Below are positions 1 to 64,000 of a DNA stretch of 64,000 bases, piece after piece. Below the pieces are notes generated by a model that searched no databases, was not told the origin of the DNA, and saw only the letters and a list, made by a program, of their open reading frames with translations. The translations under genes and the position numbers were made by a program. This DNA comes from Mycobacterium sp. ITM-2016-00316 (GTDB lineage: Bacteria; Actinomycetota; Actinomycetes; Mycobacteriales; Mycobacteriaceae). How positions within the stretch are numbered: the stretch's first letter is position 1; each line of letters opens with the position of its first letter. Location of the stretch: assembly GCF_002968335.2 (NCBI RefSeq), contig NZ_CP134398.1:5704001-5768000 (forward strand). Direction: 5' to 3'.

Positions 1-814
1 GGCGCTGGTCGGGATGCTCGGCAAGCACCTTGGCCGCCCAGCCGATCAGCCGGGTGGTGGTCTCGTTACCGGCGCCGGCGACCACGTTGATGTAGATGAG
101 CAGCTCTTCGCGGGTGAGCTTGCGGGTCACGCCCTGCTCGTCGGTGAACTCGACGTTGAGCAGGTCGGTCATGATGTCGTCGGACGGGTTGTCCTTGCGC
201 CAGTCGATATAGGTCTCGAAGATCGAACCGTCGATCATCCCTTCCGAGGCGGCCTTCATCGGCTTGCCGGCCTCGGTGCGCATCTGGTCGTTGCCGTGAT
301 CGCGGATCATCTCCTGGTCGTCCTCGGGGATGCCGAGCAGGGTGCTGATCACCTGCATCGGCATGATGGCGCCGAAGTCGGTGATGAAATCGAGGTTCCC
401 CGTGCCCACCAGCGGGTCGAGCGCCGCCGCGCAGTACTCGCGGATCTTGGGTTCCAACGCGGCGATCTTGCGCGGGGTGAACATCCGGGCGAGCAGCTTG
501 CGGTGCGTGGTGTGGATCGGCGGATCCTCGAAGATCAGCGCGCCCGACGGGATCTCGATATTGGCCTTGATCAGTTCGATGATCGCGCCGCGGGCCGAGC
601 TGAACGTCTCGTGGTCGATGAGCGCCTTGTTCACATCGGCGAAGCGGCTCAGCGCGTAGAAGTCGAACTCGGCGTTGTAGTAGAGCGGCGCCTCCTCCCG
701 CAGCCGGGCGAACGCCGGATACGGGTTGGCGTTGATCTCGACGTTGTACGGGTCGAAATACACGTCGCCGACGGCGGTGCCGTCAGTCTGTCCTGGGCTT
801 GCATCGACGGTCAC
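1..814 (-). CDS. cytochrome P450, C-terminal part beyond the window
   Basis: Heme-thiolate monooxygenase, cut by the left window edge. The visible 271 residues run from a GTG start (preceded by GGGAGAGG) through the N-terminal P450 region into the I helix, where AGNETTT carries the oxygen-activating acid/Thr motif. An EDPPIHTTHRKLL stretch matches the helix C region that contacts the heme propionates. The ExxR and Cys-heme motifs must lie outside the window. The sequence resembles mycobacterial class I P450s, which need ferredoxin and ferredoxin reductase partners; none is adjacent here. It lies 84 bp downstream of a LacI-family gene on the same strand, with a palindrome in the gap, so it may have its own promoter. 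The substrate cannot be inferred. Confidence 0.9.
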   Translation of the reverse strand, partial: MTVDASPGQTDGTAVGDVYFDPYNVEINANPYPAFARLREEAPLYYNAEFDFYALSRFADVNKALIDHETFSSARGAIIELIKANIEIPSGALIFEDPPIHTTHRKLLARMFTPRKIAALEPKIREYCAAALDPLVGTGNLDFITDFGAIMPMQVISTLLGIPEDDQEMIRDHGNDQMRTEAGKPMKAASEGMIDGSIFETYIDWRKDNPSDDIMTDLLNVEFTDEQGVTRKLTREELLIYINVVAGAGNETTTRLIGWAAKVLAEHPDQR

Positions 815-840
815 TTGATCACACCTCTCCCGGGGCTGCT

Positions 841-856
841 ACTTACTCGCGTAAGT
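841..856. promoter_or_regulatory. inverted repeat in P450 promoter
   Basis: ACTTAC-TCGC-GTAAGT is a perfect 6+6 bp dyad with a 4 bp spacer, lying 26 bp upstream of the P450 start codon. The size and position fit a repressor operator. The binding protein is not known; the neighbouring LacI protein is one candidate, but the site lacks the central CG symmetry usual for LacI operators and looks more TetR-like. Confidence 0.45.
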
Positions 857-898
857 TACGCGGGTCACTCCCCCGAGGGCAAGCGTGGACGTGCGGCC

Positions 899-1876
899 TC
901 AGGTGGAGGCGCGCTGGATCAGGTGCGCGACGTTCTCGCTACTGGGTTCCCGGACGCTGGGAAATCCGAGCTCGGTCATCATGGCCGCCACCGACACCGC
1001 GACGATGGTCTTGGCGTCCAGTCCCACCGAGGTCAGCGGCGGCCCGCTCACCGCGCCCAGGGGAATCGCGTCAACCCCCATCACCGCCAGATCCTGCGGG
1101 CAGCGCAGCCCGGCCTCCCTGATGCCGTGCAGCACCACCAGCGCGGTCTCGTCACTCTGCGCGCACACCGCCGTCACGCCGGCCTCCACCCAGTTCCGCA
1201 CCACCGCCGCGGCATCGGACCCGTCGGGAGCGACGGTCGCGGTGACGATCTCGGGCAACTCCGTGGCGGCCGCCTGCAGCCCACTGAGCCAGTAGTCGCC
1301 GAGTGGCCGCAGCGTCTCGTCCCCGGCGAAGGCGAACGCCAGGCGGCGATGGCCCCGGGCCACCAGGTGCTCGACCCGCATCCGCCCTATCGACAGGTGT
1401 AGCTCGCCCATGGCGTGCAGTTGGGCGCTGCCGAGGTAGATCTGCGGGATACCCGCGGCGGTCACCGCCTCCAGCGCGGCACCGCCGAGCGGGAACACGC
1501 TGGTGACCGCGATCGGGTTGAGGTCGGCCACCGCGTCGACGACGTTGCGCCCGTCGTCGGTCTCGAATTGCAGTGACAACACCACGCCGTGGCGGGCCAG
1601 CTCTGTGGTCAGCCGGCTGCCGACCTCAAGGAGCAACTCGCCCAACGAAATTCGCGGGACGATATAGAGCACCACGCCGCTGCCGCCGCGGGCGAGATTG
1701 CGGGCGGCCAGGTTTGGCCGGTAGCCGAGAGATTTGGCCGCGTCCTGCACGGCCGCACGGGTCTGCGCCGAGATGGTCTGGCCCTTGACGTTGTTGAGCA
1801 CGTAGCTGACGGTCGCCGGTGAGACTTTGGCCAGCCGCGCCACATCCGCTTTGGTCGGCCTGGTGCCCGGTCTCAT
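899..1876 (-). CDS. LacI-family transcriptional regulator
   Basis: DNA-binding regulator of 325 aa, the usual family length. An N-terminal helix-turn-helix with hinge helix (TKADVARLAKVSPATVSYVLNN, about residues 8-29) is followed by a periplasmic-binding-protein-like effector domain. The gene starts 28 bp after the MFS transporter stop on the same strand, so the two are probably cotranscribed and the regulator likely senses the transported solute or a product of it. The P450 gene follows downstream. The effector cannot be named from sequence; LacI proteins typically bind sugars, nucleosides or related small molecules. Confidence 0.92.
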   Translation of the reverse strand: MRPGTRPTKADVARLAKVSPATVSYVLNNVKGQTISAQTRAAVQDAAKSLGYRPNLAARNLARGGSGVVLYIVPRISLGELLLEVGSRLTTELARHGVVLSLQFETDDGRNVVDAVADLNPIAVTSVFPLGGAALEAVTAAGIPQIYLGSAQLHAMGELHLSIGRMRVEHLVARGHRRLAFAFAGDETLRPLGDYWLSGLQAAATELPEIVTATVAPDGSDAAAVVRNWVEAGVTAVCAQSDETALVVLHGIREAGLRCPQDLAVMGVDAIPLGAVSGPPLTSVGLDAKTIVAVSVAAMMTELGFPSVREPSSENVAHLIQRAST

Positions 1877-1904
1877 CCCGACATCATCGCAGGCTGACCC
1901 ACCC

Positions 1905-3200
1905 TCACGTGGCAGCCAGCGGTTTGCCCGCCGATTCCCGCAGGGTCAGCACCGTGCCCAGCGACAGCACCGCGGCGATCACCAGATAGAACGCGGCCGC
2001 CCGCGGGTTGCCGGTCTCGGCCGTCAGCCAGGTCACCGCATACGGGGTGGTGCCGCCGAACACCGCGACGCAGATGTTGTAGCCGACGGCGAAGCCGCTG
2101 TAGCGCACCCGGGTGGCGAACAGCTCGACGCCCGCGGTGACCGCGGTGGAGATGTAGATCGATTCGATCGCGGCCAGCACGCAGTGCGCGGTGATGGCCG
2201 CCACCAGCGACCCGGAGGTCAGCAGCAGGAAGAGCGGATAGCTCAGTACCGCGAAGGCGAGCGCACCGGCGATCAGCATCGGCTTGCGCCCGATCCGGTC
2301 CGACAGCACAGCGAACGGCAGCGTCAGCACGAGTGCCACCAGGCTGGCCAGCGTGATGGAGAGAAACGATGCGGTCTTGGAGAACTCGAGGGTCTTGATC
2401 AGGTAGGTCGGCAGAAAGGTGAACACCACGTAGTAGCCGACGTTGAAGATCAAGAACAGCCCGATCACTTGCAGGATCGGTCGCCACGAGGTGCTGAAGG
2501 CCTCCCGCAGCGGGCGGTCGGCGACCTTGTCGCGGCTGCTCAGGTCGGTGAACTCCGGGGTGTCGTCCAGCCGCAGCCGGATGTAGAGGCCGACCAGCCC
2601 CAGCGGCGCGGCGAGCAGGAACGGGATGCGCCAGCCATAGCTGTCCATCGCGGCGGCGGACAGCCCCGCCTGCAGCAGGGTGACGGTGATCGACCCGATC
2701 AGGAAGCCGAGCACCCCCGACCACACCATGAAGGTGACGACGAATCCGCGCCGCCTGTCGGTGGCGTATTCGGCCAGATACACCGCGCCGCCCCCGTATT
2801 CGCCGCCCGCCGAGAAGCCCTGCACACAGCGCAGCACCAACAGCAACAGCGGGGCCGCCACTCCGATGGCCGAATAGGTCGGCAGCAGTCCGATCAGCAG
2901 GGTGGCCGCCGACATCAGCAGGATGACCACGGCCAGCACCTTCTGCCGGCCGATGCGGTCACCGAGCGGCCCGAAGACGAACCCGCCGAGCGGACGCATG
3001 AAGAACGCGGCCGCAAAGATCGCGAACGTGTTCAGCAACGCCGCCGTCTCGTCGTCCGACGGGAAGAAGTTGGCGGCGATGTAGGTGGCCAGGAACCCGT
3101 AGATGGCGAAGTCGAACCATTCCACGGCATTGCCGATGGACGCGCCGATGACGGCTTTGCGGACGGCTGCAGGTTCAGGGCGAGCGCGGGCGGACAGCAT
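1905..3200 (-). CDS. MFS transporter, metabolite:H+ symporter (MHS) type
   Basis: Twelve-helix inner-membrane carrier of 431 aa. [20 protein letters not shown] near residues 23-42 is the start signature of the MHS branch (ProP, KgtP, ShiA relatives), and [11 protein letters not shown] is the conserved loop 2-3 motif. A second copy, LSDRIGRKP, sits in the loop between helices 8 and 9. MHS members take up carboxylates, osmolytes or aromatic acids with protons. The ATG at 3200 is the only good start. The following LacI gene, 28 bp away, probably controls it. The substrate is not determinable. Confidence 0.93.
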
Positions 3201-3242
3201 GCCGACCTACGTTAACGAATTGACCCGCGGGATAACGGGTTT

Positions 3243-3272
3243 GAGCGGGGCGCTTACAGCAGCGCCCCGCTC
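3243..3272 (-). terminator. strong hairpin after terC
   Basis: GAGCGGGGCGC and GCGCCCCGCTC form a perfect 11 bp stem around an 8 nt loop, beginning 5 bp after the terC stop codon. There is no U-tract on either strand, as is common for proposed mycobacterial terminators. It separates terC from the MFS gene start at 3200. Confidence 0.75.
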
Positions 3273-3277
3273 GACCA

Positions 3278-4309
3278 CTACTCGGCCGGCTTGACCGGCG
3301 CTTCCCCGTCGGCCGTGTCGGCGGCGGCGGCGGCGTCGTCGGCCTTCTTGTCGACGACACGGGTCTTGTACAGGCTGGCGACGGTGGTGATGACCAGCGT
3401 GACGATGATGACGCCCAGGCTGGCCAGCGTCGGGATCGTCGGGACGTGCAGCGGCTCACCACCGTTGATGAACGGCAGTTCGTTCTCGTGCAGGGCGTGC
3501 AGCACCAGCTTGATGCCGATGAACCCGAGGATGAAGGACAGTCCCTGGGACAGGTAGACCAGGCGCTTGAGCAGGTCACCGAGCAGGAAGTACAGCTGGC
3601 GCAGACCCATCAGGGCGAACACGTTGGCGGTGAACACCAGGTAGGGCTCCTGGGTGAGCCCGTAGATGGCCGGGATCGAATCCAGGGCGAACAGCAGGTC
3701 GGTGGTGCCCAGCGCAACGATCACCAGGAACATCGGCGTCATGACGCGCTTGGAACCCTCGACGACCGTGAGCTTCAGACCGTGCCACTTGTCGGTGGTG
3801 TTCAGGTAGTTGCGCGCGAACCGGACGACACCGTTCTCGGCGTCGTCGTCGTGATCGGTGTCCTTGGCCAGCTTGATCGCGGTGTAGATCAGGAACGCAC
3901 CGAAAATGTAGAAGATCCAGGAGAACTGCTCGATGGCCACCGCGCCGAGGGCGATGAAGATGCCGCGGAAGATCAGCGCCAGGATGATGCCCACCAGCAG
4001 TGCCTGCTGCTGGTAGATCCTGGGCACCTTGAAGCTGGCCATGATGATCAAGAAGATGAACAGGTTGTCGACCGAGAGGCTGTACTCGGTGAGCCAGCCT
4101 GCGAAGAACTCCACGCCGTACTGGCTGCCGTGGAAGGTCCAGGTCCAGATGCCGAAGGCGATGGCAAGGCTGACGTAGAAGGTCAGCGCGATGGAGGTCT
4201 CCCGGGTGGACGGCTCATGCGGCCGTCGGCCGAACACCAGTACATCCACGAGCAGGACGCCCAGGGTGACGGCGAGGGTGATCCCCCACTCGAGTGCGGA
4301 CACGTTCAT
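3278..4309 (-). CDS. TerC/Alx-family integral membrane protein, likely Mn2+ efflux
   Basis: Polytopic membrane protein of 343 aa. The TerC domain covers about residues 10-300, with acidic motifs typical of the family: SVDNLFIFLIIM near residues 79-90 and FALDSIPAIYG near residues 217-227; these Asp residues sit in the membrane and are thought to bind metal. A charged Ala-rich tail (DDAAAAADTADG) ends the protein. Family members Alx and MeeF export Mn2+ and help metallate exported proteins. The ATG at 4309 is preceded by GGAGG at about 10 nt. A yybP-ykoY riboswitch lies just upstream and fits Mn2+ control. A strong hairpin follows the stop codon. Confidence 0.92.
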   Translation of the reverse strand: MNVSALEWGITLAVTLGVLLVDVLVFGRRPHEPSTRETSIALTFYVSLAIAFGIWTWTFHGSQYGVEFFAGWLTEYSLSVDNLFIFLIIMASFKVPRIYQQQALLVGIILALIFRGIFIALGAVAIEQFSWIFYIFGAFLIYTAIKLAKDTDHDDDAENGVVRFARNYLNTTDKWHGLKLTVVEGSKRVMTPMFLVIVALGTTDLLFALDSIPAIYGLTQEPYLVFTANVFALMGLRQLYFLLGDLLKRLVYLSQGLSFILGFIGIKLVLHALHENELPFINGGEPLHVPTIPTLASLGVIIVTLVITTVASLYKTRVVDKKADDAAAAADTADGEAPVKPAE

Positions 4310-4340
4310 ATGGTTGGAGCCTCCGGTCGTCGATCAACGG

Positions 4341-4446
4341 CCGAGGTCTCTTCCGCCCGCGCAGACATCGCGTGGACCTGCAGCACCGGTCGTCCGATGA
4401 CGGACGACGTGATGACGACACCGCAGCGCAGGAGTACTCCCCTCGG
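4341..4446 (-). promoter_or_regulatory. yybP-ykoY (Mn2+) riboswitch
   Basis: Read on the minus strand, a P1 helix pairs CCGAGG (4446-4441) with CCTCGG (4346-4341). Immediately inside are the class hallmarks GGGGAGTA on the 5' side and GGAAGAGACCT on the 3' side. Two further hairpin arms lie between, including GTCGTCC/GGACGAC (near 4387-4408). The aptamer ends about 30 nt before the terC start codon. The yybP-ykoY class senses Mn2+ and commonly controls TerC-type genes. Assignment rests on the conserved P1-flanking loops, the gene context and size; a covariance search was not possible. Confidence 0.8.
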
Positions 4447-4497
4447 GGCTGATTCTGTCAGACGATCACATCCCCAGCGAATCGGCTGGCTAAACGC

Positions 4498-4866
4498 TCA
4501 TCCTGGTTCCGTCGTGGTGGTGGCGAACGGGTTCAGGATGAACGGGTTCTCGTCATCCAGCGACGGGGTGGTGGTCGTGGTGGTCGACTCCGTCGTCGTG
4601 GTGGTCGACTCGGTGGTCGCCGTGGTCGTGGTTCTGGTGGTCCGCGATGTGGTCGTGGACGTGGATGTGGCGCTGGTGGTCGACGCGGAATAGTCGGTGT
4701 AGTGCTGCGGGCCGTAGGACGGTTCCACCGAACTCTCGGCGGTCTGCACGACGGCGTAGATCAGTACACCGACCGCCAGCACCCCGGCCGCCCCGGCGGT
4801 GACCACCGCCCACGATTCCTCGTACCACGGGATCGGCGCCGGTTCACCGCGCTGGTCGTCCACCAC
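4498..4866 (-). CDS. single-pass membrane protein with Ser/Thr-rich extracellular tail
   Basis: A 122-residue protein if translation begins at GTG 4866 (GTG 4863 is also possible). A short charged N-terminus is followed by one membrane helix (VVTAGAAGVLAVGVLIYAVV, about residues 20-39) and then a low-complexity tail of Thr, Ser and acidic residues of about 60 aa, resembling mycobacterial wall-spanning or O-mannosylated linkers. The C-terminus is ENPFILNPFATTTTEPG. It starts 22 bp after the Rieske lipoprotein stop on the same strand and is probably cotranscribed. No enzymatic domain is visible and the function is unknown. Confidence 0.75.
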   Translation of the reverse strand: MVDDQRGEPAPIPWYEESWAVVTAGAAGVLAVGVLIYAVVQTAESSVEPSYGPQHYTDYSASTTSATSTSTTTSRTTRTTTTATTESTTTTTESTTTTTTPSLDDENPFILNPFATTTTEPG

Positions 4867-4888
4867 AGCCGATGATCGTAACGAGCTT

Positions 4889-5326
4889 TCAGCCCGCCAC
4901 GATCGAATCGCCCCGGACTGTGATCGGAGCCGGGGCCAGCGGCTCGCGCGCCGGGCCGGAGACCACCGCCCCGTCCAATCCGAAGGTGCTGCCGTGGCAC
5001 GGACAGATGACCTGGGCGCCGTCGACCTTGGACACCGCGCACCCGGCGTGCGGGCAGACCGCGGAGAACCCGGTGAACTCACCGGCCGCCGGCTGGGTCA
5101 GCACGATGCCGTCCACGATGAGCGCCGATCCGACGGGCACCCGCGAGGTGGTCGCGAGGACGCCCGATTCCCCCTGGGCCGGCGCGGGTTCCCCCTGGGC
5201 CGGCGCGGGTTCCCCCTGGGCCGGCGCGGGTTCATCCGCGGCGCCCGCGCAGGAGACCAGCGCCCCGGCCCCCACCACGGCACTCGCGCCGACGATCACG
5301 TGCCTGCGATTCAGCGGCGGGGCCAT
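4889..5326 (-). CDS. exported Rieske [2Fe-2S] lipoprotein
   Basis: Small electron-transfer protein of 145 aa. The N-terminus has twin arginines (NRRHVIVG), a hydrophobic stretch and a lipobox-like LVSC, suggesting Tat export and lipid anchoring at about Cys26. A linker of three EPAPAQG repeats follows. The Rieske domain carries CPHAGC and CPCHGS, giving two Cys and two His cluster ligands plus the disulfide pair seen in bc1-type Rieske proteins. It lies between a GtrA-like gene and a Thr-rich membrane protein in a same-strand run. The redox partner is not apparent in the neighbourhood. Confidence 0.9.
   Translation of the reverse strand: MAPPLNRRHVIVGASAVVGAGALVSCAGAADEPAPAQGEPAPAQGEPAPAQGESGVLATTSRVPVGSALIVDGIVLTQPAAGEFTGFSAVCPHAGCAVSKVDGAQVICPCHGSTFGLDGAVVSGPAREPLAPAPITVRGDSIVAG
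5168..5230. repeat. three tandem 21-bp repeats inside the Rieske gene
   Basis: Three consecutive 21-bp units beginning TTCCCCCTGGGC (starts at 5168, 5189, 5210) are identical and encode EPAPAQG three times in the linker between lipid anchor and Rieske domain. Perfect identity between units suggests recent expansion by slippage, so repeat number may vary between strains. Confidence 0.95.
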
Positions 5327-5344
5327 GCCGCCATTGTCGGTGTT

Positions 5345-5824
5345 TCAGCGCCGGAACACCACCAGCCGCATAGCGGTGTACATGTAGACCGCCTCGCAAC
5401 AGCCGGCCAGCAGCCGGGCCAGGTGATACTGCAGGCCCGCCGCGGCCAGCGAGGTCGGCAGCACGACGATGAATGCCGCGTAGTTGACCGCGACCACCAC
5501 CACGTAGACGACCAGTTGCGGGCCGACGGTGGCGTGCGAGCGGAAGTTCAGGGTCCGGTTCAGGAAGAACGCCAGCGTGAACGCGCATACGTAGCCCACC
5601 GTGAGGGCCACCGGCAGCGGCACCGCAAATCCGCTGTGCAGCACCGTCAACAACACCATGTCCACCCCGAAGGTGAAGCTGTTGATCAGGGCGAAGCCTA
5701 GGAACGTCGGGGCGACAACGGAATTCAGGCCGAATGGCAGTCGCGCTACCACCCGCGTGCAGAACAGGTGGAACCGTTCGACAATCGTCGGTACCGACTC
5801 CAGGTGATCGAGGTCGTCGGTCAC
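5345..5824 (-). CDS. GtrA-like membrane protein
   Basis: A 159-residue protein, starting at GTG 5824; a longer frame exists upstream but would overlap the SDR stop region and lacks family similarity. Four membrane helices are visible, with the typical GtrA features FLGFALINSFTFGVDMVLL in helix 1 and FFLNRTLNFRS between helices 2 and 3. GtrA proteins are thought to help flip or handle polyprenyl-phosphate sugars for cell-envelope glycosylation; in mycobacteria relatives act around arabinogalactan synthesis. It follows an SDR gene by 76 bp and precedes the Rieske lipoprotein by 18 bp. Confidence 0.85.
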   Translation of the reverse strand: MTDDLDHLESVPTIVERFHLFCTRVVARLPFGLNSVVAPTFLGFALINSFTFGVDMVLLTVLHSGFAVPLPVALTVGYVCAFTLAFFLNRTLNFRSHATVGPQLVVYVVVVAVNYAAFIVVLPTSLAAAGLQYHLARLLAGCCEAVYMYTAMRLVVFRR

Positions 5825-5900
5825 GATGTGACTGTCCCACCGGCAGGTGACGGCCCGGTTATGCCCCGACCAACGGTTGGGTGTGACCGACAGGACCCGG

Positions 5901-6806
5901 CTAACCGACAGGAAGCGTGGTGCCCGTTTCGTGCTCGGCGAACTGGAAGACCCGGGCCGCCGTCGCGTAGTCACATGCCAGCGCCGATCGCCCGATCAGC
6001 ACCGGACCCCCACGCAGACCGAACCTGCCCTCCACCCCGACGTAGCTGCCCGGCGGGATCGGCTCGGTGATGCAGTACAGCGTGGTGGCGGCGCCGGCCG
6101 CCGGGTCGTTGGCCAGCGCGCCGGCCACCAGTTTGACGCCGCGCTGCACCACGCCCATCAGCGGGGCGTCCGACAGCTGCGGCAGATTCGAGTCCACCCA
6201 TCCCGGGTGGGTGAGGTGGCTGATGATCGGCGACTTGGCGGCCCGCAGGCGCCGGTCCAGTTCCAGTCCCCACAGCATGACCGCGAGCTTCGACTGCGCG
6301 TAGGCGCCCATCACCGTCCACTTGTGGGTCCGCAGATGCAGGTCGTCCAGGTGCAGCGTGGCCGACTCGTGAGCCTGGGAACCGACGGTGACGATCTGTG
6401 CACGCACCCGGTCCACGAGAAGGTTGGTCAACGCGAACGGGCCGAGCAGGTTGGTGCCGATGGTCGTCTCGAAACCGTCGACGGTCTCGGCCCGCTTCTC
6501 GGCCAGGGTTCCGGCGTTGTTGACGAGGATGTCCACCGCCTCGATGCCGTGATCGTCGAGCAACCCGGGGAATGCCCGCACCGAGGAGAGGTCCGCCAGA
6601 TCGAGTCGCAGCACCGAGGTGCGCCCGCCGATCTCGGCCGCCCGCTGCGCCCCGAGTTCGATGTTGCGCACCGCCATCACCACGTGCGCGCCGGCCCGCG
6701 TCAGTGCGGCCGCCGTCGCCAGTCCGACTCCGTTGGTCGCTCCGGTCACGATGACCGTCTGGCCGGTCATATCGCCAAGTCGCGCTGTCGTCCATCGGGA
6801 TGCCAT
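5901..6806 (-). CDS. short-chain dehydrogenase/reductase (retinol dehydrogenase-like)
   Basis: NAD(P)-dependent oxidoreductase of 301 aa. TGATNGVG near residues 21-28 binds the nucleotide, NNAG lies near residue 96, and YAQSK (Tyr and Lys) with an upstream Ser in VGSQAHES forms the catalytic set. The length and the C-terminal region resemble mycobacterial WW-oxidoreductase/retinol dehydrogenase-like SDRs. It is divergent from the GGDEF-like gene, with only 21 bp between the start codons. The substrate is unknown. Confidence 0.88.
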   Translation of the reverse strand: MASRWTTARLGDMTGQTVIVTGATNGVGLATAAALTRAGAHVVMAVRNIELGAQRAAEIGGRTSVLRLDLADLSSVRAFPGLLDDHGIEAVDILVNNAGTLAEKRAETVDGFETTIGTNLLGPFALTNLLVDRVRAQIVTVGSQAHESATLHLDDLHLRTHKWTVMGAYAQSKLAVMLWGLELDRRLRAAKSPIISHLTHPGWVDSNLPQLSDAPLMGVVQRGVKLVAGALANDPAAGAATTLYCITEPIPPGSYVGVEGRFGLRGGPVLIGRSALACDYATAARVFQFAEHETGTTLPVG

Positions 6807-6827
6807 AGGGCCAGGCTAGCGGCGGCG

Positions 6828-8033
6828 ATGCTGGTACCGTTCGCTGATGCTGTGGGGGCCAAGTTGTGCACGGCTCGCTTCCGGGTGCGCCGGCCCGTGG
6901 TGATTCCTGCGCGGTGGCGACACGGTGGTGACCACTACGAGTGGTTGACCGCGTTTCTGGCCGCCCGCGATCTGCAGGTCGCGACCTGCAGGGTGGTCGC
7001 CTGGATCATCGGGAGCCTTGGTTCCCTCTCCGTTCTGGTGATCGTCGCCTCCGCCGGTTCCGGGCAGTCGTACCGACCGGCCGTCGCGGCTCTGCTGTTC
7101 GTCGCGTGCGCGGTGATGGCCGTCCTCTGGTTGCGCTCGGACTGGCCCTCCCGGCGGCAGTCTCAGTCCTGCCTGATCCTGGGCACCCTCCTCATCTCCG
7201 CGGTGTGCCTGTTGGAGCCGGACCCGATTCTGGGGTTGCTGATCTCCGCGGCGTTCACGGTCACCACGTCGTATGCGATGTTCTTCCACTCCCGCACGTG
7301 GCTCGTTCCGATCTGGGCGGTGCAGACCGTCACCCTGTTGGTGCTGGGCTGGCGGCTGGTGGAGATCGACTATGCGCTCGCGCTGGCCGGCGTCGTCTTC
7401 ATCGCGCTGATCAATTCCTTCGTCGCGTTCGCGTGCGAGCTGGTGCTGCGGATCATCGGATCGGAGAAGCCGCACGGTGAGATCGAACCGCTGACCGGCC
7501 TGCCCAACCGGCAGAGTTTCTATGACAGCGTGGCCACCCTGATCGGCTCACGCAGTCGCCGCGACGATCGTTACCTCATCCTCATCGTGGTGAACCTGGA
7601 CAGTTTCTCCCTGCTGACCGCCATGTCGGGCAAGGCCGGCGGCAACAAGGCCCGCGTCGCAATCGGTCAGCGGCTGCGCGAGACGGTACGCGGCGACGCC
7701 GTGATCGGCGCTCTCGGTGAGGCCGAGTACCTGGTCGCCGATGTGTTCACCACGCCGGACCCGACGCCGCTGGCCGAACGAATTCTGGGCACCATCAAAT
7801 CCGCGCCGTACCGCTTGACGGCGAGCCTGGGCGTGATCAGTACCCCGCTGAAACCGTTGACCGGCCAGGGATCCCACGATGTGCTCGACGAACTCGTCAC
7901 CATCGGGACCAACGCGATGTACGAGGCGCGAAAAGCCGGCGGCAACCAGATGCGACTGCTGCTGTCACCCGCGCTGGCCACCGTCGAGGACGACGGACCC
8001 GAGGACGGTCCCGACATCGGCCGGTCCGCTTAG
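6828..8033 (+). CDS. membrane protein with degenerate GGDEF domain
   Basis: A 401-residue protein, starting at ATG 6828; the open frame extends upstream but is antisense to the SDR there. The N-terminal half has about six membrane helices (residues 55-215). The C-terminal half has the diguanylate cyclase fold: PLTGLPNRQSFYD at the domain start and a conserved C-terminal stretch ending in YEARKAGGNQ. The signature loop reads GEAEY instead of GGDEF and the RxxD inhibitory site is absent, so cyclase activity is unlikely. It may bind c-di-GMP or GTP, or act as a structural sensor. The organisation resembles mycobacterial membrane GGDEF proteins. Confidence 0.85.
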   Translation: MLVPFADAVGAKLCTARFRVRRPVVIPARWRHGGDHYEWLTAFLAARDLQVATCRVVAWIIGSLGSLSVLVIVASAGSGQSYRPAVAALLFVACAVMAVLWLRSDWPSRRQSQSCLILGTLLISAVCLLEPDPILGLLISAAFTVTTSYAMFFHSRTWLVPIWAVQTVTLLVLGWRLVEIDYALALAGVVFIALINSFVAFACELVLRIIGSEKPHGEIEPLTGLPNRQSFYDSVATLIGSRSRRDDRYLILIVVNLDSFSLLTAMSGKAGGNKARVAIGQRLRETVRGDAVIGALGEAEYLVADVFTTPDPTPLAERILGTIKSAPYRLTASLGVISTPLKPLTGQGSHDVLDELVTIGTNAMYEARKAGGNQMRLLLSPALATVEDDGPEDGPDIGRSA

Positions 8034-8173
8034 GGCAGCGGGTCGGCGATGGTGATCTGGATCGGGAACTGCACCGGTCCGTCCTGTAACAGCGCGACAG
8101 TCGGGATGGCGATGGCCGCCAGGGCGACCGCGGACGCGACGACCGACTGCACGAATCGTCTTGTGGTGAGCAT
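8030..8173 (-). CDS. 47-residue exported or membrane peptide
   Basis: A short gene missed by length filters. The ATG at 8173 opens a 47-codon frame ending in TAA. Residues 1-6 (MLTTRR) are basic, residues 7-29 are a hydrophobic segment with Ala-rich end, and the rest (DGPVQFPIQITIADPLP) is short and uncharged, as in small secreted mycobacterial peptides. GAGGTG lies about 14 nt upstream. It is 62 bp downstream of the dienelactone hydrolase on the same strand, and its stop overlaps the GGDEF gene stop by three bases. No family was recognised. Confidence 0.55.
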   Translation of the reverse strand: MLTTRRFVQSVVASAVALAAIAIPTVALLQDGPVQFPIQITIADPLP

Positions 8174-8175
8174 GT

Positions 8176-8189
8176 AGGTGACAACACCT
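8176..8189. promoter_or_regulatory. short dyad before the 47-residue peptide gene
   Basis: AGGTG-ACAA-CACCT is a perfect 5+5 bp dyad, 2 bp upstream of the peptide ATG. It could be an operator or a small RNA hairpin that hides the GAGGTG ribosome-binding site. The evidence is only the symmetry and position. Confidence 0.3.
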
Positions 8190-8235
8190 CGCGACCGCAG
8201 TCTCATCCCGTACGCAACGGCCGGGCGCGGCCGAA

Positions 8236-9048
8236 TCAGGCGGTGACCAGCAGACGGTCGCGGAACAGGTCCAGCACCCGATCGAGCGCCGCCCTGGTCG
8301 GCTGCCCCGGCTCGTCGATCAGGTGCTCGGTGAGCACCGAATGTGGGGGCATCGCCCCCTCCGGATTGGCGTCCGCGCCGCTCAGCTCCACCGCCACGAA
8401 GGCGTCGCCGAGTTGCTCCCGCAGGAACTCGAAACGCTCCGGCGGAACGAATTTGTCGGAGTCGAACCGCAATCCGAGTACGGTCAGCCCGCGGGCGCAG
8501 CGCCCCTTGACGATCTCCAGGTCCGCCGGGGAGATGTCGATGGACCGCCGTTGCTTCTTCGTCAGGCCGACCGGCATCGACGGCTGGGACAGCACCGGCG
8601 CCAGCAACACGTCATCGGTCGCCATCGCCAGCGCGTACCCGCCGGTGAAGCACATCCCGACAGCCCCCACACCGGGCCCGCCGCACCGGGCGTGCTCGGA
8701 GCGGGCCAGTGCCCGCAGCCAGTCGATGACCGGCGAGGTGCGCCCGGTGGCCAGCACCACGAATTCCTTGCTGACGCAGGCCGGCACCATTGCCGACGCC
8801 AGCGTCTTGAGCGCAACCTGCGTGCTGGCGTTGGGATCCCGGCCCGGCACCCCGAACAGATGCGGGAGCACCGCGGTGCAGCCGATGCCGGCGACCTGGC
8901 GCGCGAAGGCAAGTACCTTCGGGGTGATACCGGGCATCTCGGCGATCACGATGACCGCGGGACCGGTGCCCTTGCGGTACACCGAGCGGGTCTTCCCGTC
9001 GTGGGTGAACTCGGTCCGTTCGAAATCGGACAGATCGTCATCCGACAT
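8236..9048 (-). CDS. dienelactone hydrolase family protein
   Basis: Alpha/beta hydrolase of 270 aa. The nucleophile elbow GMCFTGGY places a catalytic Cys at about residue 133, as in dienelactone hydrolases; the His is probably in PPHSVLTEH near the C-terminus. Such enzymes open lactone or ester rings in aromatic catabolism, though many members have other ester substrates. Its ATG lies inside the end of the preceding small membrane gene (11 bp overlap), so it is the distal part of the PucR operon and translationally coupled. Its role in a beta-alanine or pyrimidine context is unclear. Confidence 0.88.
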   Translation of the reverse strand: MSDDDLSDFERTEFTHDGKTRSVYRKGTGPAVIVIAEMPGITPKVLAFARQVAGIGCTAVLPHLFGVPGRDPNASTQVALKTLASAMVPACVSKEFVVLATGRTSPVIDWLRALARSEHARCGGPGVGAVGMCFTGGYALAMATDDVLLAPVLSQPSMPVGLTKKQRRSIDISPADLEIVKGRCARGLTVLGLRFDSDKFVPPERFEFLREQLGDAFVAVELSGADANPEGAMPPHSVLTEHLIDEPGQPTRAALDRVLDLFRDRLLVTA

Positions 9049-9289
9049 GACAGTGCTCCTCTACGGGTCCGGTGACCAGCATCATCGGCCACAGTAGGGT
9101 GGTCGCGCCGAAGGAGGCCACATCCGCGCCGGCCGGCTGCTGGGTCTGCACCTGCTTCTCCAGCGCGCGTACATCGTCGGGATGGGTGATGGTGAAGACC
9201 AGGCCGATGACAATATAGGGCAGCGCCAGCCACATCAGGGTCTCGATCATCGCCTCGACCTTGACCCGCCGGCTCAGCAGGCCGGTCAT
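9038..9289 (-). CDS. small two-helix membrane protein B
   Basis: An 83-residue protein starting at the ATG that overlaps the previous stop (ATGA). Helix 1 is TLMWLALPYIVIGLVFTITHP and helix 2 contains LLWPMMLVTG; a short polar stretch (DDVRALEKQVQTQQ) separates them. It shares a PYxVIGxVxxxTH motif and a WP(M/L)(M/L)L motif with the preceding small protein, so the two are paralogs and may form a hetero-oligomer. It sits between that paralog and the dienelactone hydrolase in the PucR operon. No known family was recognised; it could be a small transporter subunit. Confidence 0.75.
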   Translation of the reverse strand: MTGLLSRRVKVEAMIETLMWLALPYIVIGLVFTITHPDDVRALEKQVQTQQPAGADVASFGATTLLWPMMLVTGPVEEHCHVG

Positions 9290-9495
9290 AACCCGCAGAA
9301 GCTGTAGAGCAGCAGCAGGGGCCAGGCCAGCACCGAACCGAGGAACGGACCGGAATGTGTGAAGGCCCAGACCGTTCCGATCACCAGATAGGGGACGGCA
9401 AGCAGAATCGCCAAGCCGATCCACTCCGAGATCGCCATCTCGTAACCCAAAACCCTGCGCACGGTCTCCAGCACGGTTGTCCCCCCACCCGCCAT
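9286..9495 (-). CDS. small two-helix membrane protein A
   Basis: A 69-residue protein if started at ATG 9495, one base after the PucR stop; an internal ATG at 9438 (50 aa, MAISEW) is an alternative and would keep both helices. Residues after MAISEW form helix 1 (LAILLAVPYLVIGTVWAFTH) and helix 2 (LGSVLAWPLLLLYSF). It is paralogous to the next gene, with which it overlaps by ATGA. Tight packing behind a PucR-type regulator and opposite mmsA and an aminotransferase suggests a role in uptake or efflux linked to the same pathway, but this is inference. Confidence 0.72.
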   Translation of the reverse strand: MAGGGTTVLETVRRVLGYEMAISEWIGLAILLAVPYLVIGTVWAFTHSGPFLGSVLAWPLLLLYSFCGL

Positions 9496-9496
9496 C

Positions 9497-11086
9497 TCAG
9501 GACAGTACCGCGCGCCCCTGCGCATCCAGCACCATAAGCGCAACATGCAGCGAGGTCATCGACTCGCCGTCGTCGAGGTCCACCCCGAGCGCGGACCGCA
9601 CCGCGGCGAGCCTCTTGTACAGGGCAGGTCGGCTGATGTGCAGCCGGGCGGCGACCGCGGCCTTGTTCCCCGCCAGTTTCAGATACTCGCGCAGCAGGTC
9701 GAGGTGTGCCGGGTCGCCGGCCAGCAGGGCCCGCAGTTCGGTCTCGGCGAAGGTCTGCACCCGTGGGTCGTCGCGCAGCAGCGAGATCAGCCCGTGCAAG
9801 CGCACATCGGCGGCCCGGTAGAACGGAGCCCCCTCATCCGCGGCGGATCCGGCGCCGCGCATGGCCAGCGCCACCTCGGCGATGTGGGCGGCTTCACCGA
9901 GGCCGGTGACGGCGTCGACCACGCCGTCGGCCGCGGGCCCCACGGCGAGCACCGCACCTGCGGTGCCGTCCACCCGGGCGATCTCGGTCCGCAGCGCCGT
10001 GCCCAGCGCCGCCAGCGCCTCCTCGGGGGGCCTGGTCACGCCGAGAGCGAGCACCGCGCCGACCTCGCCGTCGCGCCTGAGCGCACACAGCCCGGTGTGG
10101 CCCGAGGCGTTCACGGTGTGTAGCACCGTGTCGACCAACAGCACGTTACGCCGCTGCCCGGCAACGGGATCCGATGTCGGCGTGCGGTCCACCCGCACCA
10201 CCACCGGCAGGTAGCGGGCGGCGGATCGCAGGCCGAGCGCGTGGGCGCGCGCCGCCACTTCCCGTTCGTCGGCGATGCGGCCACGCGAGACATCGTCGAT
10301 CAGTCCGCTCTGCGCCTGGTGGTGCAGCCCGGTCCGGTCGCGTTCGATCATCCGCTGCAGCGCCAACGCCACCGCGGCGCGCTCCAGCACCATTTGGGTG
10401 CGGTCCGGATCGGCAGACGGTTGCGGGACGATCAGCCGGCCCCACTGTTCGGCTCGCGGACCCACCGCGGTCACCGCCCACCCTTCGGTCGTCGCCCGCA
10501 ACCGCGAGCGCCGCTCCCAGTCCCGCAGCAGGTCCGCGGGGCGTCCCCGCAGCGAGACCGCCAGCGCCCGGTGGGTCAGGTCCTCGAGCACGACGGGTTC
10601 ATCCAGGATCGCGGCGGCGGCCTCGACGACGCCTGCCGCCGACGGACGCTTCAGGCTGAGTTCGGTGAAGGTCTCGTGTACCCGGCGATCGAAGTCCACC
10701 CGTTCGTACTGGTCGGCGACGATCAGGCGGTGCACGGCCTCGGTCACCTCGACGAACCGCACCTGCCGGTGCAGCGCCACCAGCGCCAGATCGAACTCCG
10801 CGGCGATGACCCCCATCCCGGGGTCCAGGTCTGCGTCGCCGATCTCGACAACCACCCCGAGCACGCCGGCCTCGGCCATACCGCTGAGATACCGGCGCGG
10901 CGAATCCCGCAGCGCCGCACCGGTTGTCAGCACCAGCTCACCACCCTGTACCAGCGCCGACAGGTCGGGAACGTCGCTGACATGTACCCAGCGGATGGTT
11001 TCGGTGAAGCGGTGCGCGCTGAGCACCTCGGGATCACCGGCCTGGATGACCGGCAGCGCAATCACCTCCGCGACCGTCAGCTGCAT
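9497..11086 (-). CDS. PucR-family transcriptional regulator
   Basis: Regulator of 529 aa. The N-terminal PucR domain (about residues 5-125) is the ligand-sensing part found in regulators of purine and amino-acid catabolism, the middle is a degenerate cyclase-like region, and the C-terminus has the PucR helix-turn-helix (LLREYLKLAGNKAAVAARLHISRPALYKRL). It is divergent from mmsA and the aminotransferase and heads an operon of two small membrane proteins and a hydrolase. By analogy with PucR regulators of beta-alanine or GABA genes, it likely activates the divergent genes. A palindrome directly before its ATG suggests autoregulation. Confidence 0.93.
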   Translation of the reverse strand: MQLTVAEVIALPVIQAGDPEVLSAHRFTETIRWVHVSDVPDLSALVQGGELVLTTGAALRDSPRRYLSGMAEAGVLGVVVEIGDADLDPGMGVIAAEFDLALVALHRQVRFVEVTEAVHRLIVADQYERVDFDRRVHETFTELSLKRPSAAGVVEAAAAILDEPVVLEDLTHRALAVSLRGRPADLLRDWERRSRLRATTEGWAVTAVGPRAEQWGRLIVPQPSADPDRTQMVLERAAVALALQRMIERDRTGLHHQAQSGLIDDVSRGRIADEREVAARAHALGLRSAARYLPVVVRVDRTPTSDPVAGQRRNVLLVDTVLHTVNASGHTGLCALRRDGEVGAVLALGVTRPPEEALAALGTALRTEIARVDGTAGAVLAVGPAADGVVDAVTGLGEAAHIAEVALAMRGAGSAADEGAPFYRAADVRLHGLISLLRDDPRVQTFAETELRALLAGDPAHLDLLREYLKLAGNKAAVAARLHISRPALYKRLAAVRSALGVDLDDGESMTSLHVALMVLDAQGRAVLS

Positions 11087-11099
11087 TTACACAGTGTAA
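11087..11099. promoter_or_regulatory. palindrome abutting the PucR start codon
   Basis: TTACACAGTGTAA is a 13-bp dyad (TTACAC-N-GTGTAA) directly adjoining the PucR ATG and 95 bp from the divergent mmsA start. Binding here would block translation-initiation-proximal transcription, as expected of an autoregulatory operator. Confidence 0.5.
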
Positions 11100-11194
11100 T
11101 CCTGAGGGCTGATTTGCAGACATTACGTCACCGTTCGGGCGCTGAGTCAGACCCCACACTGGGAAGCAACCCGACAGAAAGTGAGCTCATCGCG

Positions 11195-12697
11195 ATGCAG
11201 GCCACCGTTCAGCACTGGAGTAACGGCACGTTCTTCGAAGGGACCGCCGGCAAGACCGCTCCGGTCACGAATCCGGCGACCGGGCAGGTCACCGGCCAGG
11301 TGGCCCTGGGCAGCGTCGAGGATGCCCGCGTGGTTATCGATGCCGCCGCGGCCGCCTTCCCGGCCTGGCGCGACACCAGCCTGGCCAAACGCACCCAGGT
11401 GCTCTTCGCATTCCGCGAGCTGCTCAACGAACGCAAGGGCGAGCTGGCAGAGATCATCACCAGCGAGCACGGCAAGGTCGTCTCCGACGCCCTCGGCGAA
11501 GTCGCCCGCGGCCAGGAAGTCGTCGAGTTCGCCTGCGGAATCCCGCACCTGCTCAAGGGCGGATTCACCGAGAACGCCTCCACCAAGGTCGACGTCTACT
11601 CCATCCGCCAAGCCCTGGGCCCCGTCGGGATCATCTCCCCGTTCAACTTCCCCGCCATGGTGCCCATGTGGTTCTTCCCCGTCGCCATCGCCTGCGGCAA
11701 CACCGTCATCCTCAAACCCTCCGAAAAAGACCCCTCCGCCTCGCTGTGGCTGGCCGCGCTGTGGAAAGAAGCCGGCCTGCCCGACGGCGTGTTCAACGTC
11801 CTGCAAGGCGACAAAACCGTCGTCGACGAACTGCTCACCAACCCCAAGGTCAAATCGGTGTCCTTCGTCGGCTCCACCCCCATCGCCCAGTACGTGTACG
11901 CCACCGGCACCGCCGCGGGCAAACGCGTCCAAGCCCTCGGCGGGGCCAAAAACCACGCCGTGATCCTGCCCGACGCCGACCTCGACCTGGCCGCCGACGC
12001 CATGGTCAACGCCGGCTTCGGCTCCGCGGGCGAACGCTGCATGGCCATCTCGGCGTGCGTGGCCGTCGGCCCCGTCGCCGACGACCTCATCGCCAAAATC
12101 ACCGAACGCACCGTCGGCCTCAAGATCGGCGACGGCACCAAGGATTCCGATATGGGCCCACTGGTCACCAAGGCACACCGCGACAAGGTCGCCTCCTACA
12201 TCGACGCCGGTGAAGCCGACGGCGCCAAGGTCGTCGTCGACGGCCGCAACGTAGCAGCCGAGGTCGGCTCGGAAATGGACCCGGCGGGCTTCTGGCTCGG
12301 ACCCACCCTGCTCGACAACGTCACCCCCGAGATGAGCGTCTACACCGACGAGATTTTCGGCCCCGTCCTGTCCGTCCTGCGCGTCGACACCTACGACCAG
12401 GCACTCGAACTCATCAACACCAACCCCTACGGCAACGGCACCGCCATCTTCACCAACGACGGCGGCGCGGCCCGACGCTTCCAAAACGAAGTCGAGGTCG
12501 GCATGGTCGGCATCAACGTCCCCATCCCCGTCCCGATGGCCTACTACAGCTTCGGCGGCTGGAAAGCCTCCCTGTTCGGCGACAGCCACGCCCACGGCAT
12601 GGACGGCGTCCACTTCTTCACCCGCCAAAAGGCCATCACCAGCCGCTGGCTGGACCCCAGCCACGGCGGCATCAACCTCGGCTTCCCCACCAACTAA
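11195..12697 (+). CDS. mmsA: CoA-acylating methylmalonate-semialdehyde dehydrogenase
   Basis: NAD-dependent enzyme of 500 aa converting malonate semialdehyde or methylmalonate semialdehyde with CoA into acetyl-CoA or propionyl-CoA, acting in valine, inositol and beta-alanine degradation. The catalytic Cys282 is in GSAGERCMAIS. The usual general-base Glu motif (ELGGK) is replaced by LGGAKNH, the hallmark of the CoA-acylating MmsA branch. PFNFPAMVPMW and the terminal FTRQKAITSRW are also typical. ATG 11195 matches the family N-terminus; the upstream open frame is antisense to PucR. The aminotransferase that follows would supply malonate semialdehyde from beta-alanine. Confidence 0.95.
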   Translation: MQATVQHWSNGTFFEGTAGKTAPVTNPATGQVTGQVALGSVEDARVVIDAAAAAFPAWRDTSLAKRTQVLFAFRELLNERKGELAEIITSEHGKVVSDALGEVARGQEVVEFACGIPHLLKGGFTENASTKVDVYSIRQALGPVGIISPFNFPAMVPMWFFPVAIACGNTVILKPSEKDPSASLWLAALWKEAGLPDGVFNVLQGDKTVVDELLTNPKVKSVSFVGSTPIAQYVYATGTAAGKRVQALGGAKNHAVILPDADLDLAADAMVNAGFGSAGERCMAISACVAVGPVADDLIAKITERTVGLKIGDGTKDSDMGPLVTKAHRDKVASYIDAGEADGAKVVVDGRNVAAEVGSEMDPAGFWLGPTLLDNVTPEMSVYTDEIFGPVLSVLRVDTYDQALELINTNPYGNGTAIFTNDGGAARRFQNEVEVGMVGINVPIPVPMAYYSFGGWKASLFGDSHAHGMDGVHFFTRQKAITSRWLDPSHGGINLGFPTN

Positions 12698-12703
12698 TCT
12701 CCC

Positions 12704-12764
12704 GCGAGCGTGCGTGTCTGCTGGCCGACACGCCGTGCTCCCGCCGGAGTTCACGCACGCTCGC
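12704..12764. repeat. 61-bp imperfect inverted repeat in intergenic gap
   Basis: GCGAGCGTGCGTG (12704-12716) is perfectly complementary to CACGCACGCTCGC (12752-12764), and inner arms GTGTC/GACAC allow a second stem. It lies 6 bp after the mmsA stop and about 48 bp before the aminotransferase start. The outer flanks TCTC/GAGA extend the symmetry imperfectly. It could be a transcript-attenuating hairpin between the genes or a dispersed mycobacterial intergenic repeat unit. Confidence 0.75.
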
Positions 12765-12812
12765 CGAGAGAACCGTTGCCTGCCGCCGACAAATACAGTG
12801 AAAGATGGACGA

Positions 12813-14195
12813 ATGACGACCACCCATGACACCGCGACCCTGCCCAACGGCTTGTCGGTCGACGACGCGCGCACCGAAGCCGCCCGCACCTACGAACTGG
12901 ACCGCGCGCACGTCTTCCACTCCTGGTCCGCGCAGGCGCAGATCAAGCCGATGACCATCGTGGCGTCGGACGGCTCCTACGTGTGGGACGGCGAGGGCAA
13001 CAAGCTGCTCGACTTCTCCGGCCAGTTGGTCTTCACCAATATCGGGCATCAGCACCCGAAGGTGGTCGCGGCCATCCAGGCCCAGGCCGCCAAGCTCTGC
13101 ACGGTGGCGCCGCAGCACGCCAACGACGCCCGCTCGGAGGCGGCCCGCCTGATCGCCGAGCGCACCCCGGGCAATCTGAACAAGGTGTTCTTCACCAACG
13201 GCGGCGCTGACGCCGTCGAGCACGCGGTCCGGATGGCACGGCTGCACACCGGCCGCTACAAGGTGCTGAGCCGGTACCGCTCCTACCACGGTGGCACCGA
13301 CACCGCGATCAACCTGACCGGCGACCCGCGCCGCTACCCGAATGACTACGCCAGCGGCGGCGTCGTGCACTTCAACGGCCCGTTCCTGTACCGCAGTTCG
13401 TTCCATGCCGAGAACGAGCAGCAGGAGTCCGAGCGCGCGTTGGAGTACCTCGACCGCCTCATCCAGCACGAGGGCGCGTCGTCGTTCGCCGCGATCATCC
13501 TCGAGTCGGTGCCCGGCACCGCGGGCATCATGGTGCCGCCGCCCGGTTACATGGCGGGCGTGCGGGAGATTTGCGACAAGTACGGCATCGTGATGATCGC
13601 CGACGAGGTGATGGCCGGATTCGGGCGCACCGGAGAATGGTTCGCGATCCAGAACTTCGGCGTGACGCCGGATCTCATCACGTTCGCCAAGGGCGTCACG
13701 TCCGGTTACGTCCCGCTGGGCGGGGTGGCGATCAGCGACGAGATCGCTGCCACCTTCGCCGACCGCGCCTACCCGGGCGGCCTGACCTACTCCGGTCACC
13801 CGCTGGCCTGTGCGGCGGCCGTGGCCACCATCAACGCGATGGAGGACGAGGGCATGGTGGCCAATGCCAAGCGCATCGGCTCCGACGTGCTCGGCCCCGG
13901 TCTGCGCGAGCTGGCCGGCAAGCATCGTTGCGTGGGCGAGGTCCGCGGCCTCGGGGTGTTCTGGGCGATCGAGCTGGTGGCCGATCAGCAGACGCGTGAA
14001 CCGTTGGCGCCCTACGGCGGCTCGAGTCCCGCGATGAATGCGGTCATCGCCGCGTGCAAATCCGGCGGGCTGTTGCCGTTCGCGAACTTCAACCGCATCC
14101 ACGCCGTGCCGGCCTGCAACATCACCGACGACGAGGTGCGCGAGGGTCTGGCGATCCTGGACTCCGCGCTGGGCGCCGCCGACGCCACCCTGTAG
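12813..14195 (+). CDS. class III aminotransferase, probable beta-alanine/omega-amino acid transaminase
   Basis: PLP-dependent enzyme of 460 aa. ADEVMAGFGRTGEW binds the cofactor ring and FAKGVTSGYVPLG contains the Schiff-base Lys at about residue 293. FTNGGADAVEHAVR is the phosphate-binding loop typical of omega-aminotransferases. It would convert beta-alanine or a related omega-amino acid plus a keto acid to malonate semialdehyde, the substrate for the adjacent MmsA. ATG 12813 is preferred over an upstream ATG because it lies after the inverted repeat and has a purine-rich AAAGATGGA upstream. GABA or taurine are possible alternative substrates. Confidence 0.9.
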   Translation: MTTTHDTATLPNGLSVDDARTEAARTYELDRAHVFHSWSAQAQIKPMTIVASDGSYVWDGEGNKLLDFSGQLVFTNIGHQHPKVVAAIQAQAAKLCTVAPQHANDARSEAARLIAERTPGNLNKVFFTNGGADAVEHAVRMARLHTGRYKVLSRYRSYHGGTDTAINLTGDPRRYPNDYASGGVVHFNGPFLYRSSFHAENEQQESERALEYLDRLIQHEGASSFAAIILESVPGTAGIMVPPPGYMAGVREICDKYGIVMIADEVMAGFGRTGEWFAIQNFGVTPDLITFAKGVTSGYVPLGGVAISDEIAATFADRAYPGGLTYSGHPLACAAAVATINAMEDEGMVANAKRIGSDVLGPGLRELAGKHRCVGEVRGLGVFWAIELVADQQTREPLAPYGGSSPAMNAVIAACKSGGLLPFANFNRIHAVPACNITDDEVREGLAILDSALGAADATL

Positions 14196-14197
14196 AG

Positions 14198-14668
14198 CTA
14201 CGCCCGCAGCAGGTGCGCGCCGAGTAGTTCGCGCGCCTGCTGCGGGATCGGCATCGGGCCGTCATCGCCGAGCATCACCAGGACGGTGTCGCACAAACCG
14301 ACGCAGTCCTCGCCGACGAACAATGCCGTCGACACCACATACGAGGTCCGGCCCAGCCGTCCGATGCCCAGGCCGGTCTCGATGGTCGACGGCCAGTGCA
14401 CCTCCGCCAGGAAATGCACCACGTTGTTGGCGGTCACCAGCCGGATCGTGCGGGTCGCCGGGTCGTAGATGCCGGGAAAAATCCGCTCGTTGAACTCCGC
14501 ACGGGCGTTCTCGTGCATCGACTCCAGCGCCAGATTGTTCACATGCCCGTTGGCGTCCATGTCGCCGTAGCGTGCGAGCGCAACCCCGGTCACCGGGTAC
14601 AGCGCCTTGGACAGTCGGGTCGGATGCGGGCGCTCCACGGCCGGAACGAGGGCGATTTCAGAGGTCAT
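14198..14668 (-). CDS. acyl-CoA thioesterase, hotdog fold
   Basis: A 156-residue hotdog protein of the 4-hydroxybenzoyl-CoA thioesterase type. YGDMDANGHVNNLALESMHENARAEF contains the D-x-x-GHVNN active-site pattern with Asp as catalytic residue. It hydrolyses acyl-CoA thioesters; chain specificity is unknown. The open frame continues upstream but is antisense to the nitrobindin gene; ATG 14668 gives the right family length. It is divergent from the nitrobindin gene with 36 bp between the starts, and ends 2 bp from the convergent aminotransferase gene. Confidence 0.87.
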   Translation of the reverse strand: MTSEIALVPAVERPHPTRLSKALYPVTGVALARYGDMDANGHVNNLALESMHENARAEFNERIFPGIYDPATRTIRLVTANNVVHFLAEVHWPSTIETGLGIGRLGRTSYVVSTALFVGEDCVGLCDTVLVMLGDDGPMPIPQQARELLGAHLLRA

Positions 14669-14704
14669 AACGGCGCCAGTACACCACGAAGTACATTGGC
14701 CAGC

Positions 14705-15190
14705 ATGGTCGACCTGCACCCCGCGGTGGCGGTACTCGCTCCCCTGGTCGGCACCTGGACCGGGTCCGGCACCGGCGAATACCCCACCATCGAGACGTTC
14801 GGATATTCGGAGACCGTCACCTTCGGCCACATCGGCAAGCCGTTCCTGGCCTACACCCAGCGCACCAAGGCCGTCGATGACGACCGGCCGCTGCACGCCG
14901 AGACCGGATACGTCCGGGTCCCCGCACCGGGGCGGGTGGAATGGCTGCTGGCTCACCCCACCGGCATCGTGGAGGTGCTGGAGGGCCCGTTGGACATCGC
15001 CGCCGACGGGACCGTGACGATGCAACTCACCTCCAGCATCGGGCGCTCCGCGTCCGCCAAGGAGGTCACCGCGCTGTCGCGCACCCTCACCCTGCGTGGT
15101 GACCATCTGAGCTACACGGTGCGGATGGCCGCGGTCGGCCAACCGCTGCAGCACCATCTCGCCGCCGTGCTGCGAAAGGAACAACCGTGA
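14705..15190 (+). CDS. nitrobindin-like heme protein (peroxynitrite isomerase family)
   Basis: A 161-residue beta-barrel of the FABP-like/THAP4 heme-binding family (DUF1794). PLVGTWTGSGTGEYP near residues 13-27 is the family signature, FGYSETVTFGHIGKPFLAY forms early strands, and QPLQHHLAAVL at the C-terminus carries the heme-coordinating His. Nitrobindins bind ferric heme and isomerise peroxynitrite to nitrate, protecting against nitrosative stress; mycobacteria usually encode one or two. The following hydrolase gene starts inside its stop codon (GTGA), indicating coupling. Confidence 0.88.
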   Translation: MVDLHPAVAVLAPLVGTWTGSGTGEYPTIETFGYSETVTFGHIGKPFLAYTQRTKAVDDDRPLHAETGYVRVPAPGRVEWLLAHPTGIVEVLEGPLDIAADGTVTMQLTSSIGRSASAKEVTALSRTLTLRGDHLSYTVRMAAVGQPLQHHLAAVLRKEQP

Positions 15191-16425
15191 CCGACGACCG
15201 ACGAATCCGGGTTCCCGCCGACCTCGACGCCGTCACCGACCGCGCCGAGGAGGACCATTCCGAGGTCGATTCCGCTGCGGTGGAACGGATCTGGGGCGCG
15301 GCTCGGCACTGGTACTCCGCCGGAATGCATCCGGCGATCCAGGTGTGCCTGCGCCGCAACGGCAAGGTGATCCTCGACCGGGCCATCGGTCACGGCTGGG
15401 GCAACGGGCCAGGCGATTCCGTTGACGCCGAACAGATTCCGGTCGCCACCAGCACCCCGTTCTGCGTGTACTCGACCGCCAAGGCGATCACCACCACCGT
15501 CACCCACATGCTGGTCGAGCGCGGCGAGTTCTCCCTGGAGGACCGGGTGTGCGATTATCTGCCCAACTACACCAGCCACGGCAAGGACCGCACCACCATC
15601 CGCCACGTGGTCACCCACAGTGCGGGCATCCCGTTCGCGACCGGCCCCAAACCGGATCTCAAACGGATGGACGACAGCGAGTACGCCCGCGACATGCTGG
15701 GCCGGATGAAACCGGTGTACCGGCCCGGCCTGGTGCACATCTACCACGGTGTGACCTGGGGCCCGCTGATGCGCGAGATCATCTCCGCGGCAACCGGGCG
15801 CAGCATCCGCGACATCCTCGCCGAGCAGATCCTCGACCCGCTGGGGTTTCGCTGGACGAATTATGGTGTTGCCGCGCAGGATGTTCCGCTGGTGGCCCCG
15901 AGCCATGTCACCGGCAAACCGCTACCCGCGCCGATCGCCAAGGCGTTCAAGACCGCGGTCGGCGGCACCCCGCAGCAGATCATCCCTTTCTCGAACACAC
16001 CGGAGTTCCTCACCGGCGTCGTCCCGTCGTCGAACACCGTATCCAACGCCCACGAGCTGTCCCGATTTGCCGAGATCCTTTGCCGCGGCGGTGAACTCGA
16101 CGGTGTCCGGGTGCTCTCGCCCGAGACGCTGCAAGCCGCGACCACGCAGGCCCGTCGGCTGCGCCCGGACCTTGCGACCGGACTGGCACCCATGCGTTGG
16201 GGTACCGGGTACATGCTCGGGTCCAAGCGGTTCGGCCCGTTCGGCCGCGACGCCGACGGAGCCTTTGGGCACACCGGGCTGACCGATATCGCGATGTGGG
16301 CAGACCCGCAGCGTGCTCTCTCGGTGGCGGTGGTCAGCAGCGGTAAACCGAGCGGACATCCGGAGGCCAAGCGCTATCCGGCGCTGCTGAACGCGATCAA
16401 CGCGGAGATCCCACGCATCACCTGA
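15187..16425 (+). CDS. serine beta-lactamase-like esterase
   Basis: A 412-residue class C beta-lactamase-related hydrolase. STAK (Ser96, Lys99) is the nucleophile motif, YHG near residue 185 stands at the Tyr-x-Asn position, and GHTG near the C-terminus replaces KTG. Such proteins in mycobacteria (LipE and LipL relatives) are lipases or esterases rather than beta-lactamases. There is no signal peptide, so it is probably cytoplasmic. Translation starts at GTG overlapping the nitrobindin stop by four bases. The substrate is unknown. Confidence 0.9.
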   Translation: MTDDRRIRVPADLDAVTDRAEEDHSEVDSAAVERIWGAARHWYSAGMHPAIQVCLRRNGKVILDRAIGHGWGNGPGDSVDAEQIPVATSTPFCVYSTAKAITTTVTHMLVERGEFSLEDRVCDYLPNYTSHGKDRTTIRHVVTHSAGIPFATGPKPDLKRMDDSEYARDMLGRMKPVYRPGLVHIYHGVTWGPLMREIISAATGRSIRDILAEQILDPLGFRWTNYGVAAQDVPLVAPSHVTGKPLPAPIAKAFKTAVGGTPQQIIPFSNTPEFLTGVVPSSNTVSNAHELSRFAEILCRGGELDGVRVLSPETLQAATTQARRLRPDLATGLAPMRWGTGYMLGSKRFGPFGRDADGAFGHTGLTDIAMWADPQRALSVAVVSSGKPSGHPEAKRYPALLNAINAEIPRIT

Positions 16426-16519
16426 GCGATGTCCTGTGAGCAGCCTCACGCCGGCTACGGCGTGCGGTTCCGATGTCCGGTCACGACCAATAGACGTCAC
16501 CCCCAGAAAGGAAATGACA

Positions 16520-16693
16520 ATGGGAATTGTGGACAAGGCCAAGAACGCAGCCGAGGACGCCATCGGTAAGGCCAAGGAGGTCGTCGGAGACGTCACCAAC
16601 AACGACGAACTCAAGGCCGAAGGCAAGAAGGATCAGGGTGTCTCGGGTGTCAAGAAGGTCGGCGAGAACATCAAGGACAAGTTCACCAACTGA
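16520..16693 (+). CDS. CsbD-family stress protein
   Basis: A 57-residue, Lys- and Glu-rich protein with the CsbD pattern: an amphipathic GKAKEVVGDVTNNDELKAEGK and a second half rich in Lys and Gly. CsbD proteins are abundant under general stress (sigma-B in Bacillus, related sigma factors in mycobacteria); their function is unknown. GAAAGGA lies 7 nt before the ATG at 16520; the in-frame ATG at 16514 is too close to it. A strong hairpin terminator follows. Confidence 0.88.
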   Translation: MGIVDKAKNAAEDAIGKAKEVVGDVTNNDELKAEGKKDQGVSGVKKVGENIKDKFTN

Positions 16694-16710
16694 CACCAAC
16701 TGATCTGATG

Positions 16711-16738
16711 CAGCGGCGGGCCATCCGGCCCGCCGCTG
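16711..16738. terminator. bidirectional hairpin terminator
   Basis: CAGCGGCGGGCC and GGCCCGCCGCTG form a perfect 12-bp stem with a 4-nt loop (ATCC), 17 bp after the csbD stop and 3 bp beyond the convergent cupin relic. It is followed by TTGT rather than a long U-tract. It probably ends transcripts from both sides. Confidence 0.8.
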
Positions 16739-16741
16739 TTG

Positions 16742-16855
16742 TCAGATCTCCAACGCTGCGTTCGCCGAGTCGAGGTGTGCCACCGTGATGAAGACCAATT
16801 CGGTGTCGCCGACGTTCTCGATATCGTGCAGCAGGTACTGACCGGGCTGCAGTTG
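16742..16855 (-). pseudogene. C-terminal relic of a cupin-domain protein
   Basis: The last 36 or so codons read LQPGQYLLHDIENVGDT then ELVFITVAHLDSAN and a TGA stop. This matches the final beta strands of small cupin proteins (PGxxxxHDIxNxGDxELVFITVE). No in-frame start or N-terminal half is present: about 65 bp upstream lies the stop of the DUF2795 gene. The frame stays open back into the DUF2795 gene but the translation there is not cupin-like. The most likely reading is a gene that lost its 5' part by deletion; a short translated peptide cannot be excluded. Confidence 0.5.
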
Positions 16856-16920
16856 TCGCGGCCGCGGGATCTGCTGCGGCTCACCTCGGCCCTGACGGTC
16901 GCCCAGGTCGCGGCACTGGG

Positions 16921-17121
16921 CTAGAGGTCCGCCAGCGTCACCGAGGCCATGACCTCCGCGCGGTTGGCATAGGTGTCGGAGGCGATGGCCAACAACGCCC
17001 GCGCGATATCGGGGCTGTCGTGGCGGATGGCGGCGTCGACCAGCGAGTCCTTGCTCGCCGGGAACTCGACGTCGACCAGACACGCACGGATGCGCTCATG
17101 CGCGGCGGACACGGCCATCAT
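16921..17121 (-). CDS. DUF2795 small protein
   Basis: A protein of about 66 aa. The pattern (DVEFPASKDSLVDAAIRHDSPDIARALLAIASDTYANRAEV) matches DUF2795, a short helical domain found in actinobacteria with no known function. GGGAGGA lies just upstream of tandem ATGs at 17121 and 17118; an ATG at 17139 (72 aa) is less well placed. It lies upstream of the cupin relic on the same strand and downstream of the MPT63-like gene. Confidence 0.75.
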   Translation of the reverse strand: MMAVSAAHERIRACLVDVEFPASKDSLVDAAIRHDSPDIARALLAIASDTYANRAEVMASVTLADL

Positions 17122-17203
17122 TTCCTCCCGTCGGATCATCTCCGCTCGGGGTTGCCCGTCCAGAGGCATCCGAAAACACGGGAGCGGACCGGTCCATCGG
17201 GTC

Positions 17204-17689
17204 TCAGCCGGACCAGACAAGCCGGCTGCGGCCGTCGTCGTAGCTCACCTCGGTCGGAGCGGGCCCGGTGACGTCGAAATAGATCTTCCCGTCGGATGCC
17301 CCGCCCTCCCCCAGTGGCGAGACGCTGAGATCTGGCGCCAACGCCTGCACGAGAACGCGGTAGCTCTGGCCGTCGGAGGTGCGCGCGCTGAAGTACTGCA
17401 TTGCGGGTACCACCGAGCCCGCGACGGCGTCGACATCGGTGCGCGCCTCCCACAGCACGCCCGCGAGCGGCACATCGCCGATGACCGGCACACTCAACAC
17501 GTCGATGCCGCTGGGCTGCAGATCGTGAACGGTGTAGCCACCGAGCCCCGCGCCGTCGATATCGGCGGCGCGCAACTGAGTTCCGAATCCGGCAACGGTG
17601 GGATCGGCGGATGCGAGTGGGCCGTTGGTTGCCCCCGCTGCGACGACGGCGGCGCAGGCCGCCAACGCCGCGAATTTCCTGGCGTTCAT
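17204..17689 (-). CDS. MPT63-like secreted immunoglobulin-fold protein
   Basis: A 161-residue exported protein. A Sec signal peptide (residues 1-29, cleavage after LASA) is followed by a domain matching the mycobacterial antigen MPT63: FSARTSDGQSYRVL and GKIYFDVTGPAPTEV correspond closely to MPT63 segments. MPT63 folds as an antiparallel beta sandwich and is secreted in quantity; its role is unknown. AGGAG precedes the ATG by 9 nt. A 14-bp perfect palindrome lies 31 bp upstream of the start, suggesting a dedicated regulator. Confidence 0.87.
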   Translation of the reverse strand: MNARKFAALAACAAVVAAGATNGPLASADPTVAGFGTQLRAADIDGAGLGGYTVHDLQPSGIDVLSVPVIGDVPLAGVLWEARTDVDAVAGSVVPAMQYFSARTSDGQSYRVLVQALAPDLSVSPLGEGGASDGKIYFDVTGPAPTEVSYDDGRSRLVWSG

Positions 17690-17720
17690 GGCGTTCGTCT
17701 CCTGAAAGTCGGTTTTCCGC

Positions 17721-17734
17721 TTCCTTATAAGGAA
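17721..17734. promoter_or_regulatory. 14-bp perfect palindrome before the MPT63-like gene
   Basis: TTCCTTATAAGGAA reads the same on both strands and is strikingly AT-rich for this genome. It lies 31 bp upstream of the MPT63-like ATG, overlapping the expected -10 region, and 47 bp past the end of the upstream SRPBCC gene. An operator is the likely role; no regulator gene is adjacent. Confidence 0.5.
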
Positions 17735-17781
17735 ATGCCCGCTTCAGAACGCCCGAAAACACATGAATTGGTGGTCGGGTG

Positions 17782-18207
17782 CTAGCCCGCCGCCCGCGAG
17801 GAGGCCCGCACCAGCAGCCGCAGCAGGACCTGCCCGATTCCGGCGAGCGGGACCTTCACCAGCGGGAACGTGGCGGTCGAGCCGATGGTGTATTCGATGT
17901 GGGTGCTCGTGCCGGACTCGGTCAGCCGCACTTCGCCGGTGTAGCCGGGGAACGGGGTGCCCGAGAGCGCCTTGTAGCCGAACACGTGTGGCGCGTCGAA
18001 GGTCACCACCTCTTCGACGATGTCCGGACCCGGGCCCGGGGTGCTGATCCGGCGGACCGCACCCAACCCGTTCGGATCGGGTGTGCCGGGCTTGCCGAGG
18101 GTGACCTTGACACCCGGCCCCCAGCCGGCCATGCCGACGTGGTCGGTCAGGGTGGCCCACACCGTGTCGATCGGGACGTTGACGGTGGCGTTCGCTGTGA
18201 CGTGCAT
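17782..18207 (-). CDS. SRPBCC/polyketide cyclase-like protein
   Basis: A 141-residue START-like helix-grip protein. The N-terminus MHVTANATVNVPIDTVWATLTDHVGMAGW is the typical first strand and helix, and the central GPDIVEEVVTFDAPHVFGYKA continues the curved sheet. These proteins bind hydrophobic ligands; no function is assignable. ATG 18207 has GGGGCAGG at about 9 nt; ATG 18216 is an alternative. It is divergent from the acyl-CoA dehydrogenase pair, 72 bp away. Confidence 0.82.
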   Translation of the reverse strand: MHVTANATVNVPIDTVWATLTDHVGMAGWGPGVKVTLGKPGTPDPNGLGAVRRISTPGPGPDIVEEVVTFDAPHVFGYKALSGTPFPGYTGEVRLTESGTSTHIEYTIGSTATFPLVKVPLAGIGQVLLRLLVRASSRAAG

Positions 18208-18279
18208 GAACCACATCCTGCCCCACCGGTTGGTAGACCCGCCTACGTGACGTCGATCACTCTTGCCTAGGGTGGCTGG

Positions 18280-19473
18280 ATGAGCGCGAAAGCCGATGCG
18301 GACCGGGTCGCTGACCTGGCCCGGCAGGTCGTGGCAGACCACGACCCGAAGAAGGTCCCGATCCCGGAGTTCCTGACGGCGAGCTATGACGCCGGGCTGT
18401 CCTGGGTGCACTTCCCGGAGGGACTCGGCGGATTGGGAGTCTCCCGCGGGCTGCAGGCCGTCGCGGACGGCATCCTGCAGGGCGCCGGCGGTCCGATGCC
18501 GCTGGGGCTCAACCCGATGGGATACGGGATGGCCGCGCCGACGGTGCGCGAGCACGCACAGTCCGAGGACCTCAAGAGGTTCTGGCTGCGGCCGCTGGCC
18601 AGCACCGAGGACATCTGGTGTCAGCTGTTCTCCGAGCCCGGCGCCGGCTCCGATCTGGCCGGGTTGGCGACCTCCGCCGTCCGCGACGGTGACGACTGGG
18701 TCATCAACGGGCAGAAGGTGTGGACCAGCCTGGCGCATCGGGCGCGGTGGGGGCTGCTGCTGGCGCGCACGAATCCCGATGTGGCCAAGCACAAGGGACT
18801 GACCTATTTCGTGCTGGACATGCACGCCCCCGGTGTCGAGACACGGCCGCTGCGCCAGCTCACCGGGCAGGCCGAATTCAACGAGGTCTACATCACCGAC
18901 GCCCGCATCCCCGATGCGCACCGGCTCGGCGATGTCGGCAACGGCTGGGGTGTGGCGATGACGACGCTGATGAACGAGCGCAGTGCGCTCGGCGGTAGCG
19001 GCGCCAAGCGCGGCGCGGGCACCATCGCCGAGGCCGTCGGGCTGTGGGCCGCACGGCCGGATCTGCAGACCCCGGTGCTGCGCGACCGGCTCACCCAGCT
19101 GTGGCTGCGTTCGGAGGCCCAGCGGCTGACCGCGCAGCGTTCCCGGGCCACCGCCACCGTCGGCGGCCCGGGGCCGGAGGGCTCCATCGGCAAGCTGGTC
19201 GGCGCCGAACTCAACCAGCACATCTACACCTGGTGCATGGATCTGCTTGGCGCCGAGGGCATTCTGTACCACGGGTACGGACTCCATGACAGTGACGACG
19301 AATCAGATTGGCGGGGTCCCATTCAGCAGCGCTTCCTGCGCAGCAAGGCCAACACCATCGAAGGCGGGACATCGGAAGTGATGCGCAACATCCTGGCCGA
19401 ACGGATCCTGGGGCTGCCCGGCGATCTGCGGGCCGACGCCGGTATGCCCTGGAAAGAGGTGCCGCGTGGCTGA
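18280..19473 (+). CDS. acyl-CoA dehydrogenase, first subunit of a pair
   Basis: FAD enzyme of 397 aa catalysing alpha,beta-dehydrogenation of an acyl-CoA. CQLFSEPGAGSDLAGL is the flavin/substrate motif, NGQKVWTS follows, and the C-terminal IEGGTSEVMRNILAERILGLP is the FAD-binding signature. It overlaps the second dehydrogenase gene by 8 bp. Such adjacent unequal pairs in mycobacteria form alpha2beta2 heterotetramers (FadE26/27, FadE28/29 types) that act on steroid side chains or other bulky CoA esters. The substrate here is unknown. Confidence 0.92.
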   Translation: MSAKADADRVADLARQVVADHDPKKVPIPEFLTASYDAGLSWVHFPEGLGGLGVSRGLQAVADGILQGAGGPMPLGLNPMGYGMAAPTVREHAQSEDLKRFWLRPLASTEDIWCQLFSEPGAGSDLAGLATSAVRDGDDWVINGQKVWTSLAHRARWGLLLARTNPDVAKHKGLTYFVLDMHAPGVETRPLRQLTGQAEFNEVYITDARIPDAHRLGDVGNGWGVAMTTLMNERSALGGSGAKRGAGTIAEAVGLWAARPDLQTPVLRDRLTQLWLRSEAQRLTAQRSRATATVGGPGPEGSIGKLVGAELNQHIYTWCMDLLGAEGILYHGYGLHDSDDESDWRGPIQQRFLRSKANTIEGGTSEVMRNILAERILGLPGDLRADAGMPWKEVPRG

Positions 19474-20650
19474 GAAGTTTACGGATCAGCCCGACAACGT
19501 GGCTGAGGGCGAGTTCGTGTTCACCGGCGAGCAGGCCCAACTCCGGGATGCGGTGCGCAAGTTCAGCACCGACAACTTCGGCGAGGCAGAGGCCCGCATC
19601 CAGATGGAATCCGAGCCGCGCTTCGACCGGAAAGTCTGGCAGCGGTTGGGATCCGAGCTCGGCGTGCTCGGGCTGTCCGTGCCCGAGGCCGACGGTGGCG
19701 TCGGCGGCACGCTGGTCGATCAGGCCATCGCGGTGGAGGAACTCGGCGCGGCGCTGGCAACCGGGCCGCTCTTCGGCACCGTGTTCCTGGCCATCCCGGC
19801 GCTGGTCGCCACATCCGCCGGTCCGGACCGTGACGAGCTGCTCGGCGCCCTGGTCGAGGGCACCCGCACCGCGGCCTTCGCGGTCCCGGACCGGGCCGGC
19901 GCCTTCGACCCCGCCGCCATCACTGTCACCGGAACCGAGCGGCTGACCGGACGGGTTGAACGCGTCGTCGACGCCGATGCCGCCGACGAACTCCTGGTTG
20001 CCGCAACGGGTCCCGGGGGCGTGGCGCTCTATGCCGTCGACGCGAACGGCCCCGGTGTGCAGCGCACCCAGCTGGTCACCCTCGACCTGACCCGGCCGCA
20101 GGCGACCATCGAGCTGTCCGATGCGCCGGCCCGGCTGCTGGCCGGACCGGATGAGGCCGACCGGGTGATCACCCACGCGCTGCAGGTCGGTTCGGCGCTG
20201 CTGGCGGCCGAACAGATCGGTGCCGCAGCGCATCTGCTGAACCTCTCGGTCGAGTACGCGAAGTCCCGGCTGCAGTTCGGCCGTCCGATCGGGTCCTTCC
20301 AGGCCGTCAAGCACCGGCTGGCCGAGGGCATGGTGGATCTGGAACATGCCCGCTCGGCCACCTATCACGCGGTGTGGGCGCTCAGCGACGGCTCCGACGA
20401 CCCGGCCCTGTCGGCCGCCATCGCGCAGGCCTTGGCGTCGGCGGCGTTCTCCCGCATCGCCACCGACACCATCCAGGTGCACGGCGGGATCGGCTTCACC
20501 TGGGAGCACCAGGCGCACCTGTACTTCAAGCGGGCCACCACCGATGCGGCGCTGCTGGGCAGTGCCGAAGCGCACCGCAACCGAGTGGCCGAGCTGGTCC
20601 TGGACACCGCGCCGGCGGACCGGGCGCCACGGGTGGCGACCGGCGTGTAG
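19466..20650 (+). CDS. acyl-CoA dehydrogenase, second subunit of the pair
   Basis: A 394-residue acyl-CoA dehydrogenase relative starting at GTG within the preceding gene. The N-terminal helical and C-terminal domains are recognisable (RLQFGRPIGSFQAVKHRLAEG; QVHGGIGFTWEHQAHLYFKR), but the mid-domain flavin motif is degenerate, as in the partner subunits of heteromeric FadE complexes. GIGFTWEH contains the Glu region near the active site. Translational overlap strongly supports complex formation with the first subunit. Confidence 0.9.
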   Translation: MAEKFTDQPDNVAEGEFVFTGEQAQLRDAVRKFSTDNFGEAEARIQMESEPRFDRKVWQRLGSELGVLGLSVPEADGGVGGTLVDQAIAVEELGAALATGPLFGTVFLAIPALVATSAGPDRDELLGALVEGTRTAAFAVPDRAGAFDPAAITVTGTERLTGRVERVVDADAADELLVAATGPGGVALYAVDANGPGVQRTQLVTLDLTRPQATIELSDAPARLLAGPDEADRVITHALQVGSALLAAEQIGAAAHLLNLSVEYAKSRLQFGRPIGSFQAVKHRLAEGMVDLEHARSATYHAVWALSDGSDDPALSAAIAQALASAAFSRIATDTIQVHGGIGFTWEHQAHLYFKRATTDAALLGSAEAHRNRVAELVLDTAPADRAPRVATGV

Positions 20651-20744
20651 CAGACACCACGCGGGTCGCACAAGGGCCGGCGGGGCGGGATTCTCGGGCC
20701 TGCGGGCCGATTCCTGCCGTCGCCGCGCGCCGAAGACTCGATGT

Positions 20745-22241
20745 GTGCCCCTCTTGTCCCGCCGACAGCTCCTCGTCGGCCTCACCGCAACCCCGCTGGC
20801 CTTGACTCTGGCCTGCTCGGGCCCCCAGCCCGAGCGCCGTGCGCAGGCACTGACCCGTCCGCTGCCGATCCCGCCACTCGCCGACTCGACCGTCGGCCCC
20901 GATGGCACTCGCGTCTTCAGGCTGCGGGCGATGGCCGGCGAGACCGACATGCTGCCCGGGGTGCGCACCGCCACCTGGGGATTCAACGGCTCGATTCTGG
21001 GGCCGACGCTGCGCGCCCGACGCGGTGAATCGGTGGCGGTCCAGGTCGAGAATGCGCTGACCGAGCCGACCACCGTGCACTGGCACGGTATGCACGTACC
21101 GGCCCAGTGCGATGGCGGTCCGCACCAGACGGTGCCGGCCGGCGGGCGATGGGAGCCCCGCTGGCAGGTGCGCCAGCCCGCGGCCACGCTCTGGTATCAC
21201 CCGCATCCGCACGGCGTCACCGAGAAGCACATCTACCGGGGACTGGCCGGCATGTTCCTCATCGACGATGACGCCGACGGCACTGTGGGTCTTCCGCGCG
21301 ACTACGGCGTCGACGACATCCCGCTGATCATCCAGGACCGCCGGTTCACGCCCGCCGGTGCCCTCGATGAATCCGATCCGACGGACATCGGCCTGCTCGG
21401 CGACACCATCGTCACCAACGGTATTGCCGGAGCACATCTCACGGTGCGCACCGAGCAGGTCCGGCTGCGCATTCTCAATGGTTCCGGTGGCCGGTTGTAC
21501 AACCTGGGTTTCTCCGACGGCCGGGCCTTTCACATCGTCGCCGGCGACGGCGGACTGCTCACCGCCCCCGTTCCGGTGACCCGGGTGCAGCTGAGTCCGG
21601 GCGAGCGGGCCGAGATCATCGTCGACTGCTCGACTGGCAACTCCGCTGTGCTGCAATCATTCCCGATCGATGGCCGGGCCGGACTGGACGCCGAGGAGGC
21701 CGCACGCTTCGGCGTCGGTGACTCGTTCACCATACTGCGGCTGCAACCGGAGCCCACCCTGCGCCCGAGCGCCGCGCTCCCCGCAGCGCTCGCCGCATTG
21801 CCGGCGCTGCCGGATCCGGCGCGCTCGGTGCACCGCGAGTTCGAACTGCAGTGGTTCATGATCAACCGGAACCGGATGGACATGAACCGCATCGACTTCC
21901 AGGCGACCGTGGACACCGACGAGATCTGGACGGTGCGCAACGTGGACAACTGGCCGCACAATTTCCACGTGCACGACACCCAGTTCCGGGTCATCGACAT
22001 CGACGGCATGCCACCACCGCCGCAGCTGGCAGGTTACAAGGACACGGTGTATACCCCACCGGGGCAACGGATACGGCTTGCGGTCCGCTTCTCCGACTAC
22101 ACCGATCCCACCTTCCCATACATGTATCACTGCCATCTGGCCCTGCATGAGGACCAGGGCATGATGGGTCAGTTCCTGGTGCTCGATCCCGGGCAGCAGG
22201 CCGAGCCGATGGCCATGGACATGCCTCACGCCATGCGTTGA
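20745..22241 (+). CDS. multicopper oxidase, exported
   Basis: A 498-residue laccase-like oxidase starting at GTG 20745. The N-terminus has twin Arg (LSRRQLLVG) and an LAC lipobox-like end, so it is Tat-exported and may be lipid-anchored. All four copper-binding segments are present: HWHG (about 112-115), YHPHPHG (151-157), HNFHVHDTQF, and HCHLALHEDQGMM, the last with the type 1 Met ligand. Mycobacterial MmcO relatives oxidise Cu(I) and give copper resistance. The 3' end overlaps the response-regulator gene of a two-component system by 16 bp, tail to tail. Confidence 0.92.
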   Translation: MPLLSRRQLLVGLTATPLALTLACSGPQPERRAQALTRPLPIPPLADSTVGPDGTRVFRLRAMAGETDMLPGVRTATWGFNGSILGPTLRARRGESVAVQVENALTEPTTVHWHGMHVPAQCDGGPHQTVPAGGRWEPRWQVRQPAATLWYHPHPHGVTEKHIYRGLAGMFLIDDDADGTVGLPRDYGVDDIPLIIQDRRFTPAGALDESDPTDIGLLGDTIVTNGIAGAHLTVRTEQVRLRILNGSGGRLYNLGFSDGRAFHIVAGDGGLLTAPVPVTRVQLSPGERAEIIVDCSTGNSAVLQSFPIDGRAGLDAEEAARFGVGDSFTILRLQPEPTLRPSAALPAALAALPALPDPARSVHREFELQWFMINRNRMDMNRIDFQATVDTDEIWTVRNVDNWPHNFHVHDTQFRVIDIDGMPPPPQLAGYKDTVYTPPGQRIRLAVRFSDYTDPTFPYMYHCHLALHEDQGMMGQFLVLDPGQQAEPMAMDMPHAMR

Positions 22242-22861
22242 TATCCGAACACCGCGAGTTGCACCCTGTTTTGCGCACCGAGCTTGTCCATCAGGTTCGC
22301 CACGTGCGTCTTGACGGTCGTGACTCCGAGATGCAGCCGATCGGCGATCTCCTGATTGGACAGTCCCTCGATGACCAGGGGCAGCACATCTTCTTCACGT
22401 GCGGTCAGCGGTACCGCGGTGGGGCCATCGGGCACGCGCGCGTCGACCGCACGGGATACCAACCGCTGCAAAAGATGCGGTGACAGCACGAAGTCACCGG
22501 CGGCCACCCGATGCACCGCGGCAATCAGTTCGGCGGGGTTGGTGTCCTTGACCAGGAAGCCCGCAGCCCCGGCGGCCAGCGCGGGATACAGATGGTCGTC
22601 GTCGTCAAAGGTGGTGAGCACCAGTATCTTTGCCTCAGGACGTCCGGAGAGCACCTGTCCGATGGCGGTGATACCGTCGACCCCTGGCATCCGGAGATCC
22701 ATCAGGATCACATCCGGCGTCAGCTCGGCGGCCAACCGCACCGCCTGCGCACCGTCGGCGGCCTCACCGACCACGTGCACACCGTCCGTCGATTCGCACA
22801 GCATGCGCAGTCCGGCCCGGACCAGGCGTTGGTCATCGGCGATCAGGACGCGGGTAGCCAT
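22226..22861 (-). CDS. NarL/LuxR-type response regulator
   Basis: A 211-residue regulator. The receiver domain (residues 1-120) has Asp9/Asp10 and the phospho-acceptor Asp55 in VILMDLRMPG, with Lys near residue 105 in FLVKDTN. The C-terminal LuxR helix-turn-helix (LTAREEDVLPLVIEGLSNQEIADRL) binds DNA. Its ATG lies inside the end of the kinase gene, indicating translational coupling. An in-frame ATG 15 bp upstream is possible. The pair likely senses an envelope signal; target genes are unknown. Confidence 0.93.
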   Translation of the reverse strand: MATRVLIADDQRLVRAGLRMLCESTDGVHVVGEAADGAQAVRLAAELTPDVILMDLRMPGVDGITAIGQVLSGRPEAKILVLTTFDDDDHLYPALAAGAAGFLVKDTNPAELIAAVHRVAAGDFVLSPHLLQRLVSRAVDARVPDGPTAVPLTAREEDVLPLVIEGLSNQEIADRLHLGVTTVKTHVANLMDKLGAQNRVQLAVFGYQRMA

Positions 22862-23922
22862 GCCCGTACTTTCCATCCCTGCTCGCTGCGGCCGGCGGCG
22901 AACGTGCCGCCGCAGAGCTCCATCCGCTCCGACATGCCGATGATGCCCAGGCCACCCTGCTGCTCGTCGACCCCGACACTGTCGACGCCGATCTCCACAC
23001 CGCCATCGCGTCGCGCGATGGACAGCTGCACAGGACCTTCCGGATCGGCATGTTTCATCACGTTGGTGAGCGCCTCCTGCGTCACCCGCAGCACGGTCAA
23101 CCGCGCCATCGCGTCCAGCCCGGTGATCGTCGCGTCGATATCCGCTTCGACGGTGAAACCCGCTGCGCGGGTGCGGTGCACGGCGGCATCGATCTCGCCC
23201 CACAGCGCCTCGGGTTCCACCATGGCCACCTCGTGCAGGGCCGGGTCACGCAGGGCAGCCTGCCAGCGCCGGATATCGGCCAGTGCGTCGGCCGCGGTGC
23301 GGTGCACGTCGTCGAGCACCTCGGCGACCCGCGGATCCTCCTTGCCGATCACATGTTCGGCGACACCGGTGCGCAGCGCGATGGAGGCCATGTGGTGGGC
23401 AACGAGATCGTGCAGCTCACGCGCCATGGCGCCCCGCTCGGCGGCGCGAACCTCCGATTCCGCGAGTGCCCGGAACCGTCGCTGACCGCGCAGGTACAAG
23501 CCGAGCAGCAGCGGCAGCCCGAACGCCGCCACCACGGTGGTGATATCGGCGGCGCTCCACCGCGCGGCGTGATCGTCGAGTTGCACCCCGGCTACCAGGG
23601 CGAGCAGCCAGCCGGTGGCGGCGATGCCGATGACCGGGTCCCGGTCGGTGCGTGCCGCAAGTTCGGCCAGCGCGAGCGCACCGATATAGGGCACCAGACC
23701 GGACAGCCCCCATGCCTGGGCGGCGAACATCGGCACCGCGAGTGCAGACAGCGCGAGCGACACCGGAAACGGCCACCGGCCGCCGGCCAGGAAGACCACG
23801 GCCGCCGTGCAGGCCAGTACCCAGTAGCCGGCCGATACCCGGAATTCGCCGGGAAACGTACTCACCGCTAGGAGCACCGGCGTCAACAGCAGCGGCGCGC
23901 TCCGGAGCAGGAGGGAGTGCAC
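22843..23922 (-). CDS. NarX-type sensor histidine kinase
   Basis: A 359-residue membrane kinase. Four or five membrane helices fill residues 5-145 with no large external domain. The HisKA_3 dimerisation segment ARELHDLVAHHMASI places the phospho-His at about residue 171. The ATPase part has an N box (VTQEALTNVMKHA) and a G box (GLGIIGMSER). It pairs with the overlapping response-regulator gene. The CaiB gene lies 4 bp upstream on the same strand. Confidence 0.92.
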   Translation of the reverse strand: MHSLLLRSAPLLLTPVLLAVSTFPGEFRVSAGYWVLACTAAVVFLAGGRWPFPVSLALSALAVPMFAAQAWGLSGLVPYIGALALAELAARTDRDPVIGIAATGWLLALVAGVQLDDHAARWSAADITTVVAAFGLPLLLGLYLRGQRRFRALAESEVRAAERGAMARELHDLVAHHMASIALRTGVAEHVIGKEDPRVAEVLDDVHRTAADALADIRRWQAALRDPALHEVAMVEPEALWGEIDAAVHRTRAAGFTVEADIDATITGLDAMARLTVLRVTQEALTNVMKHADPEGPVQLSIARRDGGVEIGVDSVGVDEQQGGLGIIGMSERMELCGGTFAAGRSEQGWKVRAWLPAS

Positions 23923-23926
23923 ATGG

Positions 23927-25150
23927 TCAGGCTATCGCGCCGGCATCCTTGAGCTCCTCGATGCGATCCCAATCCAGGCCGATCTCCATCAGCACCAGCT
24001 CGGTGTGTTCGGAGGCCTGCGGCGCGCGGGTGGTCTGTAGCGGTTCGTGGTTGAACTGCACCGGGCCGCGCACCACCTTGAACGGTGTGCCGTCGGCGCC
24101 TTCGACCTCGGTGACCATGTCATTGGCCAGCGCCTGCTCGTCGCTGCCCAGGTCCACCAGGCTCTGGAACGGTGCCCACTGGCCTCTCATCGTCTTGAGG
24201 TGCGTGCGCCAGTAGTCGAACGGTCGGCTGCGGATCGCTGCGGTGATCAGTTCGACGGCGGCCGCGGCATTTTCGATCAGCGGCAGCACATCGGAGAAAC
24301 GCGGATCATCGGCCAACTCGGGCAGCCCGAGATGCTCGAAGGCGTCACGGATATAGCCGGTCGGGCTGACGATGCACAGGTTGATGGTGCCACCGTCGGA
24401 GGTCAGGTAGTTGCCCAGGAAAGGGTTCACCGTGGGGCCAACCGAATTCGGCATCACCGAGCGCATGGTCTCCCCGGTCTCCATGCCCTGGGTGACGCTC
24501 GCGCCTGCCGCCCACCACGCCGTGCTCAGCAGGGACACGTCGATCTCGGAGGTCTCGCCGGTGCGCTCGCGGTGGAACAGTGCCGCGGAGATACCGCCGG
24601 CGATGTTCATCCCGCCGATCGAGTCACCGAAGGCCGGGATGCCCTGCGACAGTGCACCGCCGAGCTCTTCGGGGGTCAGTGCGTGCCCGACACCGCTGCG
24701 GGTCCAGAACGCGGTGCCATCGAAGCCGCCGGTGTCGCGTTCGGCGCCCTTGTCGCCGTAGGCGCTGCCGCGGGCGTAGATGATGTTCGGGTTGACCGCC
24801 CGGATGTGCTCGATATCGAACTTGTTCTTCTGCCGCTGGGCGGGCAGGTAGTTGGTGAGGAAGACGTCGGCGGTCTTGGCGATCTCGTAGAGCACCTCCT
24901 GGCCGCCCGGGGTGGAGACGTCGATGCCGACGCTGCGCTTGCCACGGTTGGGATGCTCGATCAAGGGATGCCTGTTGGGGTCGAGCGCGAAACCGCCCAT
25001 GTTGATGAACCCGCGCTGGGTGTCACCACGCACCGGGTGCTCGACCTTGATGACATCGGCGCCCCAGTCGGCGAGGATTGCGCCGGCGGCGGGGACGAAG
25101 GTGAACTGTGCGACCTCCAGGACGCGAACGCCCTCCATGACCTTGCTCAT
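23927..25150 (-). CDS. CaiB/BaiF-family CoA-transferase
   Basis: Class III CoA-transferase of 407 aa. The N-terminus MEGVRVLEVAQFTFVPAAGA and GADVIKVEHPVRGD are family signatures; DTGGFDGTAFW carries the catalytic Asp that forms a mixed anhydride. It moves CoA between carboxylic acids, or acts as an acyl-CoA racemase in some members. ATG 25150 fits the family start; the upstream frame overlaps the promoter region. It is divergent from an FMN reductase gene, with a 14-bp palindrome between. Confidence 0.9.
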   Translation of the reverse strand: MSKVMEGVRVLEVAQFTFVPAAGAILADWGADVIKVEHPVRGDTQRGFINMGGFALDPNRHPLIEHPNRGKRSVGIDVSTPGGQEVLYEIAKTADVFLTNYLPAQRQKNKFDIEHIRAVNPNIIYARGSAYGDKGAERDTGGFDGTAFWTRSGVGHALTPEELGGALSQGIPAFGDSIGGMNIAGGISAALFHRERTGETSEIDVSLLSTAWWAAGASVTQGMETGETMRSVMPNSVGPTVNPFLGNYLTSDGGTINLCIVSPTGYIRDAFEHLGLPELADDPRFSDVLPLIENAAAAVELITAAIRSRPFDYWRTHLKTMRGQWAPFQSLVDLGSDEQALANDMVTEVEGADGTPFKVVRGPVQFNHEPLQTTRAPQASEHTELVLMEIGLDWDRIEELKDAGAIA

Positions 25151-25174
25151 ACCGCCGACCGTACCGTAATTGCG

Positions 25175-25188
25175 ACGGTATATACCGT
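25175..25188. promoter_or_regulatory. 14-bp perfect palindrome in divergent promoter
   Basis: ACGGTATATACCGT reads identically on both strands, 24 bp before the CaiB ATG and 62 bp before the FMN reductase ATG. A looser partner, ACCGT-N7-ACGGT (25163-25179), overlaps it. The site could control both genes; the regulator is not adjacent. Confidence 0.5.
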
Positions 25189-25250
25189 TGTGATTCGGGA
25201 AGACTTGAGCCGTTGGCAGGCGATGCACCTACCGAAGGGAGCAAGTGAAC

Positions 25251-25808
25251 ATGACCATCGGCATCATCATCGGATCGATACGGGAGGGCCGCGCCGGCGC
25301 CTCCGTCGCGCAGTGGGTCGCCGAACGGGCGGCACGCCGGGACGCCACCGAATTCGAGGTCATCGACCTCAAGGAGTTCGATGTCCCGCTGCTGACCGCG
25401 CCGGTGCCGCCCGCCGCGGCGAACCGTGAGTACGACTCGGAGAACGTACGACGGTGGAGCCAGGCGATCGATGCCTGCGAGGGATTCGTCTTCGTCACCC
25501 CCGAGTACAACCACGGCGTGCCCGGTGCGCTGAAGAATGCGGTCGACAGCCTGGGACCCGAATGGACCGGCAAGGCGGTCGGGTTCGTGTCCTACGGGGC
25601 GGACGGCGGTGTGCGCGCCGTGGAGCAGTGGCGCCAGATCGTGGCGAACTTTCAGATGTTGGATGTCCGGGCCCAGGTCGCGCTGTCCCTGTTCCAGGAG
25701 TTCGGCGCGGACGGATTCACCCCGCAGGAGCGCCGCGCCGGTGAACTCGACACGCTGCTGGATCAGTTGATCAGTCTGACCGCACGCCTCGGTATATCCC
25801 CCGCTTGA
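25251..25808 (+). CDS. NADPH-dependent FMN reductase
   Basis: Flavodoxin-like reductase of 185 aa. GIIIGSIREGRAG binds the FMN phosphate and PEYNHGVPGALKNAVD is the family signature for the flavin ring loop. It reduces FMN, quinones or azo compounds with NADPH. GAAGGGAGC precedes the start; ATG 25251 is preferred, though an in-frame GTG lies at 25245. Its 3' end overlaps the FAD oxidoreductase gene by 38 bp on the opposite strand. Confidence 0.9.
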   Translation: MTIGIIIGSIREGRAGASVAQWVAERAARRDATEFEVIDLKEFDVPLLTAPVPPAAANREYDSENVRRWSQAIDACEGFVFVTPEYNHGVPGALKNAVDSLGPEWTGKAVGFVSYGADGGVRAVEQWRQIVANFQMLDVRAQVALSLFQEFGADGFTPQERRAGELDTLLDQLISLTARLGISPA

Positions 25809-26868
25809 CGATCCACGGCTGCAGCACGTTGCGCACCGACCAGGCCGGGAACCGGATCGCCTGACCGGACGGGGCGAAGACCTCCAGGCCGTCGGCCTGG
25901 GCGCCGAGCACCGATCCCCAGCGGGCCTTCGGCGGCGTGTAGGCACGCAGCGGCTTCCCCGCGGCGTGGGCGGCGATATTGCGGGCGAGCAGACCGTCGG
26001 CGCGGCTGCGTGCCGACGCGCGCAGCGGATCGGTGGCCGCGACATCGCCTATCGCGAAGACCTCCGGGTGGCCGGGTACCTGCAATTGCGGTGTGACGCG
26101 GACGAATCCGCCGTCGTCGAGCAGGTCGGCGGGCAGCCAGCCGGTGTTCGGGCTGACCCGACCGATCGCCCACAGCACCGCATCGGCGGTGACCGCGGGC
26201 TGCCCGGTGCTCCAGTGCACCGGTTCGCCGGTGATCTCGTCATGATGCTCGGGGATGACGGCACGGTGCCCCGGATTGAGCGCCACTCCGGAGGCGGTGA
26301 GCCGTGATTCGATCCGCTGCCACACGCGGCGATGATGCTGTGGCAGCGCATGTTCGCCGGGGTAATACAGACCGATCGCGGCGCCGGGCAGCGCGACCGC
26401 CAGGTTGGCCGCGGCGCTCACCGCCGCGGCGCCGCCCCCGATCACCGCGATGGAGTTCGCTCCGGCCAGCCGCCGGTGCACCTCCTGCAGGTCCGCGTCG
26501 ATCTCGTCGGCGGACTGCAGGTGCGGCCGGCGCCAGAATCCGTTCGTGACACCGGTGGAGATGACCAGGATGTCGTAGGGCACCTGCTCGGGGGTGCCGG
26601 CACGGTCGACGCCGACGGTCCGGGCGGCCAGATCGAGCCCGGTCAGGGTGCCGTGCACGGTGCGCACCCGGTCCAGTCCGCGGAACCGGTCGAATCCGGT
26701 CCAGTAGTCGCGCGCCCATTCGTGCGGGCGGGCCACCCGCACCCCGAGTTCCTGCCCGCTGAGCAGGCCGGGTTTGGCGGAGATACCAGTGACCTCGAAG
26801 CGCTTGGCCAGCTTGAGCGCGGTCAGGACTCCGGTGTCGCCGAGCCCGGCGATGACAACACGCTGCAC
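25771..26868 (-). CDS. FAD-dependent pyridine nucleotide-disulfide-type oxidoreductase
   Basis: A 365-residue flavoprotein resembling type II NADH dehydrogenases and AIF/FSP1-like proteins. GLGDTGVLTALKLAKRF is the N-terminal FAD fold with a degenerate Rossmann glycine motif, VIGGGAAAVSAAANLA is the NAD(P) fold, and VFAIGDVAATDP is the second FAD motif. No redox-active Cys pair is visible. The electron acceptor is likely a quinone or a small carrier. Confidence 0.87.
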   Translation of the reverse strand: MQRVVIAGLGDTGVLTALKLAKRFEVTGISAKPGLLSGQELGVRVARPHEWARDYWTGFDRFRGLDRVRTVHGTLTGLDLAARTVGVDRAGTPEQVPYDILVISTGVTNGFWRRPHLQSADEIDADLQEVHRRLAGANSIAVIGGGAAAVSAAANLAVALPGAAIGLYYPGEHALPQHHRRVWQRIESRLTASGVALNPGHRAVIPEHHDEITGEPVHWSTGQPAVTADAVLWAIGRVSPNTGWLPADLLDDGGFVRVTPQLQVPGHPEVFAIGDVAATDPLRASARSRADGLLARNIAAHAAGKPLRAYTPPKARWGSVLGAQADGLEVFAPSGQAIRFPAWSVRNVLQPWIVKRGIYRGVRSD

Positions 26869-26933
26869 CCCGACACGGTAACCGGCGGTAACTCGTTCGG
26901 TTGCGCTTTCGATAGCTGAGCTAACCTCAGGCG

Positions 26934-27743
26934 ATGAAGGGCGCCTATTACGAATTGCTCGACGCCGACGACCCGCTCGGCGAGCGGTTCGAGGCCTCCG
27001 CCCATGTCGTCAGCACCTGGTCGCCCGATATGCAGGGCGCCGCGCCGGTCTCGGCGCTACTGGCCCGCGCCCTGGCGCGTTGCAATCCGCGCCCGGACAC
27101 CCGGCTCAGCCGGGTGGTGGTCGACCTGCTCGGGCCGGTCCCGGTGACCGGTCCGCTGTGGATGCGCGCCGAACGCCGCCGGGCGGGCACCAAGATCGAA
27201 CTGCTCAGCGCGGAGATGCTCGCGACGGGGCCCGACGGCTCGCCGCGCCCGGTGGCCGAGGCCCGCGCCTGGCGGTTCCAGGAACACGACACCACCGAAC
27301 TGGTGTTCACGCCGGATCCGCCGCTGCGGCCCCGCGCCGAGGCGACGCCACGAAGTGGCAACCCGGACCTGGGCCCGACCTTCATCGACACGCTGGACTG
27401 GCATTGGCTCAACGACGTGCTCCACAGCGTGCCCGCCGAATGCTGGGTGCGTTCGAAGGTCGACCTGGTCAAGGGAGAGGCGGCCACGCCTCTGGAGCGG
27501 CTGTTCTGCATCGCCGACATCGCCAATGGCATGGGTTCGCGGATGGACGTCCGCCAGTGGACGTTCCTCAACACCGACCTCACCGTGCATCTGCACCGAC
27601 TGCCGGTGGGTGACTGGTTCGGCATCCGCGCCCAGACCAGCTATGGCCCCGACGGTGTCGGCACCTCGGTGGGCACGCTGTTCGACGAGACCGGGCCGAT
27701 CGCCGCCATCCAACAGGCCCAACTGGTACGCCGCCGTCCGTAG
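26934..27743 (+). CDS. acyl-CoA thioesterase-like protein, double hotdog
   Basis: A 269-residue protein with two hotdog halves, resembling TesB-like thioesterase superfamily members in mycobacteria. The N-half has GAAPVSALLARALARC and the second half FCIADIANGMGSRMDVRQWTFLNTDLTVHLHRLPVGDWFGI, the conserved helix and strand region. It hydrolyses acyl-CoA. A fumarylacetoacetase-family gene follows after 10 bp on the same strand, so the two are likely cotranscribed. Confidence 0.82.
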   Translation: MKGAYYELLDADDPLGERFEASAHVVSTWSPDMQGAAPVSALLARALARCNPRPDTRLSRVVVDLLGPVPVTGPLWMRAERRRAGTKIELLSAEMLATGPDGSPRPVAEARAWRFQEHDTTELVFTPDPPLRPRAEATPRSGNPDLGPTFIDTLDWHWLNDVLHSVPAECWVRSKVDLVKGEAATPLERLFCIADIANGMGSRMDVRQWTFLNTDLTVHLHRLPVGDWFGIRAQTSYGPDGVGTSVGTLFDETGPIAAIQQAQLVRRRP

Positions 27744-27753
27744 TATTGGCCCC

Positions 27754-28659
27754 ATGAAGCTGCGCCGCGTCCGCACCGAAGCTGGTCTGCAACTGGAAAT
27801 GCTTGCTGCCGACGGTAATTGGGAACCCACCGCTGACGCCTTGATGCTCGGCGGGCAGATCTTCGACGCGCACTGGGAAGCCGCGACCGCCGACCGACAT
27901 CTGCAGCGCAGCGACCGCCTGTTGCCCTTCCAGCCACTGTCGTTCCGCGATTTCATGCTCTTCGAGCAGCACAACATCGACGCCGCTCGCGGGCTGATCG
28001 AGCGCTTCCACCCCGTGTTGCACCGGGTGACCGCCACCTACGAGCGGGTCCTGGGCAGACCCGTCCCGCAGTTCAAGCCGAAGCCACTGTTCTACCGTCA
28101 ACCCATCTACTACATGGGCAACGCCCAGACGTTCGTACCGACCGGAACACCGGTCGCGGCGCCGGAATACTCACACGCACTGGACTTCGAACTGGAACTC
28201 GGATTCGTGCTCGCGGCGCCCCTGTTCGACGCGACGCCCGCCGAAGCGCTCGACGCGATCGGAGCGTTTGTGGTGGTCAACGATTTCAGCGCCCGCGATG
28301 TGCAACGACCGGAGATGGACAGCGGATTCGGCCCGCAGAAATCCAAACACTTCCTGAGCTCGATGTCGGAGATCGCCGTGACCGCCGATGAGGTGTTGCC
28401 GCGGATCGGCAGCCTCACCGGCTCGGTCGCCATCAACGGCAGCCCGGTCAGCTCCGTGTCCAGCGCCGATATGCAGCACAGCATCGGCGATGTGCTGGCG
28501 CACGCTTCCCGTAGCGAACAGCTCTGCGCCGGAGAGCTGTTCGCCACCGGGACGTTGACAGGCGGCTCCGGCATGGAGACCGGGCACTGGCTGCGCCCCG
28601 GTGACACGCTGACGCTGACACTCGACGGAATCGGTCAGATCGAGCACGACATCCGCTAG
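27754..28659 (+). CDS. fumarylacetoacetate hydrolase family protein
   Basis: A 301-residue FAH-family enzyme. DFELELGFVL contains the acidic metal ligands, VVNDFSARDVQ supplies another, and KSKHFLSS the basic catalytic position. The family cleaves C-C bonds in beta-diketo acids or decarboxylates and hydrates related compounds, often at the end of aromatic catabolism. The N-terminal 100 residues are a separate helical region. The stop codon TAG shares the palindrome CTAG with the stop of the convergent hrpA gene. Confidence 0.87.
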   Translation: MKLRRVRTEAGLQLEMLAADGNWEPTADALMLGGQIFDAHWEAATADRHLQRSDRLLPFQPLSFRDFMLFEQHNIDAARGLIERFHPVLHRVTATYERVLGRPVPQFKPKPLFYRQPIYYMGNAQTFVPTGTPVAAPEYSHALDFELELGFVLAAPLFDATPAEALDAIGAFVVVNDFSARDVQRPEMDSGFGPQKSKHFLSSMSEIAVTADEVLPRIGSLTGSVAINGSPVSSVSSADMQHSIGDVLAHASRSEQLCAGELFATGTLTGGSGMETGHWLRPGDTLTLTLDGIGQIEHDIR

Positions 28660-31600
28660 CTGATCGCCGCTATCGCCTTGTAGATCCGTTGCTCGCTGAC
28701 CGGGCGCGGGGTGCCCAGCTGCTGGGCCCACAGACTGACCCGTAATTCCTCGATCTGCCAACCGATATCGGTGACATCCACGCCGGCGGCGCGGGCCGGG
28801 GACAGTGTCCGCACCAGGTCGTCGTAGGCGTCCTCCACGGCGTGCACCCGGTCCATCCGCTCCCGGTCGGCGCCGAGCGCGTGCGGCAGCCGTTCCAGCC
28901 GCCGGCCGATCGCCAACAGGTAACGGGTCAGATCGGCCAACCGGGTGACACCGGTGATCGTGACGAAACCCTTGGGCAGCAGCCGATCCAGCTGCGCCCG
29001 GATATCGGCGACGGCGTCGGCCTGTGCCGTCGGCGGCCGGTCAGGAATGGCCACCTGCGCCTCGTGGGCAGCGGCCAGCACCTTGCCGACCCGCGCGGCG
29101 ACATCGGAGGTCGTCGCTGCCAGCCGCTTGCCCACCTGCGCTGTCAGGGCGTCGAAATCGGCTTTGGTCCAGACCATTTCCCGGGCCAATGCATCGACGG
29201 CGGCGTCGGCGCAATCCTCCAGCAGAGCGGTCAGCGAGCCGTCCGGGTTGGCGTTCAGCGCGAGTCTGGCCCGGGTGTCGAGTCCGCGTTCCACCGCCTT
29301 GACCGGCGACGGCGCCGTCAGCCGCAGCAGCCGGCGCAGACCCGGCCGCATGGTGGCGATCTGTTCGGCCTTGGTCGCGAAGACCCGCACATCCACCCCG
29401 GCGCCGGTATCCACGAAGGCCGGAAACCCGCGAACGGTATGTCCGCCGCTGAGTTGTTCCACCGTGCGCGGCAATTCGGCCAGATCGGCCGGCCACGATG
29501 TCAGACCGGTGCGCTGCCACTCGCCGGCTACGGCCTGGGCCACCGCGCGTTGCACCGGGGCCGCCAGCCGATCCTGCAGCCCGGCAAGGTCCTTGCCCCG
29601 CGCCACCTCGGCACCGTCGGCGGTCTCCACCGCGAAGGTGACCCTCAGATGGTCGGGGATCTTGCTCAGGTCGAACGCCTCGATCGGCACCACCACACCG
29701 CTGCGCCTGCGCAACTCACGGGCCATCTCGGTCAGCAGGGACCCGGTTCCGGGGTTCAGGTCATCGAGGATGGCCCGTGCGGTGTCCGGGGCGGGTACGA
29801 AGTTACGGCGCAGATCCTTGGGCAGCGATTTGATCAGCGCGGTCACCAATTCCTCCCGCAATGCGGGTACCTGCCAGGGGAACCCATCGCCTCCGATGCG
29901 GGTGAGCACCTCGACCGGAACATGCACCGTGACCCCGTCATCGGCGGCGCCCGGTTCGAACCGGTAGGTGAGCGGCAGCGCCAGATCCTCGGTACGCCAG
30001 GTATCGGGGTGCTCGTCGGCGTCATCGGAGCGCAGCAGTTCGGCGCGGGTGAAGGTGAGCAGCTCGGGTGTCTTGTGCCGCTGCTTCTTCCACCATGCGT
30101 CGAAGTGCCTGGCCGACACCGCCTCCGGCGGAATCCTGGCATCGTAGAGGGCGAACAGCTCCTGGTCATCGATCACCAGGTCACGGCGGCGGGCCCGCTC
30201 CTCCATCTCCTCCAGCTCCGCGCGCAGTGCGGCGTTGTCCCGGAAGAAGTGGTGCCGGGTCTGCCAGTCACCCTCGACCAGCGCATGCTGGATGAACAGG
30301 TCGCGCGAGACCGCCGGGTCGACCTGCGCGTAGCCGACGGTTCGGCGTGGCACCAATGGCAGCCCGTAGAGCGTCACCCGCTCGAAGGCCATCACCGCGC
30401 CGCGCTGCGCGTTCCAGTGCGGCTCGCTGTAGCTGCGCTGCACCAGATCCCCGGCTACCCGCTCGATGGAATCTGGATCCACCCGTGCGGCGGTGCGACC
30501 GAACAGCCGGCTGGTCTCCACCAGATCGGCGACGACGATCCAGCGCGGTGGCTTCTTGGAGAGCACCGACCCCGGCGCCAGCACGAACTTGGTGTTGCGC
30601 GCGCCGATGTAGTCGCGGGTCTCGCCCTCCCGTAGGCCGATGTGGGACAGCAGGCCGGCGGTCAGCGCGGCGTGGATCCGGGCCGGATCGGCGTCTTCGT
30701 CGGATTCCCGGATGCCCAGATCGCCCGCGATGCTACGCAGCTGGCCGGCAAGATCCTGCCACTCCCGGATCCGCAGGTAGTGCAGGAACTCGTCCCGGCA
30801 CATGCGGCGAAAGGCGCTGCCGGAACGCTCCTTTCGTTGCTCCCGCAGATAGCGCCACAGGTTCAGGTAGGACACGAAGTCGGAGTGCTCGTCGGCGAAC
30901 CGGGCGTGCTTCTGGCGCGCGGCCTCCTCCCGGTCCACCGGGCGCTCCCGCGGGTCCGGGATGGACAGCGCCGCGGCGAGCACCAGCACTTCCCGCACAC
31001 AGTTCTCGGTGTCGGCGGCCAGGATCATCCGCCCGATGCGTGGATCCAGCGGCAGCCGGGCCAGCCGGCTTCCCACCTCGGTCAGTGCGCCGGTGCCGTC
31101 GAACGCGCCGAGTTCCTGCAGCAACTGCACACCGTCGCGGATGCTGCGCGCGTCCGGTGGGTCCAGGAACGGAAAGTCCGCGATGTCACCGAGTTTCAGG
31201 GCGGCCATCTGCAGGATCACCGCGGCCAGGTTGGTGCGCAGGATCTCCGGATCGGTGTAGCGAGGCCGGGATTCGAAATCGGACTCCGCGTACAGCCGGA
31301 TGCAGACACCGGGTGCGGTGCGGCCCGACCGGCCGGCGCGCTGTGCGGCCGAGGCCTGCGAGATCGGTTCGATGGGCAGTCGCTGCACCTTGGTGCGCCG
31401 GCTGTAGCGGGAGATGCGCGCGGTACCCGGGTCGACGACGTAGCGGATGCCCGGCACCGTCAGCGAGGTCTCGGCGACGTTGGTGGCCAGCACGATTCGC
31501 CGGCGGGCGGTGCTGGGAGTGAACACCTTCTGCTGCTCTGCGGTGGATAACCGGGCATACAGCGGCAGCACCTCGGTGCCCTGATCCACCAGACCACGCA

Positions 31601-32540
31601 GGGCGTCCGCGGTGTCGCGGATCTCGCGTTCCCCGGACAGGAACACCAGCACGTCGCCGGGCGGCTCGGCCTCCAATTCGCCGATGGCGTCGACGATGGC
31701 CTCGGTCGGATCGCGTGCCTCGGTACGCACGATCTCGTGGTCCGGGTCGTCGGGATCGTCACCCGCCTCGGTGGCCACCGGCACCTCAAGTGGCCGGTAC
31801 CGGATCTCCACCGGGTAGGTCCGCCCCGACACCTCCACGATGGGCGCCCCGTTGAAGTGCTCGGCGAAGCGCTGCGGCTCGATGGTCGCCGAGGTGACGA
31901 TCACCTTGAGGTCGGGGCGGCGCGGTAACAGCTCACGCAGGTAGCCGAGCAGGAAGTCGATGTTGAGGCTGCGCTCGTGCGCCTCGTCGAGGATCAGGGT
32001 GTCATAGCGCAGCAGCCGGCGGTCACGCTGGATCTCGGCCAGCAGAATGCCGTCGGTCATCAGTTTGATCAACGTCGAGTCGCTGGCCTGATCGGTGAAC
32101 CGGACGGTGTAGCCGACCGTGGAACCGAGCGGGGTCCCGAGCTCGTCGGCGATGCGCTGGGCCACCGTGCGGGCGGCCAGCCGGCGCGGCTGGGTGTGAC
32201 CGATGGTGCCGCGGATACCCCGGCCCAGCTCCAGACAGATCTTGGGCAGCTGGGTGGTCTTGCCCGAACCGGTCGCCCCGGCGACGATCACCACCTGGTT
32301 GTCACTGATGGCTTCGGCCAGCTCGGCGCGGCTGTCGGTCACCGGCAGGTCCGGGTAGGTGATCTGCGGGACGGCTGCCTGTCGGGTGAGCACCAGCGCT
32401 TCGGCGGCGGCGAACTGCTTGATCAGCGCTTCCGGGGCGTCACCGTGCAACCCCTTGAGCCGCCGCCCGAGGCGCGAGGCGTCCCGGAATGTCAGATCGT
32501 CGAGCTTGGTGCGCAGCGCACGCACAGAGGGATCGGACAC
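28656..32540 (-). CDS. hrpA: ATP-dependent RNA helicase HrpA
   Basis: A 1294-residue DEAH-box helicase. Walker A GATGSGKTT is near residues 88-96, DEAH near 185-188, SAT near 221 and the helicase C region with QRAGRSGRTAPG follows; then come the HA2/OB domains and the long DUF3418 C-terminal domain specific to HrpA. HrpA resolves stalled ribosomes by splitting subunits in E. coli, and the role is likely conserved. GTG 32540 (MSDPSVRAL) is preferred to a start at 32609, which would overlap the divergent gene start. Confidence 0.95.
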   Translation of the reverse strand: MSDPSVRALRTKLDDLTFRDASRLGRRLKGLHGDAPEALIKQFAAAEALVLTRQAAVPQITYPDLPVTDSRAELAEAISDNQVVIVAGATGSGKTTQLPKICLELGRGIRGTIGHTQPRRLAARTVAQRIADELGTPLGSTVGYTVRFTDQASDSTLIKLMTDGILLAEIQRDRRLLRYDTLILDEAHERSLNIDFLLGYLRELLPRRPDLKVIVTSATIEPQRFAEHFNGAPIVEVSGRTYPVEIRYRPLEVPVATEAGDDPDDPDHEIVRTEARDPTEAIVDAIGELEAEPPGDVLVFLSGEREIRDTADALRGLVDQGTEVLPLYARLSTAEQQKVFTPSTARRRIVLATNVAETSLTVPGIRYVVDPGTARISRYSRRTKVQRLPIEPISQASAAQRAGRSGRTAPGVCIRLYAESDFESRPRYTDPEILRTNLAAVILQMAALKLGDIADFPFLDPPDARSIRDGVQLLQELGAFDGTGALTEVGSRLARLPLDPRIGRMILAADTENCVREVLVLAAALSIPDPRERPVDREEAARQKHARFADEHSDFVSYLNLWRYLREQRKERSGSAFRRMCRDEFLHYLRIREWQDLAGQLRSIAGDLGIRESDEDADPARIHAALTAGLLSHIGLREGETRDYIGARNTKFVLAPGSVLSKKPPRWIVVADLVETSRLFGRTAARVDPDSIERVAGDLVQRSYSEPHWNAQRGAVMAFERVTLYGLPLVPRRTVGYAQVDPAVSRDLFIQHALVEGDWQTRHHFFRDNAALRAELEEMEERARRRDLVIDDQELFALYDARIPPEAVSARHFDAWWKKQRHKTPELLTFTRAELLRSDDADEHPDTWRTEDLALPLTYRFEPGAADDGVTVHVPVEVLTRIGGDGFPWQVPALREELVTALIKSLPKDLRRNFVPAPDTARAILDDLNPGTGSLLTEMARELRRRSGVVVPIEAFDLSKIPDHLRVTFAVETADGAEVARGKDLAGLQDRLAAPVQRAVAQAVAGEWQRTGLTSWPADLAELPRTVEQLSGGHTVRGFPAFVDTGAGVDVRVFATKAEQIATMRPGLRRLLRLTAPSPVKAVERGLDTRARLALNANPDGSLTALLEDCADAAVDALAREMVWTKADFDALTAQVGKRLAATTSDVAARVGKVLAAAHEAQVAIPDRPPTAQADAVADIRAQLDRLLPKGFVTITGVTRLADLTRYLLAIGRRLERLPHALGADRERMDRVHAVEDAYDDLVRTLSPARAAGVDVTDIGWQIEELRVSLWAQQLGTPRPVSEQRIYKAIAAIS

Positions 32541-32607
32541 TCGCGCCAGGATAGGCGGTTGACCATCACCCCCGCCCGGGTGCACGCTCGAGGTCTGGGA
32601 GGTGTCC

Positions 32608-33069
32608 ATGAACGACTACTTCGGCACCATGCTTCGCGACTGCCTCGATGTCGGGAGCCGCTCCAGTCCGCAGATCACCCGCTCGCAGTTCCCGGAGCTC
32701 ATCACCGACGACGTCCGGCTGCACGTGCTGGCCGGCCGGGTGGCCGCCGCCGAATGGGGCCACACCGAGGCGCATGCCCCGGTGAAAGTCACCGCCACCC
32801 ACATCGTGGCCACCGAGCACGGTCTGCTGTATGCGGCGATGCTGACTGCCCCGCACCACGACCCGTGGCATTACCTGGCCGTGCCGCACACGCTGTTCGA
32901 CCGGATCGCCGACCGGGTGCACGACGCGCCGCCGGCGAGCGGGGCGGTCGCGGCGGTGGACTGTCGCCTCGACCATGACCTGACCTCGATGTGGCAGTTC
33001 GAGGCCGCGCTGCGCAGGATGCTGGCCGACTATCCGGCGTTCGAGCTGGAGCTTTCCGGCGCCCAGTAG
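32608..33069 (+). CDS. hypothetical protein
   Basis: A 153-residue protein without a recognised domain. GGGAGG sits 5 nt before ATG 32608; an in-frame GTG at 32602 lies within that site. The sequence is a soluble alpha/beta mix with many His residues (EWGHTEAHAPV, TAPHHDPWHYLAVPHTLF) but no clear metal motif. It is divergent from hrpA by 67 bp and its last 40 bp overlap the MTHFR gene on the other strand. Function unknown. Confidence 0.7.
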   Translation: MNDYFGTMLRDCLDVGSRSSPQITRSQFPELITDDVRLHVLAGRVAAAEWGHTEAHAPVKVTATHIVATEHGLLYAAMLTAPHHDPWHYLAVPHTLFDRIADRVHDAPPASGAVAAVDCRLDHDLTSMWQFEAALRRMLADYPAFELELSGAQ

Positions 33070-33932
33070 TCGAGCATCGCGGCGAAGGTGTCGAAGGCCG
33101 GCGCCGACGGACCGTAGGCCGCCTCGAAGTGCACGCTCAGCGGGAAGCCGAGCCCGCCGACACCGTCGACCACCCGCTTGTACAGGTCCAGCATCTCCCG
33201 GCGCTTGGCGTCGGGGTCCAGCGGCGCCAGCCTGCTGACGAACTCCTGTTCGGCGGCCACGGCCGCGTTACCGGCATCCTGGATGAGCCAGTTGATCAGG
33301 CCGATCTTGGTTTCCAGCTTCGGCACGAAACCGAAGGACAGCAGGATCTCCGGACGGTGTTCGGTGGTGCGGGCGAACTCGGTGAGGAAACCGACGATGG
33401 CGTCCGAGTACAGCAGCTGGGTCATCCCGTAGGTGGCGCCCTGGTTGCACTTGAAGTTGAAGCGGCCCTGCTCACCGTCGCGGGTCGGGATCAGGATGAC
33501 CCCGCGGTTGGGCACCAGGCTCTCGAACGTGGACAGCGCATCGGTGGGGGCGACACCGCCGCCCTCGCCGTCGCTGAGCGTGCGCGGCACCCCGACGAAG
33601 GCGATGCCGTCGAAGTTCGCCCCGTTCAGCTCGGTGAGCCTGCCGCGCAGCGCCGGCTCGTCCAGGAAGGACGTGACCTGCGTGCACAGTCCGCGGGATC
33701 CGGGCAGTTCGGGCTGGATCAGCGACCAGTACTCCAGCACGTCCATCTTGGGCTTCATCTCGATCGGGCGGTCGTCGTCCTCGTCGATCATCCCGGGGAT
33801 CATGACGTGCCCGATCCCGACGCCCCTCTCCTGCGACAACGTGCGGACCTTGATCGCCTCTTCGACGGCGTACTGCGCACCCCGTTCCACGTTCGGTGGG
33901 ACGAGTTCGAGCGCGACGGTATTGAGCGGCAC
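33030..33932 (-). CDS. non-canonical methylenetetrahydrofolate reductase
   Basis: A 300-residue protein resembling mycobacterial Rv2172c, a small reductase lacking the classical MetF sequence signature that supplies methyl-tetrahydrofolate for methionine synthesis. Visible features are LNTVALELVPPNVERG at the N-terminus, HVMIPGMIDEDDDRPIEMKPKMD, and NFKCNQGATYGMTQLLYSD, which parallels the MetF barrel segment. GTG 33932 matches the homolog N-terminus as I recall it; upstream codons GTG 33941 and ATG 33980 are less likely, the last overlapping the divergent hydrolase start. The 3' end overlaps the convergent gene by 40 bp. Confidence 0.65.
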   Translation of the reverse strand: MPLNTVALELVPPNVERGAQYAVEEAIKVRTLSQERGVGIGHVMIPGMIDEDDDRPIEMKPKMDVLEYWSLIQPELPGSRGLCTQVTSFLDEPALRGRLTELNGANFDGIAFVGVPRTLSDGEGGGVAPTDALSTFESLVPNRGVILIPTRDGEQGRFNFKCNQGATYGMTQLLYSDAIVGFLTEFARTTEHRPEILLSFGFVPKLETKIGLINWLIQDAGNAAVAAEQEFVSRLAPLDPDAKRREMLDLYKRVVDGVGGLGFPLSVHFEAAYGPSAPAFDTFAAMLDYWAPESSSSNAG

Positions 33933-33978
33933 GAACGCCACCCTAAGGTGCGGGGCATCGCCGTGGTAAACCCTGGGC

Positions 33979-34734
33979 ATGGCTGAACGCGTCACCTTCC
34001 CCAGCGCGACCGGACCCGCCCTGGCCGGTCTCATCGACCTCCCCGAGGGTCCGGTGCGCGGTTGGGGGGTCTTCTCGCACGGATTCACCCTCGGCAAGGA
34101 CTCGCCCGCCGCGGCACGGATCTGTAAGCAGTTGGCCGCCGACGGGATCGGCATGCTCCGCTTCGATGCGCTCGGCCTCGGCGGCTCCGAGGGCGACTGG
34201 GGTGACGGATCGTTCACCTGCAAGGTCGACGATGTCATCGCGGCATGCCATTTCATGACCGCGCGCGGTACCCCCGCCGATCTGCTGGTGGGCCATTCGT
34301 GGGGCGGCGCGGCGGTGCTGGCCTGCGCGCGTGACTGCGACGGGGTGCGCGCCGTGGTCACCGTCGGCGCGCCGTTCGACCCCACCCATGTCGAGCACCA
34401 GTACGACGCCTGTCTGGATCAGGTGTTCGCCGAGGGCAGCGGGCAGTGGATGGCGGGCGGCAAGACCCTGACGCTCAAGCGCGCCTTCGTCGAGGACGTG
34501 CGGCGCGCCAAGCTGGACGACAAGATCAAGGGTCTCCGGTTGCCGCTGCTGATCCTGCACTCGCCGACCGACAACACCGTCGGCATCGAGAACGCCAGCG
34601 ATATCTTCCGGATGGCCCGCCACCCCCGCAGCTTCGTCTCGCTGGAGGGTTCCGAGCACCTGCTCACCGGGCCCGGTCAGGCCAAGCGGGCCGGCCGCAT
34701 CATCGGTGCGTGGGCGGACGCCTACCTGCGGTGA
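33979..34734 (+). CDS. alpha/beta hydrolase
   Basis: A 251-residue serine hydrolase. VFSHGFTLGKD forms the oxyanion strand, VGHSWGGAAVL is the nucleophile elbow with Ser near residue 109, LHSPTDNTVGIENA supplies the Asp, and EGSEHLL the His. It resembles the hydrolase half of OsmC-fusion proteins and small esterases. The last 35 bp overlap the fprA gene on the opposite strand. Substrate unknown. Confidence 0.88.
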   Translation: MAERVTFPSATGPALAGLIDLPEGPVRGWGVFSHGFTLGKDSPAAARICKQLAADGIGMLRFDALGLGGSEGDWGDGSFTCKVDDVIAACHFMTARGTPADLLVGHSWGGAAVLACARDCDGVRAVVTVGAPFDPTHVEHQYDACLDQVFAEGSGQWMAGGKTLTLKRAFVEDVRRAKLDDKIKGLRLPLLILHSPTDNTVGIENASDIFRMARHPRSFVSLEGSEHLLTGPGQAKRAGRIIGAWADAYLR

Positions 34735-36055
34735 TCATGTCCGCCCGCGGCACCAGCTTGACCCGTTCACGGCCCTGCTCGGCACCGAGGGCGACCTCGT
34801 GGGCATCGAGTCGTTCCCATTCGGCCCAGGTGGTGTAGTCGACCCCGTTGCCGGACAGGTGGCCCAGGATGGCGTCCGGATCATCGACCTCGGGCGCGCG
34901 CAGGCCCGGCAGGTCCGCCAGCAGGCTGGCAATCGTCTCGGCCGCATCGGATTTGGTGTGACCGATCAGGCCGATCGGTCCGCGCTTGATCCAGCCCGTG
35001 ACGTAGGTCGCGTCCACCACCATCCAGTCCGCGTCGAGCACCCGTCCCGCGTCGTTGGGGACCACACCACCGTGGTGGTCGAACGGCAGATCGGCCAGAT
35101 GCGAGGACAGGTAGCCGACCGCGCGGTAGACGGCCTGCACCGGCCAGTCGGTGAATTCCCCGGTACCCCGCACGGTTCCGTCGCCGATCAGCTCGGTGCG
35201 TTCGGCGCGCAGCCCCTCCACCGCATCGGTGCCGAGCACCGCGACGGGCGACTGGCAGAGGTGGATGTGGATCCGGTGCGGCGCGTCGGTCGCCTCACGG
35301 TCCATGTACTTCATCATGGTGTCGACGACGAGCTTGATCGACTTGGTCGAGTTGATGGCCTTCTGGCTGGCCTCGTCGATCTCGAATCCCTCCGGGTGCA
35401 CGATGACGTCCACACTCGGCGAGTGCGACAGTTCACGAAACTCCATGGGCGAGAACTTGATCTGGGCCGGGCCGCGGCGGGCGAAGACATGAATGTCGGT
35501 CGCCTTGTTCAGGGCGAGCCCCTGATAGACATTGCCGGGGATCTCGGTGCCGAGCTGTTCATCGGCGGGTTTGGCCAGCATCCGAGCGATGTCGAGGGCC
35601 ACATTGCCCGCGCCAAGGACGGCGACCTCGCGGGCCTCCAACGGCCAGGTGCGCGGCACGTCGGGATGTCCGTCGTACCAGGACACGAAGTCCGCGGCGC
35701 CGTAGCTGCCGGGCAGGTCGATACCCGGGATATCCAGTGGGCGGTCGCGACGCGCGCCGGTGGAGAAGATGACGGCGTCGTAGTGGCGGCGCAGATCGGT
35801 CAGCGTGATGTCGGTGCCGTAGTGCACGTTGCCGATGAAGCGGATCTCGTCCCGCGAGAGCACCCGGCGCAGCGCCTTGATGATCTCCTTGATCCGTGGA
35901 TGATCGGGCGCGACCCCGTACCGAACCAGCCCGTACGGGGCCGGCAACCGGTCGAACAGGTCGACGCGAGCATCCTTGTATTCGCTGGTCAGGATGTCGG
36001 ACGCATAGATACCGGCCGGACCGGCCCCGATGACAGCAACCCGAATCTTTCGCAT
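34700..36055 (-). CDS. fprA: NADPH-ferredoxin reductase FprA type
   Basis: An adrenodoxin-reductase-like flavoprotein of 451 aa that passes electrons from NADPH to ferredoxins, for P450 and other redox enzymes. VAVIGAGPAGIYASDILT is the FAD site, RYGVAPDHPRIKEI is the family signature, LGAGNVALDIARML is the NADPH fold and TGWIKRGPIGLIGH lies near the C-terminus. ATG 36055 has a GTGAGGTG ribosome-binding site. A DtxR/IdeR-like box is 22 bp upstream, pointing to iron-regulated expression. It is a plausible reductase for the P450 at the left edge. Confidence 0.93.
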   Translation of the reverse strand: MRKIRVAVIGAGPAGIYASDILTSEYKDARVDLFDRLPAPYGLVRYGVAPDHPRIKEIIKALRRVLSRDEIRFIGNVHYGTDITLTDLRRHYDAVIFSTGARRDRPLDIPGIDLPGSYGAADFVSWYDGHPDVPRTWPLEAREVAVLGAGNVALDIARMLAKPADEQLGTEIPGNVYQGLALNKATDIHVFARRGPAQIKFSPMEFRELSHSPSVDVIVHPEGFEIDEASQKAINSTKSIKLVVDTMMKYMDREATDAPHRIHIHLCQSPVAVLGTDAVEGLRAERTELIGDGTVRGTGEFTDWPVQAVYRAVGYLSSHLADLPFDHHGGVVPNDAGRVLDADWMVVDATYVTGWIKRGPIGLIGHTKSDAAETIASLLADLPGLRAPEVDDPDAILGHLSGNGVDYTTWAEWERLDAHEVALGAEQGRERVKLVPRADMITAGRRPPTHR

Positions 36056-36077
36056 GAGCACCTCACTCAACTGTAAG

Positions 36078-36096
36078 TAAGGTGACCCTAACTTGG
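36078..36096. promoter_or_regulatory. IdeR/DtxR-like iron box before fprA
   Basis: TAAGGTGACCCTAACTTGG matches 14 of 19 positions of the DtxR/IdeR consensus (TWAGGTTAGSCTAACCTWA). The surrounding 20 bp form a strong dyad: AAGTAAGG and CCTAACTT around TGAC. It lies 22-41 bp upstream of the fprA ATG, where IdeR would block transcription when iron is plentiful. Confidence 0.6.
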
Positions 36097-36134
36097 TACG
36101 CGCGTACCGCAAGACTTTCCCTCAGAGATCCCGG

Positions 36135-37421
36135 TCACAGGCTCTGATTGCGGATCGCGCACACCGCGGGCGCCGACGACCCCGGCAGCAGCGCGCCCGG
36201 ATCCGCCGGCCGGCACACGTCCACCACGACGCCATCGGTGAAGCGATACGGCTGGCCGGCGATCAGACCGACCAGTTGCCGTCGCAGCCGGGACATCTCG
36301 GCACGGACGGTGACCACCCGGGAGCGGTCGCCGTACAGGTCGGCGGCCAGCTCGGGTGCGCTGCGCCCTTCGGGGCGGGTGGCGAGCACCAGCAGTATCT
36401 CGGCGTGCCGCGGAGAGATGTCGCGGCACCAGGTGCCCGACTGGCCCACCATCGACAGCGTCGGCGCGCTGTGGTTGCGCAGGTCCAGCGTGGCACGCCC
36501 GGCCGGGCCGTCGGCCGCCATTTCCTCGACCGGGCGCACCAGCCAGCCGCCCGACAGCGGCTCCAGCTCACAGGCACCCAAGGCCGGTATCCATGCCCGG
36601 CCAGCTCCGGCATTGTGCGGCAACAGGATCCGGTTGTGCGGCGGCAGCGAATCCACTGCCGCCACCCAGCCCTCCGGGTCGACCGCCAGCGCCGGCGAGC
36701 CCATCCGGGCCAGCATCGGAGCGGCGACCGCCCGCAACTGGTTCAGCGTGCGTTCGTGGGCTTCGCGCAGCCGCGATTCCGCCAGACGCGCCACCAGATC
36801 CACCAGTGCCACGGTGGTGGGGTGCACCGTGGACGCGGGTCCGGACACGTCGACGGCGCCGATCACGTGCCCGGTGCGGGGGTCGCGGATGGGCGCGCCG
36901 GCGCACGTCCAGGCGTGGTGGCTGCGCAGGAAGTGCTCGGCGGAGAAGATCTGCACCGCTCGCCGGGAGACCAGCGCGGTGCCGATCGCGTTGGTCCCCA
37001 CCGCGGGTTCCCCCCAGTTGGCTCCTTCGACGAAGCCCAGCCGGTCGGCCTGCGACAGCACCCTCGGCGTGCCCGACCGCCACAGCACCCGGCCACGGGC
37101 GTCCGCCACCACCAGGATGTTGTTGCCGTCGGCGATCACCGACTCCAGTCCGCGCGAGATGTCCTCGAGCACCGCCGTCAGACCCGAGGACTGCCGCAGC
37201 AGATCCAGCCCGCTGCGGTCCACATCCGGCGGGTCGTGATGCTCGGGGTCAATTCCACTGCCCAGCAGCCTGTTCCAGGAATCCGCGATGACCGAGCGTG
37301 GCCTTGCGGGCGACCGGGATCCGGCCATCGTCGCGTCGTACACCTCGGAGAGCAGCATGGCGTACCGACGCGGGTCGTCACCGACGGCGACCGCGGGCTC
37401 GGGGATCGAGGAGCCGGCCAT
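36135..37421 (-). CDS. GAF-domain transcriptional regulator
   Basis: A 428-residue regulator. Residues 60-200 form a GAF sensor (VEGANWGEPAVGTNAIGTALV is the typical segment of AcoR-like activators), and the C-terminus carries a winged helix (ISPRHAEILLVLATRPEGRSAPELAADLYG). No AAA+ sigma-54 domain is present. Genes of this type sit beside alcohol or acetoin dehydrogenase genes in actinobacteria; here the butanediol dehydrogenase and acetoin-reductase-like SDR are directly upstream. ATG 37421 is preferred; GTG 37457 is an in-frame alternative. Confidence 0.85.
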   Translation of the reverse strand: MAGSSIPEPAVAVGDDPRRYAMLLSEVYDATMAGSRSPARPRSVIADSWNRLLGSGIDPEHHDPPDVDRSGLDLLRQSSGLTAVLEDISRGLESVIADGNNILVVADARGRVLWRSGTPRVLSQADRLGFVEGANWGEPAVGTNAIGTALVSRRAVQIFSAEHFLRSHHAWTCAGAPIRDPRTGHVIGAVDVSGPASTVHPTTVALVDLVARLAESRLREAHERTLNQLRAVAAPMLARMGSPALAVDPEGWVAAVDSLPPHNRILLPHNAGAGRAWIPALGACELEPLSGGWLVRPVEEMAADGPAGRATLDLRNHSAPTLSMVGQSGTWCRDISPRHAEILLVLATRPEGRSAPELAADLYGDRSRVVTVRAEMSRLRRQLVGLIAGQPYRFTDGVVVDVCRPADPGALLPGSSAPAVCAIRNQSL

Positions 37422-37464
37422 GGTCCCGATTGTGCTCCCCGTCACACGGGCTGTCACGGGCAGG

Positions 37465-38262
37465 TCACCGGTAGACCATGCCCCCGTCGATCAGGCCGGC
37501 CTGTCCGGTCATGTAGTCCGCGCCAGGCCCGGCCAGGTAGGCGACGAATCCGGCGACATCCTCCGGTGTCTCCGGCCTGCCGAGTGCGATGGTGGCGGAG
37601 AACTTCTCGAAGGTCTCCCCCTCGGCGGCGCCGGTCAGTTCGGCGAACCGCTTGTCGATCTCGACCCACATGTCGGTGCCGACGACCCCCGGGCAGTACG
37701 CGTTGACGGTGATGCCGTCCGCGGCGTGCTCCTTGGCCGCGGCCTGGGTGAGTGCCCGGACCGCGAATTTGGTGGCGCTGTAGGGGCCGAGCATCGCGAA
37801 CCCCTCGTGGCCCGCGATGGACGAGGCGTTGATCACCTTGCCCCTCGTGCCGAGCTGGGTGAACTTGGCGACCGCGGCCTGGATGCCCCACAGCACACCG
37901 TCGACGTTGATCGCCCACAGCCGGGACAACTGTTCCGGTGTCACCTCGGCAATCGGACCCACCAGGGCGATCCCGGCGTTGTTCACCATGATGTCGAACC
38001 CGCCGAGCGAGCTCGCCGCGTGCTCCACGGCCTCGAAGACCGCCGCGCGGTCCGAGACATCGGCGACGAATGTGGTGACCTTGGAGCCGATCTCGGTGAT
38101 CTCGTCGGCGACGTCGGCCAGCGTATCGGCGCTGACATCGACCAGCGCGAGGTCGGCGCCCTGGCCGGCCAGCTCATGGGCGATGCCGCGGCCGATACCG
38201 CGGCCGGCACCGGTCACCAGTGCCACCTTGCCGAGCAGCGGGGCGGGGATCGTGCGTGTCAT
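37465..38262 (-). CDS. SDR, acetoin/diacetyl reductase-like
   Basis: A 265-residue classical SDR. TGAGRGIG binds NAD(H); NNAG, Ser in NASSIAGHEG and YSATK form the catalytic set. The stretch GITVNAYCPGVVGTDMWVEID closely follows acetoin reductases/meso-butanediol dehydrogenases (BudC). Its start overlaps the stop of the butanediol dehydrogenase gene by ATGA, so the two enzymes are coupled and probably interconvert diacetyl, acetoin and 2,3-butanediol. Another secondary alcohol is possible. Confidence 0.82.
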   Translation of the reverse strand: MTRTIPAPLLGKVALVTGAGRGIGRGIAHELAGQGADLALVDVSADTLADVADEITEIGSKVTTFVADVSDRAAVFEAVEHAASSLGGFDIMVNNAGIALVGPIAEVTPEQLSRLWAINVDGVLWGIQAAVAKFTQLGTRGKVINASSIAGHEGFAMLGPYSATKFAVRALTQAAAKEHAADGITVNAYCPGVVGTDMWVEIDKRFAELTGAAEGETFEKFSATIALGRPETPEDVAGFVAYLAGPGADYMTGQAGLIDGGMVYR

Positions 38263-39320
38263 GACGGGTCCTTCGGGTTGGCGGGATCGACCAGAACCTT
38301 CATCTTGGTTCCGGCATGTAGGGCCTCGAAGCCCTCGTCGATGACGTCCTCGATACCGATGGCGGTCACCCAGCCGGTGGTGTCATAGGCCCCGCGCGAC
38401 ATCAGATCGATGACGGCCTCGAAATCGGCTGCCGTGTAGCAGAGCGAGCCCTGGATGCGGGATTCGTTCATCACGAGGTTCAGCAGCGGGGTGGTCAGCG
38501 GTTTCTCATAGATCGCCACGCTGACCATGGCCTTGCGCGCACCGATGCAGGCCAGCGCGGTCTCGACGGCGGGCGCCACCCCGGCCGCGTCATACACCGC
38601 GCCGGCGCCCCGGCCGCCGGTGTGGTCGGCGATGAAGGACGGTACGTCGACGGCTGCCGGATCCAGGGTTCGGGCGCCGAGCGACTCGATGGCGGCGCGC
38701 CGCGTGCCGGACGGCTCGACGACGAAGGTGTCCTCGATGCCCTTGCCGCGCAGGGCGAACCACAGTCCGATGCCGATGGGACCCGCGCCGAACACCATCG
38801 CGGTGTCACCGGGGTGCGCATCGCCCAGTGTGGCCGCGTGATAGGCCACCGACATCGGCTCCACCAGGGCGCCCAGTTCCAGCGACACATTGTCGGGAAG
38901 CTTGTGCAGCATGTCGGTGGGCACGACGGTGTATTCGGCCATCCCGCCGTCGGACATCAGCCCGTGGAAGCCGATCTGGGCGCAGATGTTGTAGGTGCCG
39001 GCCTGACACGGCCCGCACTTCCCACACCGGTAGATCGGCTCGATCGCCACCCGGTCACCCTCGGCCCAACCCTGGACGTCGGCGCCGAGCGCGGTGATGG
39101 TGCCGGAGAATTCGTGGCCCATCACCAAGGGAAGTTGCCGGCCGGTCAGCGGGTGCGGTGTGGTCGGCACGAAGATCGGCCCGGCATAGTATTCGTGCAG
39201 GTCCGTGCCGCAGATGCCGTTGAATCCGACCTGCACCTTGACGGTCCCCGGCCTCGGCTCGGGCTCCGGTACATCGGTCACATCGACTTTGTTCGGCCCG
39301 TAGTACACAGCTGCTCTCAT
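38259..39320 (-). CDS. zinc-type 2,3-butanediol dehydrogenase
   Basis: Medium-chain Zn alcohol dehydrogenase of 353 aa. CGTDLHEYYAGP, GHEFSG and the four-Cys structural-zinc loop CGKCGPCQAGTYNIC are visible, followed by an NAD fold (VFGAGPIGIGLWFALRGKG). The GTDLHEY-GP-F pattern matches (R,R)-butanediol dehydrogenases. It is the first gene of a run with the acetoin-reductase-like SDR and the GAF regulator, and is divergent from a flavin monooxygenase 96 bp away. Confidence 0.87.
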   Translation of the reverse strand: MRAAVYYGPNKVDVTDVPEPEPRPGTVKVQVGFNGICGTDLHEYYAGPIFVPTTPHPLTGRQLPLVMGHEFSGTITALGADVQGWAEGDRVAIEPIYRCGKCGPCQAGTYNICAQIGFHGLMSDGGMAEYTVVPTDMLHKLPDNVSLELGALVEPMSVAYHAATLGDAHPGDTAMVFGAGPIGIGLWFALRGKGIEDTFVVEPSGTRRAAIESLGARTLDPAAVDVPSFIADHTGGRGAGAVYDAAGVAPAVETALACIGARKAMVSVAIYEKPLTTPLLNLVMNESRIQGSLCYTAADFEAVIDLMSRGAYDTTGWVTAIGIEDVIDEGFEALHAGTKMKVLVDPANPKDPS

Positions 39321-39416
39321 GCATGCAGTTCTATGTGACCTGGCGCACATCGCGAAAGAGTTGCAGGGGGTTGCAGCCCTTGCGTTCGCGTCGAGACCGG
39401 GTGTGTGCTGGCTCAC

Positions 39417-41261
39417 ATGACACAGATCGCTGATCTTCACGTTGCCCCCGCCCCCCGCACTTCGCCGCAAGAACGTGTCGACGCCTGGCTGTCCCAGTTC
39501 GAGACGGCCCTGGCCACCCGCGATATCGCGCGGGCCACCGCGATGTTCGCCGTCGACAGCTTCTGGCGCGACCTGGTGTCGTTCACCTGGAACCTGAAGA
39601 CGATGGAGGGCCGCGACGCGATCGGCGAGATGCTGCAGAGCCGACTCACCGGTACGGATCCGTCCCGGTTCCGCACCCGGGAACCGGCCACCGACGACGG
39701 TGAGGGCGTCGTGTCGGCGTTCATCGACTTCGAGACCGCGGTGGGCCGCGGCACCGGGCACCTGCGCTTGAAAGCAAGCGACGACGGGGCGGATACAGCG
39801 TGGACCCTGCTGACCGCATTGCAGGAACTCAAGGACCATGAGGAGCGCAAGGGCCCCACCCGGGTGCTCGGCGCGGTGCACGGGTCCGACCCGGACACCC
39901 GGTCCTGGGCGGAACGCAAGCTCGACGAGGACCGCGCGCTCGGCTACTCCGAGCAGCCCTACATCCTGGTCATCGGCGGCGGGCAGGGCGGAATCGCTTT
40001 GGGCGCCAGGCTGCGTCAGCTCGGCGTACCCGCGATCGTGGTCGACAAACACGAACGGCCCGGCGATCAGTGGCGCAAACGCTACAAGTCGCTGTGCCTG
40101 CACGACCCGGTCTGGTACGACCACCTGCCCTACCTGCCGTTCCCGCAGAACTGGCCGGTGTTCGCGCCGAAGGACAAGATCGGTGACTGGCTGGAGTTCT
40201 ACACCCGGGTCATGGAGGTACCCTACTGGTCCAAGACCACCTGCCTGTCCGCATCCTTCGATGAATCCGAACAGCGCTGGACCGTCGAGGTGGACCGTGA
40301 CGGCGAGCGGCTCACCCTGCACCCGACGCAGCTCGTGCTGGCCACCGGGATGTCGGGGAAGCCGCATGTGCCGACGTTCCCCGGACAGGACGAATTCACC
40401 GGGGAGCAACACCATTCGAGCCACCACCCCGGCCCGGATCAGTACGCCGGTAAGCGCGCCGTGGTCATCGGATCCAACAACTCCGCGCACGACATCTGCA
40501 AGGCACTGGTCGAGAACGGGGTCGACGTCACGATGGTGCAGCGCTCATCCACCCACATCGTGAAATCGGATTCGCTGATGGATCTCGGGCTCGGCGACCT
40601 GTACTCCGAGCGCGCGCTGGCGGCCGGAATGACCACCGAGAAGGCCGATCTGACGTTCGCATCCCTGCCGTACCGGATCATGCACCAGTTCCAGATCCCG
40701 ATCTACGACGCGATTCGCGAGCGGGACAAAGACTTTTATGACCGGCTGGAAGCTGCCGGCTTCGACCTGGACTGGGGCGATGACGGCTCGGGGTTGTTCA
40801 TGAAGTACCTGCGCCGCGGCTCCGGCTACTACATCGACGTCGGCGCGTGTGATCTGATCGCCGACGGCAGCATCAAGCTCGCGCACGGCGATGTGTCACA
40901 CCTGACCGCCGACAGCGTCGTGCTGGCCGACGGTACGGAGCTGCCCGCCGATGTGGTGGTGTACGCCACCGGGTTCGGTTCGATGAACGGCTGGGCGGCC
41001 GATCTGATCGGTCAGGATGTCGCCGACAAGGTCGGCAAGGTGTGGGGCCTGGGCAGTGAGACAACCAAGGATCCCGGACCGTGGGAGGGCGAGCAGCGCA
41101 ACATGTGGAAGCCCACCCAGCAACCCAATCTGTGGTTCCACGGCGGCAATCTCCATCAGTCGCGGCACTATTCGCTCTATCTGGCGCTGCAGTTGAAGGC
41201 CCGCTACGAGGGTCTGCCGACGCCGGTGTACGGGCTGCAGGAAGTACACCACCTCAGCTAG
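39417..41261 (+). CDS. flavin-containing monooxygenase with N-terminal NTF2-like domain
   Basis: A 614-residue protein. Residues 15-140 resemble an NTF2/SnoaL-like domain, and the rest is an FAD/NADPH monooxygenase: VIGGGQGGIALGARL (FAD), GDQWRKRYKSLCLHDPVWYDHLPY, VIGSNNSAHDICKAL (NADPH) and VVYATGFG. It oxygenates soft nucleophiles or acts as a Baeyer-Villiger enzyme, which might convert a ketone into an ester. It is divergent from the butanediol genes. ATG 39417 is preferred over an upstream GTG. Its TAG stop shares CTAG with the convergent gene. Confidence 0.9.
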   Translation: MTQIADLHVAPAPRTSPQERVDAWLSQFETALATRDIARATAMFAVDSFWRDLVSFTWNLKTMEGRDAIGEMLQSRLTGTDPSRFRTREPATDDGEGVVSAFIDFETAVGRGTGHLRLKASDDGADTAWTLLTALQELKDHEERKGPTRVLGAVHGSDPDTRSWAERKLDEDRALGYSEQPYILVIGGGQGGIALGARLRQLGVPAIVVDKHERPGDQWRKRYKSLCLHDPVWYDHLPYLPFPQNWPVFAPKDKIGDWLEFYTRVMEVPYWSKTTCLSASFDESEQRWTVEVDRDGERLTLHPTQLVLATGMSGKPHVPTFPGQDEFTGEQHHSSHHPGPDQYAGKRAVVIGSNNSAHDICKALVENGVDVTMVQRSSTHIVKSDSLMDLGLGDLYSERALAAGMTTEKADLTFASLPYRIMHQFQIPIYDAIRERDKDFYDRLEAAGFDLDWGDDGSGLFMKYLRRGSGYYIDVGACDLIADGSIKLAHGDVSHLTADSVVLADGTELPADVVVYATGFGSMNGWAADLIGQDVADKVGKVWGLGSETTKDPGPWEGEQRNMWKPTQQPNLWFHGGNLHQSRHYSLYLALQLKARYEGLPTPVYGLQEVHHLS

Positions 41262-41827
41262 CAGCCGCCGTCGACGGTGCGGTCCGGTCGGCCGTCACCG
41301 TCGACGGCGATGTCGACGACACCGCTGGACAGCACGGCCCGGATCGATGTCGGACCGCTCCAGCCAATGGTGTTCAGCGACAACAGATCGCCGTTGACGC
41401 AGCCAAGGTCGTATTCGCGGGACAGCAGACCCTGGTGGGTGCGTACCCGCAGTTCCCACACCGGATCCGGCGCGAGGGTGGCGCTGCCGCTGAGGACGAC
41501 AAGTTCCAGTGAGGCGCCGGGCGACGCCTGCCGCGATTCGACGGTCAGGTCGGACTGGAAAGCCGTCGCGAGCCACCCGGCGAATGCCACCGACGCCGCA
41601 CCCAGCACGCAGACCGCGGCGCCACCCCAGCGGATCAGTGGCTTCCGCAGACCCAGCACGCAGGCCAGCCCCAGTGCCACACCACCGATCGCGGCGAACA
41701 GCAGCGGGTGAAAAAGCCACGGGCGCAACAGATAGAAGCGGTATCCCACGATCCCGCCGATGGCCAGAGCACACAGCAGGGCGCCGACGATGGTCAGGAC
41801 GAGAGCGGCGCTCCGATGCTTCTGCAC
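41258..41827 (-). CDS. membrane protein of unknown function
   Basis: A 189-residue protein with three membrane helices in the first 95 residues (LVLTIVGALLCALAIGGIVGY, LLFAAIGGVALGLACVLGL, GGAAVCVLGAASVAFAGWLA) and an extracellular domain of about 90 residues containing two Cys, one in LGCVNGDLL and the last residue, which may form a disulfide. It lies 17 bp downstream of the DUF5078-type gene on the same strand and could belong to the MmpS/MmpL operon. No family was recognised. Confidence 0.75.
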   Translation of the reverse strand: MQKHRSAALVLTIVGALLCALAIGGIVGYRFYLLRPWLFHPLLFAAIGGVALGLACVLGLRKPLIRWGGAAVCVLGAASVAFAGWLATAFQSDLTVESRQASPGASLELVVLSGSATLAPDPVWELRVRTHQGLLSREYDLGCVNGDLLSLNTIGWSGPTSIRAVLSSGVVDIAVDGDGRPDRTVDGGC

Positions 41828-41844
41828 CGGGTCAATCTATAGCG

Positions 41845-42285
41845 TCACCAGACCCAGACCGACATGTCGTCGGGTGGGTAGTTCATGCAGACCGCGGTGG
41901 ATGCGGCGACGACGCCCTTGTTGTTGAAGAAGATCTTGGCCCAGTTGGGCCAGTTCCAGGCCAGCTGTTCGTAGAAGGCGTTGGTGGCGGTGTCTTCGGA
42001 GTACTGGCGCCGGCCGGCGTAGTCCATGGCGAAGAACCAGTGGATGCGGTCCTGGACGGCGCGGTGCACCTCGGGGGATTTGTTGTTGTAGTCGATCATG
42101 TAGCGCTCGTAGTACACCGGGTTGGTGTCGCGGGTGGCTGCCAGGATCTGCTCGGCGGTGCACGGGGTGTGCAGGATCTTGCGCGGGATCGGGTAGTCCT
42201 CGGTGGCGTCGGCCGCCGCGGTGGGGGCCAGGGTCAGGGCGGCGGCCGCGGCAAGGGTGGCCAGGCTGAACTTCTTGATCTTCAT
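41845..42285 (-). CDS. secreted DUF5078-type protein
   Basis: A 146-residue exported protein with a Sec signal (residues 1-25, ending TAAADA) and a mature region containing TPCTAEQILAATRDTNPVYYERY, WFFAMDYAGRRQYSED and a final Cys in TAVCMNYPP; the two Cys may bond. This matches the mycobacterial DUF5078 family as I recall it. It starts 12 bp after the DUF732 gene and ends the MmpS-MmpL unit, suggesting a periplasmic accessory role in lipid or siderophore export. Confidence 0.75.
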   Translation of the reverse strand: MKIKKFSLATLAAAAALTLAPTAAADATEDYPIPRKILHTPCTAEQILAATRDTNPVYYERYMIDYNNKSPEVHRAVQDRIHWFFAMDYAGRRQYSEDTATNAFYEQLAWNWPNWAKIFFNNKGVVAASTAVCMNYPPDDMSVWVW

Positions 42286-42297
42286 GGCGGTGATCCT

Positions 42298-42624
42298 TTA
42301 CTGCGCGGTGAGCAGGACGCGTTTGTCGGGGCAGTAGTAATTCATTGCCGCGCCGAGGAATTGGTATGCCTGTTCGGTGCTGGAGCCGCGCAGCAGTTGG
42401 TCGGAGACGAACTTCGCCGAGTCCTGTGCGGTGACGTCGACGCCGCGGTCGAGGCGTTTGCAGGCGATCTTGCCGATCCAGGCGTTGAAGTCCTTCTGCC
42501 CATAGATCCCGTAGGTGTGCAACTCCTTGGCGAAGTCACTGTCCGGATCGGCCTGGGCCGGCGCCGCGAAGACGAGGGCAGCCGCCCCGGCGAACAACAC
42601 GGCACATGTCTTCTTGAACATCAT
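42298..42624 (-). CDS. secreted DUF732 protein
   Basis: A 108-residue exported protein: Sec signal (residues 1-26, AQA), then the DUF732 pattern DSDFAKELHTYGIYG, a first Cys in IGKIACKRLDRG and a second in MNYYCPDKRV. DUF732 proteins are small helical mycobacterial secreted proteins of unknown role. The tandem ATG at 42624 overlaps the mmpL stop (TGATG), and AGGAAAC lies upstream, so it is translated with mmpL. Confidence 0.85.
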   Translation of the reverse strand: MMFKKTCAVLFAGAAALVFAAPAQADPDSDFAKELHTYGIYGQKDFNAWIGKIACKRLDRGVDVTAQDSAKFVSDQLLRGSSTEQAYQFLGAAMNYYCPDKRVLLTAQ

Positions 42625-45524
42625 CAACTCGTTTCCTGCGAGGAGCTTCCGGCGGCGACCGGCTGCTGGGGCCACGGCTGCGCGACCGGGCGCTGACGCA
42701 CCCGCGTCGGCCACCAGAACCACTTGCCCAGCAGCGCCGCGATGGACGGTGTCATGAACGCCCGGATCACCAGGGTGTCGAACAGCAGACCCAGACCGAT
42801 CGTGGTGCCCACCTGTGCCATCACGGTGAGCTCGCTGACCGCCATCGAGATCATGGTGAACGCGAACACCAGACCCGCGGCGGTCACCACCGAACCGCTA
42901 CCACCCATGGCCCGGATGATGCCGGTGTTCAGTCCCGCGTGGATCTCTTCCTTCAAGCGCGCGACCAACAACAGGTTGTAGTCCGCGCCGACGGCCAGCA
43001 GGATGATCACCGCCATCGGTAGCACCATCCAGTGCAGCGGGATACCGATCAGGTGTTGCCACAGCAGCACCGAGATACCGAACGCCGACCCCAGCGAGAT
43101 CACCACCGTGCCGACGATGACCGCGGCCGCCACAATACTGCGGGTGATGATCAGCATGATGATGAAAATCAGTCCGATGGAGGCGATTCCGGCGATGATC
43201 AGATCCCAGTTGGCGCCGTCCTGCATGTCCTTGAAGGTTGCCGCGGTACCACCGAGGTAGATCTTGGAACCCTCCAGCGGGGTGCCCTTGATGGCCTCCT
43301 TGGCCGCCAACTTGATCGCATCGATGCGCTCGATGCCGGCCGGGCTCAACGGATCACCGTCATGACTGATGATGAAGCGCACCGCGTGTCCGTTGGGGGA
43401 CAGGAAGTTCTTCATCCCGCGCTTGAAGTCTTCGTTCTCGAACGTCTCCGGCGGCAGGTAGAAGGAGTCGTCGTTCTGCGCGGCGTCGAACGCCTCACCC
43501 ATGGCCGACGAGTTGTCCTGCATCGCCGACATCTGATCCTGGATGCCCTTCTGGGTCTGATACATGGTCAGCATGTAGGTGCGCATGTTCTTCATCGTCG
43601 CGATCATCGACGGCATCAGCGCGACCATCTGCGGCATCAGCGCGTTGAGCCGCTCCATGTCCGGAATGATGTCCTGGATACCGTCGGTCATCACGTCGAT
43701 GCCGTCGAGGGTGTCGAAGATCGAGCGCAGCGCCCAGCAGCCGGGAATGTTGAAGCAGTGCGGTTCCCAGTAGAAGTAGTTGCGGATCGGACGGAAGAAA
43801 TCGTCGAAATTGGAGATGTTGTCCCGCAATTCGGCGATGTCGAGCGTCATCGTCTTCATCTTGCCGACCATGGAATTCGTCACCGCGGCCATCTGCACGG
43901 TGATGGCGCTCATCTTTTCCATATTGGTGATGGTCGTCAGCATGTCGTCGGCCTGCTTGAGCATGTCGGCCATCATGTCCTGCTGGTACTTCTCGTTCAT
44001 TTTCTGCGTGGTGCCCTGCATGCTGATCTGGAACGGTATCGAGGTGTGCTCGATCGGGGTTCCCTGCGGGCGGGTGATGGCCTGCACGCGGCCCACACCT
44101 TCGGTCCGGAAGATCGCCTTGGCGATCTTGTCGATCACCAGGAAGTCCGCGGAGTTGCGCAGATCGTGGTCGCTTTCCACCAGCAGCAGCTCGGGATTCA
44201 TCCGGGCCTGCGAGAAGTGCCGGTCCGCGGCCGCGTAACCCTCGTTCGCCGGCAGATCTGCCGGCATGTACTCACGGTCGTTGTAGTTGGTGTGATAGCC
44301 GGGCAATGCGAGAAGTCCGACCATGGTGATCGCGATGGTGCTGACCAGGATGGGCCCGGGCCAACGGACCACGGCCGCACCGATCTTGCGCCAGCCGCGG
44401 GTGCGCATGGCGCGCTTGGGCTCCAGGATCTTGCCGAACCGGGTGGCCACGGTGATGATCGCCGGACCCAGCGTCAATGCGACGAGCACCACGACCGTCA
44501 TGCCGACGGCCAGGGGGATACCCAAGGTCACGAAGTACGGCATGTTCGTGAAGTGCAGGCAGAACGTCGCACCCGCGATCGTCAGACCCGAGCCGAGCAC
44601 GACGTGCGCGGTGCCGTGGAACATGGTGTAGTACGCGGACTCTCGGTCCTCACCCTCGGAACGGGCCTCCTGATATCGGCCCAGGAGGAAGATCGCGTAG
44701 TCCGTGGACGCGGCGATGGCCAGCGTCACCAACAATCCGGTGGCGAACACCGACAGCCCGATGATCTCGTGATAGCCCAGGAAGGCCACCACACCGCGCG
44801 CGGACATCAGGCACAGCACCACCATCACGATGGTGATGAGCATCGTGACGAACGATCGGTAGATCAGCAGCAGCATCACGATGATGACGGCGAAGGTCAG
44901 CGCCTCGATGATCCGCAGGCTACGGTCACTGGCGATCTGCTGATCCGCTTGCAGGGCAGCGGGTCCGGTGACGAAGACCTTCAGGCCCGGCGGTGCCTGC
45001 ATGTTGTAGACGATGTCCTGGACGGCATCGATGGACTCGTTGGCCAGCGCCTCGCCCTGGTTACCCGCGGTGTAGACCTGCACGTAGGTGGACTGGCCGT
45101 CGGCACTCTGCGCGCCCGAGGCCGTCAGCGGGTCACCCCAGAAATCCTGGATGTGCTGGACGTGTATCGGGTCCTGCTCGAGCTTCGCGATCATCTCTTT
45201 GTAGAAATCGCGGTCGGCTTCGTCGAGTTTGTGGTCGGCCTCCAGCACGATCATGATCGAGCTGTCGGAGGTGAACTCCTCGAATACGGTGCCGACCCGC
45301 TTGGTGGCGATCACCGACGGCGCATTCGACGGACTCATCGAGACCGAGCGCATCTGCCCGACCTCTTCGAGCTGCGGGACGGAGACGTTCAGGAATCCGA
45401 TCACCACCACCCAGCCGATGATGATCGGCAGGGCCAGCGTGCGAACCCACTTGGCGATGCCGCCACGATGTTGGGGCGTGGCCACCGCAATGGCGTCGGT
45501 GCGGGGCTCGTTGCTGAAGGTCAT
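42624..45524 (-). CDS. MmpL-family RND transporter
   Basis: A 966-residue inner-membrane exporter of lipids or siderophores, proton-driven. The two RND halves carry the Asp-Tyr pairs needed for proton relay: [12 protein letters not shown] near residue 272 and [12 protein letters not shown] near residue 860. Two large periplasmic loops are present, the second (about residues 420-760) long and Met-rich with a coiled-coil ([16 protein letters not shown] onward), as in MmpL4/MmpL5-type proteins. It overlaps mmpS upstream by ATGA. The cargo is unknown. Confidence 0.95.
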
Positions 45525-45952
45525 GCCGATTTCACCAGGCAGTAGGTGTGGGCGCCGACGCCGTCGACGGTGCGCTCATCCTTCACCTCGTCATCGACGG
45601 TGATCCGGCACGACAGCGTGCTGCCATCGCCCTGCCCGGAAATGGTCGGGAACACCGACGGCGCGGTGGTGCTCAGCGTGATCTCCCACGGCAGCGTCAC
45701 ATTGTCGGCGCGCACCGGGCGAGCATCGAGATCCATGTAGTTCACATTGGCCGTCGCCCCGGGCTCACCCCACACCTCGTACTTGACGACCTTCGGGTCG
45801 AACGGCTCGGTGTCATCGGAGGCGCTGTTCTCGGTCGAGATGTAGCCGGGCCCGGTCCCGAAAAATGTGCGCACCCGCATCACGGTGAACGTCGCCACCA
45901 GGACCACCGCCACGATGACCAGGGGGATCCAGATCCGCTTCAGCACGTTCAC
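45521..45952 (-). CDS. MmpS-family accessory protein
   Basis: A 143-residue protein: one N-terminal membrane helix ([20 protein letters not shown]), then a periplasmic beta-sandwich with [25 protein letters not shown], the MmpS signature, and two Cys. MmpS proteins work with the MmpL encoded next to them. It is the first gene of the operon and is divergent from a TetR gene, with nested inverted repeats in the 207-bp gap. Confidence 0.93.
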
Positions 45953-45994
45953 CGCTGGGACGCCATTCGCCTATTGGGCCTTTCGCATAGCCTT

Positions 45995-46052
45995 GCTAAC
46001 CGACTGCGGTCAGGTTAGCCACACGGCTAAGCTAGTACAAGTCGCACGGCTA
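45995..46052. promoter_or_regulatory. nested inverted and direct repeats between mmpS and tetR
   Basis: Three overlapping signals lie here: GCTAACC (45995-46001) with GGTTAGC (46013-46019); TTAGCC-ACAC-GGCTAA (46015-46030), a perfect 6+6 dyad; and direct repeats CACGGCTA at 46022 and 46045, about two helical turns apart. AGGTTAGCC also matches half of an IdeR box. The arrangement suits TetR control of the mmpS operon and possibly iron control. The 206-base gap (45953-46159) holds nothing else recognisable. Confidence 0.5.
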
Positions 46053-46159
46053 GAAAATGTGACGCGGACAACTTATCGACCGCATCGCGGCCCCCGACAT
46101 GTCAAAGTGTCCGGGATGTCATGTCGGTGAGCACAGAACCTCAGGAAGGAGCGGCGACG

Positions 46160-46747
46160 ATGGCCAAGCCGGTATCGCAGCGCGGGTTCGCGCGCGAACG
46201 GGTGATCGAGGCCTCGCTGTCCCTCTTCGCCGAACGCGGCGTCAACGGCACGTCGCTGCAGATGATCGCCGACCACCTTGGCGTCCGCAAGGCCGCCATC
46301 TATTACCAATTCCACACCAAGGACGACATCGTGCTGGCGGTGGTTCGGCCGGTCTTCGACGATATGGCGCGGCTGGTCCGCATCGCCGAGTCGATTGCCT
46401 CCCCCGATTCCCGTCGCGACGCGACGATCAGCGGTTTCGTCGAGCTCGCGGTGCGTCATCGCCGGATCGGGTCGCTGTTCTACGGCGATCCCGCGGTGAT
46501 ATCGCTGGTGCAGTCGCATCAGGAGTTCGAGGACATCGCCAACAACCTGCGGGAACTGCTGATCGGCGCCACCCACGACATCGGGACCCGCGTCGCCATC
46601 GCCATGATCACCGCGGGGGTCTTCGGAAGCACCGCCGAGCCGCATCTGCAGGACGTCGAAGACAGTGACCTGCACCGTGTGCTGCTCGACTGCGCGCAGA
46701 GCCTGTTGCGGTCACCGGACTCAGCCGGCGCCCGCCTCGGCGGGTAG
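46160..46747 (+). CDS. TetR-family regulator next to mmpS/mmpL
   Basis: A 195-residue repressor. The helix-turn-helix (VNGTSLQMIADHLGVRKAAIYYQF) occupies about residues 30-55; the C-terminal ligand domain is diverse. AGGAAGGAG lies 8 nt before ATG 46160, favouring it over the upstream ATG 46121. Its divergent position suggests it represses the mmpS-mmpL operon in response to a hydrophobic ligand, as other TetR regulators of MmpL genes do. The last 27 bp overlap the convergent gene. Confidence 0.92.
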   Translation: MAKPVSQRGFARERVIEASLSLFAERGVNGTSLQMIADHLGVRKAAIYYQFHTKDDIVLAVVRPVFDDMARLVRIAESIASPDSRRDATISGFVELAVRHRRIGSLFYGDPAVISLVQSHQEFEDIANNLRELLIGATHDIGTRVAIAMITAGVFGSTAEPHLQDVEDSDLHRVLLDCAQSLLRSPDSAGARLGG

Positions 46748-47257
46748 CGGCGGCGGTAGCGGCGTCGTCGAGGTCTGAGTCGTCGAGGTCCGCGTCGCCG
46801 AGGACGTCGGCGTGGTGACCACACTGAACTCCTCGGGCGTGTGCACATCGAGCAGCGACTCGTCCCGGATCACCTCGTCGCCCGAGCTCACCACGAGCGA
46901 TTCGGTGGTGACCGTGTAGGACAGCCCGTCGTTCTCGGCGACATACCCGTCACCGGTGGCGGTGGCCGGCAGCACCAGCCGAGCCCCGTCGCGCACCCGC
47001 ACACCGCGGTATTGGTAGCTGCCGTCGGACTGTTCGCAGATCGCGACCCGCGATGTCTCGGTGCTGCCGAAGATGACGGCGGTGGCCGGCGAGGCGCAGC
47101 GCGCGGTCGACTCCAGGTAGCCCTGGCTGTCCGACTCCGGAGCGGCGTCGGCAGAAGCCGACATCACCAGCACGGTGGCGCCCGCCACCGCAGCCACGGC
47201 CAAGCCGACCACCAGCCGACGCGACGGGTGGGCGGTGGGAGATTCGGGAGCAGACAT
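46721..47257 (-). CDS. exported protein with Thr/Pro-rich tail
   Basis: A 178-residue protein starting at ATG 47257. A short N-terminus with RR and a membrane or signal segment (LVVGLAVAAVAGATVLVMSASA) is followed by a domain with two Cys (STARCASPATAV and VAICEQSDGSYQYRGVR), probably a disulfide, and a C-terminal Ser/Thr/Pro tail (TSSATRTSTTQTSTTPLPPP) that could be O-glycosylated. It converges with the tetR gene. Unknown function, found in mycobacterial envelopes by its features. Confidence 0.8.
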   Translation of the reverse strand: MSAPESPTAHPSRRLVVGLAVAAVAGATVLVMSASADAAPESDSQGYLESTARCASPATAVIFGSTETSRVAICEQSDGSYQYRGVRVRDGARLVLPATATGDGYVAENDGLSYTVTTESLVVSSGDEVIRDESLLDVHTPEEFSVVTTPTSSATRTSTTQTSTTPLPPPLPAEAGAG

Positions 47258-47346
47258 CGCTTTCAGCTGACCACGGAACGGCACATTTCTGCCACCGCTG
47301 ATGCCGACCCGTGATGATTTCGCGCCCGTCGCGCAGTCTGTACGTC

Positions 47347-48159
47347 ATGACCGGACGCACAGCACTCATCACCGGCGGGGCGCGTGGGCAGGGCCGCGCG
47401 CACGCGATCGCCCTCGCACAGGCGGGCACCGACATCGTGTTCTGCGATATCGCAGCCCCGATCGAAGAGGTGGATTACGAACTGCCCACCCCCGCAGACA
47501 TGCAGGAGACGGTTCGGGCCGTCGAAGCGGCAGGCGGGCGATGTGTCGCGCTCACCGCCGACGTCCGGGACCTGAACGCCATGCAGTCGGTCGCCGACGC
47601 CGCGTATGACGCGTTCGGGCGCCTCGACATCGTCATCGCAAACGCCGGGATCGCCAGCGGTTCCCCGCTCACGACCATGTCCGAACAGCGCTGGCGCACC
47701 ATGATCGACGTCAACCTCACCGGTGTCTTCAACACCTTCCGCGCTGTGCTGCCGCGGCTGATCGAGCAGGGCACCGGTGGGCGGCTCATCGCCACGGCCT
47801 CCAGCGTCGCGACCACCGGGGCCCGTGACGCCGCGCATTACGCGGCCGCCAAGGCCGGTGTGGTGGCGTTGGTGCGCTCACTCTCCTTCGAGGTTGCCGA
47901 GCACGGCATCACCGTCAATGCCCTGCTGCCCTCCGGCGTGGACACCCCGATGATCCACAATCCGATGACCTACCGGACCATCCGGCCCGACCTGGTCGAC
48001 GCGGGGCGCGCCGATGTCGAGGAGATCTTCGCCAAGGGCCGCCCCCGGCCCGGTCTGCTGGAGCCCGAGGACGTCGCCAACGCGGTGCTCTACCTGGTGT
48101 CCGACCAGGGCCGCCTGCGCTCCGGTGACACCCTGACGTTGTCCAATGGATTGGACTGA
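47347..48159 (+). CDS. mycofactocin-coupled SDR
   Basis: A 270-residue SDR of the mycofactocin-associated branch. [30 protein letters not shown] is the distinctive nucleotide site followed by the long insert (to about residue 60) typical of these enzymes, which keep NAD(H) bound and pass electrons to mycofactocin. NAG, Ser in [10 protein letters not shown] and YAAAK are the catalytic set. ATG 47347 is chosen from the family N-terminus; upstream in-frame starts exist. Substrate probably a secondary alcohol or terpene alcohol. Confidence 0.8.
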
Positions 48160-48168
48160 GCAACAACG

Positions 48169-49665
48169 CTATTCCGCGTCGCCGTATTCGTCGAACCAGT
48201 AGGCCAGCTTGCCCCGCCGGCTGACGGCCCGCAGCCGAGCCTCGGCGGCGGCGCGCATCGTGCTGGTGGTGACGATCAGCAACTCGTCACCGGTGGCGAG
48301 CCGGGTATCGGGCAGCGGGACGAAGGTGTGCCCGTCCCGGATGATCAGCGTGATCACCGCGGGGTCGGGCAGCCGCAGCTCCAGGATCGTCACGTTGTGC
48401 AGCCGCGACGGGGACTGCACCTTCATGGTCAACAGCTCGGCGTCGAGCACATCCAACGGTGCGGCCTCCACCTGGATCTCGCGGGTGACCTCACCATCGG
48501 TGAGACCCAACAGGCGCGCCATCAGGTGCAGGCTCGGCGCCTGGATCACCGTGAAGATCACCACCAGGATGAAGACGATGTTGAGCAACCGCGAGCTGCC
48601 CGCGATCCCGGCGACGATCGGGAAGGTCGCCAGCACGATCGGCACCGCACCGCGCAGGCCGGCCCAGGACAGGAAAAGCTGCTCCCGGAACGGGATCCCG
48701 AACCCGACAAGCGACGCCGCCACCGACACCGGCCGCGCGACCAACAGCAGGATCGTCCCCACGACGATCGCCGGCACGACGTCACGGGCCAGTTCACTCG
48801 GGTCGACGAGCAGACCGAGCAGCACGAACAGCCCGATCTGGGCAAGCCAGCCGAGCCCTTCGGCGAAGGACCGGGTCGCCGAGCGGTGCGGCAGACCCGA
48901 GTTGGCGAGCACCACCGCCGAGAGGTAGGCGGCCAGGAATCCGCTGCCGTGCACGCTGCCCGCGGCGGCGAACGCCACCACCCCCAACCCGAAGGTGGCG
49001 ATCGGGTACAGACCCGATGCCGGCAGCGCGATGCGCCGCAAGGTGAGCGCGCCGAGAAACCCGACGGCCAAACCGATCACGGCTCCGGCCACCAATTCGA
49101 AGACGATCTCGCCGAGGGCTCCGGCCGGTTCGAACACGAACGGCACCACACTGAACATCAGCACCAGGATCACCGCGGGTGCGTCGTTGAATCCGGACTC
49201 GGCCTCCAGTAGACCGGCCAGCCGCCGCGGCAGCGGTAGCACCCGCAGCACCGAGAACACCGCCGCCGCGTCGGTCGAGGACACGATCGCACCCAGCAGC
49301 AACGCCAGCTGCCAGTTGAAGCCGAGCAGGAAGTGCGCTGCGGCAGCGGTGATCAGCGTGCTCACCACGACGCCGACGATGGCCAGTGCGGCCGCCGGCG
49401 CCAGCACCTTGCGGATATCGGAAAACCGGGTTGTCAGACCACCTTCGACCAGAATCACCGCCAGCGCAGCGGTGCACACGTTGCGCGCGAGCTCCACACT
49501 GTCGAAGTCCAGGCCCAGCCCGTCCTCGCCGAGTACCACCCCGACCAGCAGGAAGAACAGCAGGGCGGGAAAGCCGACCCGCGTCGCCACCCGGGTACCG
49601 ATGATGCTCGCGAGCAGCACGAGGCCGCCGATCAGCATCGCCAGGTACAGCTGGTGCAACGTCAT
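48169..49665 (-). CDS. K+/H+ antiporter, CPA1 (NhaP2-like) with TrkA_C domain
   Basis: A 498-residue antiporter. Twelve or so membrane helices occupy residues 1-390; STDAAAVFSVLRV and ESGFNDAPAVILV hold the ion-binding Asp residues. A cytoplasmic RCK-C (TrkA_C) domain (about residues 395-475) ends in a short tail. The NhaP2 type exports K+ in exchange for protons, balancing ion and osmotic stress. It is divergent by 37 bp from a TrkA-like gene, supporting a shared K+-homeostasis role. Confidence 0.92.
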   Translation of the reverse strand: MTLHQLYLAMLIGGLVLLASIIGTRVATRVGFPALLFFLLVGVVLGEDGLGLDFDSVELARNVCTAALAVILVEGGLTTRFSDIRKVLAPAAALAIVGVVVSTLITAAAAHFLLGFNWQLALLLGAIVSSTDAAAVFSVLRVLPLPRRLAGLLEAESGFNDAPAVILVLMFSVVPFVFEPAGALGEIVFELVAGAVIGLAVGFLGALTLRRIALPASGLYPIATFGLGVVAFAAAGSVHGSGFLAAYLSAVVLANSGLPHRSATRSFAEGLGWLAQIGLFVLLGLLVDPSELARDVVPAIVVGTILLLVARPVSVAASLVGFGIPFREQLFLSWAGLRGAVPIVLATFPIVAGIAGSSRLLNIVFILVVIFTVIQAPSLHLMARLLGLTDGEVTREIQVEAAPLDVLDAELLTMKVQSPSRLHNVTILELRLPDPAVITLIIRDGHTFVPLPDTRLATGDELLIVTTSTMRAAAEARLRAVSRRGKLAYWFDEYGDAE

Positions 49666-49702
49666 AGAGTTAAGTCAAGATAGCCCGGTGGCAGTACGCA
49701 AG

Positions 49703-50410
49703 ATGCGGATCGGGATAGCGGGCGCCGGTAACGTCGGCCGCTCCGTCGCGCGCGAACTGCTCGAATACGGCCACAAGGTGCTGCTGATCGAACGCGAGCG
49801 GCGGCGATTCGAACCGCACACCGTTGCCGGCGCCGACTGGTTGCTCGCCGATGCCTGCGAGCTGTCCGCGTTGCAGGAGGCGGGGGCGCAGACCTGTGAT
49901 GTGGTGATCGCCGCGACGGGTGACGACAAGGCCAATCTGGTCGTCGGGCTGCTCGCCAAGACCGAGTTCGGGGTGCGGCGGGTGGTCGCGCGCATCAACG
50001 ATGTCGACAACCAGTGGCTGTTCAGTCAGGCCTGGGGTATCGACGTGGCGGTGTCGACGCCGGGCGCCCTGGCCGCCAGCATCGAGGGCGCCATCGACGT
50101 CGGTCACCTCATCCGATTGATGGGCCTGCGTGAGGGCCGCGCCAGTCTCACCAAACTGACTCTGCCCATGGACAATTCGCTGGTCGGACAGCGGGTGGAT
50201 CAGTTGGAGCTGCCACCCAACACCGCGCTGGTGACATTGCTGCGCGGTGACACCGTGTTGATCCCGAAACCCGGGGACATCTTCGCCACCGGTGACGAAC
50301 TGCTGCTGATCGGCGGCGAGGGTGACAGCCAGTCCGCGAAGGCGGTCTCGAACAGGGTTGCCGGGCCGGCGGGCACGATGCTGTGGTCGTCGATGACGGC
50401 TCCGAAGTAG
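49703..50410 (+). CDS. TrkA-family K+ transport regulator (CeoC-like)
   Basis: A 235-residue RCK protein. MRIGIAGAGNVGRSVAREL is the nucleotide-binding fold, ATGDDKANLVVGLLAKTEFGV is the conserved RCK-N segment and the C-terminal RCK-C domain follows. It gates K+ uptake or efflux partners in response to NAD(H) or ATP/ADP. ATG 49703 fits the family N-terminus; GTG 49688 is an in-frame alternative. It is divergent from the antiporter gene. Confidence 0.9.
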   Translation: MRIGIAGAGNVGRSVARELLEYGHKVLLIERERRRFEPHTVAGADWLLADACELSALQEAGAQTCDVVIAATGDDKANLVVGLLAKTEFGVRRVVARINDVDNQWLFSQAWGIDVAVSTPGALAASIEGAIDVGHLIRLMGLREGRASLTKLTLPMDNSLVGQRVDQLELPPNTALVTLLRGDTVLIPKPGDIFATGDELLLIGGEGDSQSAKAVSNRVAGPAGTMLWSSMTAPK

Positions 50411-50470
50411 GGTGCCGCCGGGACCTTCGAGCCGATCACGCCCGGTGCGCACACCCGTGAAAGTCCGTAG

Positions 50471-52123
50471 TCAGCGTGGTGCGGCGAGCTCCCGTAGCGC
50501 GGACAGGAACAGCTCGTCCATCCGGGGACTCAGCTCGGACAGCGACGCGCCGACCGCATTGCAGGCCGATCCGAAGACCCGCTGGAACTCCTCGCCGCCG
50601 CTACCTGCTCCGATCGACAGACACAGACAGGCCACCCCGACGGCCCGGAGCTCGGCGAGTGCGGTGTGCGCATCGGCCTCTGCGTATCGCCCCTCGTAGC
50701 CGTTGTCGTAGGGGTAGCCGTCCGACAGGACGACCAACAGCCGGTTCGGGGTACCGGCGGTGTTCTGCAGGATGTCCCCGGCACCTCGGATGGCGGCTCC
50801 GAGGCGGGTGTACCCGGACGGTTGCAGCTGGTTCAACCGGGCACGTTCGGCCGCACCGAACCGCTGCTCGAACGTCTTGATGGCCGGCAGGTGCACGGCG
50901 TTGCGTCCCTGCGATCGAAAGGCGTAGACCGCCACCCGGTCTCCGAGTTCCTCCAGCGTCGCCGCCATGGTCGCAGCGGCCCGGCGCTGGTGATCGTGCA
51001 CGGCCAGGCCGTCCGGGTCGGCGTCGGTGGCCGACCCGGAGGCATCGACCAGGATCAGGACGCCCAGGTTGCGTTCGAGCTTTCGGCGTTCGAGGTAGAC
51101 GTTGTCCGGCGGTGAGAAGCCGGCACGCAGATCCACACACATCGCGATGAGCGCTTCGGTGTCGAGCTCATCGCCGTCGGCGCGGGCCCGTAACCTTTTC
51201 AGCCCCAGCCCTACTCGCGCGAGCCGCTGTCGCAACACCGCATCCTGAGGTACCTCGGCGGCCGCGACGTCGACATCGCTGACGAGCGGGAAATCGATGA
51301 CCCGGCACCAGTCGGGGCGGTACCGGTTGTGGTGCACGTCCCACTCCGGGAACAGGGCACCGCGCACACCCACAGCAGACCCGGGCTTCTCCGTGCCGGT
51401 GAAGCGGATGTGGGTCGGGGCCGGGCGTGCGTTGATCCCCAGCCGCTGCACCTGGCGAACCGAGCACACCCGCAGATCACCGCCGGCGGCATCGTCGTCG
51501 TTCGACTTCGCGCCACCGAACAGCTTGCGCAGAAAGTCCGACAGTGCTTGTGAGTTGACCGGCGCCTCGAACAGTTTGAGGATCTTGCTCTTGCCGCCCG
51601 GTTCGTCCTCGTCCCCGGAATCCTCGTCATCGGTGGACAGTGCAGACGAATCATTCTCGCCGGCAGCAGAACCCGGACCGACCGCATTCGGGAGCACCGT
51701 CCGCGCTCTGATGACACCGAACCAGTCCGGCGGGTCGGGCACCGGCCCTCTGCTCCGTGCCAGCACCAGCGACTCGGCGCAACCGGCGGTGTGCGGGCCG
51801 CCGTCGGACAGCAGCGTGGCCGCGATCGGCAGGCGCTCGGCCAGGTCGGCGATCACCCGCCGACCCTCCAGCGCCAGATAGCGGCGCGCGGTCGACGGTC
51901 TCGCCCGTATCGCCTTCAGGTATCCGGGCGCCAGGCTCCCGGCGCCGAGAAGTGCACTCTGCAGCAGCATCTCGCGGCGGATCTGGTCGAGGGAAGCGCC
52001 CGCCGTCACATAGACCGTGCGCCCGTCGGTGTAGGCCGGTTGCCCACCGGGGGCCTCCGCAACATCGAGCGACACGCCTGCCACAAAGGTGGCGAGCAGC
52101 CGGAGCCGGTCGGGCTCCGTCAC
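50471..52123 (-). CDS. NorD/CbbO-like von Willebrand factor A protein
   Basis: A 550-residue cytoplasmic VWA protein. A divergent N-terminal half with an acidic linker (STDDEDSGDEDEPGGKSK) leads to a C-terminal VWA domain: LVDASGSATDADPDG is the MIDAS metal site and VVLSDGYPYDNGYEG the later acidic motif. Such proteins pair with NorQ/CbbQ ATPases to activate metalloenzymes. It starts at GTG overlapping the ATPase stop (GTGA). No nor or cbb structural gene is nearby; instead the operon begins with an AveC-like membrane protein. Confidence 0.88.
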   Translation of the reverse strand: MTEPDRLRLLATFVAGVSLDVAEAPGGQPAYTDGRTVYVTAGASLDQIRREMLLQSALLGAGSLAPGYLKAIRARPSTARRYLALEGRRVIADLAERLPIAATLLSDGGPHTAGCAESLVLARSRGPVPDPPDWFGVIRARTVLPNAVGPGSAAGENDSSALSTDDEDSGDEDEPGGKSKILKLFEAPVNSQALSDFLRKLFGGAKSNDDDAAGGDLRVCSVRQVQRLGINARPAPTHIRFTGTEKPGSAVGVRGALFPEWDVHHNRYRPDWCRVIDFPLVSDVDVAAAEVPQDAVLRQRLARVGLGLKRLRARADGDELDTEALIAMCVDLRAGFSPPDNVYLERRKLERNLGVLILVDASGSATDADPDGLAVHDHQRRAAATMAATLEELGDRVAVYAFRSQGRNAVHLPAIKTFEQRFGAAERARLNQLQPSGYTRLGAAIRGAGDILQNTAGTPNRLLVVLSDGYPYDNGYEGRYAEADAHTALAELRAVGVACLCLSIGAGSGGEEFQRVFGSACNAVGASLSELSPRMDELFLSALRELAAPR

Positions 52124-52917
52124 GCCCGGGGCAACATCGCATCGACGAGTTCGCCCAGCCCGCGCGCGATATCGGCGTCATCGGTCAACACCTGGACCAT
52201 CGCCGACTGCACCGCGCTGCGCACAGTGAGCCCCTCGGCGATCAGTCCGCCGGTGAGGATCAACATCCGGGTCGACGATGCCTCCCGCAGCGGTGAGCCG
52301 TCCAGGTTGCGGATGGCGTTCGCGAGGCGCACGAGCGTGCGGGCGGTCTCCTGATCGATGTCGGCCTCGTGGGCGACAACCTCGGTCTCGATCTCCGGCG
52401 GCGGGAAACCGAGCTCGATGGCGACGAAGCGCTGGCGGGTCGACTCCTTGAGACTCTTCAGCACACTCTGGTAGCCCGGGTTGTAGGAGATCACCAGCTG
52501 AAAGCCCGGTGCCGCAGGCAATGTCACGCCGAGCCGGTCGACGGGGAGCTCACGCCGGTGGTCGGCCAGCGGGTGGATCACCACCGTGGTGTCCTGGCGA
52601 GCCTCCACGATCTCGTCGAGATAGAACACCGCGCCCGTACGTACCGCCCGAGTCAGCGGCCCGTCCACCCAGACGGTGTCGCCGCCCTTGAGCAGGAATC
52701 TGCCGACCAGATCGGCCGATGTCATGTCTTCATGTCCGGCGACGGTGATCAGTTCCCGGCCGAGATCCTGGGCCATGGCTTCGACGAAGCGGGTCTTCCC
52801 GCAGCCTGTCGGCCCCTTCAACAGGATCGGCGATCCTCGCCGCGCCGCAGCCCGGAAAACATCGCGCTCTTCGCCGACCGATCGGTAGAACGTTGCGGGC
52901 ATGACGGTGTCGATCAC
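52120..52917 (-). CDS. NorQ/CbbQ-type AAA+ (MoxR) ATPase
   Basis: A 265-residue AAA+ ATPase. GPTGCGKTRFVEA is Walker A, AVFYLDEIVEA Walker B, and SYNPGYQSVLKSLKESTRQRF the sensor and arginine region; the C-terminal third is the CbbQ_C domain. With a VWA partner it remodels a metalloenzyme to insert metal or restore activity. It begins at GTG overlapping the AveC-like stop (GTGA); ATG 52902 is an alternative start. The order AveC, NorQ, NorD with overlaps at both junctions indicates a functional trio. Confidence 0.92.
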   Translation of the reverse strand: MIDTVMPATFYRSVGEERDVFRAAARRGSPILLKGPTGCGKTRFVEAMAQDLGRELITVAGHEDMTSADLVGRFLLKGGDTVWVDGPLTRAVRTGAVFYLDEIVEARQDTTVVIHPLADHRRELPVDRLGVTLPAAPGFQLVISYNPGYQSVLKSLKESTRQRFVAIELGFPPPEIETEVVAHEADIDQETARTLVRLANAIRNLDGSPLREASSTRMLILTGGLIAEGLTVRSAVQSAMVQVLTDDADIARGLGELVDAMLPRA

Positions 52918-54059
52918 TGCCCGGGCCGTTCGAAGGGAACCACCGGCGGCATGGTCGCACCCTCGGGCAGCACGAGTTCACCGTCGGTGTTGATGTATCC
53001 GGAGTCGTTCTTGTGCATCGGGAGGTCCGGGTGCGGACAGGGTTTGTCGGTGCCCTCACCGCAGATCCCGCCGTTGAAGTACGAACGCTTCTGGTGGTCT
53101 TCTGGCCAGGGGTCGGCGTGCATGCCGAGGTAGATCGCCGGCACGTTGTAGAAGAAGAAGAAGCAGGCACTGACGCCGGCGAAGATGGCCAGGAACCGGG
53201 TGAACTGTTGCCGGACGAAACCGCCTCGCACACTGTCCAATCCGCGTTCCATGATGGTGCGGCCGCGGTCATCGGTGAAGTAGCGCAGACAGCACAATGC
53301 GGTCTGCACCGCGCCCCACATCAGACCTTCGTAGACCGGCCACTGATAGTAGGTGCCGGCATTGAACGAAACCGCCTGGATGGCACCGGGATAGGTGTAC
53401 AGCCCGGTGGGCAGCAGGACCAAGGCTTCCATGACGAAATCGAAGACGAAGGCGATCGCATAGGTCACCATGATCAGCCGGAAATTGCTGATGCTCGGCC
53501 AGCGGGCCTTGATCTTGCGCATGATCACGCAGCCGATGATGGTGATGAGCAGGACCCCGTAGGCATAACCCGGGGCGTTGGTGAGCAGCGGCTCGGCGAC
53601 CATCGCACCGGGTTTCTCGACATTCGTCGTGCCGGGCAGGTACGGCGCCCACGAGCCCATGTTGAACAGCCAGGTGTTGTAGGTACACCAGGTGTTGAAG
53701 TAGTTCAGGAACGGGTCCTGGAAGAACATCAGGCCCATCGAGATGAGCAGCATGCCGTCCAGGGTGATCCTGCGCTCTTGCCGCCATGGCTTGATGAAGA
53801 AGTAATAGAGCGCGAACGGCAAAGCGAGCCAGAGAACCACCGCATTCGCGATGAGCGGGATCTTCATGTAGAGCGGAGGCTCGCTCGGCCCCTGTGGCAC
53901 CCGCTCGAAATAGGGCCCGGTGATCCACCGGATCCACACGTACAGCTGTAGGGCCAGGATGGCGGCGCCGATACCCGCCAGAACCTTGACCCGGTTCGAC
54001 GTCCGCGGACCTGGCTCCTTGGGTATTGCTGCGTCGCTGATCGATTCGGTACTCACCAC
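52914..54059 (-). CDS. AveC-like (spirocyclase family) integral membrane protein
   Basis: A 381-residue membrane protein with about seven helices, resembling AveC, the avermectin spirocyclase/dehydratase family present in mycobacteria. Conserved-looking acidic and aromatic segments include FFQDPFLNYFNTWCTYNTW, FDFVMEALVLLPTGLYTYPGA and FNAGTYYQWPVYEGLMWG. The C-terminal 60 residues are soluble (CGEGTDKPCPHPDLPMHKNDSG). Start is GTG 54059 or 54056. It is the first gene of a coupled operon with NorQ- and NorD-like genes and is divergent from a TetR. The substrate is unknown; a metal-dependent membrane enzyme is inferred. Confidence 0.8.
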   Translation of the reverse strand: MVSTESISDAAIPKEPGPRTSNRVKVLAGIGAAILALQLYVWIRWITGPYFERVPQGPSEPPLYMKIPLIANAVVLWLALPFALYYFFIKPWRQERRITLDGMLLISMGLMFFQDPFLNYFNTWCTYNTWLFNMGSWAPYLPGTTNVEKPGAMVAEPLLTNAPGYAYGVLLITIIGCVIMRKIKARWPSISNFRLIMVTYAIAFVFDFVMEALVLLPTGLYTYPGAIQAVSFNAGTYYQWPVYEGLMWGAVQTALCCLRYFTDDRGRTIMERGLDSVRGGFVRQQFTRFLAIFAGVSACFFFFYNVPAIYLGMHADPWPEDHQKRSYFNGGICGEGTDKPCPHPDLPMHKNDSGYINTDGELVLPEGATMPPVVPFERPGQ

Positions 54060-54063
54060 GACA

Positions 54064-54081
54064 AGATACCCATGAGTATCT
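54064..54081. promoter_or_regulatory. TetR operator between AveC-like and tetR genes
   Basis: AGATAC-CCATGA-GTATCT is an 18-bp dyad with perfect 6-bp arms and only one mismatched inner pair. It lies 4 bp upstream of the AveC-like GTG and 44 bp before the tetR ATG, so one TetR dimer could repress both directions. Confidence 0.65.
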
Positions 54082-54125
54082 GAGCAACTCAAGGGTTTCT
54101 TGGATTCTGTGCCAGACTGGTCCGC

Positions 54126-54728
54126 ATGGTCGAGCAGTGGACGCGCGAGAAGCGCCTGGAGCGCACCCGCTCCCTGCTGCTCGACGCCGCCGAAGAAGTC
54201 TTCGCGGACAAGGGCTTCGCGCCGGCAAGTCTCGACGACATCGCGCGGACGGCCGGGTACACGAAGGGCGCGATCTACAAGCACTTCGACACCAAGGAAG
54301 ATCTGTTCTTCGCGGTCAGCGACCGGTACTGGCGGCGGTATTTCGACAATTTCGCCGAGGTGCTGTCCTCGGCGACCGAGGTCGGCGCGTCCGAACTCGA
54401 CGCCATCGCGGCGCGGTGGCGCCAGCTGAGCCTGGACCGCGGGGCCGAACACAGCGCATTGGGTCACGAGTTCACCCTCTACCTGCTGCGCAACCCCGAG
54501 GCCCGGGAACGGGTCGCCGGTAAACGATCCGAAGTCGTCGAGGCGCTGAGTACGTTCATCAGCGAAGGCATGGAACGGTTGGGCGCCACGCTGCTCATCC
54601 CGCCGCTGACCTTCGCTCAGGTGTTGGTGGCGACCAGCGATTCGGTGGTCCTCGGCAGCCAGCTCGACGATGTCGACCTGTACCGGCCCATCGTGGAGAT
54701 GTACATGTCGGCCATCAAACTGGGCTGA
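54126..54728 (+). CDS. TetR-family regulator of the AveC-like locus
   Basis: A 200-residue regulator. RTRSLLLDAAEEVFADKGF and SLDDIARTAGYTKGAIYKHF form the three-helix DNA-binding domain (residues 12-55). The C-terminal domain would bind a ligand. It is divergent from the AveC-like operon across a palindrome and is followed by an aldehyde dehydrogenase and an SDR on the same strand, 51 bp downstream, so it may control both blocks. Confidence 0.92.
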   Translation: MVEQWTREKRLERTRSLLLDAAEEVFADKGFAPASLDDIARTAGYTKGAIYKHFDTKEDLFFAVSDRYWRRYFDNFAEVLSSATEVGASELDAIAARWRQLSLDRGAEHSALGHEFTLYLLRNPEARERVAGKRSEVVEALSTFISEGMERLGATLLIPPLTFAQVLVATSDSVVLGSQLDDVDLYRPIVEMYMSAIKLG

Positions 54729-54779
54729 CGTATGCTCGGGGCCGTCAATGCCAAGTAGTTGATACCCGAGGGGGCTGGC

Positions 54780-56171
54780 GTGCTCGAACTGGTTTCTCCG
54801 CACACCGAGGAACTGCTCGCCGAGGTCCCGATCTCCACCCCCGCAGATATCGACGCCGCCGTGCGCGCGGCACGCGCCGCCGTCGACTCCGGACCCTGGC
54901 CACGGATGCCACCGGGTGAGCGTGTCGAGGTGCTGCGCCGGTTCGCCGATGTCTATCGCGCGCACGGCAAGGAGATCGCCCAGCTGATCACGGCCGAGAT
55001 CGGCGCGCCGATCACCTTCGCGCAGCGCGCCCAGGTCGGCCTGCCGTCGATGATGATCGGCGCGTTCTGCGATACCGCGCAGGGTTACGACTGGCAGGAG
55101 GTCCGGCCCGGCTTCTTCGGCGCCGATATCCACGTCCGCAAGGAACCCGTCGGTGTGGTGGCCGCGATCGTGCCGTGGAACATGCCGCAGTTCCTGACCA
55201 TGGCCAAGCTGGTGCCAGCGCTGCTGGCCGGGTGCGCGGTCATCGTGAAGCCGGCGCCGGAAACCTCATTGGACGCGCTTTTTCTGGTGAAGCTGTTCGA
55301 GGAGGTGGGACTGCCGCCCGGGGTGGTGACGGTGCTGCCGGGTGACCACACCGTGGGCGCGCACCTGGTCGGCCATCCCGGGGTCGACAAGGTCTCCTTC
55401 ACCGGGTCCACCGCGGTCGGCAAGGCGGTCGCCGCCGCGTGTGCGGCCAACCTCACCAAGGTGAGCCTGGAACTCGGCGGCAAGTCCGCGGCCATCATCC
55501 TCGACGATGCCGACCCCGCCACGGTCGCGGCCGGGGTGCGCTCGGCCAGCCTGTCCAACAGCGGCCAGATCTGCAATGCGCTGACCCGCATCCTCGTGCC
55601 GGCGCCCCGGCAGCAGGAGTTCGTCGACGCGCTCGCCGCGGAGATCGCCGCGATCACCGTCGGCGATCCGACCGATCCGCAGACCCAGCTCGGGCCGCTG
55701 GTGAATCGGCGTCAGCAGCAGCGGGTGCTCGACTACATCCGGATCGGCCAGGATGAGGGTGCTCGGCTGGTCATCGGCGGCACCGACGCTCCCGCCGGTA
55801 TCGACCGCGGCTGGTATGTGCGCCCGACGTTGTTCGCCGATGCGCAGAACTCGATGCGGATCGCGCAGGAGGAGATCTTCGGGCCGGTCCTGACGGTCAT
55901 CGGCTACCGCGACGAACAGGAGGCCGTGGCACTGTCCAACGACTCCGGCTACGGCCTCGCGGGCTCGGTGTGGACGGCGGACACCGACCGTGGGCTGGGC
56001 ATCGCCGCGCAGATCAAAACCGGCACCTTCGGCGTCAACCAGGGCTACACGATGGACCCCTTCGCACCGTTCGGTGGCGTCAAGGACAGTGGGTACGGCC
56101 GCGAGCTCGGCCGCGAGGGTCTGGAAGGCTACCTCGATACCAAATCAATCGCCGTCGCGGCAGGAGCGTGA
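54780..56171 (+). CDS. aldehyde dehydrogenase
   Basis: NAD(P)-dependent enzyme of 463 aa. PWNMPQFLTM, ELGGKSAAIIL (general-base Glu) and SNSGQICNALTR (catalytic Cys near residue 266) are intact, as is EEIFGPVL. GAGGGGG lies about 6 nt before GTG 54780. The usual first 15-20 residues of the family (an FIDGxW segment) are missing, and an in-frame TAG lies at 54756-54758, so the N-terminus is short. The SDR gene begins 4 bp after its stop. The pair could oxidise an alcohol or hydroxyacyl compound stepwise. Confidence 0.9.
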   Translation: MLELVSPHTEELLAEVPISTPADIDAAVRAARAAVDSGPWPRMPPGERVEVLRRFADVYRAHGKEIAQLITAEIGAPITFAQRAQVGLPSMMIGAFCDTAQGYDWQEVRPGFFGADIHVRKEPVGVVAAIVPWNMPQFLTMAKLVPALLAGCAVIVKPAPETSLDALFLVKLFEEVGLPPGVVTVLPGDHTVGAHLVGHPGVDKVSFTGSTAVGKAVAAACAANLTKVSLELGGKSAAIILDDADPATVAAGVRSASLSNSGQICNALTRILVPAPRQQEFVDALAAEIAAITVGDPTDPQTQLGPLVNRRQQQRVLDYIRIGQDEGARLVIGGTDAPAGIDRGWYVRPTLFADAQNSMRIAQEEIFGPVLTVIGYRDEQEAVALSNDSGYGLAGSVWTADTDRGLGIAAQIKTGTFGVNQGYTMDPFAPFGGVKDSGYGRELGREGLEGYLDTKSIAVAAGA

Positions 56172-56175
56172 TCGT

Positions 56176-57042
56176 TTGTCCCCCTTGAATTTCGATGGTC
56201 GGGTTGTCGTCGTGACCGGTGCTGGCGGCGGCCTCGGGCGTTGTCACGCGCTGGAGTTCGCCCGCCGCGGTGCCCATGTGGTGGTCAACGACGTAGGCGC
56301 GGCGGTGGACGGCACCGGGCCGGCGACGTCGGCGGCGCAGGCCGTGGTCGACGAGATCACCTCCGCCGGCGGCTCGGCGGTCGCGAACACCGATTCGGTG
56401 GCCACCGATGAGGGCGGCAAAGCCATCATCGGCACCGCGACCGAGGCCTTCGGCCGGGTGGATGTGCTGATCAATAATGCCGGCATCCTGCGGGACGCCG
56501 CGTTCAAGAACATGACCGCCGATCAGGTGGATGCCGTCCTCGATGTGCACCTGCGGGGCGCCTTCAATGTCACCCGCGCCGTATGGCCGGTGTTCCGGGA
56601 GCAGGACTACGGACGCATCGTCATGACCACCTCCGGGTCCGGCCTGTTCGGCACGTTCGGGCAGTCGAACTACGGGGCGGCCAAGACCGGTCTGGTCGGG
56701 TTGATGAATGTGCTGGCGATCGAAGGGCAGCGCAACAACATTCGGGTCAACGCCATCTCCCCCATCGCCAGGACGCGGATGACGGAGAACACCATGACCG
56801 AGTTGGTGAAGGATCTCGATCCCGAGGACGTCACCCCCGTGGTCGTGTACCTGGCCCACGAGAGTTGCGAGCGGACCGCCAACATCTACCGGGTCGGGGG
56901 CAAGCACGTGTCGCGGGTGTTCATCGCCGAGACGGCCGGTGTGGATCTGGAGGCTCCGACCGCGGAGGCCTTCGCCGCGGAGATCGACGCCATCGATGAC
57001 GCCGGGTCGTTCACGATCCGGGGCGGGCCGGCGCGGACGTAG
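56176..57042 (+). CDS. SDR, (3R)-hydroxyacyl-CoA dehydrogenase-like
   Basis: A 288-residue SDR starting at TTG 56176, 8 nt after AGGAG; TTG 56185 is also possible. VTGAGGGLGRCHALEFARRGAHVVVNDVG and the following AAQAVVDEITSAGGSAVAN match the dehydrogenase domain of peroxisomal multifunctional enzyme type 2 (FOX2/HSD17B4). Ser in MTTSGSGLFG and YGAAK are catalytic. The C-terminal extension (residues 220-288) is the arm region of that group. It follows the aldehyde dehydrogenase by 4 bp. Confidence 0.87.
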   Translation: MSPLNFDGRVVVVTGAGGGLGRCHALEFARRGAHVVVNDVGAAVDGTGPATSAAQAVVDEITSAGGSAVANTDSVATDEGGKAIIGTATEAFGRVDVLINNAGILRDAAFKNMTADQVDAVLDVHLRGAFNVTRAVWPVFREQDYGRIVMTTSGSGLFGTFGQSNYGAAKTGLVGLMNVLAIEGQRNNIRVNAISPIARTRMTENTMTELVKDLDPEDVTPVVVYLAHESCERTANIYRVGGKHVSRVFIAETAGVDLEAPTAEAFAAEIDAIDDAGSFTIRGGPART

Positions 57043-57091
57043 TCGTCGTCGATTAGGTGACCTACCAAAATCTCTCCCCCGCAACCCCTTT

Positions 57092-57110
57092 CGGTTAGTC
57101 GCACTAATCG
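57092..57110. promoter_or_regulatory. dyad upstream of the HNH gene
   Basis: TTAGT-CGC-ACTAA (57095-57107) with outer CG/CG pairs makes a 19-bp dyad. GTCGCACTA here (57098) recurs at 57158 inside the SOS-box-like site, exactly 60 bp downstream. TAGGT-G-ACCTA (57054-57064) is a further small palindrome. Their role is unknown; they fill the 135-base gap with the SOS-like box. Confidence 0.35.
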
Positions 57111-57158
57111 ACGGGGACGGCGCCACCACGTCTCGGCGCCCCAGAACATGTCAGTCTG

Positions 57159-57174
57159 TCGCACTAGTGTTCGA
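57159..57174. promoter_or_regulatory. LexA (SOS) box before the HNH gene
   Basis: TCGCACTAGTGTTCGA differs at one position from the mycobacterial/Bacillus-type LexA consensus TCGAAC-N4-GTTCGA. It ends 3 bp before the ATG of the DUF222/HNH gene. Members of the 13E12 family in mycobacteria are known to be DNA-damage-inducible and carry such boxes. Confidence 0.6.
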
Positions 57175-57177
57175 ATC

Positions 57178-58361
57178 ATGGTGGACGAAGAACTGGCATA
57201 CGAAGAAGAGGAACGTCGCGCGGCCCTGGCGGTCGACAATATCGGCGCCGAAGCCCGCGAGGAAAACGCCTGCGGAGCCCGCCGGTTGTTCGCGATCGGC
57301 CAACTCTACGAGGCGCGCGCTCCGGACGACGACACCGAGAAGCTGTGCTGGGCCATCGACGGGCACACCAGCCTGGTGGCTGAAGTCGCCACCGCACTGG
57401 GGGTAAGCCGCTGTCGGGCCGCCGCTCAGGTCAAGATGGCAATCGCTCTGTATACGAAGCTCCCACGGGTCCTGCGCACCGCGAAGAGCGGCTGGTTGGA
57501 CTACCGCATGCTCGCAGCCATCGTGTGGCGCACCGAGCTGATCGTCGATGGGGACGTGCTGGAACGTGTCGATGACCGGTTGGCCGAGAGAGCGCCGAAA
57601 TGGGCACGGCTGTCCGAACCGAAGATCGAGGCCCGGATCAACGCCGTCATCGCCGCGCAAGATCCCGAAGCGGTGCGCATCCGCGAACAGATCCGTCGCG
57701 ACCGCGAGGTCGGGGGGTGCACCTCATCGCCGACCGTGCCGGCACCACCGCCCTGACGGGCAGCCTCGACCAGATCGACGCCGAAGCCCTCGCGGCCGCC
57801 GTCGAACACGCCACTGTGCGCGAGGTCGACCCCGGTCCCGTCACCGTGGAGCAGGGCCGATTCCCGTCCGCCAAGCTCGCCGAATTCATCCGCTCCCGCG
57901 ATCTCACCTGCCGCTTCCCCGGCTGCGACGTCCCGGCCTGGGACACCGATATCGACCACACCGTGGCCTGGCCCGCCGGTCCCACCCATCCGTCGAACCT
58001 CAAATGCCTATGCCGAACGCATCATCTTCTGAAGACGTTCTTCGACGGCTGGAACGACGTGCAGCTGGCCAACGGCACCGTCGTATGGACCTCGCCGACC
58101 GGTCATGTGTACACCACCGAACCCGAAGGCGCACAATGGTTCGCCGGTCTCGGAGACCCCACCGGCGAACCCACCCTGCAGGCTATCGTGCCGACCCTCG
58201 CCCAACGGTGCATGAAGATGCCCGCCCGCGAACGGCCGCGCCACGAGGACACCCGCCGACGCGTCACCGCCGAGCGCCACGCCAACCATCGACGTCTGCA
58301 CCAACAAGAACAGGACCACCAGGCCTGGCTCGCCGCCCACGACGAACCCGCACCCTTCTAA
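57178..58361 (+). pseudogene. DUF222/HNH (13E12-family) gene with a frameshift
   Basis: Two frames together encode one 13E12-type HNH protein of about 394 aa. The first (57178-57756) holds the DUF222 N-terminal part and runs off-family after REQIRRDREV; the second supplies VHLIADRAGTTALTGSLDQI onward, ending in the HNH nuclease domain (CRFPGCD, DIDHTVAW, NLKCLCRTHHLLKTF). The switch falls at a run of six G (57712-57717); one more G restores the frame. A true inactivating mutation, a sequencing error or programmed -1 slippage are all possible. The HNH residues themselves are intact. Confidence 0.8.
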
Positions 58362-59209
58362 ACGATGGGTTCGTCCCCGAGCACCGTGGTGCGCAACATC
58401 TCTCGGGGGGAGTTCGGCTCGTACGGCGCGGCACGGTGCAGCACGCCCTGGTTGTCCCAGATCACCGTGTCGCCCACCGACCATTTGTGGCTGTACACCT
58501 TGTCGGGCGTCGTGGAATGCTCCAGCAACTCGGTGAGCAGCGCGCGGCCCTCATCGCGATCCATGCCCACGATGTAGTCCGCGGACGCGCCGAGCACCAG
58601 TGACTTACGGCCGCTGCGGTGCGTCCAGATCAACGGATTCTCGTGTGTGGGGCGAGATTTCCACCGCTGCACCTGCTCCGGCGTGGGATCGGGATACACC
58701 CGGCGCTGCGAGGCCTCCAGGGAATGCACGACACGCAGCGCGGCGTACCGCTCCTTCTCGCCGTCGCTGAGCGTCTCGTAGGCAGCATAGGAGTTCGCGA
58801 ATTCCGTCTCCCCGCCGCGGGCGGCAACCTGGATAGCCGACAGCACCGTGGCCTTCTGCGGGCACTCACCGGCTGTCGGCGTGCACCCGTCGATATGCCA
58901 ATCGAAGGTCGCCTTCAGGTACTCGGCCGCCTTGTTCTTGCTCTTGTCCAGCGTGATCGGATAGATGCCCGACACCGGGTGATGGCCATCTGCGGTCCGG
59001 TCGATCTCGCCGAGGCGCTCGCAGAACGCCACCTGCGCCTGCGGATCCTCGTCGAGATGCAGATTGTGGAAGACCAAGACCCCGTTGTCCTCCAACGCAT
59101 CCAGCACCGCCGATGCCAGACCGTCATCGGTGGCCAACCGATCCGGGTCGACACCGCTTACTTCGGCTCCCACCGAAGCGGTGAGCTTGTTGATGGTGAG
59201 CACACTCAT
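58358..59209 (-). CDS. TauD/TfdA-family Fe(II)/2-oxoglutarate dioxygenase
   Basis: A 283-residue oxygenase. FDWHIDG gives the H-x-D iron ligands (about residues 102-104) and NQGVLHRAAPYEP the distal His; the Arg near RTTVL binds 2-oxoglutarate. TauD relatives hydroxylate sulfonates, sulfate esters, aryloxy acids or quaternary amines. It is the last gene of the oxygenase operon. Its TAG stop overlaps the HNH gene TAA stop on the other strand. Substrate unknown. Confidence 0.9.
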   Translation of the reverse strand: MSVLTINKLTASVGAEVSGVDPDRLATDDGLASAVLDALEDNGVLVFHNLHLDEDPQAQVAFCERLGEIDRTADGHHPVSGIYPITLDKSKNKAAEYLKATFDWHIDGCTPTAGECPQKATVLSAIQVAARGGETEFANSYAAYETLSDGEKERYAALRVVHSLEASQRRVYPDPTPEQVQRWKSRPTHENPLIWTHRSGRKSLVLGASADYIVGMDRDEGRALLTELLEHSTTPDKVYSHKWSVGDTVIWDNQGVLHRAAPYEPNSPREMLRTTVLGDEPIV

Positions 59210-59222
59210 GGTGCGTCCTCTC

Positions 59223-59558
59223 TCAGGGTGTGGGTTCGCCGGTGCGGATCATCACCGCGTCAGCGGCGTCCACAGGGGCGGGTTGGTGCATGATCTCGAT
59301 CGCCATGGCAACCATCACCAGGGAGTAGATGAGGTGCAGCAGATTGGTCGCATCCTCGGGCAGATCGTCGAGGGGGAACTTGTCGCAGTAGTCGATGGCC
59401 TCTTCCAGTCGCGGGAAGAACGCATCGTAGAACTCCTGCATCGTCGGCATGGAGCTCGACAGCCGCTGCTCCCAACGCTCCGTCTCGGTTGCCAGACACC
59501 AGGTTTCGGTGAAGGGTTCCAGCTCTTCGAATTGGGCCGGTAGCTGCTTGTTCGCCAT
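59223..59558 (-). CDS. hypothetical protein in oxygenase operon
   Basis: A 111-residue helical, acidic protein (EELEPFTETWCLATETERWEQRL and FFPRLEEAIDYCDKF) with a hydrophobic segment (LLHLIYSLVMVAMAIEIM). It begins 2 bp after the Rieske oxygenase stop and 13 bp before the TauD gene, so it is surely part of the operon. It is not a classical ring-hydroxylase beta subunit (those are about 180 aa with an NTF2 fold). It may assist oxygenase assembly or be a small effector protein. Confidence 0.8.
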   Translation of the reverse strand: MANKQLPAQFEELEPFTETWCLATETERWEQRLSSSMPTMQEFYDAFFPRLEEAIDYCDKFPLDDLPEDATNLLHLIYSLVMVAMAIEIMHQPAPVDAADAVMIRTGEPTP

Positions 59559-59560
59559 GG

Positions 59561-60805
59561 TCAGACCCTCGCCGGCTCGGAGTCGCGCTGGTACCGCTCG
59601 ACCCAGTCAACGGCCACCTTGTGCAGGTGGCGAACCAGAATCTCCTGATCGTTGACCGGGAACTCATCGATGACGTCGTACTCCAACGCCGCCTGGGTCC
59701 CGCCCAGCATGCCCGCATCCTGCAGCGCGAACTCCTTGAGCACCACCGCGGCGACTTCGTGCTCGATGCGTTCGCGCACCGACCGCGCCGGGTGGAAATA
59801 GGTGAAGGCCTCGAAGCGGTGGGTGTTGTGCGAGGTCGGCCAGTACCGGTAGAGCAGGTACCAGCCGCCATAGATCAGGATCTCCAGGTTGGGGAAGATC
59901 TGAAAATTGCTGATGCCCCAGGGTTGGATACCACCGGGATTGAGGCCGGCGGGTAGCTCGCCGATATCCGGTGTGCGCCAAGGCCCCACCAATCCGCTCT
60001 GGGTGGCCCGCTCGATCGGGTACATGTACTCGTCGGCGAGCAGCCAGCGCCGCGTCCCGGCCGTGGAGACCAGTCGGTGCGGTCCGTCGAGTTGGAAGTG
60101 CCCGCAGGTGAAGCCGGCACTGGGATTACGCACTTCGGCGGGAACCTGCTGGGTGTGCAGGGACGGCACGTGGTAGTACTCCTGGAAGGCGTCGGCGAAG
60201 ATCTTCCAGTTGCTGTTGTTGTGGGCAACCCATTCGTAGGTCTCGGTCAGCTTCCCGAAGGGGTAGTCGTCAAGCCCGGTGACCATGGGGCCCAAAAACT
60301 CCCGCAGGCTCTGCCGGGGTTCGACATCCAGATTGACGAAGATGAATCCGGCCCACACGTCGCAGTGCACCTTGAGCAGTCCGTAGTCCTCGGTGTCGAA
60401 GTCGACGAACGCCTCGGGGTTGGGTACGTGCACCAGGGTGCCGTCCAGGGAGTATCGCCAACCGCACTGCGCGCAGATCAATTCCGTGCTCTGACCGGAC
60501 TTTTCACCGACCAGCCGGTTGCCCCGATGCCGGCATACGTTGTGGAAGGCCCGCACCGTGTCATCCTCGCCGCGCACCAGGATCAGCGACGCGTTGACGA
60601 CCTCGATCTCCTTGGCGAGGAAACTGCCCGCCCGCGGCAGCTCTTCGACGCGGGCCAGGTTCAGCCAGGCCCGTTTGAAGACGGCTTCCTTCTCCAGCTC
60701 GTAGAACTCGGGCGACGTGGAGTCCCTGAACGATATCGGTCCGGTCCCGAGTTCCGGGTAGTGCTCGGTCCAGGATCCTTCAACCGGTTTCGGCCATTGC
60801 GTCAT
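59561..60805 (-). CDS. Rieske non-heme iron oxygenase alpha subunit with altered cluster ligand
   Basis: A 414-residue ring-hydroxylase-type oxygenase. The Rieske motif reads C91-R-H93, 17 residues, then C111-A-Q-C114-GW; the canonical second His (CxxH) is Cys, confirmed as TGC in the DNA. The catalytic domain is intact: FADAFQEYYHVPSLH holds Asp205, His212 and His217, and a C-terminal Asp-rich stretch (EYDVIDEFPVND) the third ligand. GGAGGAG precedes the ATG. The operon supplies a reductase and an SDR. The substrate is unknown; the cluster would have three Cys and one His. Confidence 0.9.
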   Translation of the reverse strand: MTQWPKPVEGSWTEHYPELGTGPISFRDSTSPEFYELEKEAVFKRAWLNLARVEELPRAGSFLAKEIEVVNASLILVRGEDDTVRAFHNVCRHRGNRLVGEKSGQSTELICAQCGWRYSLDGTLVHVPNPEAFVDFDTEDYGLLKVHCDVWAGFIFVNLDVEPRQSLREFLGPMVTGLDDYPFGKLTETYEWVAHNNSNWKIFADAFQEYYHVPSLHTQQVPAEVRNPSAGFTCGHFQLDGPHRLVSTAGTRRWLLADEYMYPIERATQSGLVGPWRTPDIGELPAGLNPGGIQPWGISNFQIFPNLEILIYGGWYLLYRYWPTSHNTHRFEAFTYFHPARSVRERIEHEVAAVVLKEFALQDAGMLGGTQAALEYDVIDEFPVNDQEILVRHLHKVAVDWVERYQRDSEPARV

Positions 60806-60821
60806 GCGAATCTCCTCCTCA

Positions 60822-61565
60822 TCACATCACTGCTCCACCGTTGACACCGAGCGTCTGGCCGGTGATGAACTTGGCCTCCTCGGAGCACAGGAAGGCCACC
60901 GCCGCGGCGATATCGTCCCCGGTGCCGAGGTGGCCGACCGGGATGTTCGCCGCGATCTCCTCGTTGCTCTTGAGGTATCCGGCGGCCTGACCCGCATGCT
61001 GCATGGGGGTTTCGATGCCCGAAGGGGGGATGTTGTTGACCGTGATGCCGCGGGCTGCGTACTCGCGGGCCAACGACTTGGTCAGCGTCAGCAGCGCGCC
61101 CTTCGAGGCCGCATAGTGAGCGGCGAACGGCGAACCCCGCTGTGCGCTCGACGACGAGATCATCACGATGCGACCCCAGCTGGCCGCCACCATGTCCGGC
61201 AGCGCGGCCTGACAACAGTGGAACGTGCCGGTGAGGTTCACCTCGATGATCCGCGTCCACGAATCGGCAGTGATCTCCTCGAACGGCGCAAATCCGAACA
61301 GCCCCGCACTGGTGACCAGGATCTCGATCGGGCCCAGTTCACTGCGGATCTTGGCGTAGGCGTCGTCGACGGCGGCCCGGTCGGAGACGTCACCGGCCAC
61401 GGCCACCGCGGTGATTCCCTCGGCACGCAGCTCTTCGGTGACACGTTGGGCCGCTCGCGCATTCACATCGAAGACGGCGACCTGGTGGCCGCGCCTGCCC
61501 AGCTCGTGACAGGTGGCCTCACCCATCCCGGATGCTCCGCCGGTCACCACTGCAACGCGACTCAT
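60822..61565 (-). CDS. SDR in oxygenase operon
   Basis: A 247-residue FabG-like SDR. TGGASGMG binds NAD(P), SAG replaces NAG, Ser in SSSSAQRGS and YAASK complete the site, and the C-terminus is GQTLGVNGGAVM. AGGAGG precedes its ATG. It sits 16 bp before the Rieske oxygenase start and 15 bp after the reductase stop, so it likely oxidises a dihydrodiol or hydroxylated product, or supplies its precursor. Confidence 0.9.
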   Translation of the reverse strand: MSRVAVVTGGASGMGEATCHELGRRGHQVAVFDVNARAAQRVTEELRAEGITAVAVAGDVSDRAAVDDAYAKIRSELGPIEILVTSAGLFGFAPFEEITADSWTRIIEVNLTGTFHCCQAALPDMVAASWGRIVMISSSSAQRGSPFAAHYAASKGALLTLTKSLAREYAARGITVNNIPPSGIETPMQHAGQAAGYLKSNEEIAANIPVGHLGTGDDIAAAVAFLCSEEAKFITGQTLGVNGGAVM

Positions 61566-61580
61566 CGCATCCTCCTGTTG

Positions 61581-62627
61581 TCACTCATAGACGAACCGAA
61601 TGGTCGGACTGGTGGGGATCGCCTGGCAGGTGACCACCAGACCCTCGGCGACTTCGTCCTCGTCGAGGGCATCGTTGTTCAGCAGCCGGGCCTCGCCCTC
61701 GGTCACCTGCGCGATACACGTCCCGCACGAACCTGTTTCGCAGGATGAGGGCGCCTTGAGTCCGGCCATCCGGGCCATCTGCAACAAGGTGTGCCCGGCG
61801 CGATAGTCCACGGTGACCGTTTCCCGGTCCAGTTCGATCGTCACGGTCTCGGTCACCGGGGCGCCGGGCGACGCGGTCGGTACCGGCGCCACAGTGAAAC
61901 GCTCCAGATGCACCTGCTCCGCCGGGACGCCGGCGGCCAGCAGTGCCTGCTCGACGGTATCCATGAAGGGGCCAGGGCCGCAGATGAAACAGTCCGCGTC
62001 GGTGCCGGTCTCGGCGATGAAGGCGGCGATCTTGTCCGCGGTCACCACACCCTGCTCGACGTCGAGGTGGTGCTGAAGTCCGAAGCGGTCACCGTGCTCG
62101 TCGACGAGGCCGTCGAGGGCCTCCCGGAAGATGACCGACTTCACCTCACGATTGGCGTACAACAACCGCGCCCGGCCGGCGGACTCCGCCAACTCGGTCT
62201 GAATCAGCGAGAACACCGGCGTGATACCGCTTCCGCCGGCGAACGCCACCAGCTCACGCCCGTTGCCGGAGCGGACGAAGCGACCTTCGGGTGCCGCGAC
62301 ACTGATCCGATCTCCCGGTGAGGCATGGTCATTGAGCCAGTTGGACACCACACCGTCACGGTCACGCTTGACCGTGACCCGAAGATCCTGGTGCTTCACC
62401 GGTGAGGACGACATGGAATAGCAGCGGCGGTACTCCTGCCCGCCCACCTCGACGCGGAGCGCGAGGTACTGCCCGGCGCGATAGGCGAAGTGCTCGGCCA
62501 GCTGTGGGGGTACATCGAAGACGATCGAGATCGCATCGTCGGTCTCCCGCACCACCTCCTTGACCCGCAGCGACGTGAAACCGTCCGCGTCAGCGGTCTC
62601 GGCGGCAGCTTCGGTCGGGGAGATCAT
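61581..62627 (-). CDS. ferredoxin reductase with C-terminal [2Fe-2S] domain
   Basis: A 348-residue electron-transfer protein of the KshB/PaaE/HmpX order: FAD domain (YRRCYSMSSSP, near residue 65), NAD(P) domain (FAGGSGITPVFSLIQ, CGPGPFMDTV) and plant-type ferredoxin (CETGSCGTC and a later Cys in VVTCQA). It would donate electrons to the Rieske oxygenase encoded two genes on. Its leader has the MarR-type palindrome. Starts at ATG 62627. Confidence 0.92.
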   Translation of the reverse strand: MISPTEAAAETADADGFTSLRVKEVVRETDDAISIVFDVPPQLAEHFAYRAGQYLALRVEVGGQEYRRCYSMSSSPVKHQDLRVTVKRDRDGVVSNWLNDHASPGDRISVAAPEGRFVRSGNGRELVAFAGGSGITPVFSLIQTELAESAGRARLLYANREVKSVIFREALDGLVDEHGDRFGLQHHLDVEQGVVTADKIAAFIAETGTDADCFICGPGPFMDTVEQALLAAGVPAEQVHLERFTVAPVPTASPGAPVTETVTIELDRETVTVDYRAGHTLLQMARMAGLKAPSSCETGSCGTCIAQVTEGEARLLNNDALDEDEVAEGLVVTCQAIPTSPTIRFVYE

Positions 62628-62641
62628 CCCGACCAGGTTAT

Positions 62642-62671
62642 CAAGTACTTGTCATAGATCTCAAGTACTAG
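62642..62671. promoter_or_regulatory. two MarR-type operator sites
   Basis: CAAGTACTTG (62642-62651) is a perfect 10-bp palindrome and CAAGTACTAG (62662-62671) a near copy, spaced 20 bp so that both lie on the same DNA face. The second overlaps the marR stop. They precede the ferredoxin reductase gene by 15 bp and likely bind the MarR protein. Confidence 0.65.
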
Positions 62672-63132
62672 ACATCGGGATCGACGTGATCGGCGTACAG
62701 GGTGTGACCGGTGCCCTGCTCCACCACTTTCCCGAGTAGCGCACGCAGCTGTTCCTGCTCCTCGCGGTTGAGCACGCCGAACACCTTGTCGTGCGCCTCG
62801 ACGGCGTCGCTGACCACCGCCGCGGCGACCGCACGCCCCTCATCGGACAGGAACACCTGCAGGATGCGACCGTGTTGGGGATCCTGCTTGCGCTCCACGA
62901 GGCCGCGCTTCTCCAGAGCGGTGAGCGCCAGCTGCACGCCCTGCGGGGTGATCAAGAGCCGGCGCGCGAGTTCGGCCCCCGACAGGCCGGGCTGGTTGGT
63001 GAGCTGACGCAGCACGCCGATCTGCGCAGTGCTGACACCGTGCGGCTTGACCGCGTCGTTCACGGAGGTGAGCGAGAAGTAGAAGGCCTGCTTGAGCAGC
63101 CAAAGGATGTTGTCGGTGAGTTCGATGCTCAT
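62668..63132 (-). CDS. MarR-family regulator
   Basis: A 154-residue regulator. The winged helix includes LSGAELARRLLITPQGVQLALTALEKRGLVERKQDPQHGRILQVFL, with the wing Arg. MarR proteins release DNA on binding aromatic ligands. It is placed between the amidohydrolase and reductase genes, with two palindromic sites at its 3' end. ATG 63132 gives the usual family length; a longer open frame upstream is antisense or overlaps the amidohydrolase. The inducer is likely the pathway substrate. Confidence 0.92.
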   Translation of the reverse strand: MSIELTDNILWLLKQAFYFSLTSVNDAVKPHGVSTAQIGVLRQLTNQPGLSGAELARRLLITPQGVQLALTALEKRGLVERKQDPQHGRILQVFLSDEGRAVAAAVVSDAVEAHDKVFGVLNREEQEQLRALLGKVVEQGTGHTLYADHVDPDV

Positions 63133-63158
63133 CTGATCCCCATGATCCGCTCCACCCT

Positions 63159-64000
63159 CTAGCTCCGGACCACCACACCGTCCTTCATGACGAACCGGAC
63201 GTCCAGCGTGGCCGCGATATCCCGGGACACGTCGCCCGGTACCGCGATGATATCGGCCAGGTAGCCCGCGGCGAGCCGTCCCAGTTCGTGCTCGGCGTCG
63301 ATGAGTTCGGCGCTGACCACGGTCGCCGCCCTGATCGCCTGCATCGGGGTCATGCCGCGTTCCACCAGCGCACCGAGTTCCTTGGCATTCTGACCGTGCG
63401 GGATCGCCGGCGCGTCGGTGCCGCACGCGATGCGCACCCCGGCGGCGATCGCCTTGGGCAGCATCGCCTTCGCCTGCGGGAACACCTCAAGGGCCTTCTT
63501 GCGCAACTCCGGCGCGATGCGGTCGATCGCCATCGCGTCGGTGAGGTAGGTCGTCGACACCAGAAAAGTCCCGTGGTCGACCATCATCTGGATCGTCTCG
63601 TCGCTGGCGAGGAACCCGTGTTCGATACAGTCGATGCCGGCGCGGATACACGCCTGAATTGCTTTGTCGCCCACCGCATGCGCGGCCACTCGGACACCGG
63701 CTCGGTGTGCCTCGTCCGCGATGGCTTCGAACTCGGCATCCGAGTACTGTTGCGCACCCGGCGATGTGCTGTGCGACATCACCCCACCGGAGGCGGACAC
63801 CTTGATCAGCTTTGCGCCGTGCCTGATCTGGTAGCGCACGCAGGCGATGACGTCCGGCACGCCGTTGGCGATGCCCTCGGCCACCGACAGCGGCATCACA
63901 CCCGGCGCGAGTCGCTGAAACACGGTCGGATCGAGGTGCCCGCCATAGGGTGTGACGGCATGTCCGGCCGGCCAGATGCGCGGGCCGGGGTGCCAGCCCT
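63159..64000 (-). CDS. metal-dependent amidohydrolase, N-terminus beyond the window
   Basis: C-terminal 280 residues of an imidazolonepropionase/prolidase-like amidohydrolase. IWPAGHAVTPYGGH near the visible start, KLIKVSASGGV with the carboxylated-Lys segment, HAVGDKAI and CIEHGF hold metal-binding residues, and CGTDAP the final catalytic Asp. The C-terminal GRLAAGYLADIIAVPGD is typical. It heads or belongs to the MarR/oxygenase operon (26 bp before marR) and may hydrolyse an amide or lactam substrate. The frame is open to the window edge. Confidence 0.88.
   Translation of the reverse strand, partial: GWHPGPRIWPAGHAVTPYGGHLDPTVFQRLAPGVMPLSVAEGIANGVPDVIACVRYQIRHGAKLIKVSASGGVMSHSTSPGAQQYSDAEFEAIADEAHRAGVRVAAHAVGDKAIQACIRAGIDCIEHGFLASDETIQMMVDHGTFLVSTTYLTDAMAIDRIAPELRKKALEVFPQAKAMLPKAIAAGVRIACGTDAPAIPHGQNAKELGALVERGMTPMQAIRAATVVSAELIDAEHELGRLAAGYLADIIAVPGDVSRDIAATLDVRFVMKDGVVVRS

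What the first reader, a model, noticed from the sequence alone, without database searches (positions are those of the whole stretch)
59561..60805. Rieske oxygenase with a Cys in place of the second cluster histidine
The spacing of the Rieske motif is exactly canonical (CxH, 17 residues, then Cxx?), yet the final ligand position is Cys114 (C-A-Q-C-GW), while the catalytic His/His/Asp set is intact. A 3-Cys/1-His [2Fe-2S] cluster would shift redox potential and lose the proton-coupled behaviour of Rieske centres. A dedicated reductase and MarR control suggest it is functional.
Basis: partly seen in the sequence, partly recalled or inferred. Interest (0 to 1): 0.75.

Follow-up and report, generated by a model that had tools for sequence, protein, structure and literature searches.

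The report
Oxygenase subunit losing its Rieske centre
In mycobacteria and close relatives, one of two paired oxygenase proteins has changed the site that normally holds its electron-passing iron-sulphur cluster while keeping its oxygen-activating iron site untouched, which suggests that its partner protein now supplies the electrons.

Summary
The Cys is real and inherited. The protein (A', 59561-60805, minus strand) has C91-x-H93 ... C111-x-x-C114; the bridging glutamate and His/His/Asp are intact. It is no lone mutation: 99 of 148 listed homologs have an altered ligand set, and 148 of 148 keep E209/H212/H217/D363. Variants run from CxH/CxxC (this one) through CxR/CxxC and CxxS to CPxC/CxRC, a rubredoxin-like four-Cys set in Mycolicibacter. 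The same operon encodes a second, canonical Rieske oxygenase (A, 55% identical, just outside the window): canonical in 30 of 30 altered loci where it is on the contig. In altered lineages the A' Rieske domain diverges 4.0 times as much as the catalytic domain (1.6 in canonical A'; 0.94-0.96 in A). Position 114 is the histidine that hands electrons to the neighbouring subunit's iron (PMC5033481). Best reading: A' has given up electron delivery and takes electrons from A in a mixed complex, its Rieske site becoming another metal site or eroding. No metal or complex was measured.

The parts
59561..60805 (-). A': Rieske oxygenase alpha-type protein with altered cluster ligands (414 aa)
60533..60535 (-). 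Cys91, first cluster ligand
   Evidence: Cys in all 148 homologs
60527..60529 (-). His93, second ligand; lost to R, Q, G or K in several lineages
60473..60475 (-). Cys111, third ligand
60464..60466 (-). Cys114 in place of the histidine that contacts the bridging carboxylate of the next subunit
   Evidence: role of this His from PMC5033481
60179..60181 (-). Glu209, aligned with the bridging Glu205 of CntA
60170..60172 (-). His212, mononuclear iron ligand
60155..60157 (-). His217, mononuclear iron ligand
59717..59719 (-). Asp363, presumed third iron ligand
   Evidence: assigned from the motif, lies outside the phmmer alignment
59223..59558 (-). small2: 111-aa four-helix protein of no known family, follows A' by 2 bases; a paralog (small1) follows A
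58358..59209 (-). TauD/TfdA-family dioxygenase, last gene of the conserved order
60822..61565 (-). SDR dehydrogenase
61581..62627 (-). Red: PaaE-like reductase (FAD, NAD, C-terminal plant-type [2Fe-2S]); no Rieske domain
62668..63093 (-). MarR-family regulator (start chosen by me inside a longer ORF)
63159..64000 (-). amidohydrolase; its ORF runs past the window end. small1 and the canonical partner A (own genome 5768719-5769978) lie beyond it, outside the window

Best explanation
A' is the electron-receiving member of a pair of oxygenase alpha subunits. Its partner A, from the same operon, has a normal Rieske cluster and takes electrons from the reductase. In a head-to-tail ring that contains both, A's Rieske cluster passes an electron through Glu209 of A' to the mononuclear iron of A'. 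A' needs no Rieske cluster for its own chemistry, only for feeding the next subunit, and has given that up: first the ET-contact histidine became Cys (this copy), then other ligands drifted. In most altered lineages a four-residue thiol/imidazole set is kept and probably binds a structural Zn or Fe; in some it is gone. Shown: sequence states, invariant catalytic set, conserved operon with canonical A, relaxed constraint seen in the A' Rieske domain and not in A's. Inferred: the mixed complex, the electron route, the metal, the order of changes. The substrate is unknown.
For: Catalytic set E/H/H/D kept in 31 of 31 altered loci of the genus and 148 of 148 homologs. Canonical A on the contig in 30 of 31 altered loci, ligands intact in 30 of 30; the other locus is cut by a contig end. 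Rieske/catalytic divergence ratio: altered A' 4.0, canonical A' 1.6, partner A 0.94 and 0.96. dN/dS of Rieske/catalytic part of A' in hand-picked groups: altered 0.17/0.02, 0.16/0.04, 0.27/0.07; canonical 0.04/0.03 and 0.09/0.05; for A in the same five groups 0.03/0.03, 0.09/0.04, 0.09/0.06, 0.05/0.04, 0.06/0.07. Position 114 aligns with the Rieske His that contacts the bridging carboxylate (His93 in carbazole dioxygenase, PMC5033481). In CntA the centres are 44 A apart within a subunit and 12 A between subunits, and no mutant of the bridging Glu was active (PMC7948474). The pairing predates the loss: A and A' lie close together, both canonical, in another genus (G267). In one genome where A was not found (G217), A' is frame-disrupted.
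Against: No physical complex is shown. The one two-alpha oxygenase in the review's structure table (NdmA/NdmB, PMC12445004) is listed as alpha3alpha'3, and if those are stacked homotrimers an A' trimer would be unfed. Co-occurrence of A and A' may only mean two enzymes of one pathway. Canonical A' in 105 of 136 loci show that the loss is optional. The canonical A' Rieske domain is already somewhat faster than A's (1.6 against 0.96). This copy still has four plausible cluster ligands. A mixed trimer would leave an A site without a donor.
Confidence: 0.58

Rival explanations
1. [quoted passage not shown]
For: The matching change in an archaeal Rieske ferredoxin (H64C) gives a low-potential 3-Cys/1-His [2Fe-2S] cluster (PMC2946596). 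The four residues are the same in this protein and its 95-96% orthologs.
Against: The changed residue is the one that contacts the bridging carboxylate. Sister lineages lose H93, C111 or C114 while keeping the active site. Loop divergence is 4.96 times that of the catalytic part in altered A'.
Confidence: 0.15
2. A' gets electrons from another protein, a ferredoxin, the reductase or a Rieske protein acting in trans, as NdmC does from the extra Rieske domain of NdmD.
For: NdmC, an oxygenase without Rieske cluster, is thought to work this way (PMC4408171). A small accessory protein follows A', as NdmE accompanies NdmC.
Against: Red has no Rieske domain, nor have the other operon genes scanned; A has the only intact Rieske site found there. 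The four-Cys loci have no Red at all (9 of 9), though a 44-46% identical reductase lies elsewhere in each of those 9 genomes. Rieske proteins elsewhere in these genomes were not excluded.
Confidence: 0.15
3. A' is no longer an enzyme but a structural or regulatory subunit of A, with a conserved pocket.
For: Pseudo-subunits are common in paired oligomers (general knowledge). The Rieske domain is kept as a fold in the modelled relative under some purifying selection (dN/dS 0.16-0.27).
Against: The catalytic part is conserved much as in canonical A', with the iron ligands and the bridging Glu unchanged in all 148 homologs examined.
Confidence: 0.1

Closest known systems
Rieske non-heme iron oxygenase alpha subunits (CntA, Stc2, GbcA; TPADO)
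   Same: Two-domain architecture, 2-His-1-carboxylate iron site, bridging Glu; the modelled four-Cys relative matches them in fold
   Different: Rieske ligand set altered; far below the NCBIfam cut-off for GbcA (124.5 against 670 bits)
NdmCDE (7-methylxanthine demethylase)
   Same: An oxygenase that keeps the iron site but has no Rieske cluster; extra accessory protein (PMC4408171)
   Different: [quoted passage not shown] here the domain remains with changed ligands and the operon's reductase bears no Rieske domain
NdmA/NdmB
   Same: Two homologous alpha subunits encoded together (PMC12445004, PMC4408171)
   Different: Both Ndm subunits keep their Rieske clusters
Engineered archaeal Rieske ferredoxin ARF of Sulfolobus solfataricus (H64C; H44I/K45C/H64C)
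   Same: The same positions: CxH/CxxC gives a 3-Cys/1-His [2Fe-2S], CxxC/CxxC a rubredoxin-like mononuclear site (PMC2946596)
   Different: Laboratory variants of a ferredoxin; here comparable states occur naturally in an oxygenase subunit

Membership tests
Rieske oxygenase alpha subunit | Rieske and ring-hydroxylating catalytic domains by profile | tested here: met
   Pfam Rieske 50.3 and Ring_hydroxyl_A 165.8 bits, above cut-offs
Rieske oxygenase alpha subunit | Four ligands CxH...CxxH | tested here: not met
   C91, H93, C111, C114
Rieske oxygenase alpha subunit | 2-His-1-carboxylate iron site and bridging carboxylate | tested here: met
   H212, H217, D363, E209; aligned with CntA H208, H213, E205; D363 by motif
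Rieske oxygenase alpha subunit | Bound Rieske [2Fe-2S] cluster | not testable with these tools
   needs purified protein
Rieske oxygenase alpha subunit | Overall fold | tested here: inconclusive
   Only the four-Cys relative P0116 was modelled (pLDDT 73, Rieske part about 90); the 50 best matches shown are Rieske oxygenases, TM 0.5-0.7
Rieske oxygenase alpha subunit | Head-to-tail trimer | not testable with these tools
   no complex prediction offered
NdmC-type Rieske-free oxygenase | Reductase with an extra Rieske domain | tested here: not met
   Red has FAD, NAD and Fer2 domains only
NdmC-type Rieske-free oxygenase | GST-like accessory protein (NdmE) | tested here: not met
   small2 has no Pfam or NCBIfam match, and its family no PDB sequence or fold match of note (best E 0.74 and 2.0)
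NdmA/NdmB two-alpha system | Two homologous alpha genes together | tested here: met
   A seen in 130 of 136 loci with A'; the 6 others are cut within 4 kb upstream of A' by a contig end
NdmA/NdmB two-alpha system | Both alphas with Rieske ligands | tested here: not met
   A canonical, A' altered
Rubredoxin-like site (seen in relatives, not in the window) | CPxC ... CxxC | tested here: met
   9 of 136 genus loci and 32 of 148 homologs; the metal is untested

The most novel reading that the evidence does not exclude
Nature has turned a Rieske site into a non-Rieske site along the path that protein engineers took in the laboratory (3-Cys/1-His, then four-Cys rubredoxin-like), inside a two-alpha oxygenase where one subunit has become a pure electron receiver fed by the other subunit's Rieske cluster: a divided-labour Rieske oxygenase.
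Probability: 0.45. Interest if true: 0.85.

Novelty: new variant of a known kind. Interest (0 to 1): 0.7.

Why it matters
Rieske oxygenase subunits normally each carry one Rieske cluster and one active site. A natural series in which one of two paired subunits sheds its cluster while its active site is strictly kept would make inter-subunit electron transfer testable by counting clusters against active sites. It would also be a natural counterpart to the engineered Rieske-to-rubredoxin conversion. Annotation follows the loss: the four-Cys proteins carry no Rieske domain in the precomputed Pfam column, and those with a name are mostly called SRPBCC family protein (some still '(2Fe-2S)-binding protein').

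Tried and rejected
Lone mutation or sequencing error: rejected, the change is inherited. Pseudogene: rejected for this copy, catalytic dN/dS 0.02. General tolerance of ligand loss in this gene pair: rejected, A is canonical in 128 of 128 loci where its loops are covered; in two more (L124, L130) A is cut by the edge of the stretch held. Two separate origins: the quick tree gave two altered clades of 69 and 16 rows plus P0072, but a single clade of those 85 is not rejected (AU p 0.795, and the constrained tree had the better likelihood), so I claim no convergence. Link between altered ligands and loss of Red: 22 of 22 altered loci that are not four-Cys keep a Red match of 250 aa or more, 9 of 9 four-Cys have none, canonical loci 64 full, 37 partial, 4 none; phylogeny confounds it, so not used. 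His96 as replacement ligand: 27 of 27 tree rows that lost H93 but kept C111 and C114 (four-Cys rows left out) have His96, against 10 of 39 such rows with H93 and 0 of 51 canonical rows; the tree needs only about 4 changes at H93 and the sign test has no power, so a lead only. Fold of the small protein: model fairly confident (pLDDT 85) but no match at E 0.001 or better. Substrate from papers: nothing found. Accounts of Rieske-free oxygenase subunits other than NdmC: none seen in the listings of searches of this library, which lacks most subscription papers. PMC5407579 was looked at in passages and not used.

Full report
OBSERVATION. The ORF 59561-60805 (minus strand, 414 aa) has C91-x-H93, 17 residues, C111-x-x-C114. 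Pfam finds both the Rieske and the catalytic domain. E209, H212, H217 and D363 are in place. E209 aligns with the bridging Glu205 of carnitine monooxygenase CntA, and H212/H217 with its His208/His213. I call the protein A'.

IT IS INHERITED AND PART OF A SERIES. The search scored 8000 candidates and found 3293 proteins at E up to 1e-30, of which 120 are listed. The 44 best have Cys or Ser, not His, at position 114. With the 28 further proteins there are 148: 49 canonical CxH/CxxH (one, P0268, with a loop shorter by one residue), 37 CxH/CxxC, 32 four-Cys (CPxC/CxRC), 14 CxR/CxxC, 16 of nine rarer kinds. All 148 keep E209/H212/H217/D363. The lists are the top of much longer ones, and one search used a four-Cys query, so these are not frequencies. 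In the genus I searched 248 genomes and took all 136 listed places with 70% or more identity over nearly the whole protein: 105 canonical, 14 CxR/CxxC, 9 four-Cys, 7 CxH/CxxC, 1 CxH/CxxS. The catalytic set is complete in 135 of 136; the other, canonical G045, is interrupted by a stop and was read in pieces. Of 80 named loci (partly the same assemblies), 23 are altered, among them M. frederiksbergense, M. neoaurum, M. aurum, M. wolinskyi, M. septicum, M. porcinum and Aldersonia; all 80 keep the catalytic set. The four-Cys proteins with a species name are mainly from Mycolicibacter.

THE PARTNER. The own genome has a 55% identical, fully canonical oxygenase (A) at 5768719-5769978, about 4 kb away and just past the window end. 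The order A, small1, amidohydrolase, MarR, Red, SDR, A', small2, TauD is found whole in 117 of 136 loci and without Red in 13; the other 6 are cut by a contig end within 4 kb upstream of A' but keep the order as far as they reach. So A is seen in 130 of 136 loci. In the 31 altered loci it is seen in 30, canonical in all 30. In another genus of the family A and A' lie close together (small2 and TauD between them), both canonical, each followed by a small protein (G267), so the pair is older than the ligand loss. In G217 A was not found and A' is frame-disrupted; in G103 and G198 A' appears split between contigs. These three are not among the 136.

CONSTRAINT. In pairs whose catalytic parts differ by 4-25%, the Rieske part of altered A' diverges 4.0 times as much as its catalytic part, against 1.6 in canonical A'; partner A gives 0.94 and 0.96 in the same two sets of genomes. 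Ligand positions were left out; pairs are not independent. Codon comparisons (Nei-Gojobori, five groups of genomes picked by hand) agree: this protein's own group has dN/dS 0.17 in the Rieske part and 0.02 in the catalytic part (3 pairs), while A has 0.03 in both; in the two other altered groups A's Rieske part is at 0.09, above its 0.03-0.06 elsewhere. The Rieske domain of A' is relaxed but not free, and the gene is not decaying. The model of a four-Cys relative keeps the Rieske fold with high confidence in that part.

HISTORY. On a tree of 137 A' and 5 A rows, made without the ligand loops, altered rows fall into clades of 69 (SH-aLRT 99) and 16 rows (98), plus one CxxN row. One origin for the 85 rows of the two clades is not rejected (p 0.795). 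Four-Cys rows form one clade (96).

MECHANISM. In these enzymes the Rieske cluster of one subunit feeds the mononuclear iron of the next, because the centres are 44 A apart within a subunit and about 12 A between subunits (PMC7948474; PMC12445004; passages read). The Rieske His that contacts the bridging carboxylate is His93 of carbazole dioxygenase, whose other Rieske His is His71 (PMC5033481, passages); by order this is the CxxH histidine, here Cys114. So the change hits the donor function of the A' Rieske domain, and the receiver function of the A' active site is strictly kept. The simplest route is from the Rieske cluster of A. This is inference: no complex was tested.

THE METAL. In a Sulfolobus Rieske ferredoxin, His64 to Cys gave a low-potential 3-Cys/1-His [2Fe-2S] cluster, His44 to Cys failed, and H44I/K45C/H64C gave a rubredoxin-like mononuclear site (review PMC2946596, passages; the original papers were not seen). 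The natural states CxH/CxxC and CPxC/CxRC use the same positions. Thus this copy could still bind a cluster, the four-Cys forms more likely one Zn or Fe, and forms such as CxH/SxxS perhaps nothing. Tree rows that lost H93 but kept C111 and C114 all have His96 (27 of 27), a possible replacement ligand, from too few independent events to test. Counting His96, 75 of the 85 altered tree rows keep four thiol or imidazole residues and 10 do not (my count).

WHAT IT WORKS LIKE AND WHAT IT BELONGS TO. It is a Rieske oxygenase alpha homolog that fails the four-ligand criterion. It resembles NdmC in having an active site without a Rieske cluster of its own (PMC4408171, passages) and NdmA/NdmB in being one of two alphas, but differs from both as listed. 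The searches of this library (listings seen) brought up no description of such a subunit; most subscription papers are absent from it.

VERDICT.

Noticed in passing
window 61581-62627 and its orthologs (L040, L064): In 37 of 105 loci with canonical A' the reductase match is partial; in the two inspected it is a separate ORF holding only the C-terminal plant-type [2Fe-2S] domain. In 13 of 136 loci Red is absent.
   Followed up: partly
window 59223-59558 and small1 (own genome, about 5768400): A protein of about 105-117 aa, of no known family (four helices in the small2 model), follows both A and A'; two copies in 130 of 136 loci, three in one. It may be a new kind of small oxygenase subunit.
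   Followed up: partly
L264 (G217): A was not found and A' is frame-disrupted, a decaying operon.
   Followed up: partly
P0268 (Nocardia callitridis): Canonical-type ligands but a first loop shorter by one residue, CPHG ... CRCH.
   Followed up: no
G022, G016, G073, G069, G130, G174, G101, G225 (four-Cys genomes): With no Red in the operon, a 44-46% identical reductase lies about 34-43 kb from A' on the same contig in these eight; in the ninth, G086, it is on another contig.
   Followed up: no
window 57148-58361: Two overlapping reading frames that look like one interrupted HNH/13E12-type gene (from, family recalled, not searched).
   Followed up: no
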